This document shows positions 1 through 64,000 of a stretch of 64,000 bases of DNA, in pieces (position 1 is the first letter of the stretch; every line of letters begins with the position of its first letter). The stretch covers positions 620,001 through 684,000 of the forward strand of contig NZ_VSKK01000001.1 of the NCBI RefSeq assembly GCF_008086205.1, in the 5' to 3' direction. Origin of the DNA: Bizionia myxarmorum. Its GTDB lineage: Bacteria; Bacteroidota; Bacteroidia; Flavobacteriales; Flavobacteriaceae. The notes under the pieces are model-generated. The model was given only the letters and a program-made list of their open reading frames with translations. It did not search any database and was not told the DNA's origin. The position numbers were made by a program, and so were the translations under genes.

Positions 1-467
1 TTTTTAGAGATTTATACTAAATTATAGTGTAAAGGTTAATGTACAGTACGTTGTAAGGTTAACAAATTTAGATCTTAAAAAGTTTTAATTTAAGAAATAT
101 AACAATTTATTCAAAAATGGAATTTTTTGAAAGTTTTTTATACTAATCATGCAAGTTTGTACAACGTAAGCTAGTCGATTCAAAAAATGCAGTTCAGTTA
201 ATTTTAAAACCAATCGTTTGCAAATTATTGAAGTTGGTAATACCTAGAAATTTAAATTTAAAAATAAACTAAATAGAAGTTTCTTACCTATAAAATTTCT
301 ATAATAACACGTAATAATCTCTATTTTGGTGCAAATTGGAAAAGTGAAACACCAACGTAATTACTAAATGCATTTACATGTTTTCAATGTCAGTTGGCCT
401 GCCTGCCGTTAGGCAGGAGTGAAAGGGCGTATTTCAGCCATTTTGTATCGCGAACTTGTATCTAGAA
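1..467. other. AT-rich non-coding stretch
   Basis: No convincing gene is seen on either strand; short open frames here are interrupted and show no family resemblance. The only structured element is a small GC-rich hairpin at 402-417. The region lies downstream of the leftward tRNA-Cys gene and its terminator, so it may be the 3' intergenic space of a gene to the left of the window. Confidence 0.5.
402..417. repeat. GC-rich hairpin, possible dispersed repeat
   Basis: A perfect 6-bp stem (CCTGCC/GGCAGG) closes a GTTA loop in otherwise very AT-rich DNA. The base composition differs sharply from its surroundings. It is not followed by a T tract on the + strand, so it does not look like a terminator. 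Similar short GC-rich palindromes often occur many times in bacterial genomes, but only one copy is seen here, so repeat status is a guess. Confidence 0.3.
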
Positions 468-499
468 CAAAAAAAAACCTCCAACGTACGTTGAAGGTT
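468..499 (-). terminator. Rho-independent terminator of tRNA-Cys
   Basis: Read leftward, a near-perfect 12-bp stem (AACCTTCAACGT with ACGTTGGAGGTT, one G-U pair) is followed directly by nine T residues (A tract at 468-476 on the + strand). It starts only a few bases after the CCA end of the tRNA, as expected for a terminator of a single-tRNA transcript. Confidence 0.8.
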
Positions 500-501
500 C
501 T

Positions 502-575
502 TGGAGGTGTCGAGCGGATTCGAACCGCTGTAGCAGCTTTTGCAGAGCTGAGCCTAGCCACTCGGCCACGACACC
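502..575 (-). tRNA. tRNA-Cys (GCA)
   Basis: Read on the minus strand, the 7-bp acceptor stem GGTGTCG/CGACACC is intact. The D arm contains GCCGAGTGGCTAGGC. The anticodon stem CAGCT/AGCTG encloses the loop CTGCAAA, with anticodon GCA. The T arm contains GGTTCGAATCC. The discriminator base is U, the identity base for bacterial tRNA-Cys, and the 3' CCA is encoded (502-504). It is the only tRNA seen in the window and is followed by its own terminator. Confidence 0.95.
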
Positions 576-647
576 CAATTCCTTTAAATAAAAGGAGTCT
601 CTTTTTTAAGAGAGCACAAATGTAAAAAAAATATAACTACTTCGCTA

Positions 648-1016
648 CTACTTTTGCTTTTTTCGCTTTTCCTGCATTTTTATCGTCACCATTTCCACAT
701 CACCGCCAATTGGAGGATTCATTTTACTCACCCAAACAGTTGCTTTTGTAACCATTGTATCTTCATTAAAAATACGATTCAAAATACGTTTGGCAACCGT
801 TTCTAATAAATAAGAAGGTTTCGCCATTTCTTCGCGCACTATTCTATTTAAAAACACATAATCCACAGTATCATTTAGTGAATCAGATTTTGCTGATGCT
901 TGTAAATTAGCTTTGATCTCTAAATCCACACGATAATCACTACCAATTTTAGTTTCTTCTTTTAAGCAACCATGATTGGCAAATACCCGAATATTTTCAA
1001 CTTTGATAGTTCCCAT
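648..1016 (-). CDS. folB: Dihydroneopterin aldolase
   Basis: This enzyme cleaves 7,8-dihydroneopterin to 6-hydroxymethyl-dihydropterin and glycolaldehyde in cytosolic folate synthesis. The 122-residue length is typical of the family. The opening MGTIKVENIRVFANHGCLKEE matches the FolB start, with the conserved xxHGxxxxE pattern around residues 14-21. A LxxTVDY segment near 47-53 and YLLETVA near residue 69 hold the substrate-contact region (the LLE Glu binds the pterin in the family). Its start overlaps the stop of the upstream zinc-ribbon gene in a TAATG junction, so the two are probably translated from one leftward mRNA. Confidence 0.93.
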   Translation of the reverse strand: MGTIKVENIRVFANHGCLKEETKIGSDYRVDLEIKANLQASAKSDSLNDTVDYVFLNRIVREEMAKPSYLLETVAKRILNRIFNEDTMVTKATVWVSKMNPPIGGDVEMVTIKMQEKRKKQK

Positions 1017-1225
1017 TAGCTTGTAAAGAAATCAAAAACATTACTTAATCCACTGGTTTTAGTTTTGTAAAACTCCGTATACGTGCAGCGTGCGCACGTT
1101 ACAGAGGTAAATTTTTTATTTTGAATATCAAAAATTTTAGAGAAAGTACCACCTGTTGCGCGCATTTCACTTACTTGATAGTTTTTATGGTCGCATTTAG
1201 GACAGGAATAATTAAGTTGTTTCAT
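1016..1225 (-). CDS. Small zinc-ribbon protein, predicted nucleic-acid binding
   Basis: This 69-residue protein carries two CxxC knuckles, CPKC near residue 8 and CARC near residue 44, the layout of a zinc ribbon. It resembles the small COG3478-type zinc-ribbon proteins predicted to bind nucleic acid; no biochemical role is established that I can name. It lies immediately upstream of folB and shares a TAATG stop/start overlap with it, so the two should be cotranscribed. The spacing to the divergent glnS gene is about 100 bp. The function is inferred from the fold signature only. Confidence 0.75.
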   Translation of the reverse strand: MKQLNYSCPKCDHKNYQVSEMRATGGTFSKIFDIQNKKFTSVTCARCTYTEFYKTKTSGLSNVFDFFTS

Positions 1226-1328
1226 GGTCTGTTATTTTGGATAAAATTAAACAATAATGCGCGAAATGTTAATACAACAAACGTATATTTCCGTAATTTG
1301 CAGCAGTTTTTAAAAACACGTATTGAAT

Positions 1329-3323
1329 ATGTCTGAAGAAACAAAGTCACTCAATTTTATTGAACACATTATAGAAGAAGATTTAAGTAATGGTTTAAAA
1401 AAGGAAGCCTTGCGTTTTCGTTTTCCACCAGAACCTAATGGCTATTTGCATATTGGACACACTAAAGCCATTGGCATTAGCTTTGGTTTGGGCGAAAAAT
1501 ATAATGCGCCTGTAAACTTGCGTTTTGATGATACCAATCCAGCCAAAGAAGAGCAGGAGTACGTGGATGCTATTAAGCGTGATATTGCTTGGTTGGGCTA
1601 TAAATGGGCTGAAGAAGTGTATTCATCAGATTATTTTCAGCAGTTATATGATTGGGCAGTTGCTTTAATTAAAGAAGGTAAAGCGTATATAGATTCGCAA
1701 ACAAGTGCGGCTATGGCGGAACAAAAAGGAACACCAACGCAACCAGGTGTTGACGGTCCGTATCGAAACAGAAGTATTGAGCAGAATCTTGATTTATTTG
1801 AACGCATGAAAGCGGGCGAATTTCCAGAAGGTTCTCATGTTTTGCGTGCTAAAATAGATATGCAACATCCCAATATGCTTATGCGTGATCCGTTAATGTA
1901 TCGTATATTAAAGAAATCCCATCACAGAACTGGAAACGATTGGTGTATTTATCCTATGTACGACTGGACACATGGTGAAAGCGATTATATTGAACAAATA
2001 TCCCACTCTTTATGTTCGCTTGAATTTAAGCCGCACAGAGAGCTTTATGATTGGTTTAAGGACCAAGTATATAAATATCAACCAGAAGCGCTACCAATGC
2101 TTCCAAAACAGCGTGAATTTGCACGTTTAAACTTAAGTTATACTATTATGAGCAAACGTAAGTTGCTCAAATTAGTAGAAGAAGGCATCGTTACAGGATG
2201 GGATGATCCAAGAATGCCAACTATTTCAGGCTTGCGTCGTCGTGGATATACGCCAGAATCTATTAAACAATTTATTGATAAAGTAGGTGTCGCCAAAAGA
2301 GATAACGTAATTGATGTTTCGCTTTTAGAATTCTGTATCCGTGAAGATTTAAACAAATCGGCACCACGTGTTATGGCTGTTTTAGATCCCATTAAATTGG
2401 TAATTACTAATTATCCAGAAGATAAAGAAGAGTGGCTAGAAGCTGAAAATAATCAGGAAGATGAGAGCGCTGGTTTTAGAAAAGTGCCATTTTCTCGTGA
2501 ATTATATATTGAAAAAGATGATTTTAAAGAAGAAGCTTCTGATAATTTCTTTAGGTTAAAATTAGGTGGTAACGTGCGACTTAAAAATGCCTACATCATC
2601 ACGGCAAATTCTGTTGTGAAAAATGATAAAGGTGAAATAACTGAAGTGCATTGTACGTATACAGAAGATACAGAGAAAAAAGTAAAAGGAACCTTACATT
2701 GGGTTTCTATAAAACATGCTATAAAAGCTGAAGTGCGCGAATACGATCGTCTGTTTAATGATGAAGCACCAGACAGTCATGTGGAAATGGATTTTATGGA
2801 ATTTATTAATGACAATTCTTTAAAAATTGTTGAAGCATTCATAGAACCAAGTTTAGCAGATGCGAAAATAGGGGAGCAGTTTCAGTTTCAACGTTTGGGC
2901 TATTTTAATGTGGATGATGATAGTTCTTCAGAAAAATTAATTTTCAATAAAACCGTCGGTTTAAAAGATTCTTGGGCTAAACAAAAGCCTAAAACAACTG
3001 CAAACCAGCCTAAAACTGAACAAAAGCGTCCAGCAATCGAGCTTATAAAACAATACGGTAAAAAGTATGATAAATTACCAGACGATAAGCGTGAAGAAGC
3101 CAAAGAAGCTATTCAAGAATTAGCAAAGCATGTTAATTACGATGATTTAGAACCTTTGTTTAATACATCCGTTAAAAAATCAGGAACGCGTATTATAACC
3201 ATGATTAGTTTAGGCGTATTGCTTAAAAAAGGATTGGAAAAGAACGATGCTATAAACGATTTTATAACGACAGCTTTAGAAGATAAAAATAAATTATTAG
3301 TAGAAGAAGCTAAAGCTTTATAA
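1329..3323 (+). CDS. glnS: Glutamine--tRNA ligase with C-terminal extension
   Basis: This class I aminoacyl-tRNA synthetase charges tRNA-Gln. The HIGH signature is seen at residues 41-44 within PPEPNGYLHIGHTKA, and the KMSKS equivalent is MSKRK near residue 274. The anticodon-binding beta-barrels follow to about residue 550. A tail of about 110 residues then extends the protein to 664 residues, against about 550 for E. coli GlnRS. It begins with a Lys/Pro/Gln linker followed by helical sequence, reminiscent of YqeY-type tails on some bacterial GlnRS but not securely assigned. I chose ATG at 1329; an in-frame TTG two codons earlier is less likely. A strong terminator follows. Confidence 0.96.
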   Translation: MSEETKSLNFIEHIIEEDLSNGLKKEALRFRFPPEPNGYLHIGHTKAIGISFGLGEKYNAPVNLRFDDTNPAKEEQEYVDAIKRDIAWLGYKWAEEVYSSDYFQQLYDWAVALIKEGKAYIDSQTSAAMAEQKGTPTQPGVDGPYRNRSIEQNLDLFERMKAGEFPEGSHVLRAKIDMQHPNMLMRDPLMYRILKKSHHRTGNDWCIYPMYDWTHGESDYIEQISHSLCSLEFKPHRELYDWFKDQVYKYQPEALPMLPKQREFARLNLSYTIMSKRKLLKLVEEGIVTGWDDPRMPTISGLRRRGYTPESIKQFIDKVGVAKRDNVIDVSLLEFCIREDLNKSAPRVMAVLDPIKLVITNYPEDKEEWLEAENNQEDESAGFRKVPFSRELYIEKDDFKEEASDNFFRLKLGGNVRLKNAYIITANSVVKNDKGEITEVHCTYTEDTEKKVKGTLHWVSIKHAIKAEVREYDRLFNDEAPDSHVEMDFMEFINDNSLKIVEAFIEPSLADAKIGEQFQFQRLGYFNVDDDSSSEKLIFNKTVGLKDSWAKQKPKTTANQPKTEQKRPAIELIKQYGKKYDKLPDDKREEAKEAIQELAKHVNYDDLEPLFNTSVKKSGTRIITMISLGVLLKKGLEKNDAINDFITTALEDKNKLLVEEAKAL

Positions 3324-3332
3324 TCAAAACCT

Positions 3333-3366
3333 AAAATCCACAAGCTTTTAAACTTGTGGATTTTTT
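3333..3366 (+). terminator. Terminator after glnS
   Basis: A stem of about 10 bp (AATCCACAAG with CTTGTGGATT) with a short A/T-rich loop is followed by a run of six T residues. It begins about ten bases after the glnS stop, and the next gene starts at 3385, so it probably separates the two transcripts. Confidence 0.85.
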
Positions 3367-3384
3367 ATATATAATGCTATTATT

Positions 3385-4509
3385 TTGAAGATTAAAATTC
3401 TCTTTTTAGGCCTCCTTTTATGCTTCGTTCAGTTTATGACAGCACAAACGGACTATCCTGTTTTAACGGAATTTTGCACAGATAATGCCCAATTATTTAC
3501 TGCAGATGAAGTGCTAGCTTTAAATACTAAACTTAAAAATTTTGAAATTGAAACCACGCATCAAATTGTGGTGGTTACTGTAAATAGTTTAGAAAATAAT
3601 TCTATTGAAGAGTTTGCGCTTCGTGTTTATGAAATCAATAAAATTGGTCAAAAAGGGGAGGACAATGGACTATTAATTCTGATAGCTAAAGACGATAGGG
3701 AATTTAGAATTGAAGTGGGTTATGGTTTAGAACCGATCATTACGGATGCGCTCGCCTCTAGAATCACCAGAAATATAATGACGCCTGAGTTTAAAAATGG
3801 CGATTTTTACAAGGGAGTCGATTTAGCTACAGATGAAATAATTAATTTTATTAGCAATCCTAAATATGCTGAAGAGTTGACAAATGTTGATGAGTTTGCC
3901 AATGTTAATGAGGTGAATGAACTTAAGAATATGCCTTTTGTATTTACAATTTTAATAGCTTGCGTGGTTTTCGCATTTCTGGGTGTATTTATTTTTGTGG
4001 GTGGTGCCTTATTTATGTCTTCTTTTAGAAAATTAATAAATCTTTACAAGGGATTAATTACGGGAAAAGTAAGCGTGCTATCCTTTCCATTTGTATTAAT
4101 TGGTCTACTTTTTACTATACTTTTTTCACTGCCTTTTATTATCGTGCCTTTAATTTTTGCTATTATGTTTTCAGGCATGCTTTTCTTTAATAAAAATCCA
4201 GATGAAATATATGATGCATTTTACAGCACAGGTTTATTAACTATTCCAATAGGAGTGAGTTTTGTGGGTATTATAATCATTTTGCTTCCTGTTATTTTGG
4301 CCTTTTTAGGTAGAAAGAATAGCCTGTATGACCCTATTAAGTTTTCATTTTTAAAATCGGACAAGCGCTATATGACCAAGAATTTTTCGTCGTCAGGATC
4401 TAGTAGCGGCAGTAGCCATTCCTCTAGAAGTCCATCAAGCCGATCATCCAGCAGTTTTTCTGGTGGTGGCGGCAGATCTGGCGGTGGCGGTTCCAGTGGG
4501 AGATGGTAA
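3385..4509 (+). CDS. TPM-domain membrane protein, YgcG-like
   Basis: The order is a signal peptide (residues 1-21, ending MTAQ), a TPM domain (about 25-160, with VVVTVNSLE and the DNGLLILIA/FRIEVGYGLEP signature), hydrophobic segments between about 185 and 310, and a Ser/Gly-rich tail (about 325-374) ending GGGGSSGRW. TPM domains (Psb32/MOLO-1 superfamily) sit on the outer face of the inner membrane. They are linked to photosystem repair in plants and receptor modulation in animals; the bacterial role is not settled. The start appears to be TTG at 3385, because it gives a clean signal peptide and no in-frame ATG lies nearby upstream. Confidence 0.85.
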   Translation: MKIKILFLGLLLCFVQFMTAQTDYPVLTEFCTDNAQLFTADEVLALNTKLKNFEIETTHQIVVVTVNSLENNSIEEFALRVYEINKIGQKGEDNGLLILIAKDDREFRIEVGYGLEPIITDALASRITRNIMTPEFKNGDFYKGVDLATDEIINFISNPKYAEELTNVDEFANVNEVNELKNMPFVFTILIACVVFAFLGVFIFVGGALFMSSFRKLINLYKGLITGKVSVLSFPFVLIGLLFTILFSLPFIIVPLIFAIMFSGMLFFNKNPDEIYDAFYSTGLLTIPIGVSFVGIIIILLPVILAFLGRKNSLYDPIKFSFLKSDKRYMTKNFSSSGSSSGSSHSSRSPSSRSSSSFSGGGGRSGGGGSSGRW

Positions 4510-4642
4510 AAATGTCTTCTTAAATTTGAATTTTCGCTCATCAATTCTAGATTAAGATGTTTCTGTGATTTGCAGTCGTTGGAAATCGATAAACCAGAAT
4601 TTTAATATATCTTTAAATCACTAATTTTTCAAAAAGTGAACC

Positions 4643-5125
4643 ATGGATATTAATTTTATAGCCATTTTAGTGGCTGCTTTTGTACCCGTAATTATGGGTT
4701 ATATTTGGTATAATCCAAGAACCTTTGGTGCTATTTGGATATGTGAAGCAGGTTTAACTTCGGAAATTTTAAAGAAAGGTAACCTCGTTAAAATAGTTAT
4801 TTTAACCGTAGTATTTTCATTTATAATCGCTTTTGTATTACAATTTTACACCATTCATCAAACTGGTGCTTTAGGAATGATAGGCGGAAATTCAACAGAC
4901 GCTTTACCTTCTTACACTGCTTTTATGGCCGATTATGGTACCGCATTCAGAACTTTCAAACATGGCGCTTTGCATGGTTTTATGGCGGGAGCTATATTCA
5001 TTTTTCCAGTGTTAGCAATTAATGCGTTGTTTGAACGAAGAAGCTGGAAATATGTTTTTATAAATAGCGGATATTGGATAGTATGTACTACAATTATGGG
5101 CGGAATTGTTTGCGGTTGGAATTAA
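4643..5125 (+). CDS. DUF1761 family membrane protein
   Basis: This is a 160-residue protein with four hydrophobic segments: residues about 4-24, 48-68, 110-128 and 138-158. It has the family pattern near the N terminus, VPVIMGYIWYNPRTFG. It matches the general look of DUF1761, a small integral membrane family of unknown function. It stands alone, 130 bp after the TPM gene and followed by a terminator-like hairpin. Confidence 0.75.
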   Translation: MDINFIAILVAAFVPVIMGYIWYNPRTFGAIWICEAGLTSEILKKGNLVKIVILTVVFSFIIAFVLQFYTIHQTGALGMIGGNSTDALPSYTAFMADYGTAFRTFKHGALHGFMAGAIFIFPVLAINALFERRSWKYVFINSGYWIVCTTIMGGIVCGWN

Positions 5126-5146
5126 TTTGTAATGAATATATAATAC

Positions 5147-5177
5147 GAAAGACTGATGTACACAATCCGTCTTTTTT
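5147..5177 (+). terminator. Terminator after the DUF1761 gene
   Basis: A stem of AAAGAC plus GAT pairs with ATC plus GTCTTT, with one internal mismatch, and runs straight into seven T residues (5171-5177). It lies 22 bases after the stop of the DUF1761 gene, just before the TTG start at 5187. Confidence 0.6.
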
Positions 5178-5186
5178 CATAAAACT

Positions 5187-6347
5187 TTGGTAAAAACAAA
5201 ACTATTTACATCTGCGCATACCTTACCATCAGCTTGGGATGCTTTGGTTTATCATGACATTTTTTTGCAATCTGCTTATTTAAAAGCTTTAGAAGCAGCA
5301 GCACCAGACAACATTACTATATATTATTTAGCGTTTTATAGAAACCAAGAATTAATAGGTGTTTCCATAATTCAGCGTGTAAAATTATATTTGAATGATA
5401 TGTTCAGAAATGCAGATGATTCTTGCTATAAAGAACGTTTTAAAAATCAGATTTCTAGGGTTTTAAAAGGTAATATTCTAGTAGTTGGAAATATAACGCA
5501 TACGGGTCAGCATGGTATATATTACAATCAAAATGTAGTGTCAGATTCCGAATTTACTAACGCTTTATTGGATGCTGTTACAGTATTAGAAAAAGAGATT
5601 AAAACCGTTTACAACAAGAAGATTCGTGCGGTTTTATTGAAGGATTATTTTCTAACAGATGCGATTCACACCAACCACAATGCACTGAATACATTAGGTT
5701 TTCATCAGTTAGCTGTTCAACCTAATATGATTATGAACATTCCAGAAAATTGGTCAACTTTTGACAATTATTTGGCCGCTCTGCATAAAAAATATCGGGA
5801 TCGTTATAAATCAGCCCGAAAGAAAGCCCAGGATATTTCCACCATAGAATTAGATGAAGCTGCTATTTTAAAGCAATCTGAAATATTATATAAATTGTAT
5901 AAAAACGTTTCTAACAACGCTAAAATTAACTCTTTTATATTGCCCGAAAATCACTTTTTCACTTTCAAAAAAGAATTAGGAGACAACTTTAAAGTATTTG
6001 GCTATTATTTAAAAGAGGAGTTAGTAGGATTTTACACACTTTTGATAAATAACAACTATTTGGAAACCTACTTTCTAGGCTATGATTCTAATTACCAATT
6101 CAAACATCAGCTGTATCTAAATATGCTTTATGACATGGCAGAATTTGGCATTAAAAATCAGTTTAAAGCCATTGTTTATGCCCGAACAGCTATGGAAATA
6201 AAAAGTTCCGTGGGTGCAAAACCTCAAAAAATGCTGATGTATTTAAAGCATACCAATTGGTTTATGAATACGCTGCTAAAATATATATTTAAACTCATGA
6301 ATCCCGCCAAGGACTGGGAAGAGCGGCATCCTTTCAAAATGAATTAA
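5187..6347 (+). CDS. GNAT-fold acyltransferase, FemAB-like
   Basis: The 386-residue cytosolic protein has no signal peptide. The C-terminal half (about residues 190-345) resembles the FemAB-like GNAT domain (Acetyltransf_6). It has a basic stretch KKYRDRYKSARKKA near 205, then FKVFGYYLKEELVGFYTLL near 268 and a YLETYFLGYD strand near 291. Family members transfer acyl or aminoacyl groups, often in cell-envelope synthesis; the substrate is unknown here. The start is a TTG at 5187, the first start codon of the frame just downstream of the terminator. Confidence 0.65.
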   Translation: MVKTKLFTSAHTLPSAWDALVYHDIFLQSAYLKALEAAAPDNITIYYLAFYRNQELIGVSIIQRVKLYLNDMFRNADDSCYKERFKNQISRVLKGNILVVGNITHTGQHGIYYNQNVVSDSEFTNALLDAVTVLEKEIKTVYNKKIRAVLLKDYFLTDAIHTNHNALNTLGFHQLAVQPNMIMNIPENWSTFDNYLAALHKKYRDRYKSARKKAQDISTIELDEAAILKQSEILYKLYKNVSNNAKINSFILPENHFFTFKKELGDNFKVFGYYLKEELVGFYTLLINNNYLETYFLGYDSNYQFKHQLYLNMLYDMAEFGIKNQFKAIVYARTAMEIKSSVGAKPQKMLMYLKHTNWFMNTLLKYIFKLMNPAKDWEERHPFKMN

Positions 6348-6420
6348 CAAATAGCTAACACATTTTCTTTTTTTATGCATGTGTTTTTTGATACCTTTTA
6401 TGAACTTAAATATAAATAAT

Positions 6421-6627
6421 ATGAAAACGGTAAAAGAACTCCTAACTGAAATTTCAACAGTAACTAGAAATATTGAAACCAATTATCCGGAAGTTTATGA
6501 ACATTTAGATGAGATTCCTAGTACCATTCCTAGTGAAAAAAACCCTGAAATAAGCACGAAAGAACTGGAAGATTATTTAGAAAGTTTGATTGCAATTATC
6601 ACAAAATATAAAGAGGAACATCAGTAG
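6421..6627 (+). CDS. Small acidic protein of unknown function
   Basis: A 68-residue acidic protein starting MKTVKELLTEISTVTRNIE, predicted almost entirely helical. I do not recognise a family. The frame is open from 6379, but ATG at 6421 follows an AT-rich leader and gives a sensible N terminus. The upstream residues look like read-through of non-coding DNA. Its stop lies inside a long inverted repeat at 6611-6665, and it converges with the leftward SPFH gene. Confidence 0.55.
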   Translation: MKTVKELLTEISTVTRNIETNYPEVYEHLDEIPSTIPSEKNPEISTKELEDYLESLIAIITKYKEEHQ

Positions 6628-6665
6628 TAAACCGTTTAAAGTTTTTCTACTTACATGTTCCTCTT
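6611..6665. repeat. Long inverted repeat between convergent genes
   Basis: An 11-bp perfect inverted repeat (AAGAGGAACAT at 6611-6621 and ATGTTCCTCTT at 6655-6665) encloses a second 5-bp pair (AGTAG at 6623-6627, CTACT at 6647-6651). It spans the stop codon of the small acidic protein and faces the end of the SPFH gene. No clean T tract follows on the + strand, but leftward reading enters a T-rich stretch. It probably acts as a shared 3' stabilising or terminating hairpin. Confidence 0.5.
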
Positions 6666-6693
6666 AAAAAAGGTAATTCGTGTTTTGAAGACC

Positions 6694-7611
6694 TTATTCT
6701 TTAGTCTTTTTGTTATTCTTCATGGCTTCACCAATCTGATTACTAGCAGCAAAACTTGCTACCATATCATTTAGCATATTACTTCCAGCTTGTGGTGCAT
6801 TTGGCAGTAAAATTAAGTTACTATTTGTGGCTTCACCTAAAGATTGAAGTGTATCATAATGCTGCGTTACAACAATTAATGCAGAAGCTTCTTGAGAGTT
6901 AATACCCACACGATTTAATACTTCAACAGACTCTTCTAATCCACGTGCAATTTCACGACGCTGATCCGCGATACCTTGACCTTGTAAACGTTTACTTTCG
7001 GCCTCAGCTTTTGCTTTTTCAACAATTAAAATACGTTGTGCATCACCTTCATATTGTGCGGCAGTTTTTTCTCTATCTGCAGCATTAATACGGTTCATGG
7101 CTATTTTTACTTGAGGATCTGGATCAATATCGGTAACTAACGTTCTAATAATATCAAAACCATAATCCATCATAGCATCATTTAATTCTGCTTTTACAGC
7201 CAATGCAATATCATCTTTTTTCACAAAAACATCATCTAATTTCATTTTTGGAACTTCAGCACGAACCACATCAAATACATAACTTGTAATTTGCTCATGC
7301 GGGTAATCCAACTTGTAAAAAGCATCGTAAACTTTTTCTGTAACTACTTTGTATTGCACAGAAACTTTAAGTTTTACAAATACATCATCCAGCGTTTTGG
7401 TTTCTATAATAACATCTAATTGCTGAATCTTTAAACTTAAACGTCCTGCAACACGGTCAACAATTGGAATTTTCATGTGTAAACCTGATTGGCGAATACT
7501 GTGAAACTTTCCAAAGCGCTCAATAATGGCGGCTGTTTGCTGTTTTACCACAAAAAATGAGGAAAACAGAATGAAAAGTCCAATTAAAATTAATGGAATA
7601 AAAAATATCAT
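6694..7611 (-). CDS. SPFH/Band 7 membrane protein, stomatin-like
   Basis: The 305-residue protein has one N-terminal membrane segment (about residues 2-22). The SPFH domain (about 22-185) includes the typical AAIIERFGKF start and RLSLKIQQLDV. A helical region rich in Ala/Glu/Lys with AAQYEGDAQRILIVEKAKAEAE follows (about 185-230), then a C-terminal coiled segment. This architecture is that of QmcA/stomatin proteins, which form large ring-like oligomers in membrane microdomains and often regulate proteases. There is no neighbouring NfeD gene, so it is the stand-alone type. Confidence 0.88.
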   Translation of the reverse strand: MIFFIPLILIGLFILFSSFFVVKQQTAAIIERFGKFHSIRQSGLHMKIPIVDRVAGRLSLKIQQLDVIIETKTLDDVFVKLKVSVQYKVVTEKVYDAFYKLDYPHEQITSYVFDVVRAEVPKMKLDDVFVKKDDIALAVKAELNDAMMDYGFDIIRTLVTDIDPDPQVKIAMNRINAADREKTAAQYEGDAQRILIVEKAKAEAESKRLQGQGIADQRREIARGLEESVEVLNRVGINSQEASALIVVTQHYDTLQSLGEATNSNLILLPNAPQAGSNMLNDMVASFAASNQIGEAMKNNKKTKE

Positions 7612-7740
7612 AGCTTGTTTTTTAAATTAAAAATGGACTTCTAAATTACGCTATATTTTAATGGAATAAGGTGATTTTCAAAGAAATCTACACGCTTGAA
7701 TTCTACATGAAGAAAATTAAAAATTTAATATTTTTTTCCC

Positions 7741-7748
7741 TAGTTTTG
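7741..7748 (+). promoter_or_regulatory. Possible -7 box for the 7769 gene
   Basis: TAGTTTTG fits the Bacteroidota consensus TAnnTTTG, 20 bp before the ATG at 7769. No TTG was found at the expected -33 distance, so support rests on one element. Confidence 0.4.
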
Positions 7749-7768
7749 TTATAAATCCCTAGCTCATC

Positions 7769-8452
7769 ATGTTAAACTCAAAATCAGGAATTCTATTTGC
7801 AGCTATTTGTATCAGTTTAATTACAATGGGTTTTGGCCAGCCAAAAAACTATAAAATTGTAAATGGCATTGGTATTTATGGTGGTTTAACACAGTATGAT
7901 ATTGTAACCGATAATTTCACCACTAAAAAAGATAATGGCTGGATGCTTGGCGCTTCTGCAACTGTCGATTTGCCGAACAAGTGGTACAACATGAGCTATA
8001 CTATTCAGTTAGCTGAAAATCATTTAGGGATTGCTGCAAAGCCTGTATTGCTTTCTAATGAAGAATTCGTTGACTTTAAAATATTGACGGCTCAAATAGC
8101 CTTATTAATGCATGTGAAGTTAATTGAAAGCTTTTTAACTATTGATGTGGGACCCATGCTTCAATACAATGGCCAATTGGAACTAGATGATAAAAATCAA
8201 GAAAATTATTTTATTGCGAATTACACCAATTTACAAGCGAAAGATATCCGTGAAATCAGCCAATTTAACGTGGATGGCGCGATTGGTTTATCGGCTGGAT
8301 TTAGTCACTTTCGTTTAAAAGCTCAATATATTTATGGCTTTTTAAACACCTTTAATAAGTTAAATGATCCCGATTTAGACCAAACTGGAAACCCAGGAAA
8401 ATTTAAAGGAAATCAATCTATGTTGGCGTTTACAGCAATGATTTCGTTTTAA
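7769..8452 (+). CDS. Predicted outer-membrane beta-barrel protein
   Basis: The 227-residue protein has a signal peptide (residues 1-23, ending GFGQ). Alternating hydrophobic and aromatic strands follow, and the C terminus ends in a membrane strand with terminal Phe (SMLAFTAMISF), the usual end of an outer-membrane barrel. The length and pattern suit the 8-stranded PorT/OmpW-like barrels common in Bacteroidota, but no exact family is identified. It converges with the 8461 gene, leaving only 8 bp between stops. Confidence 0.65.
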   Translation: MLNSKSGILFAAICISLITMGFGQPKNYKIVNGIGIYGGLTQYDIVTDNFTTKKDNGWMLGASATVDLPNKWYNMSYTIQLAENHLGIAAKPVLLSNEEFVDFKILTAQIALLMHVKLIESFLTIDVGPMLQYNGQLELDDKNQENYFIANYTNLQAKDIREISQFNVDGAIGLSAGFSHFRLKAQYIYGFLNTFNKLNDPDLDQTGNPGKFKGNQSMLAFTAMISF

Positions 8453-8460
8453 AAAAACAG

Positions 8461-8973
8461 TTAATCTAGATATTTACTTATCAAATTTTTCTTTTGGTCT
8501 GCTGTTAAATCATAATGACTTTGAGCTAGTAACGTATTGTCAGAATCCAAAATATAAAAGCTAGAATCACCCATAACATCTTCATTGCAATCTGAACAGA
8601 GGGTTTTTATAATACTAGAAAATGATTTTTTATTCGTTAAATATACAGGAAAATATAAGCCTTCGTAAAACAAATAATTATTTAATGCTTCTTGATTTCT
8701 TTTAGATTCTCTTGAAATAACAAACAACTCAAATTTGTCCTTATTTTTTAAATAAAGATCATTTATAATTGGGTTAAACTCCAAGGTGGCAGAACAGGTG
8801 TTACTGTAAAAATAAATAATTTTTGTAGCACTTTTAGAGCTATTTATTTGGTCTTGCAATTCGTTTAAAGGCAGATATGTTATTTTAATATTTTCGGTTT
8901 GTTTTGGCACATAATTTTGCGAGAATAGCGGTAAACTCAAACATAACATAAGAACTACTATTAAATATTTCAT
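8461..8973 (-). CDS. Secreted thioredoxin-fold-like protein without a CxxC motif
   Basis: The 170-residue protein has a signal peptide (1-19). It then resembles a thioredoxin fold: IIYFYSNTCSATLEFNPII gives the beta strand and helix, with Cys60 at the position of the first active-site Cys. The second Cys is replaced (C-S-A-T). Two further Cys are in LCSDCNED near residue 130. It could use a single-Cys or distal-Cys chemistry, or be non-catalytic. It overlaps the upstream 8970 gene by 4 bp (ATGA), so the two form an operon. Confidence 0.6.
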   Translation of the reverse strand: MKYLIVVLMLCLSLPLFSQNYVPKQTENIKITYLPLNELQDQINSSKSATKIIYFYSNTCSATLEFNPIINDLYLKNKDKFELFVISRESKRNQEALNNYLFYEGLYFPVYLTNKKSFSSIIKTLCSDCNEDVMGDSSFYILDSDNTLLAQSHYDLTADQKKNLISKYLD

Positions 8974-9578
8974 TTATTGGCCTGTTTAAGTAAATCTTCT
9001 TTCTTTTCAGGTGATAATTCCCAATAATCTTGAAAATCCATATTCAATAAAACAATTTGAATATTTTCGCCTTTTATTTTTTGACGCTGTAAAACCTTAT
9101 ACCATTTGAAAAGTGCATCCATATTTTTAGATTTGTTAAAGAATTTAGCCCAACTTAAAACAAAATAATAGTCATTGTTTTCTGTTTTTTGTAAAGGTTG
9201 TAAAGTTTTATAATTAACAAGGTCATTAAACCAACTATCAATATGGATAGCGTCTTTTTTGGGTTTGTTTCTTATTTTTTTAAAGTTAGAAAGTTTATCA
9301 ATTATATCCGATATCTTAATGTACTCTAAATACAAGCCATCTTTATCGAAAACGTGGACAACCGGTCCAATTAGATAACCATCATTGTTAAATTTAAGAA
9401 AAGCTTCAAAGTTTTTAAATATAACTAAATCTTCACGATTGAATTCCAATTGATTTTCGACTAAAAAACTTTCTATTTTTTCTTCATTTTGAAATTCAAA
9501 ATTAGAGTTTTGACTTTGTATAGTAAAGCATGACACTATTAAAACCGAAAACACTATTAGGAATTCCTTTTTTCTCAT
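8970..9578 (-). CDS. Secreted protein of unknown function
   Basis: This is a 202-residue protein with an N-terminal signal segment (about 1-23, MRKKEFLIVFSVLIVSCFT). A Cys at residue 17 could be a lipobox Cys, but the context is weak. The mature part is rich in Lys, Asn and aromatic residues and contains VLSWAKFFNKSKNMDALFKWYK near residue 150. I recognise no family, although such segments recall thiol/redox-paired proteins. It overlaps the following thioredoxin-like gene by 4 bp, so a joint extracytoplasmic role is plausible. Confidence 0.6.
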   Translation of the reverse strand: MRKKEFLIVFSVLIVSCFTIQSQNSNFEFQNEEKIESFLVENQLEFNREDLVIFKNFEAFLKFNNDGYLIGPVVHVFDKDGLYLEYIKISDIIDKLSNFKKIRNKPKKDAIHIDSWFNDLVNYKTLQPLQKTENNDYYFVLSWAKFFNKSKNMDALFKWYKVLQRQKIKGENIQIVLLNMDFQDYWELSPEKKEDLLKQANK

Positions 9579-9660
9579 AATGATAACTATAGGTTAAACT
9601 TATTTAATTGAAATATATTGAATTTTATAACACATTCCACTTGTTTGGTAATCATGATAA

Positions 9661-11187
9661 TTATTTTGAGCCCAACGTATTCACCAAATTCTCAATGCGG
9701 CGTTTGGTTTCATCTTTTCCTATTAAATACATAATATCAAAAACTTCTGGTCCTTGTAAAGCGCCAACTAAAGCTAAACGCAAGGGCATCATGACTTTTC
9801 CAAAGCCAATTTCGTTTTTAGTAATCCAGCCTTTTAATTCTGTTTGGATGTTTTCCACTGTAAAATCTTCAACAGATTCAAGAACAGTCATTACTTTGGT
9901 CATAATTTCTGGAGAATCCTCTTTCCAAGCTTTTTTAACCGCTTTTTCATCTAAATCCGTTGGAGTTTGGAAGAAAAAGTGACTTAATTCCCAAAAATCA
10001 CTCACAAAATTAGCACGCTCTTTTATGAGTGCAACCACTAATTCCACATAATTAACATCAATATCTGCTAATTCTGGTTGCATATCTTTAAAGCTTTTCG
10101 CTAAATCATCATTGTATTGCTCTTGCATATAATGATGGTTAAACCATTTTGTTTTATCAGGATCAAAACGCGCACCAGATTTATTCACACGGTCTAAATC
10201 AAAAGCAGCAATAAGCTCATCCATGCTAAATATTTCTTGTTCGGTTCCTGGATTCCATCCTAAAAAAGCCAAGAAGTTTATAACGGTTTCTGGAAAATAA
10301 CCATCCTCACGATATCCACGAGACATTTCACCCGTTTTGTCATCTTTATACGCTAATGGAAATACGGGAAAACCGAGTTTATCGCCATCACGTTTGCTTA
10401 ATTTTCCTTTTCCTGTAGGTTTTAAAATCAATGGTAAATGTGCAAATTCAGGTTTGTCCCAACCAAAAGCATCATATAGTTGGTAATGTAATGCTAAAGA
10501 TGGTAACCACTCTTCGCCACGAATTACGTGGGTTATTTCCATTAAATGGTCGTCCACAATATTCGCTAAATGATAAGTGGGTAAACCATCACTTTTAAAC
10601 AACACTTTATCATCTAGAATATTAGTTTCAATAGTCATTTCACCACGAATAATATCCGTTAAATGCAAGGTTTCATCTTGAGGTGATAAAAAACGAATCA
10701 CATAATCGTGGCCCGCATCTAATTTCGCTTGAGTTTCGACTTCGGTAAGCACCAAAGAATTTACTAAACGCCCTTTTTTACGATTATGCCAATTGTAAAT
10801 AAAGGTTTTCCCTTCTGTTTCGTGATCTTTTCTGTGTGCATCTAAAGCATCAGCCGTGTCAAAAGCGTAATAAGCATTGCCTGAAGCAATTAATTGCTCA
10901 GCGTATTGCTTGTAAATTTCTTTACGCTCGCTTTGTCTGTATGGTCCAAATTTTTCGTTGGTATTTACACCTTCGTCAACAATAATACCGCACCATTTTA
11001 AAGATTCTTCAATATAATTTTCAGCGCCTTCCACAAAACGATTTTGATCGGTATCTTCAATCCGTAGAATAAATGTTCCGTTGTGTTTTTTAGCAAATAA
11101 ATAGTTGAAAAGGGCCGTGCGGACACCGCCTATATGTAAAGGTCCGGTTGGACTTGGTGCAAAGCGGACGCGTACTGGTTTAGACAT
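9661..11187 (-). CDS. gltX: Glutamate--tRNA ligase
   Basis: This class I synthetase charges tRNA-Glu. The HIGH-type motif is HIGG within APSPTGPLHIGGVRTALFNY (residues about 11-30), and the KMSKS-type motif is KLSKRDGD near residue 265. The C-terminal helical anticodon-binding domain is present, and 508 residues is the normal length. A well-formed leftward promoter (TTG and TATCTTTG) lies just upstream. The neighbouring genes are unrelated and it is likely a single-gene transcript. Confidence 0.97.
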   Translation of the reverse strand: MSKPVRVRFAPSPTGPLHIGGVRTALFNYLFAKKHNGTFILRIEDTDQNRFVEGAENYIEESLKWCGIIVDEGVNTNEKFGPYRQSERKEIYKQYAEQLIASGNAYYAFDTADALDAHRKDHETEGKTFIYNWHNRKKGRLVNSLVLTEVETQAKLDAGHDYVIRFLSPQDETLHLTDIIRGEMTIETNILDDKVLFKSDGLPTYHLANIVDDHLMEITHVIRGEEWLPSLALHYQLYDAFGWDKPEFAHLPLILKPTGKGKLSKRDGDKLGFPVFPLAYKDDKTGEMSRGYREDGYFPETVINFLAFLGWNPGTEQEIFSMDELIAAFDLDRVNKSGARFDPDKTKWFNHHYMQEQYNDDLAKSFKDMQPELADIDVNYVELVVALIKERANFVSDFWELSHFFFQTPTDLDEKAVKKAWKEDSPEIMTKVMTVLESVEDFTVENIQTELKGWITKNEIGFGKVMMPLRLALVGALQGPEVFDIMYLIGKDETKRRIENLVNTLGSK

Positions 11188-11206
11188 ATTTTATGTTTTG
11201 AAAGCA

Positions 11207-11237
11207 CAAAGATAGAATAGCAATTCACAAACAACAA
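11207..11237 (-). promoter_or_regulatory. Promoter of gltX
   Basis: Read leftward, TATCTTTG (11214-11207) matches the Bacteroidota -7 box TAnnTTTG. TTG elements stand 17 and 20 bp upstream (11234-11232 and 11237-11235). The box is about 20 bp from the gltX ATG. Confidence 0.6.
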
Positions 11238-11378
11238 AGAAAATGGCATAAAGCGCAGTTTACGACCGTTAGGTTTTGGAATATTAGCTGAAATCCGTTT
11301 TATATTTTGATGAAGTGCGTCAATTCCAGTGAATTTTATGATTGAAAAATCGTAAAATTAGTATCGAGAATAGATAAT

Positions 11379-12425
11379 TCAATTCATCACAATCATCTCT
11401 TGGGGAACACGTTTATTCATGATTTTAAACCACAAAGGCGGAATTAAGGCCAAGACCATGGATGTTGGATAGCCAAATGGCATTTGCGGACTTACTTCAT
11501 GATACTCTAATATCTGATATTTTTTATTCGATTTAAAATGATGATCGCTATGTCTCGTCAGTTCATATAAAACCATTCGTCCAACCACATGATTGGAATT
11601 CCAAGAATGATTTTCCTTCACACGTTCATAACGTCTAGAATCTGTTTTGCCTCTTAACAACCCATAATGCTCAATGTAATTAACGGTTTCTAAAAGTAAA
11701 AATCCTACTATGGCAGAGCCTAGAACGAATAATAGTCCAACTGATCCAAATAACAAAAACACGGTTAGTAGGTAGCCAAGTTGGAGAATGACATACCAAA
11801 ACATATCATTATAGGCACTTAAAAACGATTGATTATTTCGCGATAATAAGTTTTTCTGAATCTTCCAAGCGCCTATATATTGTCGGGTTGTTGAGGTAAA
11901 CCAAAAACCATAAACACTTTGATTGTATCTAGCAGTTGCCGGATCTTCTTTAGTGGCTGCATGCAAATGGTGACCGAAATTATGCTCTATATAAAAATGC
12001 ATATATAAGGAAGGTAGAAGTAAGGCTTTCCCAATAAAACGTTCGTTGGTGGTTTGTCTGTGGCCTAATTCATGTGCAACATTAATACCATTACTGCCTA
12101 AAACCATTCCTACACCCAATATAATTCCTATAAATTCATAGGTTTCGAGTGTGTTTTTTGAAATAAGAATCAGTGAAGCAAGTAGTATACCATAAACAAT
12201 GGGTAAATTCAAATACAGCATCCAGTCAAAAAGACCATTTAAATTTTTTTCTTTGACGCTCTCTTCGGAATAGTTAGCTGTGTCTATTGGTAAAAGTAGT
12301 TCTAAAATAGGTAATAATATAAACGCATAAAAGGGTGTAAAATAACTCCAATAGCCCTGAAAATATAAGCTGATGATTGTGGTTAACGGAATAGTAAAAG
12401 CTACTAGATATTTTAAATCTTTCAT
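11379..12425 (-). CDS. Alkane 1-monooxygenase-like membrane di-iron enzyme
   Basis: The 348-residue integral membrane protein has the histidine boxes of AlkB-type non-haem di-iron hydroxylases: HELGH (118-122), HNFGHHLH (148-155), NYIEHYG (249-255) and RHSDHH (291-296), plus His273 and His279. Hydrophobic segments span about 5-47, 68-115 and 205-247. AlkB-type enzymes hydroxylate terminal methyls of n-alkanes at the inner membrane, using rubredoxin. No rubredoxin or reductase gene is adjacent, so substrate and electron source are unknown. It could act on fatty-acid or lipid chains instead. Confidence 0.88.
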   Translation of the reverse strand: MKDLKYLVAFTIPLTTIISLYFQGYWSYFTPFYAFILLPILELLLPIDTANYSEESVKEKNLNGLFDWMLYLNLPIVYGILLASLILISKNTLETYEFIGIILGVGMVLGSNGINVAHELGHRQTTNERFIGKALLLPSLYMHFYIEHNFGHHLHAATKEDPATARYNQSVYGFWFTSTTRQYIGAWKIQKNLLSRNNQSFLSAYNDMFWYVILQLGYLLTVFLLFGSVGLLFVLGSAIVGFLLLETVNYIEHYGLLRGKTDSRRYERVKENHSWNSNHVVGRMVLYELTRHSDHHFKSNKKYQILEYHEVSPQMPFGYPTSMVLALIPPLWFKIMNKRVPQEMIVMN

Positions 12426-12534
12426 AATAACGTCTTTTTGTCCTTCTAAATTAACACAATGTTATCAGATATAGATAATTACCGAACAAAAAAAATTGTA
12501 GTTTAGTAAGTTGAACAGAAAACACTGAAAATAC

Positions 12535-15500
12535 GTGACGCAATTTGATACTATTTTACAGAAATTAGAAGCTTTTGTAAGGCGTTATTACACAAACGAA
12601 CTTATAAAAGGCAGCATACTATTTTTTGCTATTGGCTTTCTATATTTTCTATTAACACTTTTTGTAGAATATGTTTTTTGGTTGGACATAACTTCTAGAA
12701 CAGTATTATTTTGGATTTTTATAGGCGTAGAGGTCGCCTTTTTTATAAAATTTATCGCTATTCCTTTAGCGCATTTATTCAAGTTAAAAAAAGGAATTGA
12801 TTATATCCAAGCGTCTAAAATAATTGGTACACATTTCCCGGAAGTCAATGATAAATTGCTGAATGTTTTACAATTAAAACAGCATGGTGTGGAGTCTGAA
12901 CTTTTATTGGCAAGCATTAATCAAAAATCTGTGGAATTACAACCAGTTCCATTCAAACTAGCCATTAATTTCAAACAGAATTTACGCTATGTTAAATATG
13001 CGGCTATTCCCATTGTCATTATATTATTATCCGTTTTATCTGGAAAAATGAGTTGGTTTAGTGATAGCTATAATCGGGTTGTAAATCACAATACAGCTTA
13101 TGAACCGCCGGCACCTTTTCAGTTTTTTGTGGTTAATAATGATCTGACAGCTACTGAAAATAAAGACTTTATTTTACAAGTTAAAACGGTTGGTGACGTT
13201 ATTCCAGAGAATGCTAAAATTACCTATAATGACGAAACGTATTTTTTACAACAGAAATCTGCTGGCGACTTTGAATTCGTGTTTAGTAGGCTTAAAAGTG
13301 ATGTGGAGTTTAGATTGTCGGCCAATTCGGTTAACTCCAAACCGTATATCTTAAAAGTTGCTGAAGTGCCATCCATATTAGGTTTCGAAATGGTTCTGGA
13401 CTATCCGGATTATATCAAGAAAGCAGATGAAATTTTAACAGGAACTGGAAACGCGGTTGTTCCACAGGGAACTAAAGTGTCTTGGAAATTAAAGACAAAA
13501 TCTACGGAAAATGTAAAATTGTTTGCGAATGATACGATGCAATTTTCAGGTGAAAAGCAAGGTGATTTCAACTTAACAAAAACGGTTTACAATAAATTTG
13601 ATTATACCATTTCTACTAGTAATACATCCTTAAAAGATTATGAGCGTTTGGCATTTTCTATAGATGTTATTAAAGATGATTACCCGGAATTACATATTAA
13701 AATGGAAATTGATAGTATTAATCAACAAGATATGTATTTCTATGGGCAAGCCACCGATGATTATGGTTTGCGCAAAGTGCATTTGGTTTATTATCCGTCA
13801 GCAGACGACAAACAGATTAAAACAGAGCCAATTCCAATTTCCAATGGAAATGTGGGTGAATTTATCACGGCTTTCCCTAATAATTTAGAGTTAACCGAAG
13901 GTGTTAGCTATGATTTGTATTTTCAAGTATTTGATAATGACGCTATTAATAACTTTAAAAGTACCAAAAGTAAAATTTATTCCTTCCGAAAATTAACGAA
14001 GGACGAAACCGAGGATAAGCAACTGCGGCAGCAAAATGAAACCATAAAAGATTTAAATAAGTCTTTGGAAAAAATGGATGAACGTGAAAAAGAGTTGGAA
14101 GAATTCTCTAAAACGCAGAAAGAGAAATCTGAATTGAATTTTAATGATAAGAAGAAGTTTGAAAATTTCCTAAAGCGTCAAAAGCAGCAGGAGGAAATGA
14201 TGAAAAATTTCAACAAGAAATTGGAAGAAAATTTAAACGAATTTCAAAAGGAAAACAAGGAAGAAGATGCATTTAAAGAAGATATAAAGGAACGTTTAAA
14301 AGATAATGAAGAGCAACTTAAAAAGGATGAAAAACTTTTGGATGAGCTTGAAAAACTCCAAGAGAAAATTAACAAAGAAGATTTAACCGAAAAATTAGAG
14401 GAATTATCTAAACAAAATAAAAATCAGAAACGGAGTTTGGAACAATTATTGGAATTAACCAAGCGCTATTATGTGGCTAAAAAATTAGAAAAACTGCAGC
14501 AAGATTTAGAAAAATTAGCAGAAGAACAAGAGAAACTATCTGATGAAAAACCGGAGAATAATGATAAGGAATCTCAAGATACGTTAAATGAGAAGTTTGA
14601 AGATTTTAAAGAAGCCTTGGACGAGTTGCAAAAAGACAATAAGGAATTGAAACAACCTATGGATGTACCTCAAGATGAAAAGCAGGAGCAAGCCATTGAA
14701 AAGGATCAGCAGGAAGCTTCTGATGAGCTAGGTGAGAAGGAAGAAAATGAGGAGCAGAATCAAGAGGATGATGCGAAGAAAAATCAAGAAAAAGCGCAGA
14801 AAAAACAGAAACAGGCCGCCCAAAAAATGAAACAAATGGGCGAGAAAATGAAAATCGCTATGCAAGCTGGCGGTGGAGAACAAATGGAAGAAGACTTGAA
14901 AATGCTGCGTCAAATTTTGGATAATTTATTGTTATTTTCATTTGATCAGGAAAATTTAATGGATCGTTTTAAAACTATAGAAATAAACCATAATAAATAT
15001 GCAACGTATTTACGCAAACAAAACGATTTAAAAGAGCATTTCTCGCATATTGACGATAGTTTGTTTGCATTGTCTTTGCGTCAGCCTAAACTGTCCGAAA
15101 CGGTGAATAAGGAGATTTCAGAAGTGTTTTTTAATATCGATAAATCCTTGGATCAATTTTCGGAAAATCAATTATATGAAGGTATTGCTCGACAACAATA
15201 CACCATTACGGCGGCCAATAATTTAGCCGATTTTTTAAGTGATATTATGAATCAGATGCAAAATCAAATGCAAATGCAAGCGTCTGGTTCTGGTAGTGGT
15301 GGAAAACCACAGCAAGGTTTACCTGATATTATTATGAGCCAAGAAGAGCTGAATAAGCAAATGAAGGACGGTATGAAGAAAAGTGATCAGGGCCAACCTA
15401 AAGATGAAGGTGAAAAAGGTGAAATGGGCGAAAAAGGAAAGGAAAAAGGCGAAAAGCCTGGTGAAGAGGGCAAAAGTGGCAAGGAAGGAAAGTCGGGTAA

Positions 15501-15972
15501 AGACGGCCAAAATGGTAATAGTGGAGGGAGTCAGATGGGTGAAGGTGAAGGCAGCGAAATCAGTAAAGGCGAATTGTTTAAAATATATCAGCAGCAGCAA
15601 CAAATACGTCAAGCGTTGGAAGATAAATTAGCAAAAGAAGGGAAAAGAGGTGTTGGAAATGCTATTTTGAAACAAATGGAGGATGTTGAAATGGATTTAT
15701 TAAATAAAGGTTTTACCAATCAAACGCTTCAAAAAATGATGAATTTACAGCATCAACTCATGAAATTGGAGAATGCTACTTTGCAACAAGGTGAGGATAC
15801 CAAGCGTAAAGCGGAGACGAATAAAACCGAATTTCAGAATAATACCAACAATCAAATACCGACGGCTAAAGAATATTTCAATACAACGGAGATTTTAAAT
15901 CGTCAAAGTTTACCTTTACAGCCAGTTTATAAAAAGAAAGTACAAGCATATTTCAAGAAAGCCAATGATTAG
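12535..15972 (+). CDS. DUF4175 family membrane-anchored coiled-coil protein
   Basis: The 1,145-residue protein is typical of DUF4175 proteins in Flavobacteriia; their function is unknown. Three membrane segments lie at about 25-50, 58-82 and 152-170. A beta-rich extracytoplasmic region follows (about 180-480). A long Glu/Lys/Gln-rich coiled coil runs from about 495-780. After a helical region comes a Gly-rich low-complexity part near 945-1015 with collagen-like G-x-y triplets. The start is GTG at 12535. The stop overlaps the start of ybeY by 8 bp, so they are probably cotranscribed. Confidence 0.85.
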   Translation: MTQFDTILQKLEAFVRRYYTNELIKGSILFFAIGFLYFLLTLFVEYVFWLDITSRTVLFWIFIGVEVAFFIKFIAIPLAHLFKLKKGIDYIQASKIIGTHFPEVNDKLLNVLQLKQHGVESELLLASINQKSVELQPVPFKLAINFKQNLRYVKYAAIPIVIILLSVLSGKMSWFSDSYNRVVNHNTAYEPPAPFQFFVVNNDLTATENKDFILQVKTVGDVIPENAKITYNDETYFLQQKSAGDFEFVFSRLKSDVEFRLSANSVNSKPYILKVAEVPSILGFEMVLDYPDYIKKADEILTGTGNAVVPQGTKVSWKLKTKSTENVKLFANDTMQFSGEKQGDFNLTKTVYNKFDYTISTSNTSLKDYERLAFSIDVIKDDYPELHIKMEIDSINQQDMYFYGQATDDYGLRKVHLVYYPSADDKQIKTEPIPISNGNVGEFITAFPNNLELTEGVSYDLYFQVFDNDAINNFKSTKSKIYSFRKLTKDETEDKQLRQQNETIKDLNKSLEKMDEREKELEEFSKTQKEKSELNFNDKKKFENFLKRQKQQEEMMKNFNKKLEENLNEFQKENKEEDAFKEDIKERLKDNEEQLKKDEKLLDELEKLQEKINKEDLTEKLEELSKQNKNQKRSLEQLLELTKRYYVAKKLEKLQQDLEKLAEEQEKLSDEKPENNDKESQDTLNEKFEDFKEALDELQKDNKELKQPMDVPQDEKQEQAIEKDQQEASDELGEKEENEEQNQEDDAKKNQEKAQKKQKQAAQKMKQMGEKMKIAMQAGGGEQMEEDLKMLRQILDNLLLFSFDQENLMDRFKTIEINHNKYATYLRKQNDLKEHFSHIDDSLFALSLRQPKLSETVNKEISEVFFNIDKSLDQFSENQLYEGIARQQYTITAANNLADFLSDIMNQMQNQMQMQASGSGSGGKPQQGLPDIIMSQEELNKQMKDGMKKSDQGQPKDEGEKGEMGEKGKEKGEKPGEEGKSGKEGKSGKDGQNGNSGGSQMGEGEGSEISKGELFKIYQQQQQIRQALEDKLAKEGKRGVGNAILKQMEDVEMDLLNKGFTNQTLQKMMNLQHQLMKLENATLQQGEDTKRKAETNKTEFQNNTNNQIPTAKEYFNTTEILNRQSLPLQPVYKKKVQAYFKKAND

Positions 15973-16381
15973 TTTTAATTACGAAAACGATTTTGAGATT
16001 GATAATGAAGTTGTCCTGGGAAAATGGATACAAGAAGTTATTGAATCTGAAGGATGTGAGTTGGGTGAAATCAACTATATATTTTGTGATGATAATTATC
16101 TGCATTCTTTGAATGTTGAATTTTTAGATCATGATACTTTAACTGATGTCATTAGTTTCGACTACACAGTAGGAAAAGTAATACAAGGTGATATTTACAT
16201 TTCAACCGAACGTGTCGCTGATAATGCTCAAGATTTTAATACAGATTTAAGTGAAGAGTTACATCGCGTCATGGTTCATGGGGTTTTGCATTATTGTGGT
16301 TACACAGATAAATCGGAGTTGGAAGAAGGCGCCATGCGCATGCTAGAGAATCACTATTTAGTTCTGCTAAAAGATATCTAA
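15965..16381 (+). CDS. ybeY: Endoribonuclease YbeY, rRNA maturation factor
   Basis: YbeY is a zinc-dependent RNase needed for 16S rRNA 3' processing and ribosome quality control. The 138-residue product has the upstream LTDVISFDY segment and the metal-site motif HGVLHYCGYTDKSE. The canonical motif is HGxLHxxGxDH. Here the first two His are present, but the third ligand position is not His, which appears to be a Bacteroidota variant. The first 8 bp overlap the end of the DUF4175 gene. Confidence 0.9.
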   Translation: MISFNYENDFEIDNEVVLGKWIQEVIESEGCELGEINYIFCDDNYLHSLNVEFLDHDTLTDVISFDYTVGKVIQGDIYISTERVADNAQDFNTDLSEELHRVMVHGVLHYCGYTDKSELEEGAMRMLENHYLVLLKDI

Positions 16382-16391
16382 TAATATATCG

Positions 16392-16399
16392 TATATTTG
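16392..16399 (+). promoter_or_regulatory. Possible -7 box for mnmG
   Basis: TATATTTG matches TAnnTTTG exactly, about 100 bp before the mnmG ATG and just after the ybeY stop. A good -33 TTG is not visible. The long leader carries a parS-like palindrome at 16456-16471. Confidence 0.4.
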
Positions 16400-16455
16400 C
16401 ACGCTTTTTATTTCAGCATTCTATATTCTTGAAATGAAGTTCAAGTTAATCTCAT

Positions 16456-16471
16456 TGTTCCACGTGGAACA
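16456..16471. promoter_or_regulatory. parS-like ParB-binding palindrome (site 1)
   Basis: TGTTCCACGTGGAACA is a perfect 16-bp palindrome. It fits the widely conserved bacterial centromere consensus TGTTnCACGTGnAACA at every fixed position. It lies in the leader of mnmG, and a second near-identical copy lies just after mnmG. ParB binds such sites near the replication origin and nucleates chromosome segregation. No parA or parB gene is in the window. Confidence 0.8.
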
Positions 16472-16497
16472 AAATAAAATAATCAAATTTAGTAAGC

Positions 16498-18369
16498 ATG
16501 TTTAACGAAGTTTACGATGTTATTGTAGTTGGAGCAGGTCACGCTGGGAGTGAGGCCGCTGCTGCTGCAGCCAATATGGGAAGTAAAACGCTTCTTATTA
16601 CCATGAATTTGCAAAATATTGCGCAAATGTCTTGTAATCCGGCTATGGGCGGCATTGCGAAGGGGCAAATTGTGCGTGAAATTGATGCGCTTGGTGGTTA
16701 TAGTGGAATTGTGAGTGATACTTCGGCTATTCAGTTTAAGATGCTTAACAAGTCTAAAGGCCCTGCCATGTGGAGTCCACGGGTTCAAAGTGATCGCATG
16801 CGTTTTGCTGAAGACTGGCGGAATATGTTAGAAGGAACCAAGAACCTAGATTTTTACCAAGAAATGGTTTCTGGATTATTGGTAGAAAATCATAAAATAG
16901 TAGGGGTTAAAACCTCTTTGGGGATAGAAATAAAAGGAAAATCTGTTGTGCTAACGAATGGTACTTTTTTAAACGGATTAATTCATATTGGTGATAAAAA
17001 TTTTGGTGGAGGTAGAGCTGGCGAACGTGCTGCCACCGGAATTACGGAACAGTTAGTTCAGTTAGGTTTTGAGTCGGGTAGAATGAAAACGGGTACGCCA
17101 CCGCGAGTCGATGGCAGGTCTTTGGATTTCTCTAAAATGGTTGAACAACCTGGCGATGAAGTTCCAGAGAAATTCTCCTATTTAGATGCAACGAAGCCTT
17201 TAACGAAACAACGATCTTGTCATTTAACCTATACAAGTAATGAAGTTCATGATTTGTTGCGAGAAGGTTTTGATAGATCGCCCATGTTTAATGGTCGAAT
17301 TCAAAGTTTAGGACCACGTTATTGTCCGTCTATTGAAGATAAAATTAATCGTTTTGCAGATAAGGATAGGCATCAATTATTTGTGGAACCAGAAGGTTGG
17401 AACACGGTTGAATACTATGTGAATGGTTTTTCAACATCATTACCAGAAGATGTTCAATTTAAAGCATTACGTTCTGTTGTAGGTTTTGAAAATGTGAAAT
17501 TTTTCAGACCTGGATATGCTATAGAGTATGATTATTTTCCACCAACACAATTACAGCATAGTTTAGAAACGAAGTTAGTGGAAGGTTTATATTTTGCAGG
17601 TCAAATTAATGGAACAACTGGATATGAAGAAGCTGCTTCTCAAGGTTTAATGGCTGGTATGAATGCGAGTTTAAAAGTGCAGGAACGTGAAGCATTTATT
17701 CTATCTAGAAGCGAAGCTTATATTGGTGTTTTGGTAGACGATTTAATTACTAAAGGTACAGAAGAACCTTACAGAATGTTTACGTCGCGAGCAGAGTATA
17801 GAACTTTATTAAGACAAGATAACGCCGATATTCGTTTAACGCCGAGATCTTTTGATGTTGGTTTGGCCTCCGAAAAGCGTTTAAAACGTATGGAAGAAAA
17901 ACATGAAAAAGCAGAAGCTTTTGTAGAGTTTTTCAAAGAAACGAGTGTCAAGCCTGAAGAGATAAATCCTATTTTAGAATTGAATGATTCGGCTGCAATG
18001 ACACAATCTGATAAAATGTTTAAAATCTTTTCAAGACCAAATATTACTATTCATGATATGCGAAAAGTTGAAAGTGTGGATGCTTATATTGCTGAACATA
18101 ATTTGGATAGAGAGGAGATTGAGCAGGCTGAAATACAGGTGAAATATTCCGGTTATATCAATAAGGAAAAAAATAACGCAGATAAGTTAACTAGGCTAGA
18201 GAATATTAAAATACCCAAGAATTTCGACTATTCCAAAATGCAATCCATGAGTACGGAAGCGCGTCAAAAACTAAACCAGATTCAGCCCGTTACTATTTCT
18301 CAAGCGTCTCGAATTAGTGGTGTTTCACCAAGTGATGTTTCTGTATTACTAGTTTATTTAGGACGTTAA
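16498..18369 (+). CDS. mnmG: tRNA uridine-5-carboxymethylaminomethyl modification enzyme
   Basis: MnmG (GidA) is an FAD protein that, with MnmE, makes the cmnm5U34 modification of tRNA wobble uridines. The dinucleotide-binding start MFNEVYDVIVVGAGHAGSEA carries GAGHAG at residues 12-17. The family's Cys-containing NPAMGG region near residue 45 (SCNPAMGGIAKG) and the C-terminal tRNA-binding part are present. The 623-residue length is normal. Two parS-like sites bracket the gene, in keeping with the frequent origin-proximal position of gidA. Confidence 0.97.
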   Translation: MFNEVYDVIVVGAGHAGSEAAAAAANMGSKTLLITMNLQNIAQMSCNPAMGGIAKGQIVREIDALGGYSGIVSDTSAIQFKMLNKSKGPAMWSPRVQSDRMRFAEDWRNMLEGTKNLDFYQEMVSGLLVENHKIVGVKTSLGIEIKGKSVVLTNGTFLNGLIHIGDKNFGGGRAGERAATGITEQLVQLGFESGRMKTGTPPRVDGRSLDFSKMVEQPGDEVPEKFSYLDATKPLTKQRSCHLTYTSNEVHDLLREGFDRSPMFNGRIQSLGPRYCPSIEDKINRFADKDRHQLFVEPEGWNTVEYYVNGFSTSLPEDVQFKALRSVVGFENVKFFRPGYAIEYDYFPPTQLQHSLETKLVEGLYFAGQINGTTGYEEAASQGLMAGMNASLKVQEREAFILSRSEAYIGVLVDDLITKGTEEPYRMFTSRAEYRTLLRQDNADIRLTPRSFDVGLASEKRLKRMEEKHEKAEAFVEFFKETSVKPEEINPILELNDSAAMTQSDKMFKIFSRPNITIHDMRKVESVDAYIAEHNLDREEIEQAEIQVKYSGYINKEKNNADKLTRLENIKIPKNFDYSKMQSMSTEARQKLNQIQPVTISQASRISGVSPSDVSVLLVYLGR

Positions 18370-18376
18370 ATTTTAA

Positions 18377-18392
18377 TGTTCCACGTGGAACG
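18377..18392. promoter_or_regulatory. parS-like ParB-binding palindrome (site 2)
   Basis: TGTTCCACGTGGAACG has the same perfect 14-bp core (GTTCCACGTGGAAC) as site 1 and differs only at the last base. It sits 7 bp after the mnmG stop codon, 1.9 kb from site 1. Paired copies support a real ParB target rather than a chance palindrome. Confidence 0.75.
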
Positions 18393-18485
18393 TTATTATT
18401 ATAATGTTTTATTTAAGGCTATTTATCAATGAATATTGCGTGTTTAGTGTAGTAAATTTTTATTGTCAGATAAGTTTTTAAAAGG

Positions 18486-19355
18486 GTGAAAGTGCATAAC
18501 AAAAAATCTAATTTTCAGGTTACAGACTATTCGGTTTCGAAAGAAAAATTTCAGTTAGAAAAGCATTCCGAATTTGAAATTTTAGAAACCAAGCCGCAAC
18601 CAAGTTTGGAAAATTTACCAGCTTATTATAAAAGTGAAGATTATATTTCGCATACTGACACACGCCGAAATTTATTTGAAAAGGCCTATCATTTGGTTCG
18701 TTCAATTGCATTAAAAAGTAAATTGAAATTGATAAATGCTTCTGCCAATTCAGATAAAACGTTATTAGATATTGGGTGCGGAACAGGAGATTTTCTGCAA
18801 ACCGCTTTAAAAGATAATTGGAAAGTTTCAGGAATTGAACCAAATCCAGATGCAAGGAAAATAGCCAATTCAAAAACGGATAATGCTGTTTTTGATACGT
18901 CTCAACTTTCTAAATTTGAATCAAAAAGTTTTAATGTTATTTCACTTTGGCATGTGCTCGAACACCTTCCAGATTTTAATGAGCAACTTGCTATTTATAA
19001 AACATTACTAAAAGATTCCGGTACTTTAGTAATTGCGGTTCCTAATCATAAAAGTTATGATGCGGAATATTACCAATCATTTTGGGCTGCTTATGATGTG
19101 CCCCGACACCTTTGGCATTTCTCACAAAATGGCATGTCCCAATTATTAGCAAAACATGGTTTTAAAGTTGTTGAAACAAAACCCATGAAGTTTGATGCGT
19201 ATTATGTGAGTTTACTTTCCGAAAAATACAAATCGGGAAATATGAATTATCTAAAAGCATTTTGGACTGGATTCAAATCAAATTTAGCGGCGAAGCGTTC
19301 TGGTGAGTATTCCTCGCTCATTTATGTTATAAAAAAGGATCGAAACGCTATTTAA
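18486..19355 (+). CDS. Class I SAM-dependent methyltransferase
   Basis: The 289-residue protein has a Rossmann-type SAM site: LLDIGCGTGDFLQTA near residue 96 (motif I) and VISLWHVLEHLPD near residue 153 (motifs around the catalytic strand). It resembles the Methyltransf_23-type small-molecule methyltransferases. The substrate is unknown. The start is probably GTG at 18486 or the GTG at 18492. The gene stands alone between mnmG and the Skp-like gene. Confidence 0.85.
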   Translation: MKVHNKKSNFQVTDYSVSKEKFQLEKHSEFEILETKPQPSLENLPAYYKSEDYISHTDTRRNLFEKAYHLVRSIALKSKLKLINASANSDKTLLDIGCGTGDFLQTALKDNWKVSGIEPNPDARKIANSKTDNAVFDTSQLSKFESKSFNVISLWHVLEHLPDFNEQLAIYKTLLKDSGTLVIAVPNHKSYDAEYYQSFWAAYDVPRHLWHFSQNGMSQLLAKHGFKVVETKPMKFDAYYVSLLSEKYKSGNMNYLKAFWTGFKSNLAAKRSGEYSSLIYVIKKDRNAI

Positions 19356-19514
19356 GACCAAATAAGCGCGTTTTGCAGCTCTACAGATATCTTTTCCTTT
19401 AAAAACATAATTTCGATTTAAAAATAGCTTGTAAATCGGTCTATTTTTATCGATATTCTCTATCAAAATTTTAAAAAGCATAAATTCTGACTATAATTTA
19501 AATTTCTGCTCTTT

Positions 19515-19547
19515 TTGAAAAACAATCTAATTACTTTATTACATTTG
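19515..19547 (+). promoter_or_regulatory. Promoter of the Skp-like lipoprotein gene
   Basis: TTG (19515-19517), a 22-bp spacer and TACATTTG (19540-19547) fit the Bacteroidota promoter (-33 TTG, -7 TAnnTTTG). The box is 28 bp before the ATG at 19576. Confidence 0.55.
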
Positions 19548-19575
19548 CACCGATTTAAAAATTAAAAAATCAATC

Positions 19576-20097
19576 ATGAAAAACATAATTTTAGTATCGA
19601 TAGTATTTTTTACCCTACTATCATGCAATACCGAAAGCCAGAAAATTGGTTTTGTAAATAACACGGACTTAATTAGTGATTACCAAGAGAAAATGGATAT
19701 TGAAGCCAAATTCAAAGGTAAAATTGAAACATTTCAAAAAAGAACGGATAGTATAGGTCAAGCTTTTCAAGCAGAAGCCCAAGCGTTCCAATTAAAAGCT
19801 CAAGGCATGGCTCAAGATAAAGCACAGTTAGAATACCAAGCTTTGGGGCAGAAACAACAAATGTTGCAGCAACGCATTCAACAGGAGGAAGGTGCTATTC
19901 AAGAGGAAAGTCAAGAGGCAATTGATAGTTTAATTAAAAAAGTACGTGATTACGTTAAGGTTTACGGTAAGAAAAATGGTTATACCTACATTCTTGGTAG
20001 TAATGAAGCTGGAAGTGTTATGTACGGTGAAGAAAGTAAAGACCTAACAAAAGAGATTTTGGAGTCTTTAAATGCAGACTATAACAAAGCAGAATAA
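19576..20097 (+). CDS. OmpH/Skp-like periplasmic chaperone, lipoprotein form
   Basis: The 173-residue protein has a lipoprotein signal: MKNIILVSIVFFTLLSC with a lipobox LLSC at residues 14-17. The KIGFVNNTDLI start of the mature chain matches the Skp/OmpH beginning. A long Gln/Glu/Lys-rich helical hairpin follows (about 40-130, QAFQAEAQAFQLKAQ...), then a return to the core near YVKVYGKKNGYTYILG. OmpH-family proteins hold unfolded outer-membrane proteins in the periplasm. The lipid anchor is a Bacteroidota trait. A terminator follows. Confidence 0.85.
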   Translation: MKNIILVSIVFFTLLSCNTESQKIGFVNNTDLISDYQEKMDIEAKFKGKIETFQKRTDSIGQAFQAEAQAFQLKAQGMAQDKAQLEYQALGQKQQMLQQRIQQEEGAIQEESQEAIDSLIKKVRDYVKVYGKKNGYTYILGSNEAGSVMYGEESKDLTKEILESLNADYNKAE

Positions 20098-20123
20098 GAT
20101 ATAATTATCTTCAAAAAAATTAC

Positions 20124-20153
20124 AAGCCAGTTATTAATTTAGCTGGCTTTTTT
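20124..20153. terminator. Bidirectional terminator between skp-like gene and holB
   Basis: The stem AAGCCAG/CTGGCTT with an AT-rich loop is followed by a T run on the + strand (20148-20153) and by T residues on the minus strand (A tract 20113-20119). It lies at the 3' ends of the convergent Skp-like and holB genes and overlaps the holB stop region. Confidence 0.75.
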
Positions 20154-21293
20154 ATGCAATAAACGCGTTAGTTTTATTGACAAATCTGTCAGGATTATTT
20201 TGGCATTTCCGTTTCGCTCAATATGAAAAATAGCGTCTTGAATTTCATTGGAAATTTCAATGATATTATTACCGTGAACAAATGGCGCGAAATTCTTTAA
20301 TTTGAAGCCTTCTGTTTTAGGATCTAAAAAAACCAAATCTTCGGCTCCATAATTTAAAAGCATAGCTTGACGAAAAAAGTCTAAACAAAATTGTAAAAAT
20401 TGCTTTTGCGTTTCTCGGCCTGTTTTGGCAATATCTTCACTCCAAGAAATTAAATCATGAATAGCCGCTTTATTGCCTTTGGCTTTAAATGCGCTTCGAA
20501 TCCAGAAAATAAACCAGGTTTCAAATTGGGTATCTTCACTGTCGTGATAAACTAAATCACATGCTTTATTGTAATTACCATGAGCTTGATGTGCTATTTT
20601 AGCTGCCACACTAGCTTCGATTTGATAGGTGTTAATTAAAGCGGTTGTAATGACATCTTCCGCTAAAGGTGGGAAATGTAAAACCTGGCAACGGGATCTT
20701 ATGGTTCCTATAATTTGGTCTTCAGCTTCTGCAACTAAAATAAAAATAGTTTTATTAGGTGGCTCTTCTATAAGTTTTAATAATTTATTGGAGGCTTCTG
20801 AATTCATCTTTTCAGCCATCCAAATCAACATGACTTTATAACCACCTTCATAGGATTTTAAGGCTAAAGATTTCACAATTTCTTGTGCTTCATCTACACC
20901 AATACGCCCCTGTTTGTTTTCAACGCCTAGTTTTTTATACCAATCAAATAAATTGCCGTAGGGTTGCTGGGTTAAGAGCTCGCGCCATTCTTCTAAAAAA
21001 TGATTAGAAACAGGATGTTTGGAAACTTTCTGATTTGCGGCAACAGGAAAAGCAAAATGCAAATCTGGATGACCAAAATTTTTGAATTTTATATTGCAAG
21101 CTTCATTTCCCGACGTGTTTTCGCCATCGGTATTTTTACAAAGTAGATATTGCGCATAGGCAATGGCCATTGGTAATGTGCCAGAACCTTCCGGGCCAAC
21201 AAATAATTGGGCATGAGGAATACGGCCGTTATCGGCACTTTGAGTTAAATGATTTTTTATATGTTCCTGACCTAGAATATCACTGAATAGCAT
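20139..21293 (-). CDS. holB: DNA polymerase III subunit delta prime
   Basis: The delta-prime subunit is a non-ATP-hydrolysing part of the clamp loader. The protein (384 residues) begins with a HIV-like MLFSDILGQEHIKNHL start. A degenerate Walker A follows (LFVGPEGSGTLPMA, near residues 31-44), as expected for delta prime. The SRC-type sensor motif is IGTIRSRCQVLHFPPL near residue 199. Its C-terminal collar domain is present. The start codon is ATG at 21293, and the gene ends against the Skp-like gene. Confidence 0.92.
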   Translation of the reverse strand: MLFSDILGQEHIKNHLTQSADNGRIPHAQLFVGPEGSGTLPMAIAYAQYLLCKNTDGENTSGNEACNIKFKNFGHPDLHFAFPVAANQKVSKHPVSNHFLEEWRELLTQQPYGNLFDWYKKLGVENKQGRIGVDEAQEIVKSLALKSYEGGYKVMLIWMAEKMNSEASNKLLKLIEEPPNKTIFILVAEAEDQIIGTIRSRCQVLHFPPLAEDVITTALINTYQIEASVAAKIAHQAHGNYNKACDLVYHDSEDTQFETWFIFWIRSAFKAKGNKAAIHDLISWSEDIAKTGRETQKQFLQFCLDFFRQAMLLNYGAEDLVFLDPKTEGFKLKNFAPFVHGNNIIEISNEIQDAIFHIERNGNAKIILTDLSIKLTRLLHKKAS

Positions 21294-21416
21294 ACGGCAA
21301 ACCTACATATTTTTTTTCATTTTTTAAGAAGCCAACTTCAAAAGAAAATTGGTTTTGAATAACGTTAAAACTATTAAAGTAAGGCCAAATAGTAAGTCAT
21401 TATTGCTTGAAAAATT

Positions 21417-21424
21417 TATATTTG
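21417..21424 (+). promoter_or_regulatory. Possible -7 box for pgk
   Basis: TATATTTG matches TAnnTTTG exactly, about 58 bp before the pgk ATG. The -33 TTG is not clear at the ideal distance, so this is a probable rather than firm promoter. Confidence 0.45.
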
Positions 21425-21481
21425 TGAACCTATATATAGTAATCTTGTTTTAATTTATAAAAAATACAGTATCCTATCATT

Positions 21482-22669
21482 ATGAAAACACTAGACGATT
21501 TCAATTTTAAAGATAAAAAAGCGCTAATTCGTGTTGATTTCAACGTGCCTTTAGATGAAGATTTTAAAGTGGGAGATACCACACGTATTTTGGCAGCAAA
21601 GCCTACTATCATTAAGGTTTTAGAGGATGGCGGTAGCTGCGTTTTAATGTCTCATTTAGGTCGACCAAAAGGTGAAGAATCTAAATTTTCATTAAAACAT
21701 ATTGTTGATAAAGTAGAAGATATTTTAGGGGTTGAAGTCAAGTTTGTAAATGCTAGTATTGGTGAAAAAGCTGAAAAAGCAGTTCATGATTTAGAGCCTG
21801 GGCAGATTTTGCTTCTTGAAAATTTACGATTTCACGAAGAAGAAACTGCTGGTGATGAGGCATTTGCTAAAAAACTCTCCAAGTTAGGTGATATTTATGT
21901 TAATGATGCTTTTGGTACAGCGCATCGCGCACATGCATCCACAACTATAGTTGCTAAATTTTTTCCAGATAAAAAGTGTTTTGGTTATTTATTAGCTCAA
22001 GAAATTAAGAGTATTGATAAAGTAATGAATACTGGTGAAAAACCTATTTGTGCTATTCTCGGGGGCGCTAAAGTGTCGAGTAAAATTACCATCATCGATA
22101 ATATTTTAGATAAAATTGACCATTTAATTATTGGTGGCGGAATGACCTTCACGTTTATTAAAGCGCAGGGCGGAAAAATTGGCGATTCATTAGTAGAAGA
22201 AGATAAATTAGAACTTGCCAAATCCATTTTAGAAAAAGCAAAACAGAAAAATGTGCAAGTACATTTACCGGTGGATGCCGTTATTGCAGATGCTTTTAGT
22301 AATGATGCGAATACTAAAATCTGTGCCGTTAATGAAATTCCGGACGGTTGGATGGGATTGGATATTGGCCCTGAAACTGAAGAAATTTTTGATCAAGTTA
22401 TACAGGAGTCTAAAACTATTTTATGGAATGGACCACTTGGCGTTTTTGAAATGTCAAATTTTGCAAAAGGCACAAAAGCATTAGGTAAATCTATAGCAGA
22501 GGCAACAAAAGCTGGTGCTTTTTCGTTAGTTGGTGGTGGAGATTCTGTTGCCGCTGTAAAACAGTTTGGTCTGGAAGATCAAGTTAGTTACGTAAGTACA
22601 GGCGGTGGCGCCATGTTGGAAAGTCTGGAGGGTAAAACACTTCCAGGAATTGCCGCTATATTAGAGTAG
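21482..22669 (+). CDS. pgk: Phosphoglycerate kinase
   Basis: Pgk transfers the 1-phosphate of 1,3-bisphosphoglycerate to ADP in glycolysis. The 395-residue protein has the N-terminal substrate motif RVDFNVP (about residues 18-24) and [10 protein letters not shown] near residue 57. The ATP-site [10 protein letters not shown] region (about 319-328) and the C-terminal GGGDSVAAV are present. The family length is normal. A MltD-like gene follows 40 bp later, probably as a separate unit or weakly coupled. Confidence 0.98.
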
Positions 22670-22708
22670 CAGAGAGAAATAATTCCCCAAATTTTAAAAC
22701 CTAAATAC

Positions 22709-24367
22709 GTGTCAAATTTAAAAACAAATGGAGTAATTCCAGTAGTCGGTAATCAATCTATGTTTCAATTAAAGAGAGTTTGTGGAAGTGTTTTTTTAGC
22801 ATTTTTTGCTATCGGAATATCGTATGCACAAGATTCTATTCCGAAGAAAATTGTTAAAACGCATATCCCCGAAGAACAATTAATGGCTGGAGAGGAATAT
22901 GATGTTGATACCATTATTGATGGTCAGCAGTTTTATAAAAAAGAAATTAAAATAGAAACAGATTCTTTAAAATCTAAAACGCTTAAGGATTTAGATTTTA
23001 CAGCCGAATTAGCGGAGAAATGGCGCGAAGAATTGTATAGTAATTCACTTTATGATACCATTTATAACGCTGTTTCAGATTTAGATTATAAAGAAGTTTA
23101 CTTTCCAGAGCTATCTACAGATACTCTAAAAGCCCGTTTGGAACGCTTAAATGCGAAAACGCCTTTTAATATTGCCTATAATCCGTCTTTAGAAAGCGTT
23201 ATAAAATCTTTTTTAAAGAATAGACGTGGGTATTTTGAACGCTTAATGGGTTTAAGTTATTTCTATTTTCCCATGTTTGAACAGGAATTGGATGCGCATG
23301 ATGTGCCTTTGGAAGTGAAATATCTGGCTATTGTAGAATCGGCTTTAAAACCTAGAGCTCGATCTCGTGTTGGTGCCACCGGATTATGGCAGTTTATGTT
23401 CGCCACAGGTAAAGAATATGGCTTAAACGTTAGTAGTTATGTAGATGACCGTAGTGATCCTATAAAATCTACCAAAGCAGCAGCTAAATATTTATCAGCA
23501 TTATATGGTACATTTGGCGACTGGGATTTAGCTTTGGCAGCCTACAATTCAGGTCCAGGAAATGTTTTAAAAGCCATTAGACGTTCTGGTGGTTATGAAA
23601 ACTATTGGAATATTCGTCACAATTTACCGCGTGAAACGGCTGGATATTTACCCGCGTTTTTAGCAACCATGTATATTTTTGAATATGCTAATGAACATGG
23701 ATTAGTGGCTGAAAAACCTGCATTTCATCATTTTCAAACAGACACGATTCACGTGAAACAAATGATAACTTTGGATCAAATTTCAGAAGCTACAGGCGTA
23801 AAAATGGAAGAATTGCAGTTTTTAAACCCTGCTTACAAATTAGATATTATTCCATTTGTAGAAAATGAAAATTACACCTTAAGACTACCTACAACAGCTA
23901 TAGGAACTTTTGTAACTAATGAAAGTACTATCTATCAATCTGCAAAAGCGGAATTTGATACGCGAGAGAAACCCCTACCTCAATTTTTTGATAGTGAAAG
24001 TAAAGTCAAGTACCGCGTTAAATCTGGCGACTATTTGGGTTTAATTGCCCGAAAGTATAGTGTACGCGTTAGTCAAATTAAACAATGGAATGGTTTACGA
24101 AGTAATAATTTAAAAGTTGGGCAGCGTTTAACCATTTATCCAAGAAATCCTGGAGCTGGTTCTCCAGTAGTCAGTAATTCCAGTAATGTCAGCAGTTCTA
24201 GTAGTTCAGCGCCTACATCAAACACCTATGTTGTACAGAATGGGGATTCGCTTTGGAGCATCTCACAAAAGTTTTCTGGAGTTTCTGTTCAAAATATTCG
24301 AGATTGGAACGATATTAGTGGTGATAACTTAAAACCAGGAATGACTTTAAAATTATTCAAAGGCTAA
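22709..24367 (+). CDS. Lytic murein transglycosylase with two LysM repeats (MltD-like)
   Basis: The protein has an SLT domain (catalytic Glu in AIVESALKP near residue 210, then GATGLWQFMFATGKEYGL and AYNSGPGNV). Two C-terminal LysM repeats start YRVKSGDYLGLIAR and YVVQNGDSLWSISQ. SLT enzymes cleave glycan strands of peptidoglycan with formation of 1,6-anhydro ends, and LysM binds peptidoglycan. The frame opens at GTG 22709. ATG at 22760 gives a better signal peptide (MFQLKRVCGSVFLAFFAIG), so the true start may be there. Confidence 0.9.
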   Translation: MSNLKTNGVIPVVGNQSMFQLKRVCGSVFLAFFAIGISYAQDSIPKKIVKTHIPEEQLMAGEEYDVDTIIDGQQFYKKEIKIETDSLKSKTLKDLDFTAELAEKWREELYSNSLYDTIYNAVSDLDYKEVYFPELSTDTLKARLERLNAKTPFNIAYNPSLESVIKSFLKNRRGYFERLMGLSYFYFPMFEQELDAHDVPLEVKYLAIVESALKPRARSRVGATGLWQFMFATGKEYGLNVSSYVDDRSDPIKSTKAAAKYLSALYGTFGDWDLALAAYNSGPGNVLKAIRRSGGYENYWNIRHNLPRETAGYLPAFLATMYIFEYANEHGLVAEKPAFHHFQTDTIHVKQMITLDQISEATGVKMEELQFLNPAYKLDIIPFVENENYTLRLPTTAIGTFVTNESTIYQSAKAEFDTREKPLPQFFDSESKVKYRVKSGDYLGLIARKYSVRVSQIKQWNGLRSNNLKVGQRLTIYPRNPGAGSPVVSNSSNVSSSSSSAPTSNTYVVQNGDSLWSISQKFSGVSVQNIRDWNDISGDNLKPGMTLKLFKG

Positions 24368-24389
24368 CCATTATAAACATATCACTATC

Positions 24390-25367
24390 ATGCAAAAAAT
24401 GTTTCTTGCCGCCATGGCTTTACTTCTAATTACAGCTTGTAACGATGGCAATTCTTCTAATAAACGTATTCTTTCGGAATCTTCAGGAAAAATCAATAAT
24501 TTATCGGTAGTTGTCGATAATGATTTATGGGAAGGTAGTGTTGGTGAAACTATCAGAAATATTTTAGCGGCACCTGTTCATGGCTTGCCACAAGATGAAC
24601 CGCTATTTATTTTAAGTCAAATTCCACCACTTGTTTTTACCGATTTTGCACAGAAGAGCAGAATTGTTTTAAAAATTGAAAAAAGTGATAAGCCGAATGT
24701 GAAAATCGCTAATAATGTGTTTGCTAGACCGCAACGTGTTGTGGTTGTTTCAGGAGGTAGTGAAGAAGAAATTTCTCAACAATTAACGTTGCATGCTGAT
24801 CAAATAGTAATGGCTTTAAAAAACGAGGAAATAAAGGAACAGCAGCGTCGTATTAAAATTGCGCCTCATACCAATAATACAATTAAAAAGAAATTAGGCG
24901 TTAGTATTACTTTTCCATCGGCATATAGAATTGCTTCGGAAGACGGAAAATTCTACTGGATTCGTAAAGATATAACGACTGGAACCACCAATATTTTATT
25001 ATATGAATTGCCATACGGAAGTATTAAGGACAATGATAGTTTGGTGAGTCAAATAATTAAAGTCCGCGATTCCATAGGTAAAGCCCATATTCCTGGACCG
25101 TTAGATGGATCCTATATGGTAACAGAAGATGCGTACACACCATTTTTAGCAAAAACAACTATTGATGATAAGCTTGCATTTGAAACACGAGGAATTTGGG
25201 ATGTCAAAAACGCTTTTATGTCTGGACCATTTGTAAATTATGTGATAGATGATGTAAGCAATAGTCGACTTTTAGTTGTTGAAGGCTTTGCGTTTGCACC
25301 ATCTGTAGACAAGCGCGACTATATGTTTGAATTAGAAGCTATAATCAAATCCATAGAATTTAAGTAA
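24390..25367 (+). CDS. DUF4837 family lipoprotein
   Basis: The 325-residue protein has a lipoprotein signal (MQKMFLAAMALLLITAC, Cys17). The mature region matches the DUF4837 pattern: NNLSVVVDNDLWEGSVGE near residue 36 and RIKIAPHTNNTIKKKLGVSI near 158. The family is restricted mainly to Bacteroidota and its role is unknown. It is preceded by the MltD-like gene at 22 bp spacing and followed by a strong hairpin, suggesting a two-gene envelope unit. Confidence 0.85.
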   Translation: MQKMFLAAMALLLITACNDGNSSNKRILSESSGKINNLSVVVDNDLWEGSVGETIRNILAAPVHGLPQDEPLFILSQIPPLVFTDFAQKSRIVLKIEKSDKPNVKIANNVFARPQRVVVVSGGSEEEISQQLTLHADQIVMALKNEEIKEQQRRIKIAPHTNNTIKKKLGVSITFPSAYRIASEDGKFYWIRKDITTGTTNILLYELPYGSIKDNDSLVSQIIKVRDSIGKAHIPGPLDGSYMVTEDAYTPFLAKTTIDDKLAFETRGIWDVKNAFMSGPFVNYVIDDVSNSRLLVVEGFAFAPSVDKRDYMFELEAIIKSIEFK

Positions 25368-25390
25368 ATTACTAAAATAAAACACAAAAA

Positions 25391-25417
25391 AACCCAACAT
25401 GATTATGTTGGGTTTTT
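25391..25417. terminator. Bidirectional terminator between the DUF4837 gene and tatA
   Basis: A 10-bp perfect stem (AACCCAACAT, loop GATT, ATGTTGGGTT) is flanked by A residues on the left and T residues on the right. It can therefore terminate both the rightward DUF4837 transcript and the leftward tatA transcript. Confidence 0.9.
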
Positions 25418-25436
25418 TTATATGTCTTAAAAAAGA

Positions 25437-25622
25437 TTATTCTTTTTTATCGTTTTTTTCAATCTCTTCTTCTTTGCTAGCGTCTTTAAATTCTTTAATT
25501 CCGCTACCTAAACCACGCATTAATTCAGGGATTTTTTTACCTCCAAATAATAACAACACAATAATAACAATTAGTGCTATTTGCCATGGTCCTATTGCCA
25601 ATGGTAACATATATAAACTCAT
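25437..25622 (-). CDS. tatA: Twin-arginine translocase subunit TatA
   Basis: The 61-residue protein has one N-terminal membrane helix (about 12-28). The Gly-Pro hinge GPWQIAL at about 11-17 and the [11 protein letters not shown] transition at about 24-34 are present. An amphipathic helix and a Lys/Glu tail follow. TatA forms the transport channel for folded, twin-arginine-signal proteins. TatC is not in the window, so the partner gene is elsewhere, as often in Flavobacteriia. Confidence 0.93.
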
Positions 25623-25641
25623 AAAGCTTTATTTTAAAGCA

Positions 25642-25649
25642 CAAAGTTA
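25642..25649 (-). promoter_or_regulatory. Possible -7 box for tatA
   Basis: Read leftward, TAACTTTG (25649-25642) matches TAnnTTTG, about 20 bp before the tatA ATG. No TTG is seen at the expected -33 distance, so the assignment is tentative. Confidence 0.4.
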
Positions 25650-25724
25650 ATAATTAAAGTTTAATATAAACGTTTTAACACCAACTTTAGCATGAACTAA
25701 ATACGATACTGCCGTAATTTTAAT

Positions 25725-25732
25725 TAATTTTG
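25725..25732 (+). promoter_or_regulatory. Possible -7 box for the M23 peptidase
   Basis: TAATTTTG fits TAnnTTTG. It ends at 25732, the first base of a potential GTG start, so transcription from it would favour ATG 25741 with almost no leader. No -33 TTG is seen. A chance match in AT-rich DNA cannot be excluded. Confidence 0.35.
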
Positions 25733-25740
25733 TGAGACAT

Positions 25741-26610
25741 ATGGCTAATAAAAAGAAGAAACCCAGAAAGTTCACCAAGAAACTGCTCAATAAGTATCGT
25801 TTGGTTATTTTAAATGAGGATACCTTTGAAGAGCGTATTTCTTTAAAATTAACGCGACTTAATGTGTTTGTTTTATTGTCATTATCTACCATATTTTTGG
25901 TTGTTGCCACGACTATTTTAATTGCCTTTACATCGCTTCGGGAATACATTCCGGGCTATTCATCTGTTGCCCTTAAAAAACGTGCTACAGAATTGAACTA
26001 TAAAACAGATTCCTTACAACAAGTAATAGCCATAAACGAGCGCTACTTTACATCCATTAAAAAAGTGCTATATGGTGAAGTAAGCAAAATAGATTTTAAT
26101 AAAGATTCTATTATTGAAGCTACCAGACAGGAAGCCAAAACTTTTGATTTATCGCCTTCTGAAGAAGATTCCATATTACGAGAGCGCGTTAAAAAAGAGG
26201 ATAAATATAATTTGTTTGAATCGGCAAAACTCAATACCAGTTTTATATTATTTCCGCCAGTTTCAGGTGAAATCTCACAAGAATATAATGTGAAAGAAAA
26301 ACATTTTGCCGTGGATATTGTTGCTGAAAAAGATACACCCGTAAAAGCAACTGCAGATGGTACCGTAATTTTTGCAGACTGGACTACCGAAGCTGGTTAC
26401 GTTATTATTTTAGAACACAGTCAGAGCCTAATTTCCGTTTATAAGCACAATGCTTTATTAACAAAAACCCAAGGCGATATTGTTACGGCTGGCGAAGTTA
26501 TTGCCACCACTGGAAATACAGGCTTAATGACGACTGGACCGCACTTACATTTTGAACTGTGGAGTGATGGTTACCCAATTAATCCAACTAATTTTATAGA
26601 TTTTAAATAA
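25741..26610 (+). CDS. M23 family metallopeptidase, membrane-anchored
   Basis: M23 enzymes cut peptide cross-links in peptidoglycan or act as activators of amidases. The 289-residue protein has a basic N terminus and one membrane helix (about residues 47-70). A helical linker follows (about 80-170). The LytM domain has HFAVDI (about 187-192, His and Asp ligands) and GPHLHFELW near 268 with the HxH motif. The start is taken as ATG 25741; a GTG three codons earlier lies in a possible promoter. The stop overlaps the next ATG by one base (TAATG). Confidence 0.9.
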   Translation: MANKKKKPRKFTKKLLNKYRLVILNEDTFEERISLKLTRLNVFVLLSLSTIFLVVATTILIAFTSLREYIPGYSSVALKKRATELNYKTDSLQQVIAINERYFTSIKKVLYGEVSKIDFNKDSIIEATRQEAKTFDLSPSEEDSILRERVKKEDKYNLFESAKLNTSFILFPPVSGEISQEYNVKEKHFAVDIVAEKDTPVKATADGTVIFADWTTEAGYVIILEHSQSLISVYKHNALLTKTQGDIVTAGEVIATTGNTGLMTTGPHLHFELWSDGYPINPTNFIDFK

Positions 26611-28112
26611 TGTTTTCACTAAAAGCCCTATTGGCGAAACCATTTGCCAAGTATATTGTAAAGAAAGCGCAAAAGTGGATTGATAATCCTATTGATACTC
26701 AAAAACAAGTGTTTGAAGAGCTTATTAGTGATGCCGCGTCCACAGCATTTGGAACCGATCATGATTTTTTGAGTATTAAGAATCACGCTGATTTTGTAAA
26801 GCGTGTTCCAATTCGTGATTACGAAGAATTAAAACCCTACGTAGACCGCATGGTTGCCGGTGAATCTGATGTTTTATGGAAAGGAAAACCACTTTATTTT
26901 GCCAAAACATCGGGAACCACATCTGGGGCTAAATACATTCCCTTAACAAAAGAAAGTATGCCAACGCATATTGCAGCAGCAAGGAATGCTATTTTAACTT
27001 ATATTCATGAAACTGGGAATGCAGATTTTGTATCGGGTAAAATGATTTTCTTACAAGGAAGCCCTGTTTTAGAGGAACAAAATGGCATTCAATTAGGGCG
27101 TTTATCAGGAATTGTAGCGCATTTTGTGCCACAGTATTTGCAGAAAAACCGCATGCCTTCTTGGGAAACAAATTGTATAGATGACTGGGAAACCAAAGTG
27201 GAGGCTATTGTAGAAGAAACGCTTCCTGAAAATATGACAGTTATTTCAGGGATTCCGTCTTGGGTGCAAATGTATTTTGAGAGAATTCAAGAGAAAACAG
27301 GACAGAACGTAGGAGATGTTTTTAAAAACTTCAATCTCTTTATTTTTGGAGGTGTTAATTATGAACCCTATCGCGCTAAATTTGAAACTTTAATAGGTCG
27401 GAAAGTAGATAGTATTGAATTATATCCAGCTAGTGAAGGTTTTTTCGCCTATCAAGATAAACAAAGTGAAAAAGGCATGTTGTTACTTTTAAATTCAGGA
27501 ATTTTTTATGAATTTGTAGTTGCAGAAACGTTTTTTAATGAAAATCCTATTCGTTTAACTTTAAAAGATGTTGAAATTGGCGTTAATTACGTGATGATTA
27601 TTTCCACAAATGCCGGACTTTGGGCTTACAATGTAGGCGATACCGTTATGTTTACGTCAACTAAACCATACCGTGTTATAGTTTCAGGACGAATCACACA
27701 TTTTATTTCCGCTTTTGGTGAACATGTTATTGGAAAAGAAGTGGAACACTCTTTACAAGAAGCCATAAAAGAAACGGATTTTCAAATTTCAGAATTTACC
27801 GTAGCACCGCAAATAAATCCAGAATCGGGTTTACCTTTTCATGAGTGGTTTATAGAATTTGAAAATCAAATTGAAGATGTTTCACAATTAGCAGCGAAAA
27901 TTGATGCAGCTTTACAAAATCAAAATAGCTATTATTTCGACCTCATAAAAGGGAAGGTTTTACAACCTTTAAAAATAACAATGGTAGCTAAAAATGGCTT
28001 TCAAGATTATATGAAATCCATAGGAAAATTAGGTGGTCAGAACAAATTACCTCGTTTATCCAATGATCGTAAAATAGCAGATAAAATCTACGATTTGAAT
28101 TTGATTAAATAA
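26610..28112 (+). CDS. GH3 auxin-responsive promoter family protein
   Basis: The 500-residue protein has the GH3 pattern: FAKTSGTTSGAKYIPLTKESM near residue 91 (the phosphate-binding motif of the ANL-type adenylating superfamily), FGGVNYEPYRAKFE near 248 and LYPASEGFFAYQ near 271. GH3 proteins in plants conjugate amino acids to acyl acids. Bacterial homologues have unknown substrates. Its start overlaps the M23 stop (TAATG), so it belongs to that operon. Confidence 0.85.
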   Translation: MFSLKALLAKPFAKYIVKKAQKWIDNPIDTQKQVFEELISDAASTAFGTDHDFLSIKNHADFVKRVPIRDYEELKPYVDRMVAGESDVLWKGKPLYFAKTSGTTSGAKYIPLTKESMPTHIAAARNAILTYIHETGNADFVSGKMIFLQGSPVLEEQNGIQLGRLSGIVAHFVPQYLQKNRMPSWETNCIDDWETKVEAIVEETLPENMTVISGIPSWVQMYFERIQEKTGQNVGDVFKNFNLFIFGGVNYEPYRAKFETLIGRKVDSIELYPASEGFFAYQDKQSEKGMLLLLNSGIFYEFVVAETFFNENPIRLTLKDVEIGVNYVMIISTNAGLWAYNVGDTVMFTSTKPYRVIVSGRITHFISAFGEHVIGKEVEHSLQEAIKETDFQISEFTVAPQINPESGLPFHEWFIEFENQIEDVSQLAAKIDAALQNQNSYYFDLIKGKVLQPLKITMVAKNGFQDYMKSIGKLGGQNKLPRLSNDRKIADKIYDLNLIK

Positions 28113-28123
28113 TAGTATATTTG
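28095..28123 (+). promoter_or_regulatory. Promoter of the DUF6909 gene
   Basis: TTG (28095-28097), an 18-bp spacer and TATATTTG (28116-28123) give a textbook Bacteroidota promoter. The -7 box ends 17 bp before the ATG at 28141. The -33 element lies inside the end of the GH3 gene. Confidence 0.65.
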
Positions 28124-28140
28124 AAAATTAAACAGTTTCT

Positions 28141-29835
28141 ATGAATAAGAAAAAGCATCATGCTAGAACGAGAGCCCAAGAAAGCTCAAATGCGATTGAA
28201 AGAATGTATATTACCATGAGACATCTATTTAATCGTGGTTTCTATAAGCCTATGGGTGTTTCAGGTGAAACGCTTCGTGAGGCTTTGTTGCTTTTAAGGC
28301 CTGAAATTTACGGTTCTATAGTTGATGAAAAAGCAGAACTAGAAGGTCTTTTATATGTTGTAGACCGTTTACCTCAAGGTATAGAAGAATGCATGTTTAT
28401 TAATTTAACAAGTGATGAAGGTTATAGTAATTCACACTTTAAGCCTATCATTCCTCCAAAAAGACGAAGAAATTGTTATCGTATTGACGATGAACAAATG
28501 AATATTGAAATTACCCGTGGACGTTCAGAAATCTATGATATTTTAACGCATTTAACCTTTATGTTTGTGGAATCTCACAAAATTAGTAAACGTGTTTTAA
28601 TTGATGAATCGGGCGGTACTACTCGCGATTGGATCAAATTAGAAAAAGCCGTTTTAGCCAATAAAAAGCTGACTCAAAATGAACGCGAAGTAGCCATTAC
28701 GCACACGGCAAATATTCTTGGTCGCACCTTTGATGAGTTGAGTTTTGTATATGGCCAATTTCAAACTCCAGAACAACCTGAACGTTTATTACATATTGTA
28801 TATTGGTTAGGCAAATTAGCAATTGAAGAAGTTATCAATAATAATAAACGCACTATTACCTTTAGTCCCGTTTTAAGAGAGCGACTTGGTCACCATATTC
28901 ACGGTGAAATTTGGGCAGATAACATTAAAAATACCCTTTATAAAAATGATCTTTTAAAAAGACCTATTCATATTATTAGTGCCAATATGCACAGTGTTAT
29001 GAATACGCTTTATACACCAACGGCTTTAAAAAGTATGCTGGCTAAAAAGACCATATTTCAGGTTTATGAAGAATTAAGTAAAAAAGAAAATGAAACGCTT
29101 CGAGATAAGGTAACCAATCAAGCATTGCAAAATGGGATGATTTATATTCCTGATGCATCGGGAACCAATATAGATGTTCAAATTTTTGATACGGCAAAAT
29201 TAGACTTATCGAAAACAGATTTAGATATTCATGCAACAGATGAAAAATCTGAAATGCCTATTATTTTTGTAATGGATTATGCCTTTGGCGAACAAGCTTA
29301 TGAAACCATTGACGAATTGCTAAAACCAGCATTAATTGATAGTAAAAGTATTCATTTAAACATCGCGTCTGTTTCTATAATGGGTAAAGCCGGAATTTTA
29401 GAAGGTGGAAAAGGTGATATTATGATACCATCTGCCCATATTTTTGAAGGCACAGCAGATAATTACCCATTTGTAAATGAGTTATCCAAAGCTGATTTTG
29501 AAGGTGATGGATTAGCCGTTTTTGAAGGTTCTATGATAACTGTTTTAGGAACTTCATTGCAAAATAAAGACATTTTAAAGTTTTTCTATAATTCTACTTG
29601 GCATGTTATAGGTTTAGAAATGGAAGGCGCTCATTATCAAAAAGCCATTCAGTCTGCTTCTAAAGTAAGAAAAACTATTAATCCAGACGTTAAAGTACGC
29701 TATGCCTATTACGCTAGTGATAATCCTTTAGAAACAGGCGGAACGCTTGCTTCAGGAGGATTAGGAACATCTGGTGTTAAACCAACCTATTTAATAACCC
29801 GAAAAATATTGCAACAAATCTTTAATAACCAGTAA
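28141..29835 (+). CDS. DUF6909-like protein with nucleoside-phosphorylase-like C terminus
   Basis: The 564-residue protein is not secreted. The N-terminal half (about 1-330) is helical and charged, with ILTHLTFMFVESHKI near 141. The C-terminal part resembles the phosphorylase/hydrolase superfamily: a Gly-rich stretch IMGKAGILEGGKGDIMIPS near residue 417, EMEGAH near residue 492 and YYASDNPLETGGTL near 523. In true nucleoside phosphorylases EMEGA carries the nucleoside-binding Glu. The family appears confined to Bacteroidota. The reaction is unknown; a nucleoside or nucleotide ligand is inferred. It has its own promoter. Confidence 0.7.
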   Translation: MNKKKHHARTRAQESSNAIERMYITMRHLFNRGFYKPMGVSGETLREALLLLRPEIYGSIVDEKAELEGLLYVVDRLPQGIEECMFINLTSDEGYSNSHFKPIIPPKRRRNCYRIDDEQMNIEITRGRSEIYDILTHLTFMFVESHKISKRVLIDESGGTTRDWIKLEKAVLANKKLTQNEREVAITHTANILGRTFDELSFVYGQFQTPEQPERLLHIVYWLGKLAIEEVINNNKRTITFSPVLRERLGHHIHGEIWADNIKNTLYKNDLLKRPIHIISANMHSVMNTLYTPTALKSMLAKKTIFQVYEELSKKENETLRDKVTNQALQNGMIYIPDASGTNIDVQIFDTAKLDLSKTDLDIHATDEKSEMPIIFVMDYAFGEQAYETIDELLKPALIDSKSIHLNIASVSIMGKAGILEGGKGDIMIPSAHIFEGTADNYPFVNELSKADFEGDGLAVFEGSMITVLGTSLQNKDILKFFYNSTWHVIGLEMEGAHYQKAIQSASKVRKTINPDVKVRYAYYASDNPLETGGTLASGGLGTSGVKPTYLITRKILQQIFNNQ

Positions 29836-29841
29836 TTAAAT

Positions 29842-30909
29842 ATGAACGAATATCCTCCAAAATCTGATCCACCAAACAACTCGGAAGAAGTTGATTTAGG
29901 TCAATTATTTAATGGAATTGGAAATGCCTTTAGCAGATTAATTAATTTTATAGTTTCCATCTTTGTAGCCATATTTTCGGTTATTATTTATACGTTAAGA
30001 GCGTTAATAGTAAACATTAAAATAATTATTGTAGTCATGGTTGTTGCAGCCGTCATTGGTTATGCCTGGGAGCGCACTCGGCCAGCAGTCTATAGCTCAT
30101 CTATGTTAATAAGACCCTATTTTGAATCTAAATTTCAGTTTGTTACTAATATTGGTTATTACAATGCACTACTGAATAATGGAAATTATGGCGTAATTGC
30201 CGATTTATTCGCAATAAATGAAGAAGAAGCTGCAGCTATAAATGGTTTTGAAATTGAACCAGGACCAGAAACAGAGAACGAAAAAATAGTTCAGTATAAC
30301 ACCTTTTTAAGTACTATGGATAGTACTATGACTCAGTCTATCAGTTACACTAAATTCATTGAGAACAGGAGTATTTATAGTGGTGATTTATTCCAAATAA
30401 CGGTACATTCCTATAAAAACGATATTTTCACGAAACTGGAGGAAGGCGTTACCAATTCCTTTACGAACTCCTATTCATTAAAAAGAATGCAAAAGCGAGA
30501 TTCCTTGCTTACAATTCAAAAAAATAACATTGTTTCACAACTAACTCAAGTAGATTCTTTACAGAAAATTTATATTAAAGTTCTGGAAAAACAGTCAAAT
30601 TCACAGTCAAATGAGATTAGTTTTGGAGGTGAAGGTTTTTCCTTAAGTAAAGATAAACCCAACACACGAGAATACGATTTATTAGAAAAGGAAATTACTT
30701 TAAGAAATGAATTAAGAGAGCTACAAGAGAAAAAAGTAGATGAAGATGTGTTTTTTGATGTTATTTCAAATTTCCAAAAAATAGGAAAGAAAACCGTTAA
30801 ATGGCAACAACGCTATTCTATTTTGTTCCCAATATTTGCTTTTATACTACTGTGTTTAATTTATGCAACCAGAAAAATAGTTAAGTACGTTAAAAGTTAT
30901 GAAGCATAA
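29842..30909 (+). CDS. Wzz-like chain-length determinant protein
   Basis: The 355-residue protein has an N-terminal double hydrophobic stretch (about residues 32-78) and a C-terminal membrane helix (about 326-344), with a large extracytoplasmic helical part between (about 90-320, coiled-coil prone). This two-helix arrangement is that of Wzz/polysaccharide co-polymerases, which set glycan chain length. No tyrosine kinase domain is attached. It opens the polysaccharide locus, overlaps rfbB by 11 bp and lies 6 bp after the DUF6909 stop. Confidence 0.7.
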   Translation: MNEYPPKSDPPNNSEEVDLGQLFNGIGNAFSRLINFIVSIFVAIFSVIIYTLRALIVNIKIIIVVMVVAAVIGYAWERTRPAVYSSSMLIRPYFESKFQFVTNIGYYNALLNNGNYGVIADLFAINEEEAAAINGFEIEPGPETENEKIVQYNTFLSTMDSTMTQSISYTKFIENRSIYSGDLFQITVHSYKNDIFTKLEEGVTNSFTNSYSLKRMQKRDSLLTIQKNNIVSQLTQVDSLQKIYIKVLEKQSNSQSNEISFGGEGFSLSKDKPNTREYDLLEKEITLRNELRELQEKKVDEDVFFDVISNFQKIGKKTVKWQQRYSILFPIFAFILLCLIYATRKIVKYVKSYEA

Positions 30910-31954
30910 AAAAACGATATTAATAACGGGAGGAGCAGGATTTATTGGATCTCATGTTATACGATTATTTGTAAACAAATATCCGGAGTATCATATTTTT
31001 AATTTAGACAGTTTAACCTATGCTGGTAATTTAGAGAATTTAACGGATATTGAATCTAAACCCAATTACACGTTTCTAAAAGCTGATATTACGGATGAAA
31101 CGCTCATTAATCAACTTTTTAAAGAACATAAATTTGAATACGTTATTCACTTAGCAGCGGAATCTCATGTAGATAGATCTATAAAGGATCCTTTAGCTTT
31201 TGTGAAAACAAACGTTATAGGTACAATGATTCTTTTAAATGCTTTTAAAAGTACGTGGAAAGACAATTTCAATGATAAATTGTTCTATCACATAAGTACA
31301 GATGAGGTTTATGGAACATTAGGAGAAACAGGTTTGTTTACGGAAACAACATCATACGATCCTAATTCGCCCTATTCAGCTTCTAAAGCAAGTTCAGATC
31401 ATTTTGTAAGAGCTTATGGCGAAACCTATGGCATGCCTTATGTTATTTCAAATTGCTCTAATAACTATGGGCCAAATCAATTTCCTGAAAAATTAATTCC
31501 TTTATTTTTAAATAATATTATAAATAAAAAGTCACTTCCTGTTTATGGAGATGGTAATTATACGCGAGATTGGCTTTATGTTATAGATCATGCAACAGCA
31601 ATAGATACTGTTTTTCATAGGGGTATTATTAGTGAAACATATAATATTGGTGGGTTTAATGAATGGAAAAATATTGATTTGGTTTCGCTACTTTGCGACC
31701 AAATGGATAGTTCTTTAGGTCTCGATAAGGGAACTTCAAAAGGATTAATAACCTACGTAAAAGATAGACCTGGCCATGATTTGCGTTACGCCATAGACGC
31801 TTCGAAAATAAAAAACGAGTTGGGTTGGGAACCATCAGTAACTTTTGAGCAAGGTTTAGAAAAAACAATTGCTTGGTATTTGAGCAATTCAGATTGGTTA
31901 AAAAATGTAACTACTGGCGCTTACCAAACTTACTACGAAAAAGAATATAATTAA
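30899..31954 (+). CDS. rfbB: dTDP-glucose 4,6-dehydratase
   Basis: This SDR enzyme converts dTDP-glucose to dTDP-4-keto-6-deoxyglucose, the second step of dTDP-L-rhamnose synthesis. The NAD site GGAGFIG is at residues 11-17. The family signature HLAAESHVDRSI is near 81, and the catalytic YxxxK lies in SPYSASKASSDH near 158. The 351-residue length is normal. It is followed by rfbA, rfbC and rfbD, the remaining rhamnose genes. Confidence 0.96.
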   Translation: MKHKKTILITGGAGFIGSHVIRLFVNKYPEYHIFNLDSLTYAGNLENLTDIESKPNYTFLKADITDETLINQLFKEHKFEYVIHLAAESHVDRSIKDPLAFVKTNVIGTMILLNAFKSTWKDNFNDKLFYHISTDEVYGTLGETGLFTETTSYDPNSPYSASKASSDHFVRAYGETYGMPYVISNCSNNYGPNQFPEKLIPLFLNNIINKKSLPVYGDGNYTRDWLYVIDHATAIDTVFHRGIISETYNIGGFNEWKNIDLVSLLCDQMDSSLGLDKGTSKGLITYVKDRPGHDLRYAIDASKIKNELGWEPSVTFEQGLEKTIAWYLSNSDWLKNVTTGAYQTYYEKEYN

Positions 31955-32004
31955 ATTGTTAGTTTCCTAGAATACAATTAATTATTCAGCAAAATAGTAT
32001 CGCA

Positions 32005-32871
32005 ATGAAAGGAATTATACTTGCCGGAGGATCCGGAACTAGATTACATCCATTAACCTTATCAGTAAGTAAGCAATTAATGCCTATTTACGATAAACCT
32101 ATGATTTATTATCCACTTTCTACATTAATGTATGCTGGAATTAAAGAGATTTTAATTATCTCCACGCCAAAAGATTTACCACTTTTTGAAGATTTATTAG
32201 GCGATGGTGAAAAGTATGGCTGTACGTTTAAATACGCGGTTCAAGAAGCACCAAATGGATTAGCAGAAGCTTTTATTATTGGAGAAGAATTTATTGGAAA
32301 TGATAAGGTAGCTTTAATTTTAGGAGATAATATTTTCTACGGTTCAGGATTGGCTAAACTACTTCAAAGTAACAATAATCCTGATGGAGGTGTTATTTAT
32401 GCCTATCGTGTTCATGATCCAGAACGTTATGGTGTGGTTGAATTTAATTCGGATGGACATGCTATTTCTATTGAAGAGAAACCGGAAGTTCCAAAATCAA
32501 ATTATGCAGTTCCAGGTATCTACTTTTATGATAATTCAGTAGTTAATATCGCAAAAAACATTAAACCAAGTCATAGAGGCGAACTGGAAATTACAGATGT
32601 TAACCGCGAGTATTTAAGTCAAGGTAAATTAAGTGTTAGTATTTTAGATCGGGGTACGGCTTGGTTGGACACGGGCACTTTTCAATCCCTTATGCAAGCC
32701 TCTCAATTTGTGGAGGTATTAGAGGAGCGGCAAGGTTTAAAGATAGGATCTATTGAAGCAGCAGCTTTTGAAATGGGTTATATATCAGAAAAAGCATTTG
32801 TAGAGCTTGCTAATCCATTATTAAAAAGTGGTTATGGTAAAAACTTATTAGGTTTATTAAATAACAAGTAA
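32005..32871 (+). CDS. rfbA: Glucose-1-phosphate thymidylyltransferase
   Basis: RfbA joins dTTP and glucose-1-phosphate, the first step of the rhamnose pathway. The 288-residue protein starts [18 protein letters not shown], with the nucleotide-binding GGSGTRL at 8-14. It contains GDNIFYG near 109 and [14 protein letters not shown] near 160. It directly abuts rfbC (stop and start adjacent with no gap). Confidence 0.97.
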
Positions 32872-33417
32872 ATGACGGTAATAGAAACGAGCTTAAAGGA
32901 CTGTTTTATATTTGAACCTAAAGTTTTTGGAGATAAAAGAGGTTATTTTTTTGAATCCTTTAATCAACATCAGTTTAATAAATTAACTGACACCAACATT
33001 AACTTTGTTCAGGACAATGAATCTTACTCAACCAAAGGCGTTTTAAGAGGTTTGCATTATCAATTAGGTAAACACGCACAATCCAAGTTAGTTCGTGTTA
33101 TAACGGGTAGCGTATTGGATATAGCGGTGGATATTAGAAAGGATTCTCCAACTTTTGGCCAACATGTAGCAGTAGAATTAACTTCCGAAAATAAACGGCA
33201 GTTTTTTGTACCAAAAGGATTTGCTCATGGTTTTGTGGTTTTAAGTGAAACGGCAACCTTTGCTTATAAATGCGATAATTATTATAATAAAGAATCTGAA
33301 GGCGGCATAATTTATAATGATCCGACCTTGAATATTGATTGGCAATTACCTGAAAGGGAACTTTTAGTTTCCGAAAAAGATGTTATTTTACCAACATTAG
33401 AGCATGCAAAATTATGA
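32872..33417 (+). CDS. rfbC: dTDP-4-dehydrorhamnose 3,5-epimerase
   Basis: The 181-residue cupin-fold enzyme inverts C3 and C5 of the 4-keto sugar. Conserved elements include FVQDNESYSTKGVLRGLHYQ (about 45-64, with the catalytic His) and VPKGFAHGF (about 113-121). The start directly follows the rfbA stop and the end overlaps rfbD by 4 bp (ATGA). Confidence 0.96.
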   Translation: MTVIETSLKDCFIFEPKVFGDKRGYFFESFNQHQFNKLTDTNINFVQDNESYSTKGVLRGLHYQLGKHAQSKLVRVITGSVLDIAVDIRKDSPTFGQHVAVELTSENKRQFFVPKGFAHGFVVLSETATFAYKCDNYYNKESEGGIIYNDPTLNIDWQLPERELLVSEKDVILPTLEHAKL

Positions 33418-34271
33418 TTAATGTATTAGTTACTGGAGGAAATGGACAATTGGCACACTGTATTAAAGATTTAGAAAGTTTAAATACTGACTTGAAAATT
33501 ACCTACACTGATTATCAGGAATTAGATATTACCGATTTAACAGCCGTTAAAGCATTTTTCAAAAACAACAACGTTGATTATTGTATTAATTGTGCAGCTT
33601 ACACCGCAGTTGATCAAGCTGAAAAAGAACCTGAAAAAGCATCTCAAATAAACGTAATTGGTGCTAAAAATTTAGCCGTTGCCTGTGAGGAAAATAAGGC
33701 CACATTAATTCATATATCTACTGATTTTATATTCAATGGTGAAAAATCAAGTCTTTACAATGAGGATGATATTACAAGTCCTATAAGTGTTTATGGTGAA
33801 ACTAAATTGAATGGGGAACTTCAAATTCAAAACGTTCTTAACGAATATTTTATTTTAAGAACGTCCTGGTTATATTCTGAACACGGTAATAATTTCATGA
33901 AAACCATGATAAAATTATCTAAAGAAAGAGATCAATTACGTGTGGTATCTGATCAAATTGGTACACCAACCTATGCAACAGATTTAGCTTCTGTAATTAT
34001 AAACTTAATATCTACAAACAATAATCAGTACGGAATTTACCATTATAGTAATGAAGGCGTGGCTAGTTGGTATGATTTTGCCAAAGCTATATTTGAAGAA
34101 ATAGGATCTAAAATAGAACTATTACCTATTAAAACTTCGGAATATCCAACGCCTGCCAAAAGACCAAAATTTAGTGTGCTTGATAAATCTAAAATCAAGA
34201 GCACGTTGCAAATAGAAATTCCGCATTGGAGAGATAGCTTAAGGAAAGCTTTATTAAAATATAATGAATAA
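33414..34271 (+). CDS. rfbD: dTDP-4-dehydrorhamnose reductase
   Basis: The last step of dTDP-L-rhamnose synthesis, an NADPH-dependent reduction of the 4-keto group. The 285-residue SDR has GGNGQLA at 8-14, INCAAYTAVDQAE near 60 and the SVYGETKLNGE catalytic YxxxK region near 124. It overlaps rfbC by 4 bp and cysQ by 8 bp, so the rhamnose and sulfate modules are in one transcript. Confidence 0.95.
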   Translation: MINVLVTGGNGQLAHCIKDLESLNTDLKITYTDYQELDITDLTAVKAFFKNNNVDYCINCAAYTAVDQAEKEPEKASQINVIGAKNLAVACEENKATLIHISTDFIFNGEKSSLYNEDDITSPISVYGETKLNGELQIQNVLNEYFILRTSWLYSEHGNNFMKTMIKLSKERDQLRVVSDQIGTPTYATDLASVIINLISTNNNQYGIYHYSNEGVASWYDFAKAIFEEIGSKIELLPIKTSEYPTPAKRPKFSVLDKSKIKSTLQIEIPHWRDSLRKALLKYNE

Positions 34272-35058
34272 GCATTTACAAATTGCCATAGAATCATCTT
34301 TAAAAGCTGGAATAGCCATAATGCAAGTTTATGAAACCGCTTTCAACGTCGAAACTAAAGATGATAATTCGCCTTTAACAGAAGCGGATATGCAGGCAAA
34401 TACGATTATTAATTCCTATTTACTTCCTACGCAAATCTCTATAATTTCTGAAGAAAATAAACAAACAGATTATAGCATCAGAAAAAATTGGAATACCTGT
34501 TGGATTGTAGATCCTGTAGATGGAACCAAGGAATTTGTAAAGCGCAATGGTGAATTTACTGTAAATATAGCTTTAGTTACAAACGGAAAACCGGTTTTAG
34601 GCGTTATTTATGTGCCCGCAACCAAAACGCTTTATTATGCAGAAGTAGATTCAAATAAAGCATTTAAAGCGGATTTGAAATCTCATGACACATCTTTTGA
34701 GCAGGTTTTAAAGTTAGCGGAAAAACTTCAACCTAAAAAGAAGAAATCGAAAGTAATTCAAGTGGTTGGCAGTCGTTCCCACATGAATAAGGAGACATTA
34801 GATTTTATAGAAAGTTTGAAATCGGAAGGAAAAGATGTAGAAATTGTTTCTAAAGGAAGTTCTTTAAAATTTTGTTTATTGGCAGAAGGTTTAGCAGATG
34901 TATACCCGCGTTTTGCGCCTACAATGGAATGGGATACAGCGGCAGGACACGCTATTTGTAATGCAGTCGGTTTGGAAGTTATTTCAACAGAAACCAAAAA
35001 GCCACTTGTTTATAATAAGGAAAATTTATTGAATAGTCACTTTTTAGTTGGCGTATAA
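34264..35058 (+). CDS. cysQ: 3'(2'),5'-bisphosphate nucleotidase
   Basis: CysQ removes the 3'-phosphate of PAP (and PAPS), recycling the by-product of sulfotransferases or PAPS reductase. The 264-residue protein has the lithium-sensitive phosphatase motifs: SPLTEADMQAN (about 36-46), the metal site WIVDPVDGTKEF (about 80-91) and WDTAAGHAI near 223. It overlaps rfbD by 8 bp and its stop touches the next ATG (TAATG). Confidence 0.93.
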   Translation: MNKHLQIAIESSLKAGIAIMQVYETAFNVETKDDNSPLTEADMQANTIINSYLLPTQISIISEENKQTDYSIRKNWNTCWIVDPVDGTKEFVKRNGEFTVNIALVTNGKPVLGVIYVPATKTLYYAEVDSNKAFKADLKSHDTSFEQVLKLAEKLQPKKKKSKVIQVVGSRSHMNKETLDFIESLKSEGKDVEIVSKGSSLKFCLLAEGLADVYPRFAPTMEWDTAAGHAICNAVGLEVISTETKKPLVYNKENLLNSHFLVGV

Positions 35059-35486
35059 TGAAAGACAAATCCTATAGAAGACATCTTGCCAAAACCATTA
35101 CGTGGCGTTTTATAGGAACCATGGACACCATTATTTTGTCATGGATTATCACTGGTAATCCATTTATAGGTTTTAAATTAGGCCTTGCTGAAGTGAGTAC
35201 GAAATCAATCCTGTATTATCTGCATGAACGTGTTTGGTATAAAATAAACTTAACCAAAGAAGGTGTTACATTAGAAAGTAAAAAGAGGCATTTAGCCAAA
35301 ACCATAACCTGGCGACTAATAGGTACTTTAGATACTATGACGTTGGCTTGGATTATTTCTGGAAATCCATTGGCTGCTTTACAGATTGGTTTAGCTGAAG
35401 TGTTTACTAAAATGATTTTATATTATTTTCATGAACGTGTTTGGTACAGGGTTAATTTTGGTTTACCAACGCGTAAAAACCTATAA
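35058..35486 (+). CDS. Tandem DUF2061 membrane protein
   Basis: A 142-residue protein with two DUF2061 units, the first about residues 5-66 and the second about 77-136. Each has the pattern HLAKTITWRxxGTxDT followed by two hydrophobic stretches and YYxHERVWY. The repeats are clearly related, indicating an internal duplication. DUF2061 is a small membrane family of unknown function. Its position between cysQ and cysC, with no spacer, points to a role linked to sulfate use. Confidence 0.85.
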   Translation: MKDKSYRRHLAKTITWRFIGTMDTIILSWIITGNPFIGFKLGLAEVSTKSILYYLHERVWYKINLTKEGVTLESKKRHLAKTITWRLIGTLDTMTLAWIISGNPLAALQIGLAEVFTKMILYYFHERVWYRVNFGLPTRKNL

Positions 35487-35489
35487 GTT

Positions 35490-36092
35490 ATGTCAAAAAA
35501 CATAGTTCCACATGAGTATCAAATAACGGCTTATGATAGACAGAAATTGAATGGGCATAATTCACTTTTACTTTGGTTTACAGGTCTTTCTGGTTCTGGA
35601 AAGTCAACTATTGCCAATAAATTAGAGTTAAAGCTATTCCAAGAAGGCATAAAAACATATAGTTTAGATGGTGATAATATTAGAAACGGTATTAATGTAG
35701 ATTTAACATTTTCACCAGAACATCGCACCGAAAATATTCGAAGAATTGGCGAAATAGCAAACTTGATGTTAGATGCTGGTTTAGTAACATTAGCAGCCTT
35801 TGTTTCGCCTTATAAAAAAGATCGCATGAATATTAGAAGTATCGTTAAAGATGTTAACTTTGTTGAAATTTACGTCAATACCAGTCTAGAAGAATGTGTG
35901 AAACGAGACGTAAAAGGCCTGTATGAAAAAGCTTTAGCAGGTGAAATAAAAAATATGACAGGAATTTCAGCTCCTTATGAAGCACCAGAAAATCCAGATC
36001 TTGAAATCTTTACTGAAACAGAATCTGTAGAACAAGCTGTAGAGCGAATTTTAGATTATATCAGACCAAAATTGCATGGCGATAATGAGTAA
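35490..36092 (+). CDS. cysC: Adenylylsulfate kinase
   Basis: CysC phosphorylates APS at the 3' position to make PAPS, the sulfate donor. The 200-residue protein has Walker A GLSGSGKST at residues 32-40, DGDNIRNG near residue 60 and the family's FVSPYKKDR near 109. It lies 4 bp after DUF2061 and overlaps cysD. With cysQ it marks PAPS as an intended product rather than only APS. Confidence 0.95.
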   Translation: MSKNIVPHEYQITAYDRQKLNGHNSLLLWFTGLSGSGKSTIANKLELKLFQEGIKTYSLDGDNIRNGINVDLTFSPEHRTENIRRIGEIANLMLDAGLVTLAAFVSPYKKDRMNIRSIVKDVNFVEIYVNTSLEECVKRDVKGLYEKALAGEIKNMTGISAPYEAPENPDLEIFTETESVEQAVERILDYIRPKLHGDNE

Positions 36093-36990
36093 ATATTATT
36101 TAAATTATTTAGATGAGTTAGAAAGCGAAGCCATATTTGTTTTACGCGAAGTTTGGGCGCAATTTGAAAATCCCGTTATCTTATTTTCGGGTGGGAAAGA
36201 TTCTATTTTAGTAACGCATTTAGCCAAAAAAGCGTTTTTTCCTGCTAAAATTCCCTTTGCTTTAATGCATGTAGATACGGGTCACAATTTTCCAGAAACC
36301 ATTCAATTTCGAGATGATATAGTAAAAGATTTAGGCTTAAAACTTCTTGTTGGATCTGTACAAGCATCTATAGACAATGGTCGTGTAGCAGAAGAACGGG
36401 GTAAAAATGCCACCAGAAATGCTTTACAAACCACAACTCTTTTAGATGCTATTGAAACCCATATAATAGACTGTGCCATTGGCGGGGGGCGTCGTGATGA
36501 AGAAAAAGCACGTGCTAAAGAGCGTTTCTTTTCACATAGAGATGATTTTGGACAATGGGATCCTAAAAATCAACGCGCTGAATTATGGAATATTTTTAAC
36601 GGTAAACATTTTCAGGGTGAACATTTTAGAGCTTTCCCAATAAGTAACTGGACCGAAATGGATGTTTGGAATTATATTAATCGTGAAAATATCGCCATTC
36701 CTTCTTTGTATTTTGCTCATGAGCGACAAGTGGTGAAGCGTGATGGAACTTGGATTCCTTTTTCTGAATTTCTGGTTTTAGAAGATCATGAAGAAGTACT
36801 AACCAAAAAAATCCGGTTTAGAACTCTAGGTGACATCACCATTACTGGTGGCGAGGAGTCTGAAGCTGATACTTTAGAGAAAATTACAGCAGAAGTTTCT
36901 GGAATGCGAAATACAGAACGCGGCAATAGAAGTGATGATAAGCGTTCAGAATCCGCTATGGAAGATAGAAAACGACAAGGTTATTTTTAA
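36085..36990 (+). CDS. cysD: Sulfate adenylyltransferase subunit 2
   Basis: CysD, with the GTPase CysN, makes APS from sulfate and ATP. The 301-residue protein has the PP-loop SGGKDS at residues 35-40, ATP pyrophosphatase type. It also has AIGGGRRDEEKARAKER near residue 131 and the C-terminal RQGYF ending typical of CysD. The start is probably ATG 36085 (8-bp overlap with cysC); an ATG at 36076 is also possible. Confidence 0.95.
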   Translation: MSKYYLNYLDELESEAIFVLREVWAQFENPVILFSGGKDSILVTHLAKKAFFPAKIPFALMHVDTGHNFPETIQFRDDIVKDLGLKLLVGSVQASIDNGRVAEERGKNATRNALQTTTLLDAIETHIIDCAIGGGRRDEEKARAKERFFSHRDDFGQWDPKNQRAELWNIFNGKHFQGEHFRAFPISNWTEMDVWNYINRENIAIPSLYFAHERQVVKRDGTWIPFSEFLVLEDHEEVLTKKIRFRTLGDITITGGEESEADTLEKITAEVSGMRNTERGNRSDDKRSESAMEDRKRQGYF

Positions 36991-37028
36991 TAGGACGACT
37001 ATAAAATAAAAAGCGAATTAATGACAAT

Positions 37029-38282
37029 ATGATAGATAACAATCAATTATTACGTTTCACAACGGCAGGCAGTGTTGATGACGGTAAGAGCACCTTAATT
37101 GGTCGTTTGTTATACGATTCCAAGTCTATTTTTGAAGATCAATTAAAATCTATTGAAAATACCAGTCAAAAAAAGGGATTTGAAGGGATAGATTTAGCTC
37201 TATTCACAGATGGATTACGCGATGAACGAGAACAAGGCATTACCATTGATGTTGCTTACAGATATTTTACCACACTTAAACGTAAATTTATAATTGCTGA
37301 TACTCCAGGCCATATTCAATACACCCGAAATATGGTTACAGGTGCATCTACCGCTAATGCTGCTATTATTTTAATTGATGCAAGACACGGTGTTATTGAA
37401 CAAACCAAACGTCACGCTTTTATTGCATCATTATTGCAAATTTCCCATGTTATTGTCTGCATCAACAAGATGGATCTAGTTGATTTTTCAGAAAACGTCT
37501 TCAATACCATCAGTAATCAATTTGAGAGTTTTTGTTCTAAAATGCTTATAAAAGATGTCCGATTTATCCCTATTTCAGCATTACTCGGTGATAATGTTGT
37601 TAATAGATCAGAGAATATGACTTGGTATCAAGGCGCTCCTTTATTACACACTTTAGAAACGTTGCATATAAGTAGTGATATTAATAAAGTAGATGCACGT
37701 TTTCCAGTGCAAACAGTTTTAAGGCCACAAAGTGAAACGCATCGCGATTATCGTGGTTATGCAGGACGAATTGCTAGCGGTGTTTTTAGAACTGGCGATG
37801 AAATAACAGTAATGCCATCCGGTTTTTTGAGTAAAATTAAATCGATAGATACTTTTGAAGGGGCATTGGAGGAAGCCTTCGCGCCTATGTCCGTTGCTAT
37901 TACTTTAGAAGATGATATTGATATCAGTCGAGGGGACATGATTGTTCGTTCTAATAACAAACCTGAAGCTTCTCAAGATATAGAGGTTATGCTATGCTGG
38001 CTTCATAATAAGCCAGCGAAACCAAGAGCAAAATATACTATTAAACACACTTCTAATGAGCAAAAAGCTATGATTCAAGAAGTTATTTATAAAATAGATA
38101 TTCATACTTTGGAGCGTAAATCGGAGGATGACACTTTGTGTATGAATGATATTTTAAAAGTGAAAATTCGTACCACAAAACCTTTAATGGTAGACTCATA
38201 CAGAGATAATCGTACAACAGGAAGTATTATTTTAATTGATGATGCCACCAATGAAACCGTAGCAGCGGGAATGATAGTTTAA
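37029..38282 (+). CDS. cysN: Sulfate adenylyltransferase subunit 1 (GTPase)
   Basis: CysN is the regulatory GTPase of ATP sulfurylase. The 417-residue protein has the P-loop GSVDDGKST (14-22), DTPGH near 90 and NKMD near 145. Domains II and III follow to the C terminus. The length is that of a stand-alone CysN, with no fused APS kinase. It lies 38 bp after cysD. A hairpin about 100 bp downstream may end the transcript. Confidence 0.95.
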   Translation: MIDNNQLLRFTTAGSVDDGKSTLIGRLLYDSKSIFEDQLKSIENTSQKKGFEGIDLALFTDGLRDEREQGITIDVAYRYFTTLKRKFIIADTPGHIQYTRNMVTGASTANAAIILIDARHGVIEQTKRHAFIASLLQISHVIVCINKMDLVDFSENVFNTISNQFESFCSKMLIKDVRFIPISALLGDNVVNRSENMTWYQGAPLLHTLETLHISSDINKVDARFPVQTVLRPQSETHRDYRGYAGRIASGVFRTGDEITVMPSGFLSKIKSIDTFEGALEEAFAPMSVAITLEDDIDISRGDMIVRSNNKPEASQDIEVMLCWLHNKPAKPRAKYTIKHTSNEQKAMIQEVIYKIDIHTLERKSEDDTLCMNDILKVKIRTTKPLMVDSYRDNRTTGSIILIDDATNETVAAGMIV

Positions 38283-38387
38283 ATTGAATAGGTGATAATT
38301 TATTAAGAAACCTCACATATTCCAAAAATCACCAAATAAAGTACCTCACTTAAATTTTTAATTTAATTTATATGTATCACAGAATAT

Positions 38388-38418
38388 AATGCCGCTGTTT
38401 TAGCAGCGTTATTTATTC
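38388..38418 (+). terminator. Weak hairpin after cysN
   Basis: CGCTG/CAGCG with a TTTTAG loop is extended by A-T and G-U pairs, then followed by a broken T-rich stretch rather than a clean T run. It lies about 110 bp after the cysN stop, in the 209-bp gap before the 38492 lipoprotein. It may be a weak terminator or a processing hairpin. Confidence 0.35.
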
Positions 38419-38491
38419 GCTTTTACTGAAGATTAGTATTATTTATTATATTTTTACGTTATTAACAAAGGAGAGTTCAAATGATTAGGTC

Positions 38492-39058
38492 ATGATAAGA
38501 ATAAAAATGAGTTTGCTTTTATGCTGTTTATTGTTTTTTAGTTTTGGATGCAATCAGAAACCAGATAAAAAACCTGTAAAAACAGTTGAAGAAGATGTAG
38601 TAGAAGTAGCGGAATCAGAAAAGTATTTTTCTTTGACGCTTGAAGCCATTGTTAAAAATGAAGATATTTTCTCTTTATTCTACACGCAATATGATGACGA
38701 AAAATTCTCTGTTGATCAAATGATAACAACGAAAGTATATCCAAGTGATGACATGCAATTAATTAAATTTAAGTTGCCTGAATCTGATTTTCCATTCAAC
38801 ATAAGATTAGATTTTGGCAGCAATTCAGCTCAAGGAAACATTATTATTTCTGAATGTGATTTCAAGTATTTTAACTCCAGTTTCAAGATCAAAGGAAGAG
38901 AACTCCATAATTATTTTAGTTTTAATGAAGGAATTGAAATGCTTCAGGATTCAACAACATTTAAATTGAAAAAATTCACAGACGCAAGTGGAGAAAAATA
39001 CGACCCTTATATTATCGGGAATGATCGTTGTGTTATTACTTTGCAACAGGAGATATAA
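38492..39058 (+). CDS. Small lipoprotein of unknown function
   Basis: A 188-residue protein with a lipoprotein signal: MIRIKMSLLLCCLLFFSFGC, lipobox FSFGC with Cys20. An acidic linker and a mostly beta-rich mature part follow. I see no recognised domain. It sits between the sulfate and pseudaminic modules of the glycan locus, with no close operon spacing, so a link to the glycan is only suggested by position. Confidence 0.6.
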   Translation: MIRIKMSLLLCCLLFFSFGCNQKPDKKPVKTVEEDVVEVAESEKYFSLTLEAIVKNEDIFSLFYTQYDDEKFSVDQMITTKVYPSDDMQLIKFKLPESDFPFNIRLDFGSNSAQGNIIISECDFKYFNSSFKIKGRELHNYFSFNEGIEMLQDSTTFKLKKFTDASGEKYDPYIIGNDRCVITLQQEI

Positions 39059-39142
39059 TTAAAAATAGTTGAAGCAGAATTTTTATAGTTCCACTATTAT
39101 TCTGTTTTTAAAAATTCACATATATAAAATCAACACGCTAAA

Positions 39143-40156
39143 ATGTTATATTTAAAAGGAAAATCTATATTAATTACGGGAGGAACAGGTTCATTAGGAA
39201 AAGCTTTAACTTCTCATATATTAAACAAATATCCTGAAGTTAGAAGATTAATTATTTATTCTAGAGACGAACAGAAACAGTTTCAAATGGCTCAAGAATA
39301 TCCAGTTGAAAAATATCCTCAAATTCGTTATTTTATTGGAGATGTTAGAGATAGAGAACGTTTAATAAGAGCATTCCAAGATGTCGATTATGTCATTCAT
39401 GCTGCCGCTATGAAACATGTTCATATTGCAGAATATAACCCAGACGAGTGTATTAAAACTAACATTGGTGGCGCTGAAAATGTGGTAGACGCCTGTTTAA
39501 AAACCAAGGTGGAACGCGTTGTTGCACTTTCAACTGATAAAGCTTGCGCTCCAATTAATTTATATGGCGCAACCAAATTAACATCGGATAAATTGTTTAT
39601 AGCTGCCAATAATATAAAAGGTGAAAATCCAATTCGTTTTTCAGTTGTACGTTATGGAAACGTGATGGGTTCCAACGGTTCTGTTATTCCTTTCTTCATT
39701 AATAAAAAGAAGTTGGAGAATATTTTACCAATTACCGACCCAAATATGACACGTTTTAATATTTCGTTGCAAGGTGGAGTAGATATGGTTATGCACGCTT
39801 TAGAGCATGCTTGGGGAGGCGAATTGTTTGTGCCTAAAATTCCGTCTTATAAAATTATGGACGTAGCAAATGCTATTGGTCCAGATTGCGAAAAACCAAC
39901 TGTAGGTATTAGACCAGGCGAAAAAGTGCATGAAGAAATGATTACATCTTCAGATTCTTTCTATACCTATGATCTTGGGAAATATTATACCATTTTACCT
40001 CCAACACATAAATGGAGTTTGGAAGAGTTTATAAATACATTTAGTGCCAAAAAAGCTCCTTATGGTTTTAGTTATAACTCCGGTGAAAATGAGGAATGGG
40101 AAACGGTTGATAGCCTACGTAAACTTATAAAAGAACATGTTGATCCTAACTTTTAA
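39143..40156 (+). CDS. pseB: UDP-N-acetylglucosamine 4,6-dehydratase (inverting)
   Basis: PseB makes UDP-2-acetamido-2,6-dideoxy-L-arabino-hexos-4-ulose from UDP-GlcNAc, the first step of CMP-pseudaminic acid synthesis. The 337-residue SDR has GGTGSLGK (13-20), the polysaccharide-synthase signature YVIHAAAMKHVHIAE near residue 84 and LYGATKLTSDK near 140. It starts a compact pse block and is followed by pseC after 6 bp. Confidence 0.95.
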   Translation: MLYLKGKSILITGGTGSLGKALTSHILNKYPEVRRLIIYSRDEQKQFQMAQEYPVEKYPQIRYFIGDVRDRERLIRAFQDVDYVIHAAAMKHVHIAEYNPDECIKTNIGGAENVVDACLKTKVERVVALSTDKACAPINLYGATKLTSDKLFIAANNIKGENPIRFSVVRYGNVMGSNGSVIPFFINKKKLENILPITDPNMTRFNISLQGGVDMVMHALEHAWGGELFVPKIPSYKIMDVANAIGPDCEKPTVGIRPGEKVHEEMITSSDSFYTYDLGKYYTILPPTHKWSLEEFINTFSAKKAPYGFSYNSGENEEWETVDSLRKLIKEHVDPNF

Positions 40157-40162
40157 GAAGGC

Positions 40163-41311
40163 ATGAGAAACGCAATACCTTACGGAAGACAAAATATCGA
40201 GCAAGATGACATTGATGCCGTTGTTAAAACTTTAACGGCCGATTTCTTAACCCAAGGACCGAAAGTTAAGGAGTTTGAGGATAAGTTTGCAGCTTACAAT
40301 GGTGCCAAATATGCTGTAGCTGTTAATAACGCAACATCGGGTTTACATTTAGCTGTTTTAGCTTTAGGCTTAAAAGAAGGAGAACGTGTAATTACTACTC
40401 CAATTACTTTTGTGGCATCAGCAAACTGCGTCAGATATGCAGGTGGTGAAGTGTGGTTTGCGGATATTGATCCAGATACGTATTTGCTTTCTCTGGAGAG
40501 TACTAAAAAACTTATTGAAAGTAAACCTAAAGGATTTTTTAAAGGAATTATTCCTGTAGATTTCGCAGGATTGCCTGTTGATTTAGAAGCTTTCAAATCA
40601 TTGGCTCAAGAACATGATTTATGGATTATAGAAGATGCATGTCACGCGCCTGGAAGTTATTTTAAAGATTCAAAAGGTGAAACACAAATGTGTGGAAACG
40701 GAGCGTATGCCGATATTGGTATATTTTCATTTCATCCTGTAAAACATATTGCATGTGGAGAAGGTGGTATGCTTACTACTAATTCCGAAGAACTTTTTAA
40801 GAAATTGTCCTTATTAAGAACCCATGGAATTACCAAGGAAAATATGGCTGAAGATCATGGAGGCTGGTTTTACGAAATGCAAGAGCTGGGTTATAATTAT
40901 AGATTAACGGATATTCAATCTGCATTAGGTATTACCCAATTAGCTAAAAACAAAGTAGGAGTAGCTAGAAGAAATGTGATAGCAAAGAAATATAAAAAAG
41001 CTTTTATTGGAAAAATAAAGTTTCAAAGTTTACCTGAAGGTAATCTTAACGCGCATCACTTATTTGTTATTGAAGTTGAAGACAGAAAAGGTTTATATGA
41101 CTTTTTGAGAACGCAGAATATTTTTGCGCAAATACATTATATTCCGGTGCACACCATGCCGTATTACAAAGAAATTGGTTATGATACAGCTCATTTAACC
41201 TGTGCTGAAAATTATTATTCCAAATGCATAAGTTTGCCTATGTACCCGAGTTTAACTGATGAAGAACAAGATTTTGTAATAGAAAAAGTAACATCTTTCA
41301 TCAATGGCTAA
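40163..41311 (+). CDS. pseC: UDP-4-amino-4,6-dideoxy-N-acetyl-altrosamine transaminase
   Basis: PseC is a PLP enzyme of the DegT/DnrJ family that adds the 4-amino group. The 382-residue protein has ITTPITFVASANCVRY near residue 77, EDACHAPGSYF near 157 and the PLP-lysine region FSFHPVKHIACGEGG near 189-203. The order pseB-pseC is that of Campylobacter and Helicobacter pathways. It overlaps pseF by 8 bp. Confidence 0.94.
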   Translation: MRNAIPYGRQNIEQDDIDAVVKTLTADFLTQGPKVKEFEDKFAAYNGAKYAVAVNNATSGLHLAVLALGLKEGERVITTPITFVASANCVRYAGGEVWFADIDPDTYLLSLESTKKLIESKPKGFFKGIIPVDFAGLPVDLEAFKSLAQEHDLWIIEDACHAPGSYFKDSKGETQMCGNGAYADIGIFSFHPVKHIACGEGGMLTTNSEELFKKLSLLRTHGITKENMAEDHGGWFYEMQELGYNYRLTDIQSALGITQLAKNKVGVARRNVIAKKYKKAFIGKIKFQSLPEGNLNAHHLFVIEVEDRKGLYDFLRTQNIFAQIHYIPVHTMPYYKEIGYDTAHLTCAENYYSKCISLPMYPSLTDEEQDFVIEKVTSFING

Positions 41312-42014
41312 TTTAGCAATAATACCAGCAAGAGGAGGAAGTAAGCGTATACCAAGAAAGAATATTAAATCTTTTTTAGGAAAACCCATTATTGCGTATT
41401 CTATTGAAGCTGCCCTAAACAGTAATTTGTTTGATGAGGTTATGGTGTCTACAGACGATGAAGAAATAGCAGAGATAGCTATAAAATACGGTGCTAAAGT
41501 TCCATTTTTAAGGAGTGAGAAGAATGCAGATGACTATGCATCAACAGTCGATGTTATTATTGAAGTTGTTGAGACTTACAAAAATAATGATAAATTATTT
41601 GATTATGTATGCTGTATTTATCCAACAGCTCCCTTTGTAACAGTACAAAAATTAAATAAAAGTTTAGAACTGATTAAAAGTAAGCTTTTAGACACTGTAT
41701 TCCCTGTAATTCAATATAGTTTTCCTGTGCAGAGAGCTATGAGAGCATTTGAAAAGGATTTCATACGCATGATTCAACCTGAATATATGGGCGCTAGATC
41801 TCAAGATTTAGAGCCAACTTACCATGACGCGGGCCAATTTTATTGGTTGAAAACCGAGAAAATTGTATTACAAAGGAAATTATGGACAGATTGCACAGGT
41901 TATATTGAAATTAATGAACTGGAAGCCCAAGATATTGATACAGAAACAGACTGGAAAATTGCAGAGTTAAAATATAAAATGATGGCTGATGCAGGAGAAA
42001 AAAATCCTATTTAG
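41304..42014 (+). CDS. pseF: Pseudaminic acid cytidylyltransferase
   Basis: PseF activates pseudaminic acid with CTP. The 236-residue protein begins with the CMP-sugar synthetase pattern IIPARGGSKRIPRKNI (about 5-20), followed by STDDEEIAEIA near residue 49. It overlaps pseC by 8 bp and pseG by about 26 bp, showing tight coupling. Confidence 0.93.
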   Translation: MANLAIIPARGGSKRIPRKNIKSFLGKPIIAYSIEAALNSNLFDEVMVSTDDEEIAEIAIKYGAKVPFLRSEKNADDYASTVDVIIEVVETYKNNDKLFDYVCCIYPTAPFVTVQKLNKSLELIKSKLLDTVFPVIQYSFPVQRAMRAFEKDFIRMIQPEYMGARSQDLEPTYHDAGQFYWLKTEKIVLQRKLWTDCTGYIEINELEAQDIDTETDWKIAELKYKMMADAGEKNPI

Positions 42015-43008
42015 AGCAGACGGGAATTCAGAAATTGGTTTGGGACATCTATACAGAACTTTTGCTTTAATAGAAATGTTAAAGGAAAATTATGAGTGTA
42101 GATTAGTAACGCGTTCGGATTCTGAATTAATTATCATTCCAAAAACATATAAAGTAGATTTAGTTCCAGTAAGTATATATATTAACGATGAACCCAAATG
42201 GTTAGCGGAAAACTATAATACTTCTGCAAACTTAATTATAGCTGATGGTTATGCTTTTGATTCCAACTATCAAAAAGAAATTAAGAAATTGGGTTACAAA
42301 CTTATTTATATTGATGATTTAACAACCATTGAAAATTCAGCAGATATAGTTATTAATCACTCTTTGGTTGTAACACGTGAACATTTTCAAGCAAAGCCAT
42401 ACACGAAATTTGCTTTGGGTTCTCACTTTGCCATGTTGAGGCCAAAGTTTATAGAAGTTGCAAAAAAAAGCAAACAACCTAAAAAAATTAAAGAAGCATT
42501 TATAAGTTTTGGAGGCGTAGATTTTTATGATTTAACTAGTAAAGCGGTTGAAGCTTTAATCAACATAAAATCTATACATAAAATCCATGTTTTAATTGGT
42601 GCAGCATATAAACATCAGAATATTTTTGAAATTGAAACAAGGAATTCAAATGTTAAAATATATAGGAATTTGTCGGAAGAAGAAGTTATTGGAGTTATGC
42701 AAAAATGTCAACTAGCAATAATACCATCTAGCACAATTAGTTATGAGGTGTGTTCAGTTAAGATGCTTATTATTTGCGGTTATTTTATTGATAATCAAGA
42801 GTTGATTTACAAAGGTTTGAAAAAAAATAATGTTATATTTCCAGCTGGAGATTATACTTTATATAATATCTCAAAATTTGAAGGAATTATAAATGAGGTG
42901 ATTAATTCAGATATATCAACACAAAATCAAATGCTTAAAAATCAGAAAAAACTTTTTGATGGGAAACAAAAACAACGATTTTTAAACATTATAAATACAC
43001 TATATTAA
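41989..43008 (+). CDS. pseG: UDP-2,4-diacetamido-2,4,6-trideoxy-altropyranose hydrolase
   Basis: PseG removes UDP from the 2,4-diacetamido sugar. The 339-residue GT-B-like protein begins MQEKKILFRADGNSEIGLGH, matching the N-terminal PseG motif. It contains FGGVDFYDLTSKA near residue 171 and SSTISYEVCSVK near 249. Its end and the next start overlap by one base (TAATG). Confidence 0.9.
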   Translation: MQEKKILFRADGNSEIGLGHLYRTFALIEMLKENYECRLVTRSDSELIIIPKTYKVDLVPVSIYINDEPKWLAENYNTSANLIIADGYAFDSNYQKEIKKLGYKLIYIDDLTTIENSADIVINHSLVVTREHFQAKPYTKFALGSHFAMLRPKFIEVAKKSKQPKKIKEAFISFGGVDFYDLTSKAVEALINIKSIHKIHVLIGAAYKHQNIFEIETRNSNVKIYRNLSEEEVIGVMQKCQLAIIPSSTISYEVCSVKMLIICGYFIDNQELIYKGLKKNNVIFPAGDYTLYNISKFEGIINEVINSDISTQNQMLKNQKKLFDGKQKQRFLNIINTLY

Positions 43009-43646
43009 TGAAAATTCAAGTACTGGTTGATAATCCCAACTCATGGATTTTGCCGTATTCAAAACAATTAATTTTAAAAATTCAAAATGAATTTGGAATT
43101 AAAGCGACTTTATTGCACAACCATAAAGATGTAAAAAGAGGAGACCTTTTATTTCTTTTAGCTTGTGAAAAAATCTTCAAAGATTTAAACTATAACACCC
43201 ATAATTTAGTTATACATGAAAGTAATTTGCCAAAAGGCAAAGGTTGGTCTCCGCTTACTTGGCAAATTTTAGAAGGTGAAAATAAAATACCAATCACTCT
43301 ATTTGAAGCTGTTGAAGCTGTTGATGCTGGCGAAATTTATCTACAAGATTATATAGAGTTAGACGGGCATGAATTGTTGGAAGAAATAAAACATCAGCAA
43401 GGATTAAAAACGATTGATTTAATTTTAGAATTTATAAAAAACAAAACTAAAATTTCAGGAAAACCACAAGAAGGTGAATCTACTTTTTATGCTAAAAGAG
43501 GGCCCAAAAACAGTGCTTTAGATATTTCTAAATCGATTGATGAACAATTCAACCTATTAAGAATTGTTGACAACGAGCGCTATCCCGCTTTTTTTATTAA
43601 AAACGGACAGAAGTACATTGTAAAAATTTACAAAGATGACTTGTGA
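43008..43646 (+). CDS. Formyltransferase-like enzyme in the pse block
   Basis: The 212-residue protein belongs to the methionyl-tRNA-formyltransferase-like fold. His70 lies in HESNLPKGKGWSPL, and Asp106 lies in AVEAVDAGEIYLQ, both catalytic positions in the family. The usual Asn two residues before the His is Val68 here. It sits where the N-acetyltransferase PseH is usually found, directly after pseG, with a TAATG overlap. It may formylate a pse intermediate or the finished sugar. Activity is inferred from family and position. Confidence 0.8.
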   Translation: MKIQVLVDNPNSWILPYSKQLILKIQNEFGIKATLLHNHKDVKRGDLLFLLACEKIFKDLNYNTHNLVIHESNLPKGKGWSPLTWQILEGENKIPITLFEAVEAVDAGEIYLQDYIELDGHELLEEIKHQQGLKTIDLILEFIKNKTKISGKPQEGESTFYAKRGPKNSALDISKSIDEQFNLLRIVDNERYPAFFIKNGQKYIVKIYKDDL

Positions 43647-43780
43647 TTATATCGTAGCGTAAAGAGAGGTCAGAATTAAAATTATTACATATATAAAGAG
43701 TTTAAAAGAGAATTAATTGGTAATTATAATGGGTTGTTTTAAGATTAAGCGTGTTTAAAACAATCATTAACTTAAATTAA

Positions 43781-44707
43781 ATGATTAAGAAAATTGAATT
43801 AGAAAACAACTCTTATTTTATTGGAGAGAATTTTTCAGTTGGAGAAAATTTTTCTATTGGTAGTAATAACGTTATTAGAGCAAGAAATTTTGTTTGTGGA
43901 GATAATGTTACAATAGGATCGAACAATAAATTTTTAATAGGAAAATCTATAGAAATAGGAGATTGTAGTTATATAGGAAATGATAATGATATTACAGTTT
44001 TAAGTGCAAAATTTGGTCATTATTTATACTTCGACTCTAATGTAATTATCGGACATGGTGGTAAAATGAATTACGATTCTAACATAACTATCGGAGATAA
44101 GTGTATGATATGTTCTTATGTTAAATTAAATACAAATTATAGTATAAATATAGGAGATAGTGTGGGTATTGGAGAATATGTGGATGTTTGGACTCATGGA
44201 TCATTTCCTCCGGTTTTAGAAGGATATCCATCGCAATTTGGTAAAGTAATTATAGGCTCAAATGTATGGTTGCCGGCAAAAAGCACGGTCATGCCAGGAG
44301 TTGTGATTGGAGATGATATTGTAATAGGAGCTAATTCTATTATTAATAAAAACCTTCCATCTGGAAGTCTTTGTGCAGGAATGCCAGTAAAAATACTCAA
44401 AGAAAATATGTATCCAAAGGCGCTTTCTAATATGGATAAAAATGAAATTATTAAAGAGTCTCTTAATGAATACGAAAAGTTAAAAACCTTTAAAGAAATT
44501 GATTTCGAATACAATTACGAGAGTACGACCTTGCTTTTAAGAAGTAAAACAAGCACGTTCAATTTTAACGATATGACGATCACTGGAGAATTAACAAATG
44601 AAGGAGAAGATTTGCGAGATTTCCTTCGCAGAAGAGGCATGAAATTTTTTACTGGAAAACCCTTTAAATCAATTTTACCACCCGTATATAAAGATTTAAT
44701 GAACTAG
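43781..44707 (+). CDS. Left-handed beta-helix acyltransferase
   Basis: The 308-residue protein has many hexapeptide-type turns, such as IGSNNVIRA, IGSNNKFLIG, IGDKCMIC and the C-terminal-helix start VWLPAKSTVMPGVVIGDDIVIGANS. This is the coil of a left-handed parallel beta-helix, usual in CoA- or ACP-dependent sugar acyltransferases. A C-terminal extension of about 95 residues has no clear family. It is placed 135 bp after the formyltransferase-like gene and 2 bp before pseI, so it probably acetylates a pse-pathway sugar. Confidence 0.8.
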   Translation: MIKKIELENNSYFIGENFSVGENFSIGSNNVIRARNFVCGDNVTIGSNNKFLIGKSIEIGDCSYIGNDNDITVLSAKFGHYLYFDSNVIIGHGGKMNYDSNITIGDKCMICSYVKLNTNYSINIGDSVGIGEYVDVWTHGSFPPVLEGYPSQFGKVIIGSNVWLPAKSTVMPGVVIGDDIVIGANSIINKNLPSGSLCAGMPVKILKENMYPKALSNMDKNEIIKESLNEYEKLKTFKEIDFEYNYESTTLLLRSKTSTFNFNDMTITGELTNEGEDLRDFLRRRGMKFFTGKPFKSILPPVYKDLMN

Positions 44708-44709
44708 AT

Positions 44710-45768
44710 ATGAATAAGAATATTTTTATAGGAGATAGAGAAATTAGCAATACCTCTCCAGTTTTTATTATTGCAGAGTTATCTTGTAATCATAACGGCA
44801 AATTAGATTTAGCTTTAAAAACAATAGATGCTATGCATGAAGCAGGTGCCGATTGTGTAAAATTACAAACAAGTAAGCCAGATAGTATTACAATAGACTG
44901 TAGCGCCGAATCCTTTATTATTAAAGGAGGTACTCTTTGGGATGGTAAAACGCTTTTCGAATTATACCAACAAGTTTACACGCCTTGGGAATGGCACGAA
45001 GAGATTAAAAACTATGTCGAATCTAAAGGAATGGTTTTTTTCTCCTCTCCTTTTGATTTAAAAGCTGTTGATTTTTTAGAGGAACTGGGTGTACCAGCCT
45101 ATAAAATAGCTTCTTTTGAAATAACTGATATTCCTTTAATTGAATACACTGCAAAAAAAGGGAAGCCTATTATTATATCTACCGGTATTGCTACAGAACA
45201 AGATATTGAATTGGCTATCCAAACATGTAAAAACGTAGGAAACGAAGATGTGATTATTTTGAAATGTACATCAGCTTATCCTACACCTTTAGAAGAGGTT
45301 AACTTGAAGGTTATTCCGGATATTAGAAAAAGATTTAATTGTTTGGTAGGGCTGTCAGATCATACTATGGGTACGATAGTGCCTTTAGGAGCCGTTAGTT
45401 TAGGGGCTAAAGTTATTGAAAAGCATTTCATACTAGATCGTTCTTTAGGTGGTCCTGATGCAGCATTTTCTATGGAGCCTGCTGAATTTAAAGAAATGGT
45501 GGATACCGTTAGAATGATGGAAAAAGCATTGGGTAAAGTAACTTATGAACTATCTGAAAAGGTAATGAAAAATAAACAATTTGCAAGATCCCTATTTATT
45601 ACTGAAGATGTAAAAGAGAATACGATAATTACAGCAGAGAATGTTAAAAGTATTCGCCCTGGAAATGGATTACATCCAAAATATTATAATGAAATTTTAG
45701 GTAAGACCTTTAACCAACAACTATTACGAGGAACTCCTTTAACTATAGAAATGATTAATAAAGAATAA
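44710..45768 (+). CDS. pseI: Pseudaminic acid synthase
   Basis: PseI condenses 2,4-diacetamido-2,4,6-trideoxy-altrose with phosphoenolpyruvate to give pseudaminic acid. The 352-residue protein has the NeuB barrel with PVFIIAELSCNHNGKLDLAL near residue 17, CVKLQTSKPDSI near 48 and LSDHTMGTIVPLGA near 215. A C-terminal SAF (antifreeze-like) domain runs about 290-352 (FARSLFITEDVKENTIIT). It is followed by a TAATG overlap with the PIG-L gene. Confidence 0.95.
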   Translation: MNKNIFIGDREISNTSPVFIIAELSCNHNGKLDLALKTIDAMHEAGADCVKLQTSKPDSITIDCSAESFIIKGGTLWDGKTLFELYQQVYTPWEWHEEIKNYVESKGMVFFSSPFDLKAVDFLEELGVPAYKIASFEITDIPLIEYTAKKGKPIIISTGIATEQDIELAIQTCKNVGNEDVIILKCTSAYPTPLEEVNLKVIPDIRKRFNCLVGLSDHTMGTIVPLGAVSLGAKVIEKHFILDRSLGGPDAAFSMEPAEFKEMVDTVRMMEKALGKVTYELSEKVMKNKQFARSLFITEDVKENTIITAENVKSIRPGNGLHPKYYNEILGKTFNQQLLRGTPLTIEMINKE

Positions 45769-46475
45769 TGGATTTTAAGAATAAGCGAATATTAGTTATC
45801 GTAGCACACCCTGATGATGAACTTTTGGGGCTGGGAGCTACAATTAATAAACTAATCCATGAATCTAACTGCATAGTAAGAGCAGTTATATTGGGAGAGG
45901 GTATTACTTCAAGATCAGATAAAAGAAATCCGGCATCTTGGACTAATGAATTAAAAAAGCATAGGGAAAATATTGAAAGCGCTCGAAAAGTAATTGGTTA
46001 TGAGAGTGTCGGAATATATGATTTTCCAGATAATAGATTTGATTCTGTTGATTTATTAGACATTGTTAAAGTTGTAGAAGAGGAAAAAAATAGTTTTGAT
46101 CCAGAAATTATCTTCACACATCATGGAGGTGACCTAAACATTGATCATCAAAGAACTTTTGAAGCAGTCATTACCGCAACAAGACCAATGTCTCATGAAA
46201 AAGTGACAACTATTATAACCTTTGAAACGCCTTCAGGAACCGAATGGAGAGCATCATCAGACCCTAGGCATTTTATACCAAATATGTTTATAAGTGTTTC
46301 AGAAAATCAAATTAATACTAAAATTAAAGGAATGGAAAGTTACGATTTTGAAAAAAGAACTTTTCCACACCCAAGGTCACCTGAAGCTTTAACTATTTTA
46401 GCAAAACAAAGAGGTCTTACAATTGGCCAACAATATGCAGAAGCTTTTGTGATAATCAGAACGATTTTAGTATAG
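45768..46475 (+). CDS. PIG-L family deacetylase
   Basis: The 235-residue protein has AHPDDE (residues 13-18) and HHGGDLNIDHQRTF near 120, the metal-binding motifs of LmbE/PIG-L zinc deacetylases. Members remove N-acetyl groups from GlcNAc-type sugars. It follows pseI with a TAATG overlap, so a deacetylation of a nonulosonate or its precursor is plausible. It could prepare an amino group for another acyl donor. Confidence 0.88.
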   Translation: MDFKNKRILVIVAHPDDELLGLGATINKLIHESNCIVRAVILGEGITSRSDKRNPASWTNELKKHRENIESARKVIGYESVGIYDFPDNRFDSVDLLDIVKVVEEEKNSFDPEIIFTHHGGDLNIDHQRTFEAVITATRPMSHEKVTTIITFETPSGTEWRASSDPRHFIPNMFISVSENQINTKIKGMESYDFEKRTFPHPRSPEALTILAKQRGLTIGQQYAEAFVIIRTILV

Positions 46476-46631
46476 AATCTAGGTGCATTCTAAATAATAA
46501 AATGGGTTAATTGTGAATGTTTTTGCTAAAAACATTGAAAAGATTAACACCCTCAAGTAAACAGGTAATTTGGAATTAATAACGTATTTTAAATAATTCA
46601 TTTAAGATATTGCGCTTATTTAATAAAAATT

Positions 46632-47873
46632 TTGGAAAAATTAATTACGCTATTTAAGAATAACAAAACGCTCTTTAGGTTTATGGCCTTAAGTTATTTG
46701 GATAAAGCCATTATTTTCCTGTTACCTTTATTAGTTTTCCAGTTTTTTAAAGATCAATTGGTATATGTTTCCATTGAATATATTTATTCGATAACTACCG
46801 TTATTATTCCTCTTATAGATTTAGGATTGTCTGGATATTTCTTTTATGCTTATAGAAATAGTAAAAATCATAATGAGACTCTCAAGACTTTTGTAAAATC
46901 CTTTCAAAGACTTTATTTACTCCTTAGTATTATAGGTTTAGGCTTTATTGCTGTAAATTATTATAGTTTTGAGTATCAACCCTTAATTGTTTTTATTGTT
47001 TCTAGGCTGCTTTTTGTGTTAGCAACCGTTTTCTTTGCCTCTTATTATAGACTTACCAATAGACCTGAAAAAGCAGTGTATATAACGCTTTTTTCAAATG
47101 TACTTTCCTTGTCTTTTATTTTTGCATATTTCTTTTCTGGCTTAGAATTTTCGTTATGGCTGATATTTATAGGACAGATTTTATTTGCTATATTTTATCT
47201 TTTTAAGTGTATTATAGATATCTTTTTTAGAGATTCTGAAGGCGTTAAATATATCGAGATTAAAGGAATTTTTGTGAATGCCTTACTGTTTTCGTGGCCA
47301 TCTATAATACAGGTGTTTATTATGATGTATATTGCAAATTATGGAAAATTGAACGCTTTAAACTCTATGTCATTGGACGAAGGAACTTTACTGTCCTTAA
47401 CTCAAAGAAGTTCAATGCTAATACAATTAACTCATGCCTCCATACTCGCTTTTTTAATAAAAGAAATTTATGTTGCCAAAGATATTTTGTCTATTCAAAA
47501 AGGTATTCTATTTAAATATTTAATTATTTTAATAATGGCAACTTTAGGTGCATTAACGCTTATTTTAGGATATGTTTTTTACGTTAAAAGTGATTTTGAT
47601 ATTAACAGAACTGTTCTAGTTATATTTTGCATTATTTCTTATACTTTTTTATGGTGTATAAGTGCGTTTTTTGAAGTTTATTACGGTCGAGAAAACAAAA
47701 ACAAATTTAAATTATATTTAGCTATAATTAATGGAATGTCCTTTATTTTAATTTTTAATATTATAGATGGCGGTTTTCTTGAAAAGACCGTTATTGCTAT
47801 GCCTATTAGTGTTTTAGTATCACTGTTATGTAGCTTATTAATTTTAAAGAAAAGAAATTACTATTTACAATAA
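46632..47873 (+). CDS. Wzx-like oligosaccharide flippase
   Basis: The 413-residue integral membrane protein has about 12 hydrophobic segments with few charged breaks, consistent with MOP-family Wzx flippases. These move lipid-linked repeat units across the inner membrane. No soluble domain is visible. The start is a TTG at 46632. The gene is followed after 7 bp by an acyltransferase and belongs to the glycosyltransferase part of the locus. Confidence 0.75.
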   Translation: MEKLITLFKNNKTLFRFMALSYLDKAIIFLLPLLVFQFFKDQLVYVSIEYIYSITTVIIPLIDLGLSGYFFYAYRNSKNHNETLKTFVKSFQRLYLLLSIIGLGFIAVNYYSFEYQPLIVFIVSRLLFVLATVFFASYYRLTNRPEKAVYITLFSNVLSLSFIFAYFFSGLEFSLWLIFIGQILFAIFYLFKCIIDIFFRDSEGVKYIEIKGIFVNALLFSWPSIIQVFIMMYIANYGKLNALNSMSLDEGTLLSLTQRSSMLIQLTHASILAFLIKEIYVAKDILSIQKGILFKYLIILIMATLGALTLILGYVFYVKSDFDINRTVLVIFCIISYTFLWCISAFFEVYYGRENKNKFKLYLAIINGMSFILIFNIIDGGFLEKTVIAMPISVLVSLLCSLLILKKRNYYLQ

Positions 47874-47880
47874 TTAGTAT

Positions 47881-48543
47881 ATGAAGTCTCTAGGATCCCT
47901 TTTAATTTCGATTTTCCCCTTTAATAAAGTGCGCATTTTTTTATATCGCGTTATATTAAAGTATGATATTGATTACGAATCTAAAATAGGATTTTTAAAT
48001 ATTATAAATTGCACGTCTCTGAAAATGAGAGGTGCTAAAATTGGTTTTTTAAATCAAATTTTAGTTGACAAACTCAGTTTAGAGAATAATGCTTCTATTT
48101 CTAAAATGAATAGAATTAAGAGCATAAATATTTTGAGCCTAAAGGATAATGCGGAAATCCGTAGTGGAAATTTTATTGGAGCTCCAGTAAGAGGAACAGT
48201 TGATGAGGCCATTAACTTTGAAAATCAAAATATTTATGTTAATAGAAATAGTTCTATTTTAAGAAGTAATTATTTTGATGTTGTAGACGAAATTATTATT
48301 GGAGAAAATGTAGTATTTGGCGGAAATGGGAGTGAGATTTGGACTCATGGTTTTACTGTGAATAGAGAAATGTTATCGGGTAAAGTTATATTCGAAAATG
48401 ACATTTTTATAGGTTCAAATTGTATTTTCACCAAAGGAATTACGGTTGTAAGCGAAACTACAATTGCACCAGCTAGTGTTATTTATAAAAGCATAATAGA
48501 AAAGGGTATTTATAGTACCCATGAATTAAGAAGAGTAAAATAG
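47881..48543 (+). CDS. Left-handed beta-helix acyltransferase (second)
   Basis: The 220-residue protein has coil turns such as IIIGENVVFGGNGSEIWTHG near residue 138 and VIFENDIFIGSNCIFTKGI near 170. These match the C-terminal half of the left-handed beta-helix of sugar acetyltransferases. The N-terminal third is more diverged and carries weak repeats. It sits between the Wzx-like gene and the 48548 gene, so it probably acylates a repeat unit. Confidence 0.7.
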   Translation: MKSLGSLLISIFPFNKVRIFLYRVILKYDIDYESKIGFLNIINCTSLKMRGAKIGFLNQILVDKLSLENNASISKMNRIKSINILSLKDNAEIRSGNFIGAPVRGTVDEAINFENQNIYVNRNSSILRSNYFDVVDEIIIGENVVFGGNGSEIWTHGFTVNREMLSGKVIFENDIFIGSNCIFTKGITVVSETTIAPASVIYKSIIEKGIYSTHELRRVK

Positions 48544-48547
48544 AAAT

Positions 48548-49894
48548 ATGAAAAACATATGTTTTATTGCGAATTATTACAAAACAGATGTTTTTGTTGA
48601 AATTGCAAAGGTCTTAAAGACAGATGATGTAAAAGCATTTTGGATTATACCTAATAGAAAACAGTATGAATTTTTAAAAACCATATTTCCTAAAAACCAA
48701 TTATTATATATTGGAAAAAAGGAAGTTCTAGAATATAGTAATAAAGCCGATAATATTGATTTAAAAATAAATGAATTAGTATATGGCGATCGGGTTTTAA
48801 GAGAAGAGAATAAAAATTGGTCTTATGATTATTTGTTAAAATTACAAGAGTTAGTTTATCATTTTATAGAAACAAATGCCATTCAGTTTGTTTTTGGCGA
48901 GGTTACTTGGGCTCATGAGCTATTGGTTCATAGATTAACTAAAAATGCTAGAGAACTCAACTGTGAATATTTGAATCCGCATACTGTTAGAATTCCAAAT
49001 GGTAGGTTTGCTTTTTTTCAAGATGAATTTCAGTCTCAAATTAAAGAGGTGTTAAATGTTATAGCAACTAATAGTTCTAACATTAAACTTGAAAAACCAT
49101 CATATCTAGCAATCAACGACAAATTAATTGCTAAAAAAGGCACTCTTAAACACAATCTGATTTTAATTAAAAATTTTATTTTAAGAACCAATCAAGATGT
49201 TAATGATCCAACCTTGTTTAGTAATCCATTAACCCAGTTTAGAATTCGCACCTCCGAAATATATAATCGATTCCTTTTTAAAAGGTTCATTTCTGAAACT
49301 TTAGTGCAGAACCTACCACAAAACAAGAAAAAGCTTCTTTTTACATTGCATAAGCAACCTGAAGCCTCTATAGATGTTATTGGGAGGTATTATGAAAATC
49401 AATTAGATCTCATTACAAACATCTGGCGCATCCTTCCTGAAGGCTATATATTATTAGTGAAAGAACATTCCAATGCAATTGGTGATAGAAGCTTGAAATT
49501 TTATAAAAAGGTAAAAAAATTGCGTAACATTTATTTAATTGATAATAAAGCAGACTCACATCAATTACTGGATAATGTTGAAGGTGTTTTCACAGTTTCA
49601 GGAACTATAGCTTATGAAGCTGCAATAAAAGGAAAAAATGCCTTTACTTTTGCTCCAGCGTTTTTCAATAAAATGCTTACGTGCAAGGAAGTATCTTGGA
49701 AAGATTTTAAGAACAAGTCTTTAAATACATTATTAGATACCAACGAAGAAGGAATGAATGTTAATGAGTTTTCTAATTGGTTATTAAAAAATTCCTTTGA
49801 AGGTATTATGTCTGACGCTTTTGGAGACCCAAGATGTATGCATGAAGATAATATTAAAGCGTTAAGTGTTGGATTTTTAACAGTAATTTCATAA
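48548..49894 (+). CDS. Capsule-polysaccharide-type glycosyltransferase candidate
   Basis: The 448-residue protein has no signal peptide or membrane helix. The C-terminal half recalls the Capsule_synth-type fold: LLFTLHKQPEASIDVIGRYY near residue 259, VKEHSNAIGDRS near 306 and VFTVSGTIAYEAAIKGKNAF near 346. That family includes Kdo and nonulosonate transferases. The donor may therefore be the CMP-pseudaminic acid made upstream, but this is an inference. Confidence 0.65.
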   Translation: MKNICFIANYYKTDVFVEIAKVLKTDDVKAFWIIPNRKQYEFLKTIFPKNQLLYIGKKEVLEYSNKADNIDLKINELVYGDRVLREENKNWSYDYLLKLQELVYHFIETNAIQFVFGEVTWAHELLVHRLTKNARELNCEYLNPHTVRIPNGRFAFFQDEFQSQIKEVLNVIATNSSNIKLEKPSYLAINDKLIAKKGTLKHNLILIKNFILRTNQDVNDPTLFSNPLTQFRIRTSEIYNRFLFKRFISETLVQNLPQNKKKLLFTLHKQPEASIDVIGRYYENQLDLITNIWRILPEGYILLVKEHSNAIGDRSLKFYKKVKKLRNIYLIDNKADSHQLLDNVEGVFTVSGTIAYEAAIKGKNAFTFAPAFFNKMLTCKEVSWKDFKNKSLNTLLDTNEEGMNVNEFSNWLLKNSFEGIMSDAFGDPRCMHEDNIKALSVGFLTVIS

Positions 49895-49899
49895 ATATT

Positions 49900-51273
49900 T
49901 TGAAGCATTTAAAAGTTGATTACTATCTTTTTATAATCTGTGTACTAATCATAGTAGTATTCAAGGCGTCCGAATATGCCTTTATCCTTATTTTACCTGT
50001 TTTAGCTATTTCATATTATAGAGTAATTGTAAAAAGAGATATCACCACGGTATTGATTTTAATGCTGTCTTCAAGACTCATTATGGGGCCTTTTATTATT
50101 AACAGTAATATGTCTTTTAATATCCTTAATCTGATATGTAATTATATACCTATACTCATAATATTAGTTTATAATTTTAGTACTTTAAAAAGTATTAATA
50201 TCAATAAAATAAAGGGATTGAAGTGGACCATTCTCTACGTAATATTTATGATGCTATTTGGTTTATTGCACATTTCGTATGCCATAACGGAATTTGTAAA
50301 GGAAACACTTCCCTTACTATTGTTTTTGTTGGTTGTATTAACCAATGGCGAAAATAAAATTAACTATTTATATCTTTTAAGGTTTTTTAGATACACATTT
50401 GTTGGGTGTTTAATTATTTATCTATCACCATATTTTTATAATCAAATACATTATTTGTTCTCAAACGGTGTTATTTTTAAAGAATCTTCCTATGTTGTAG
50501 TAAGGGTTGGTCGTAGTATTCCAAGAAACACGGGTTTTGTTTTCGATTTTAGAATCATGGCGCAATTGGCCTGCTTGTATTTACTTTTATTGTATTATTT
50601 TAATAAAACTAAAAATTATTGGGATGTGGCATTGCTTGTAACTGTTGCTATTACCACCTTTTCAAGAGGCCCCTTAATTATTTTAGTTTTTTTGCTAATA
50701 GCTGTTTATTTACCTAAAAAAATCAGAATTACTAAAAGGGTTTTAGTAATAGGATTTTCATCTTTTGTTTTCATAATTATCGGGGTTGTTTATGTAATGA
50801 ATAATGATAATCTTCAAAAATTTGTAAGTACTTTTAATCCGTTTCAAGATAAAAATGCGTTTTCTCAACGAGGTGCTTTAATAGATTATTCCTTAAACAA
50901 GTTTTATGAAAACCCATTAGGAAATGGTATAGGTGCATTATCTTCGCCTAATGCAGATAATGTTATTTATGCAGGAATTACAAACTTACATAAAGAAATA
51001 CCAGACAAAATATATTATTATAGAGTAACGGATGCCTATATAGGCATGTCTTTAGCCGAAAAAGGTATTTTTGGGTTTATATTATTTGCTTTATCTTTTG
51101 TGGAGATATTTTATTCTAACAGAAATAGAGTTTCTTTATTTTTCCTAATTGGTTTAATACTTAATCTTATTGGTACAGATATTCCTAAACAAGGTTTTTA
51201 CTATTTTGCTATTATATTGATTTATTATGGCTTAAGTCAGTTATATAGTACACAAGTTTCTGTTAAAAAATAG
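49900..51273 (+). CDS. O-antigen polymerase-like membrane protein (Wzy candidate 1)
   Basis: The 457-residue protein has about 11 to 12 hydrophobic segments with a loop carrying Arg/Gly (VVVRVGRSIPRNTGFV near 200). Another large loop near residues 315-380 contains NPLGNGIGALSSPNAD. This fits the O-antigen polymerase/ligase superfamily, whose extracytoplasmic loops bind the lipid-linked units. The start is TTG at 49900. Confidence 0.7.
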   Translation: MKHLKVDYYLFIICVLIIVVFKASEYAFILILPVLAISYYRVIVKRDITTVLILMLSSRLIMGPFIINSNMSFNILNLICNYIPILIILVYNFSTLKSININKIKGLKWTILYVIFMMLFGLLHISYAITEFVKETLPLLLFLLVVLTNGENKINYLYLLRFFRYTFVGCLIIYLSPYFYNQIHYLFSNGVIFKESSYVVVRVGRSIPRNTGFVFDFRIMAQLACLYLLLLYYFNKTKNYWDVALLVTVAITTFSRGPLIILVFLLIAVYLPKKIRITKRVLVIGFSSFVFIIIGVVYVMNNDNLQKFVSTFNPFQDKNAFSQRGALIDYSLNKFYENPLGNGIGALSSPNADNVIYAGITNLHKEIPDKIYYYRVTDAYIGMSLAEKGIFGFILFALSFVEIFYSNRNRVSLFFLIGLILNLIGTDIPKQGFYYFAIILIYYGLSQLYSTQVSVKK

Positions 51274-51350
51274 TTTTTGAAGTAATTAAATGCCACTGTA
51301 TAATCTATTATTTCATTAATATTTTATGTAGTTTTGAAAAAACAATAATT

Positions 51351-52124
51351 ATGATACATTTTGACAAGTTAGAAGAAAATATAGAAGATTTTCGAATAAA
51401 GTATTTAGCGAATCAGCCTTTTTCATATTTAATTATTGATGATTTCTGTGATGAGAGTAAATTGCAAGAAATGCGCAATCAAATACCAGAATTGAGTACA
51501 AAAAGTAGGGACTATATGTTTGCCAACAATAAGTTCGAAAAATCTAATTATAAAGAAATAGGACCTCTTTTTGAAGAATTATACAATGATTTGAAATCAG
51601 ACCGTTTCAACAAATTTCTATCTTATATATCAGCAAAAGAAGTTTTTGTTGATCCCAAAAATCATGGTGGTGGATTGCATCAAGGAAAGAAAAATAGTTT
51701 TCTGGACATGCATTTGGATTTTAACTACCATCCTATAAATAAGAATTGGTTCAGACAAATGAACCTTCTATTATATCTAAATACCGATTGGAAAGAAGAA
51801 TATGGTGGACATTTAAAAATAGAAGATTTAAGATCTGGAGTAAAAGACGAATTGGCAGTACCTTTTAATAGATTAATTATTCAGGAGTGCGGCCCTTACT
51901 CCCTTCACGGCTATGATATGACATCTTTTCCAGAAGGAAATTTTAGAACTTCAGTAGCCACTTATGCATATGCTTTGCACAAAAGACATATGGAAAAACC
52001 GAGAACAACGGATTGGTTTCCCGGAGAAGACTCTTCTGAATTAAAAAAATTAGCTGCTAAAAATTATGATTTTGCGGTAAAAGTAAAGAACAAGCTATTT
52101 GGTAGCGGAACAGCTAAAAATTAA
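51351..52124 (+). CDS. 2-oxoglutarate/Fe(II)-dependent dioxygenase
   Basis: The 257-residue protein has the HxD motif His121-Leu-Asp123 in DMHLDFNYHP. GGH at 152-154 and the distal ligand His186 (YSLHGYDM) follow, with Arg199 as the likely 2-oxoglutarate anchor. This is a prolyl-4-hydroxylase-like double-stranded beta-helix. Such enzymes hydroxylate proteins, lipids or sugars. Located between Wzy and GT4 genes, it likely oxidises a sugar or lipid intermediate. Confidence 0.8.
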   Translation: MIHFDKLEENIEDFRIKYLANQPFSYLIIDDFCDESKLQEMRNQIPELSTKSRDYMFANNKFEKSNYKEIGPLFEELYNDLKSDRFNKFLSYISAKEVFVDPKNHGGGLHQGKKNSFLDMHLDFNYHPINKNWFRQMNLLLYLNTDWKEEYGGHLKIEDLRSGVKDELAVPFNRLIIQECGPYSLHGYDMTSFPEGNFRTSVATYAYALHKRHMEKPRTTDWFPGEDSSELKKLAAKNYDFAVKVKNKLFGSGTAKN

Positions 52125-52136
52125 TAAATTCAACTT

Positions 52137-53231
52137 ATGAATATTTTAGTTGATGGTCATGTTTTTGATGATAAATATCAAGGAACCAGAAGTTATCTAA
52201 AAGGTTTATATCTTGCGCTAATACCAATTTGTAAAGACTGGAATTTTTTTATTGCTGCAACAAATACTGACAATTTAAAAAAAGAATTTGGAGATTTTGA
52301 AAACCTTCAATTTGTTCCTTTAAAAAAAGGCAATAAATTTTACCGTCTATTAGTTGATTTTCCTTCCATTATTAAAAAATATGATATTGATTATTCTCAT
52401 TTTCAATATACAGTTCCCCCCATTATAAGAGGTAAGTACATTGTTACTGTTCATGATATTTTATTTGAACAGGAAGAGTTTAGGTCCTTTTTCCCCTTGA
52501 AAACGAGGGTAGTTAATCATCTCTTACATAAACTTTCCTCTAGAAAAGCAGATATCTTATTAACGGTTTCTGAATTTTCAAAACAAAAAATTTCTAAATT
52601 TTATAATATAAGTGAGAAGGATATTTATGTAATTCCTAATGCGGTTAATGACGATTTTTATATTGACAATGAAAGTTTTGTAGAAACACCTTCCAAATAT
52701 ATTATGTATGTTTCAAGAATAGAGCCTAGAAAAAATCATTGGGCTTTATTGAAGGCTTTTATGGAGCTAGAGCTTTATAAAGAAGGATTCAAACTTGTAT
52801 TTATTGGTAAAAGAGATATAGCGTATCCTGAATTTGAATCTTACATAAATGAGAATAAGGAAATAGTTAAGGACTCTTTAATCTGTATAGAAAATGTGGC
52901 TACTATAGATTTAATTGAATACTATAAAAATTGTGATCTTTTCGTTTTTCCCTCTTTTGCAGAAGGATTTGGTATTCCGCCTTTGGAAGCAATGGTGCTT
53001 CAAAAAAAAGTTTTATGCTCTAATCAGACGGCAATGAAAGACTTTGAATTGCCTGAAGCTTTTGTATTTGATCCCTACAATTTGGACGAATTAAAATTAA
53101 AAATAAAAAATCAGCTAAATAGTAATTTTAATTTAGCAGAGATATATAGTCCTATTCTTTCAAAATATAATTGGAAATCGATAGCTGAAGATTATAAAAA
53201 AATTATAATTTCTCATCACAAAAACCAGTAA
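52137..53231 (+). CDS. Glycosyltransferase family 4 protein
   Basis: The 364-residue GT-B enzyme has the N-terminal motif DGHVFDDKYQGTRSYLKGLY and VTVSEFSKQKI near residue 142. The C-terminal GT4 signature includes YVSRIEPRKNHWALLKAF near 191 and the donor-site FPSFAEGFGIPPLEAM near 264-280. It builds one linkage of the repeat unit; donor and acceptor are unknown. Confidence 0.88.
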   Translation: MNILVDGHVFDDKYQGTRSYLKGLYLALIPICKDWNFFIAATNTDNLKKEFGDFENLQFVPLKKGNKFYRLLVDFPSIIKKYDIDYSHFQYTVPPIIRGKYIVTVHDILFEQEEFRSFFPLKTRVVNHLLHKLSSRKADILLTVSEFSKQKISKFYNISEKDIYVIPNAVNDDFYIDNESFVETPSKYIMYVSRIEPRKNHWALLKAFMELELYKEGFKLVFIGKRDIAYPEFESYINENKEIVKDSLICIENVATIDLIEYYKNCDLFVFPSFAEGFGIPPLEAMVLQKKVLCSNQTAMKDFELPEAFVFDPYNLDELKLKIKNQLNSNFNLAEIYSPILSKYNWKSIAEDYKKIIISHHKNQ

Positions 53232-53238
53232 CTTAAAC

Positions 53239-54978
53239 TTGGTAACTAGAAGACATCCATTATTGCTATTAGTAATAACAACTTTTATAGTTTCTATAAT
53301 ACTTGGAATTTACGTTCAAAAAAATAATTCTTTTTTAAATAGTAATATAAATTCTATCCAAATTACAATCAATAATCAGTTAGATAAAAAATTAATGCCG
53401 CTTGTATATATTACAAAAGGTAGCGACGCAAATATAGATTTTCAAAAACCATATTTATTTCATAAAAAAAAAGATTCATCGTATCAAGCGGTTTTTGACA
53501 CGTCTAATAAAGTAAGACAAATAAGACTTTACTTTAATTTTCCGGTAGAAAATCTTAATTTATATGATATTACAATAACAACAGATGATGAAATAAAAGC
53601 TGTAAATCTGCAGGACATTAATGTGCTGGGAAATTTAAGTTTTCAAAATAGAGAAAGTCAATATTCTATAAACGCAAATGGAAAACATAGTTTTCTTGAA
53701 TTACCTAAAACGTATATTTATACTTCAGATTTTGAAAGCATATACCAATTAGTACTGCCAATATTATTGCTGTTAATTTTAATTGTTTTAGTAATTAAGA
53801 GCATAAAACCAATAGATATTCAGCCTTTTTCTCTTACAAGCATAACGATATCTTTACTTATTTTAACCATGTTTTTACCAGATCCTATTTATAATGGAGC
53901 TTTAATATTAATAGCTGCATTACACATAAAAAAAATATCTTGGACAGCTATAAAAACAGAAAAAACCAATCTAATTATTTTAGGCTTTTTCAGCCTCTAT
54001 ATTTTACATAACATTTTTTCTGAAGAAGGTTTTAAAGAAATATCAACACTAGAGCGTTTTTTGCCATTCTTGGTTTTGGCCATTGTAATACCTTCAATAG
54101 CGGACAGAAAATATTTATCACTATTTCCTGTTTCGGCCTTTGTACTAGGATTTAGCTTTTTATTAACGTCGCTTTTCGATGTTTATATACATCAGAATTT
54201 CGAATTTATATCGTTTGATTATTTTTCGAAGTACTTGCATCCCGTATATTTTTCCTATCTCTTATTCTTTTCCATATGTTTTATTGATTATAATTATAAA
54301 GGTAAAAGCAAATATTTTTTAGAATTTTTATTGTTTGTCTTTCTAATTTTTAGCGGATCTAAAATGGTATTTTTATTGTCCTTAATCGTAGTGATCCTTA
54401 ATTTGATAAAGAATAAAAAAACAGTACTTTTAATTATTCCTTTAGCTCTAATTGTAGTTTTGTTTTCTCCCCTAAAAAATAGGTTTGGCGATATTCTAAA
54501 CAAAGAAGATTTCACTATTTTAAATGATAAACATATTGAGAATGCCGATGATTCAAGAATTAATGGATTAACGTTGCGTTTATTGCTATGGCAAGAAGCA
54601 TTAGCTACCATGAACGGATTTGACTATATCATAGGAAAAGGCGTTACAAAAGAAACCAACAAAACGCTAGAAAACAGATTAGTTAACTTGGGTATGTTAG
54701 GTCACAAAAACTTTAATCCACATAACCAATATGTAGATACATTTTGGCGAACGGGTGCCATAGGCTTACTATTATTAATTTTAATTCCCGTTTATAGCCT
54801 AGTTATTGGAATAAAACGAAGAGATAAATTAATAATTCAATTTTCATTATTTATGTTTGTAGTCATGTGGTCGGAATCCATTTTTGGTAGAGTAACCGGA
54901 GTCTATTTTTTTGCCACAGTTATTTTAATACTTATGAATACAAATAAAGTAAATGAAAATAGCCATATTAGGAACTAG
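53239..54978 (+). CDS. O-antigen ligase/polymerase family protein (candidate 2)
   Basis: The 579-residue protein has one N-terminal membrane segment (about 7-24). A soluble, beta-rich extracytoplasmic domain follows (about 25-170). Multiple membrane segments then include the Wzy_C/WaaL-type loop with RLLLWQEALATMNGFDYIIGKG and NFNPHNQYVDTFWRTGAIG. The HNQY...G pattern is typical of O-antigen ligases. The extra N-terminal domain is unusual. The start is TTG at 53239 and the end overlaps the next gene by 26 bp. Confidence 0.8.
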   Translation: MVTRRHPLLLLVITTFIVSIILGIYVQKNNSFLNSNINSIQITINNQLDKKLMPLVYITKGSDANIDFQKPYLFHKKKDSSYQAVFDTSNKVRQIRLYFNFPVENLNLYDITITTDDEIKAVNLQDINVLGNLSFQNRESQYSINANGKHSFLELPKTYIYTSDFESIYQLVLPILLLLILIVLVIKSIKPIDIQPFSLTSITISLLILTMFLPDPIYNGALILIAALHIKKISWTAIKTEKTNLIILGFFSLYILHNIFSEEGFKEISTLERFLPFLVLAIVIPSIADRKYLSLFPVSAFVLGFSFLLTSLFDVYIHQNFEFISFDYFSKYLHPVYFSYLLFFSICFIDYNYKGKSKYFLEFLLFVFLIFSGSKMVFLLSLIVVILNLIKNKKTVLLIIPLALIVVLFSPLKNRFGDILNKEDFTILNDKHIENADDSRINGLTLRLLLWQEALATMNGFDYIIGKGVTKETNKTLENRLVNLGMLGHKNFNPHNQYVDTFWRTGAIGLLLLILIPVYSLVIGIKRRDKLIIQFSLFMFVVMWSESIFGRVTGVYFFATVILILMNTNKVNENSHIRN

Positions 54979-56041
54979 AGGTATCCCCAATAATCATGGT
55001 GGTTTTGAGCAGTTTGCAGAATATTTTTCAGTTTATTTAGCAGAAAAAAATCACGATGTTTATGTTTATAATTCCCATGACCATCCTTTTCAAGAAAAAG
55101 ACTTTAAAGGCGTACATATAATTCATTGCCATGATCCAGAATCTAAAGTAGGGACGGCTGGACAGTTTATATATGATTTGAACTGTATTTTGGATGCACG
55201 AAAAAGAAATTTTGATGTTATTTTACAATTAGGATATACGTCTAATTCTATTTGGCATCAGTTACTTCCTAAAAAGCCCGTAATTATTACAAATATGGAT
55301 GGTATGGAATGGAAGCGTTCCAAATATTCTGCTAAAGTTCGAAAATTTTTAAAATATGCAGAAAAGCTCGCTATTAAGTCAAGCGATTTTCTGATTTCAG
55401 ACTCTATTGGGATTCAAGATTATATTTTGGAAAAGTATAATAGAACGTCAGAGTTTATTGCCTATGGTGCAACTGTTTTTACAAACCCGGACACTGAAGT
55501 TTTGTCGAAATACAATGTTGAAACAAATAAATACTGTGTAATTATAGCAAGACTAGAGCCAGAAAACAATATAGCAACCATTGTGGAAGGATATCACCAA
55601 TCTGACACATCTCATAGTTTAATTATTTTCGGCTCCTTAAATGACTTTGGAAATAAGCTTCAAAAAAAATATAGTGCTGATAAAAGAATTCAGTTTGTAG
55701 GTGCCAATTATAATCAAGAAGAACTCAATAATTTAAGGTTTTATTCTAGGTATTATTTTCATGGACATTCCGTTGGTGGTACAAATCCGTCTTTATTAGA
55801 AGCAATGGCTTCAAACACGCTTATTATAGCAAATAATAATATATTTAATAGAAGTATATTAGGAGAAAACGCCTACTATTTTGATAATTCTAATGACGTT
55901 TTGAACGTTATGAATGCAGATAGTTTGTTTGATCAAAAGGAAATTTATGCAAGTGAAAACATAAAAAAAATTGAACAACTTTACAACTGGGACATTATTA
56001 ATTCAGCCTATGAAACCTATATTTTAAAGAAACTCAAATAA
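54953..56041 (+). CDS. Glycosyltransferase with DUF1972 N-terminal domain
   Basis: The 362-residue GT-B protein has the DUF1972 start ILGTRGIPNNHGGFEQFAEY, as in rhamnosyltransferases of the WsaC/RgpA type. The C-terminal GT4-like domain has YCVIIARLEPENNIATIVEG near 197 and the GGTNPSLLEAMASN donor motif near 273. A rhamnosyl donor is suggested by the rfbBACD genes, but this is not proven. Confidence 0.85.
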   Translation: MKIAILGTRGIPNNHGGFEQFAEYFSVYLAEKNHDVYVYNSHDHPFQEKDFKGVHIIHCHDPESKVGTAGQFIYDLNCILDARKRNFDVILQLGYTSNSIWHQLLPKKPVIITNMDGMEWKRSKYSAKVRKFLKYAEKLAIKSSDFLISDSIGIQDYILEKYNRTSEFIAYGATVFTNPDTEVLSKYNVETNKYCVIIARLEPENNIATIVEGYHQSDTSHSLIIFGSLNDFGNKLQKKYSADKRIQFVGANYNQEELNNLRFYSRYYFHGHSVGGTNPSLLEAMASNTLIIANNNIFNRSILGENAYYFDNSNDVLNVMNADSLFDQKEIYASENIKKIEQLYNWDIINSAYETYILKKLK

Positions 56042-56045
56042 TTCT

Positions 56046-57200
56046 ATGTTAGAAATGCCGCGATTAAAAGCTCTTTTTACTAATTACCAAGCTATAATTT
56101 TAGGCTTTCTTTTATTTAGTCTTTGTTTTGACTTTGTAGATAAAATAGGCATGTTTTATCATATGGATTTAATAAAACTCAACAGAATTTTAAAAGCCAT
56201 ATTTCTCGGCTATTCTTTACTTTTTATATTTTCACATTTAAAATATTTGCTTTCAAATTTAAAGTTAGTACTGGGTTTTATTTTAGTGCTTTCACTAATT
56301 TTTCTTTTAAAAAATAATTTTTCTGATTTATATGTCAATGAATATGTCAGATACATCTTTCCATTATTAGTATTCCCATTAATATACTATGCCTGGTTTA
56401 ATAATGAACAGAATTTTTTAGCCATCCTTTATAAATGTTTTAAAGGCTTTATTCTTATCAATTCAGTTTTAGCTTTAATAGGTTTATTCTTTGATGTTCG
56501 CGTTTTTCAAACCTATGAATTTCAACGATTCGGCTATAATGGAATTATTTTAAGTCAAGGTTTTACACCTTATTTATACTTAAGTGCAACAACTCTATTT
56601 TGGGTTTTTAATGATAAAAAAATGATATTAGTGACACTTATAATATCTGTTTTGTCTGGAATTAAAGGTGTGTTTTTTGCTGAATTTTTACTTTTAAGTC
56701 TTTTAACATTATTTGATTCTCATTTTAATAAAGCTTTTAAAATTAAATCACTTATCATAGCATCTATCATTTTTATTGGTGTACTGATAGGGATATTTAT
56801 GATGCCTTTATTTAGAGAAGTCATTGAATCTGATGGTTTAATCGCAGCTATTTTTTCTTATAGAACGGATAATACTATGGAGCTTTACAATCAAATAACA
56901 CCAAGTAATTACAACTATCTAATTGGTGCCATAGAATTGGAAAAAGTCAGATTGGAATTGCAAATTTTCGATATTATATTATTTTTTGGAATCATAGGTT
57001 TTATAGCATTTTCCGTATTTCTGTATTGGTTATACACGCATTTGGTTAATAACGCTATTTCAAAAGCATTTTTTATAACCACGCTGGTTCTTTCTGTATT
57101 AAGTGGTAATCTTTTCTACATTCCGTTGTCTGCAATTCTATTGTTTTTAATACTATTGGCACTTCATAAGAGCAAAGACAGCAAACATCCTGCATTTTAG
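56046..57200 (+). CDS. Polymerase-like membrane protein (candidate 3)
   Basis: The 384-residue protein has about 10 to 11 hydrophobic segments and one long loop (about 265-300, with FSYRTDNTMELYNQI). The overall shape is that of small Wzy/EpsG-type polymerases. No fixed family was recognised. It follows the DUF1972 glycosyltransferase after 4 bp and precedes ugd, closing the assembly block. Confidence 0.6.
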   Translation: MLEMPRLKALFTNYQAIILGFLLFSLCFDFVDKIGMFYHMDLIKLNRILKAIFLGYSLLFIFSHLKYLLSNLKLVLGFILVLSLIFLLKNNFSDLYVNEYVRYIFPLLVFPLIYYAWFNNEQNFLAILYKCFKGFILINSVLALIGLFFDVRVFQTYEFQRFGYNGIILSQGFTPYLYLSATTLFWVFNDKKMILVTLIISVLSGIKGVFFAEFLLLSLLTLFDSHFNKAFKIKSLIIASIIFIGVLIGIFMMPLFREVIESDGLIAAIFSYRTDNTMELYNQITPSNYNYLIGAIELEKVRLELQIFDIILFFGIIGFIAFSVFLYWLYTHLVNNAISKAFFITTLVLSVLSGNLFYIPLSAILLFLILLALHKSKDSKHPAF

Positions 57201-57234
57201 TTTATTAAACGCGTTTTTTTTCATCCTACTTCCC

Positions 57235-57242
57235 TATTTTTG
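57235..57242 (+). promoter_or_regulatory. Possible -7 box for ugd
   Basis: TATTTTTG matches TAnnTTTG, 20 bp before the ugd ATG at 57263. No TTG is seen at the expected distance upstream. It could start a separate transcript for the ugd-uxs-priming block. Confidence 0.4.
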
Positions 57243-57262
57243 TCACTATTAAATAATAAAAC

Positions 57263-58576
57263 ATGAACATATCAGTAATAGGAACAGGCTACGTAGGTTT
57301 AGTAACTGGCACATGCTTAGCGGAAACGGGTAACAATGTTTTATGCATAGACATTGATGAAGATAAAGTTAAAAAAATGCAGGATGGTATTGTTCCCATT
57401 TATGAGCCGCTACTGGACACACTGTTTGAAAGAAATATAAAAGCTGATCGTTTAAAATTTTCAACCTCTTTAGAAGAAGGCTTAGAGCATGGCGAAATTA
57501 TTTTCCTTGCTCTACCAACACCAGAGGATGAAGATGGTTCTGCCGATTTATCGTATGTTCTTGGAGCCGCCAAAAATATTGGAAAACTCTTAAAAAGTTA
57601 TAAAGTAATAGTTGATAAAAGTACCGTTCCAGTAGGAACAGCTGATCGCGTTGCTCAAACCATTGCCAAAGAAACAACAGTAGAATTTGATGTGGTTTCT
57701 AATCCAGAATTTTTACGAGAAGGTTTCGCTGTAGAAGATTTCCTAAAACCAGAACGCATTGTCATTGGTTCTAGTTCCGATAAAGCTACCCATTTGATGC
57801 AGAAGCTTTATAAACCCTTTGTACGTTCAGGAAATCCAATAATCATTATGGATGAGAAATCTGCAGAACTTACCAAATACGCGGCCAATGCTTTTTTGGC
57901 TACGAAAATTACTTTCATGAATGAAATTGCTAACTTTTGTGAAAAAGTAGGCGCAGATGTTGATAAAGTGCGTATTGGTATGGGAACAGACTCCCGTATT
58001 GGAAAGCGCTTTTTATTTCCAGGTATCGGTTATGGTGGTTCTTGTTTTCCTAAAGATGTGAAAGCTTTGCATAAATCAGGAAAAGATAATAATTATGATT
58101 TTGATATTTTAAACGCCGTTATAAAAGTTAACGACCGTCAAAAACGCGTTCTTTTACCGCGTATTGATGCATTCTTCAAAGGTGATTTAAAAGATAAAAA
58201 AATAGCAATTTGGGGTTTAGCTTTTAAACCTGAAACTGATGACATTCGTGAGGCACCTGCGTTATATATTATTGAAGACCTTCTAAAACAAGGCGTTTCC
58301 ATTACCGCTTTTGATCCAGAAGCTATGGAAAATGTAAAACGGAAATTTGGTGAGCAAATTAATTTTGCAAATGATATGTATGAGGCCATAGAAAACGCCG
58401 ATGCTTTGATAATTTGTACAGAATGGAGTATCTTTAGGACACCAGATTTTAATAAATTGAAAGCACAGATGAATGCGCCGGTTATTTTTGACGGTAGAAA
58501 TTTATATGATGTTCAAGACATAAAAAGCGAAGGTTTTTATTACAGCTCAATAGGAAGAAAGACATTAGGAGAATGA
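57263..58576 (+). CDS. ugd: UDP-glucose 6-dehydrogenase
   Basis: Ugd oxidises UDP-glucose to UDP-glucuronate with NAD+. The 437-residue protein has the NAD site GTGYVG (7-12). The active Cys261 is in GGSCFPKD. The family pattern [15 protein letters not shown] near residue 86 is also present. Its end overlaps the next gene by 4 bp (ATGA), forming a unit that makes UDP-GlcA and then UDP-Xyl. Confidence 0.95.
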
Positions 58577-59559
58577 AAAAAGTATTAATAACAGGAGCTG
58601 CAGGCTTTTTAGGATCGCATTTAAGTGATCGTTTTATAAAAGAAGGCTTTTTTGTAATTGGCATGGACAACTACATTACTGGCGATTCAAAAAATATCAA
58701 ACATTTATTAAATCACCCTAATTTCATGTTTATAGAACATGATGTTACCGAGTTTATCAAAATTGAAGGTGAATTGGATTATATCCTTCATTTCGCATCA
58801 CCAGCAAGCCCAATAGATTATTTAAAAATACCGATTCAAACCTTAAAAGTAGGTTCTTTAGGAACTCATAATTTATTAGGTTTAGCAAAAGCTAAAAACG
58901 CTAGAATACTTATTGCCTCCACTTCAGAAGTTTATGGTGATCCGCTAGTACACCCACAAACTGAAGATTATTATGGAAATGTAAATACCATTGGACCACG
59001 CGGCGTTTATGATGAAGCCAAGCGCTTTCAAGAATCAATAACTATGGCTTATCACAGATTTCATGGTTTAGAAACTAGAATCGTGCGTATATTTAATACC
59101 TACGGACCACGAATGCGACTAAATGACGGTCGTGTTATTCCAGCTTTTATGGGTCAAGCTTTACGCGGTGAAGATTTGACTGTTTTTGGAAATGGAGCGC
59201 AAACACGCTCTTTTTGTTACGTAGATGATCAAGTAGAAGGTATTTATAATTTGCTTTTCAGTGATTATTCCTACCCGGTAAATATTGGAAATCCTCACGA
59301 AATCACGATCAAGGATTTTGCTGAAGAAATAATAAAACTAACAGGAACCAATCAGAAAATAATATATAAAGAACTTCCAACTGATGATCCGTTGCAAAGA
59401 CAACCGGATATTACTTTAGCTAAAAAGTTATTAAACTGGACACCAAAAGTAGATCGGGCTGAAGGCATGGAAAAAACCTTTAGTTATTTTAAACAATTGT
59501 CTGCAGAGGAATTAACCAAAAGCGAGCATAAAGATTTTTCAAAGCATATTAAAAATTAA
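58573..59559 (+). CDS. UDP-glucuronate decarboxylase (UDP-xylose synthase)
   Basis: The 328-residue SDR has [10 protein letters not shown] (7-16), [12 protein letters not shown] near residue 73, a family-typical [18 protein letters not shown] near 117 and the YDEAKRFQE catalytic YxxxK near 146. It has the UXS pattern and directly follows ugd, so it should convert UDP-glucuronate to UDP-xylose. The next gene overlaps it by one base (TAATG). Confidence 0.9.
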
Positions 59560-60917
59560 TGAGCCAAATAAAACACGGTAGATACTCTATTTATATTAGG
59601 CCTATTTCTTATTTAGTTGATTTAGGCATCATAAATGGGTTGGCAGTTTTTTACTTTTTTACGTTTGTAGATCCCGTGGTGTTTTCATTTATAATCACCT
59701 TAGGATGGGTTTTTATATCCGTAAATTCTAAATTTTATGAGGTTTATCGCTATACGCGTGAAATAACTATTCTCACATTAATTTTCAGACAGATGGTGTT
59801 TTTTGCGCTGTTTGTTTTAGCATTTTCAGGCTTTTATCATGAGCTTAATATGAAGCCTAGCAATATACTTAAGTATGTTGCCTATTCATTTTTGCTTATA
59901 GCTGTTTTTAAATTCGCCTTTTATTATTTACTTCAAAAATACCGATCATCTTTTGGTGGAAACTATAGAACTACAGCCATTATAGGTCGAAATAAGCAAA
60001 CAATAGCGTTAGAGAAATTCTTTAATTCCAATCCAGAATATGGGTATAAGCATCAAAAAACGTTTAGCTTAAAAAACACGGAAGCTTTTGATTTGGAATC
60101 TTGTTTTCACTTTTTAAAAAGTGAAGCGATTGATGAAGTTTATTGTTCTATATCCGAACTTTCGAATGCACAAATGAATAGAGTTATTGATTTTGCTGAT
60201 AATAATTTAATCATTCTTAAATTTTTACCAGATAATAAAGACATCTATTCCAAGAAATTGAAGTATGAGTATTATGACTATATTCCTATTTTATCCTTAA
60301 GAAATATTCCACTCGAAGATTCTGCAAATCAATTTATAAAACGACTTTTTGATATTATATTCTCATCTTTCGTTATCATTTTCGTTTTATCATGGTTAAC
60401 ACCAATTATTGCTATTTTGATTAAAATGGAATCGAAAGGACCTGTTTTCTTTAAACAATCTAGAAATGGTTTTAACTATAAAGAGTTTGATTGCTATAAA
60501 TTCCGATCCATGATGCCTAATAAAGATGCGCATTTGTATCAAGTAACTCGTGGCGACCAACGAATTACTAGAACTGGCCGATTTATTCGTAAAACGAGTA
60601 TTGATGAATTACCGCAGTTTTTTAATGTGCTTTTCGGTGACATGTCTGTTGTAGGGCCAAGACCGCATATGGTAAGTCACACCAACATGTACGCTAAACG
60701 TATTGATAAATTTATGGTACGTCATTTTGTAAAGCCAGGAATCACAGGTTTAGCACAGATTAGTGGTTTTCGTGGTGAGGTAGAATCAGATAAAGATATT
60801 ATTGGTCGTGTGAAATTTGATATTTTCTATATTGAAAACTGGTCCCTACTTCTGGACATGAAGGTTGTTATCAAAACATTCATAAATGCCGTTAAAGGCG
60901 AAGACAAAGCCTATTAA
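59559..60917 (+). CDS. Undecaprenyl-phosphate glycosyl-1-phosphate transferase (priming enzyme)
   Basis: The 452-residue protein has four N-terminal membrane segments (about 14-125). A Rossmann-like middle domain follows with TTAIIGRNKQ. After another membrane segment (about 268-288) comes the catalytic Bac_transf domain: FFKQSRNGFNYKEFDCYKFR near 301, TRTGRFIRKTSIDELPQ near 336 and VVGPRPHM near 362. This WcaJ-type enzyme places the first sugar phosphate on undecaprenyl phosphate. It ends by overlapping the leftward GT4 stop by 4 bp. Confidence 0.93.
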   Translation: MSQIKHGRYSIYIRPISYLVDLGIINGLAVFYFFTFVDPVVFSFIITLGWVFISVNSKFYEVYRYTREITILTLIFRQMVFFALFVLAFSGFYHELNMKPSNILKYVAYSFLLIAVFKFAFYYLLQKYRSSFGGNYRTTAIIGRNKQTIALEKFFNSNPEYGYKHQKTFSLKNTEAFDLESCFHFLKSEAIDEVYCSISELSNAQMNRVIDFADNNLIILKFLPDNKDIYSKKLKYEYYDYIPILSLRNIPLEDSANQFIKRLFDIIFSSFVIIFVLSWLTPIIAILIKMESKGPVFFKQSRNGFNYKEFDCYKFRSMMPNKDAHLYQVTRGDQRITRTGRFIRKTSIDELPQFFNVLFGDMSVVGPRPHMVSHTNMYAKRIDKFMVRHFVKPGITGLAQISGFRGEVESDKDIIGRVKFDIFYIENWSLLLDMKVVIKTFINAVKGEDKAY

Positions 60918-62077
60918 AGTTTTTCTTTTAGAGCTAATAGTTGTGTGTTAAAATCGAAATGCGCTTTTGCAATCTGTTGAATTTCTGCACGTTTCTCTAA
61001 ACCTAGCTCCTGTTTATCAATAGATTGTAGCACACTATTTAAATGTTTATAATTGCCAGCATCTGCCAACCAACCCAAATGGTGTTTTTCTATTAAAGTT
61101 TCACCTTCACCACCACCGAAATAAAGCACTGGAAGCCCTAATTTAGCGTATTCAAATATTTTTGAAGGCACAGAGCCATAAATCCTGTTTAAGAGCGGGA
61201 TAATGGTTAAATCGTAGTTAATTAGAGCTAGATGCAATTCTTCTCGAGATACTTCGCCATGGTAGGTTATAGGTAACAACGGATTTTCAGAAATAAAATC
61301 TATTATATTTTGTTGTTCCGCACCAGCCCCATAAATATGAAAATCTATTTTAGCGTAATCCAAAGATTTGCACAGTTTGAAAATCCCCTGCGCCATGCCT
61401 AGTAATCCCGCATAAACAACTGTTATCTTTTTAGAGTTCAATGATTTTGTTGTGATTTCTGGCTTCTCGAAATCTGGGTAGTTTCTATATAGAAATAAAT
61501 CTTTTTCAGGAAATAATGTTTTAATATGGGTTAATATTTCGTTACTCTGACCCAAAATTAAATCTGCTTTTTTATAATTGAAATATTCTATTTTTTCTAG
61601 AAGTTTATAAGTGAAATTCATTTTAAATGCTCCCAATTCCAATCCGGCAATAGGCCATAAATCACTAACATTTAAAATCAACTTCCTCGTTTTACGTTTT
61701 AAAAATAACATGCAAGTAAAAGCTACCAATAAGGGTGGTGATTGTACAATAACAGTATTCGGAATTTTATGCCACATAAAAAACCAAATCAGACTCAAAC
61801 TATAAGAAATCATAGCGATTAATCGTAGAACTTTGTTTTTAGAATTACTCGCAAATAGCCATAAACGATGAATAGTTATAGTGTTTTCTGTTGTTGTTTG
61901 TTTGAATTTCCCACGATAGGCCTTAAAAATTTCACCTTTAGGGTAATTAGGTAAAGGTGTAATTACAGAAACCTTAAAATGCTGTTTTTCTAAACCTGTA
62001 GCCAAATGAAAAATCCGATTGGAAGCGGCGCCAGTTTCAGGTGGGAAATAACTTGTTATAATGAGAATTTCTTTCAA
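60914..62077 (-). CDS. Glycosyltransferase family 4 (WbuB-like)
   Basis: The 387-residue GT-B enzyme begins MKEILIITSYFPPETGAASN, the start of WbuB-type transferases. It has VITPLPNYPKGEIF near residue 38 and the C-terminal VVYAGLLGMAQGI and VPSKIFEYAKLGLPVLYFG donor-binding motifs. It is read leftward, opposite to the rest of the locus, from a TTG start. It shares the 4-bp stop overlap with the priming transferase. Confidence 0.88.
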   Translation of the reverse strand: MKEILIITSYFPPETGAASNRIFHLATGLEKQHFKVSVITPLPNYPKGEIFKAYRGKFKQTTTENTITIHRLWLFASNSKNKVLRLIAMISYSLSLIWFFMWHKIPNTVIVQSPPLLVAFTCMLFLKRKTRKLILNVSDLWPIAGLELGAFKMNFTYKLLEKIEYFNYKKADLILGQSNEILTHIKTLFPEKDLFLYRNYPDFEKPEITTKSLNSKKITVVYAGLLGMAQGIFKLCKSLDYAKIDFHIYGAGAEQQNIIDFISENPLLPITYHGEVSREELHLALINYDLTIIPLLNRIYGSVPSKIFEYAKLGLPVLYFGGGEGETLIEKHHLGWLADAGNYKHLNSVLQSIDKQELGLEKRAEIQQIAKAHFDFNTQLLALKEKL

Positions 62078-62120
62078 GATAAACAGCTGTTGTTTTGCAC
62101 TATGCGGTATTTTTCTAAAA

Positions 62121-63440
62121 TCATTGATTAGGTTTTATATATGAAGAAAATTGCTTCAATTTACCACTTTTTGAACGTGTTAAAACATCTTGTCGCTCAA
62201 ATACTATGGTTAAATTAGGTTCTAAATAGCGCGTCATGGCTTGAGTTACTTCTTCTGTTTTCGCTTTGGATAAGAGTTCAGAACTAGCATAAATAACTTT
62301 AAAAGTATCCGGTTTTAGTTGTTCAATTATAAACTCTTTAACCAAACTCGTGTCTTCAATAATACTTTTTGTAATGTAATAAAACGTTAATCCAGCTGCT
62401 TTTTTTCCGCTAGGTAAAATAGCTATATCATTAGTTCTACCAATTAATTTTTTTAAAATGGGTTTTTTAAGCGTGCTACTTTCTGAAATTATACCAATAT
62501 CACCAATATCATAACGAATAAAGGGATGCGCTTTGTTAAAAAGTGACGTGATTACTATGCGACCTTCTTCTCCAAAAGGTAATACGCGATTTTCAGCATC
62601 TAAAATTTCAACATATAATGTTTCGCTATTAATTTGCCATTCATTTTCAGGATTCTGAAAAGCTATTAAATCGAGTTCAGAAGCCCCATATTCATTAATA
62701 ACAGGAATACTAAATTGCGCTTCCATAAGTATTTTATCATCCTCAAAAAGCATTTCTGACGTCACCACGCAGGCTTTTAAACTGGGACAAATCTGCTTCA
62801 AGACAAGACCTTGGCTTTTCAAAAACTTCGCTAATTGCACCAAAGAACTGGTGTAACCATTTAAATAGTCAAATTTGGTGGTTTCGAATTTTTTAATCGC
62901 GCTTTTAAAAGCATTATCACTTAAATCAAAAACAGAAAACCGATACCTACTACTTAAAAAATCTTTAAAGCGCTCTTTATAATAACCCTTTTTATCCAAA
63001 GGAATGCCATAAAATCGGGCTTGTTTGGAACTATTAAAATCCAAGCCATACCAACCAAATCGATTTTTAATTACAGCCCAAGTTAATGCGTGACAGTCGT
63101 AATCTTTTGCAAACGTAAATGGATGTCCAGAGGAACCAGATGTTTTATTTATATAAACATTTTTAAGACTAAAACCATCAGAAAGTCGCTCTTCCAAAGG
63201 CTTTTGTAAATCATATTTAGTCATAACTGGAATTGAATTCCAATCCGTTATGTCTGCATTTTTTACAAAATCTTTATAAAACGGGTTGTTTTTAAAATGA
63301 TAGGCTACAATGTCTTTTTTTTTCTGATGAATAAAATTATCAAATTCAATTTCAGACAATTCGTGAATACCTTTTAAAACCTGTTCGGCTTTTTTTATCG
63401 GGAACCCATTAAATTGTAGTGAAAGATCAAATAAATTCAA
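62121..63440 (-). CDS. PaaK/CapK-like adenylate-forming enzyme
   Basis: The 439-residue protein has TSGSSG at residues 100-105, the phosphate loop of phenylacetate-CoA ligase-type enzymes. INEYGASELDLIAFQ near 236 and FIRYDIGDIGII near 301 follow. CapK-like members often sit in capsule loci and activate small acids or transfer acyl groups. The true substrate is unknown. The start is TTG at 63440, divergent to purD, 44 bp upstream of the GT4 gene on the same strand. Confidence 0.8.
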   Translation of the reverse strand: MNLFDLSLQFNGFPIKKAEQVLKGIHELSEIEFDNFIHQKKKDIVAYHFKNNPFYKDFVKNADITDWNSIPVMTKYDLQKPLEERLSDGFSLKNVYINKTSGSSGHPFTFAKDYDCHALTWAVIKNRFGWYGLDFNSSKQARFYGIPLDKKGYYKERFKDFLSSRYRFSVFDLSDNAFKSAIKKFETTKFDYLNGYTSSLVQLAKFLKSQGLVLKQICPSLKACVVTSEMLFEDDKILMEAQFSIPVINEYGASELDLIAFQNPENEWQINSETLYVEILDAENRVLPFGEEGRIVITSLFNKAHPFIRYDIGDIGIISESSTLKKPILKKLIGRTNDIAILPSGKKAAGLTFYYITKSIIEDTSLVKEFIIEQLKPDTFKVIYASSELLSKAKTEEVTQAMTRYLEPNLTIVFERQDVLTRSKSGKLKQFSSYIKPNQ

Positions 63441-63473
63441 AAGAAGTTGGCTTTAGATGTTTTTGTAAAATAA

Positions 63474-63505
63474 TTGTTTTTTAAGCTTAAAAGCAATTAT
63501 TTTTG
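63474..63505 (+). promoter_or_regulatory. Promoter of purD
   Basis: TTG (63474-63476), a 21-bp spacer and TATTTTTG (63498-63505) fit the Bacteroidota promoter. The box is 17 bp before the purD ATG. It lies in the 82-bp divergent spacer to the PaaK-like gene. Confidence 0.6.
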
Positions 63506-63522
63506 CAGCAAACAACAACAAC

Positions 63523-64000
63523 ATGAATATTTTAATATTAGGGTCTGGCGGAAGAGAACATACTTTTGCTTGGAAATTGAAACAAAGTCCTTTGTGTAGG
63601 TCACTTTTTGTAGCACCAGGAAACTCGGGAACGGATGCTATTGCTGAAAATGTGGCAATTAGCGTTACCGATTTTGAAGCTATAAAAACGCTGGTTTTAG
63701 ATAAGAAAATTGACATGGTAGTTGTTGGTCCTGAAGATCCGCTAGTTCAAGGTATTCATGATTTCTTTTTAAATGATGAGGCTTTAAAGCATATTTCTGT
63801 TATCGGTCCAGAAAAAGCAGCAGCAGAATTAGAAGGTAGTAAGGAGTTTGCAAAGGAATTTATGATTCGTCATAATATTCCAACGGCCGCTTATGAAAGT
63901 TTCAGTGCAGAAACGGTTGAAGCAGGATATGCATTTTTAGAAACTTTGAATCCTCCCTATGTTTTAAAAGCGGATGGTTTAGCAGCTGGTAAAGGTGTTT
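63523..64000 (+). CDS. purD: Phosphoribosylamine--glycine ligase, cut by window edge
   Basis: PurD forms glycinamide ribonucleotide in purine synthesis. The visible 159 codons start MNILILGSGGREHTFAWKL and include VAPGNSGTDAIAEN, VVVGPEDPLVQGI and the ATP-grasp start VLKADGLAAGKGV. The gene is open to the right end and lacks its C-terminal part only because the window stops. The ATG at 63523 lies 17 bp after a good promoter box. Confidence 0.95.
   Translation, partial: MNILILGSGGREHTFAWKLKQSPLCRSLFVAPGNSGTDAIAENVAISVTDFEAIKTLVLDKKIDMVVVGPEDPLVQGIHDFFLNDEALKHISVIGPEKAAAELEGSKEFAKEFMIRHNIPTAAYESFSAETVEAGYAFLETLNPPYVLKADGLAAGKGV

Follow-up and report, generated by a model that had tools for sequence, protein, structure and literature searches.

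AMP nucleosidase regulates AMP levels in other bacteria (PMC9584410), and the enzyme of the E. coli type, Amn (TIGR01717; structures 1t8r/1t8s, 2guw and 7uwq), is composed of an N-terminal domain followed by a phosphorylase-type C-terminal domain. A report on Klebsiella Amn (PMC9584410) assigns the surroundings of base and sugar to N205, W383, M404, E405 and D428, and the phosphate contacts to R381 and K436 together with H188/Y189 from the opposite chain; it states that more distant homologues of known structure keep only M404, E405 and D428. A short AMP nucleosidase is found in Bacteroidota (TIGR01721, 'AMN-like'; PDB 1ybf, from Bacteroides thetaiotaomicron). It is a protein of about 256 aa devoid of an N-terminal domain, and its function in Bacteroidota is taken here solely from annotation and from the title of the 1ybf structure. 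Most enzymes of PF01048 (purine nucleoside and uridine phosphorylases, MTA/SAH nucleosidase) are likewise single-domain proteins, of about 230-290 aa.

The window analysed here is a 64,000-nucleotide stretch of the Bizionia myxarmorum genome. At 28141..29835 on its forward strand lies an ORF of 564 aa with an ATG start, as given in the preliminary description. This ORF is a true gene, because its product matches Pfam family PF21850 (DUF6909; E 2e-64, 218.3 bits over two stretches, for a gathering cut-off of 27), because a search of its own genome returned a single copy and because its relatives align over nearly their full length. This last point was established on the best 80 of 591 relatives, all of which (80/80) showed 72-94% identity to the window protein; among the matches listed, the closest named relative was Bizionia algoritergicola (94%). 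The window protein is a full member of PF21850, with no difference from it, and PF21850 is a family without assigned function. It was detected in 56 of the 395 genomes of our phylum sample, always above the family cut-off, and 52 of the 60 sampled genomes from the window's own family carried it. Elsewhere, two equal-scoring full copies were observed in one genome (G828), one at each end of a single 3.4-Mb contig, so that an assembly overlap is likely. Locus L007, whose contig is apparently G828:C2, contained pieces of a broken, inverted second DUF6909 gene at 13302-13990, near the contig end.

Searches against established models gave little for the window protein. NCBIfam returned no family at E values up to 1, nor up to 10, and the curated score of AMP nucleosidase (TIGR01717 or TIGR01721) was not reached; PF01048 (PNP_UDP_1, gathering cut-off 25.1 bits) gave no match at E values up to 10. 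As the score tests for AMP nucleosidase and PF01048 both failed, DUF6909 is treated below as a family that may work like these enzymes and not as a member of theirs. Sequence searches of the PDB yielded chance matches only, whether the single protein or a 35-row family alignment was the query. No DUF6909 relative was found on the viral contigs searched, and no PADLOC model matched the window protein at E values up to 1, so that nothing points to a role in defence. The terms DUF6909 and PF21850 were not found in the literature searched, and papers on AMP nucleosidase in connection with Bacteroidetes, Flavobacteri- or adenylate energy charge included none on DUF6909, judging by their titles.

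A full-length AlphaFold2 monomer model was obtained from 79 aligned sequences, namely the window protein and 78 of the 80 relatives (L019 and L028, which have longer predicted N termini, were omitted), with a mean pLDDT of 78.8 and a pTM of 0.62. The preliminary description had deduced a phosphorylase-like C terminus from GKAG...GDIMIPS and EMEGA motifs, to be abandoned if a predicted structure lacked the phosphorylase fold. Both motifs are present, at residues 415-431 and 493-497, and the fold was found in the model. VIA-align superposed model residues 246-564 on purine nucleoside phosphorylases, uridine phosphorylases, MTA/SAH nucleosidases and futalosine hydrolase (Z 17.7-18.8, rmsd 2.6-3.7, 197-235 residues aligned), and many of these rows were tied, so that the fold does not choose a subfamily. 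A Foldseek search of the PDB placed the AMP nucleosidase of S. typhimurium (2guw) at ranks 1, 2 and 7 (E 1.7e-7 and 3.4e-7 for the first two); further AMP nucleosidases (7uwq and 1t8s) were included in the first 50 rows, and uridine and purine nucleoside phosphorylases, MTAN and futalosine hydrolase stood around and after 2guw. The whole-protein match to 2guw had an rmsd near 20 A, hence one domain is superposed at best. On the predicted model, it is close to certain that the fold of DUF6909 is that of the nucleoside phosphorylase/nucleosidase superfamily, with residues 256-564 (28906..29832, forward strand) as the phosphorylase/nucleosidase-type catalytic domain.

Since this catalytic domain starts near residue 256, the extra N-terminal part amounts to about 255 residues (28141..28905, forward strand). 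The two-part build and the N-terminal half of unknown fold suggested earlier were therefore retained, with a length corrected from 330 residues and a border shifted by about 75. Residues 1-257 were modelled alone by AlphaFold2 from an alignment of the window protein with 57 of the 80 N-terminal pieces (pLDDT 77.9, pTM 0.78), and the resulting domain was mostly helical with a few strands. No convincing match to this model was found in the PDB, the best Foldseek E value being 0.33 and the best VIA Z score 4.2. The N-terminal half did not match the N-terminal domain of Amn (AMNp_N) in Pfam, and this domain was not among the top structural matches listed for the model. A second, decayed phosphorylase domain was also considered for this half and discarded: uridine phosphorylases and 1ybf appeared at VIA Z scores of 3-4, which is too low, and none was present in the first 50 rows of Foldseek. 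Residues 1-60 are weakly predicted, so that a new N-terminal fold is no more than a possibility.

At the level of primary sequence, the link between DUF6909 and the phosphorylase superfamily is marginal. In a 35-row alignment of family members picked by hand for spread, 15 matched PF01048 weakly (best E 0.0015). Of the 22 top non-family matches obtained when 3837 ORFs were searched with a profile of the DUF6909 C-terminal part, 13 were superfamily members, which account for 67 of the 3673 non-family ORFs (hypergeometric 3e-18, a test that allows for the enrichment of this ORF set in superfamily members by targeted fetching). Purine nucleoside phosphorylases and AMP nucleosidases were intermixed among these matches. 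Comparison of profiles with hhalign gave probabilities of 0.7% for AMP nucleosidase, 1.9% for uridine phosphorylase-like proteins and 10.8% for purine nucleoside phosphorylase; when the C-terminal part was compared again, with 133 rows, the values were 2.3% (AMP nucleosidase) and 4.7% (purine nucleoside phosphorylase), the two uridine-phosphorylase sets consisting there of one sequence each. These profile alignments are shallow (effective number about 2-3), and hhalign thus neither favours nor rules out any subfamily.

Candidate catalytic residues were examined in 133 aligned rows, comprising the window protein and those of 161 family ORFs that are under 80% identity, some genomes being represented twice by a short and a long locus. 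Invariant in all 133 rows were H252, N282, E493-M494-E495 and S526-D527-N528-P529-L530, and H251 was conserved in 124. On the basis of motifs and strand order, by eye and not by superposition, N282 (28984..28986, just after strand 276-281), M494 and E495 (in 29617..29625, at the end of strand 489-493) and D527 (in 29716..29730, after strand 518-525) were placed on N205, M404, E405 and D428, which the Klebsiella report assigns to the base and sugar surroundings. The strand order of the AlphaFold2 model agrees with this placement, the EME and SD stretches were paired in the same way by hhalign, and E495 and D527, found in 133/133 rows, match the two acidic residues of the superfamily, in the EME stretch and after the last strand. 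H251-H252, in the stretch RLGHHIHG (28891..28896), were likewise placed by eye, from a similar RLxHH motif, as the putative counterpart of Amn H188-Y189.

Several motifs recall the short AMP nucleosidase of Bacteroidota, the two proteins being similar in GK-G-L ... GD ... P ... EGT ... EME/DME ... SD-x-P-L/M. The motif GKAGILEGGKGDIMIPS (residues 415-431, 29383..29433) resembles GKCGGLKKANNLGDYVLPI of that enzyme, a pairing made by hhalign at low probability, and the stretch GKAGILEGGKGDIMIPSAHIFEGTADNY resembles its GKCGGLKKANNLGDYVLPIAAIRGEGTSNEY. SDNPL of DUF6909 resembles SDKPL (the stretch with D428 in Amn) or SDQPM of AMP nucleosidases, and the pattern (S/T)D-x-P-(L/M) was found in all of 16 AMP nucleosidase-type sequences as well as in DUF6909. 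However, no significant profile match was obtained between TIGR01721 and DUF6909, which has Q-N-K/R-D in place of R-x-W-E, is 564 aa long and bears an N-terminal domain. The comparison with Amn of the E. coli type was similar. Amn, a hexamer of D3 symmetry, has in common with DUF6909 the arrangement of an N-terminal domain and a phosphorylase-type C-terminal domain, and it provides the top Foldseek rows, but among the contacts named in the Klebsiella report R381, W383 and K436 had no clear DUF6909 counterparts in the motif alignment by eye. The R-N-W-E region of Amn reads Q-N-K/R-D there and no conserved Lys stands at the position of K436; no NCBIfam match links the two proteins, and no relationship between their N-terminal domains emerged among the structural matches listed. 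With N282, M494, E495 and D527 invariant and R381 and K436 lacking a clear match, DUF6909 seems to preserve the binding of base and ribose, whereas that of the phosphate would be at least rearranged. The PF01048 enzymes share the fold (Z 17.7-18.8) and the catalytic Glu/Asp positions with DUF6909.

The distribution of DUF6909 provides the strongest clue to its function. In the order of genome G076, 118 genomes were divided into 33 with DUF6909 only, 72 with TIGR01721 only, 2 with both and 11 with neither, which corresponds to 2 co-occurrences for 22 expected (Fisher p 1.8e-17). A partial TIGR01721 match below cut-off (G742) was scored as positive in this table, and a match of E 2.3e-7 (G757) as negative. 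The 11 genomes with neither gene include G767, G790, G801 and G812, as well as 7 for which the size was recorded (4.1 Mb for G715, 1.1-1.6 Mb for the rest). A different picture was given by the control phosphorylase TIGR01697, present in the same order in 31 of the 35 DUF6909 genomes and in 46 of the 83 others: its association with DUF6909 is positive, the opposite of the avoidance of TIGR01721. The only two genomes of the order that possess both DUF6909 and a full TIGR01721 gene (G718 and G794) would lend themselves to a comparison of how the two enzymes are regulated.

The same avoidance was seen in two further samples, in which TIGR01721 was counted only above its cut-off. The class sample (345 genomes) contained 26 genomes with DUF6909 and 224 with TIGR01721, none of them shared (p 2e-13); 11 of its 235 TIGR01721 matches were below cut-off, three of these in DUF6909 genomes (G000, G029 and G103, E 1.5e-4 to 4.5e-7). 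The relatives sample (99 genomes) contained 63 and 11, respectively, again without overlap (p 4.8e-6), and 31 of its 42 TIGR01721 matches were below cut-off (E 5e-8 to 1e-3), mostly in genomes that carry DUF6909; the weak match of the window's own genome is a uridine-phosphorylase-like gene. Neither gene was present in 25 of these 99 genomes, so that a genome does not always require either. A prediction was also borne out, since genome G402 of the window's own family, in which an AMN-like gene had been seen earlier, lacked DUF6909, and so did G856. Of 148 genomes sampled from the phylum, 72 had a TIGR01717 match, and none of these was among the DUF6909-positive genomes of the 395-genome sample. 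The genomes are related, and the p values of the large samples therefore overstate independence. However, genomes of both kinds occur inside families f1, f5, f8, f67, f111, f132 and f133, so that the avoidance is not only a matter of large clades, even if genera within families are still related. Shuffling within families f1, f8, f132 and f133 gave p values of 0.016, 0.008, 0.028 and 0.2, respectively (combined p 4e-4). DUF6909 and TIGR01721 are thus nearly mutually exclusive in our samples.

The gene surroundings were less instructive. In the window, DUF6909 follows an M23-GH3 pair, the GH3-type gene (26610-28112) ending 28 bases before it, and is followed after 6 bases by a gene that matches Wzz weakly (29842-30909; E 0.061, below the Pfam cut-off) and then by genes that, judged from their translations, are presumably rmlB, rmlA, rmlC and rmlD. 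This order recurs in most of the 80 Flavobacteriaceae-type loci, some of which stop at contig borders: the M23 gene was present in all 80, and at a distance of no more than 400 bp there was a GH3 homologue upstream in 74 and a Wzz-like gene in 54. The position at the border of a glycan locus noted in the preliminary description is accordingly valid for the window and for these loci, but not beyond them, as 15 of 20 further loci (L112-L131) had none of 12 window neighbours at E 1e-15, the other five (L122, L126-L129) keeping some. Neighbours in the distant loci, of which ten proteins were scanned, include glutamine synthetase III, M1 peptidase, methionine sulfoxide reductase, DEAD helicase and acyl-CoA dehydrogenase, and in L130 the gene adjoins a sugar transferase gene. 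The neighbourhood, which is not kept outside Flavobacteriaceae-type loci, was therefore rejected as a guide, and the glycan locus probably says little about the function of DUF6909.

The gene had also been credited with a strong promoter of its own. The word TATATTTG (TAnnTTTG), which we take to be the -7 motif of Bacteroidota promoters, lies at 28116..28123 on the forward strand, 25 nt before the ATG. Across the window as a whole, words of this type do not exceed chance (106 against 110 expected), but one was found 10-60 nt upstream of DUF6909 in 67 of the best 80 of 591 relatives, against about 4% expected from the density in the window, which makes a promoter of its own plausible. A sigma-70 scan gave no match upstream of the gene on the forward strand. 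Changing neighbours together with a kept TAnnTTTG element suggest a separately transcribed housekeeping gene, located at the edge of a glycan locus in one group only.

Our data combine a superfamily fold in the predicted model, invariant candidate catalytic residues and near mutual exclusion with AMP nucleosidase that does not extend to the control phosphorylase. DUF6909 is probably a second type of AMP nucleosidase, which hydrolyses AMP and has displaced the usual enzyme in Flavobacteriaceae and several other lineages, an identity to which the preliminary description made no reference and which is the new step of the present analysis. The following account of its substrate and reaction, of the roles of single residues, of its quaternary structure and of its N-terminal domain is inferred. 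DUF6909 would replace the usual AMP nucleosidase of Bacteroidota and cleave the N-glycosidic bond of AMP into adenine and ribose 5-phosphate, with water as the nucleophile. Adenine and ribose would be received in a pocket lined by N282, M494, E495 and D527, where, in line with the superfamily, D527 may act on the base and the ribose may be the target of E495. H251/H252, which could be contributed by an adjacent subunit, might bind the 5'-phosphate together with a basic residue such as K/R476, while the 255-residue N-terminal domain may regulate activity or assembly in place of that of E. coli-type Amn. More tentatively, DUF6909 could represent a separately evolved branch of the superfamily that gained the ability to hydrolyse 5'-monophosphates, with its own phosphate-binding residues and a regulatory domain of a fold absent from the PDB, and that has supplanted the usual enzyme repeatedly within Bacteroidota. 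If the proposal is true, a function would be provided for a family that 52 of 60 genomes sampled from the window's own family carry, and it would be explained how most such bacteria do without the AMP nucleosidase usual elsewhere. An enzyme would then have been displaced by another that shares its fold and brings along a new regulatory part for study.

The likeliest alternative is that DUF6909, while still a superfamily nucleosidase or phosphorylase, acts on a different substrate (for example MTA/SAH, a nucleoside 5'-monophosphate other than AMP, or an NAD-derived nucleotide), the avoidance of TIGR01721 reflecting lineage history. MTA/SAH nucleosidases and futalosine hydrolase do fit the model as well as any other structure (Z 17.7-18.1), sequence profiles pick no subfamily, and the phosphate contacts R381 and K436, as named in the Klebsiella report, are not obviously kept. 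This alternative is nevertheless less likely in our view, because the avoidance is specific, with TIGR01697 positively associated in the same 118 genomes, and because lineage history alone explains poorly the occurrence of both kinds of genomes inside the seven families listed above.

Two other explanations take the surroundings of the gene into account. The protein may no longer be an enzyme, its phosphorylase fold sensing a nucleotide and regulating other things, perhaps the adjoining cell-envelope functions. A large extra domain without known role would suit such a sensor, as would the conserved envelope-function neighbours in Flavobacteriaceae-type loci (GH3-type and Wzz-like, in the proportions given above), but full invariance, in 133/133 rows, of the residues placed on the catalytic site and the lack of window neighbours in 15 of the 20 further loci make it quite improbable. 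Least credible of all is a role within the dTDP-rhamnose/glycan locus, on a nucleotide sugar or a by-product. The location between the M23-GH3 pair and the Wzz-like and rmlBACD-type genes, an order common in Flavobacteriaceae-type loci, is what recommends it; unrelated neighbours elsewhere, with the exception of L130, and a conserved promoter-like element belonging to DUF6909 itself argue against it. A second type of AMP nucleosidase remains our preferred explanation.

Some additional features of the loci are worth recording. The GH3-type protein encoded at 26610-28112 resembles the lyso-ornithine lipid synthetase OlsH (NCBIfam, 375.9 bits, below the cut-off of 620). Upstream of DUF6909, seven of the 20 distant loci (L112-L116, L125 and L131) have a divergent gene of 731-733 aa; the one examined, from L113, encodes a type III glutamine synthetase. 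In the window, a DUF4837 gene (24390-25367, E 9e-99) has homologues in 71 of the 80 related loci, and an ORF of 142 aa at 35058-35486 is made of two similar tandem units of about 65 residues, each with the motif HLAKTITWR.IGT.DT.
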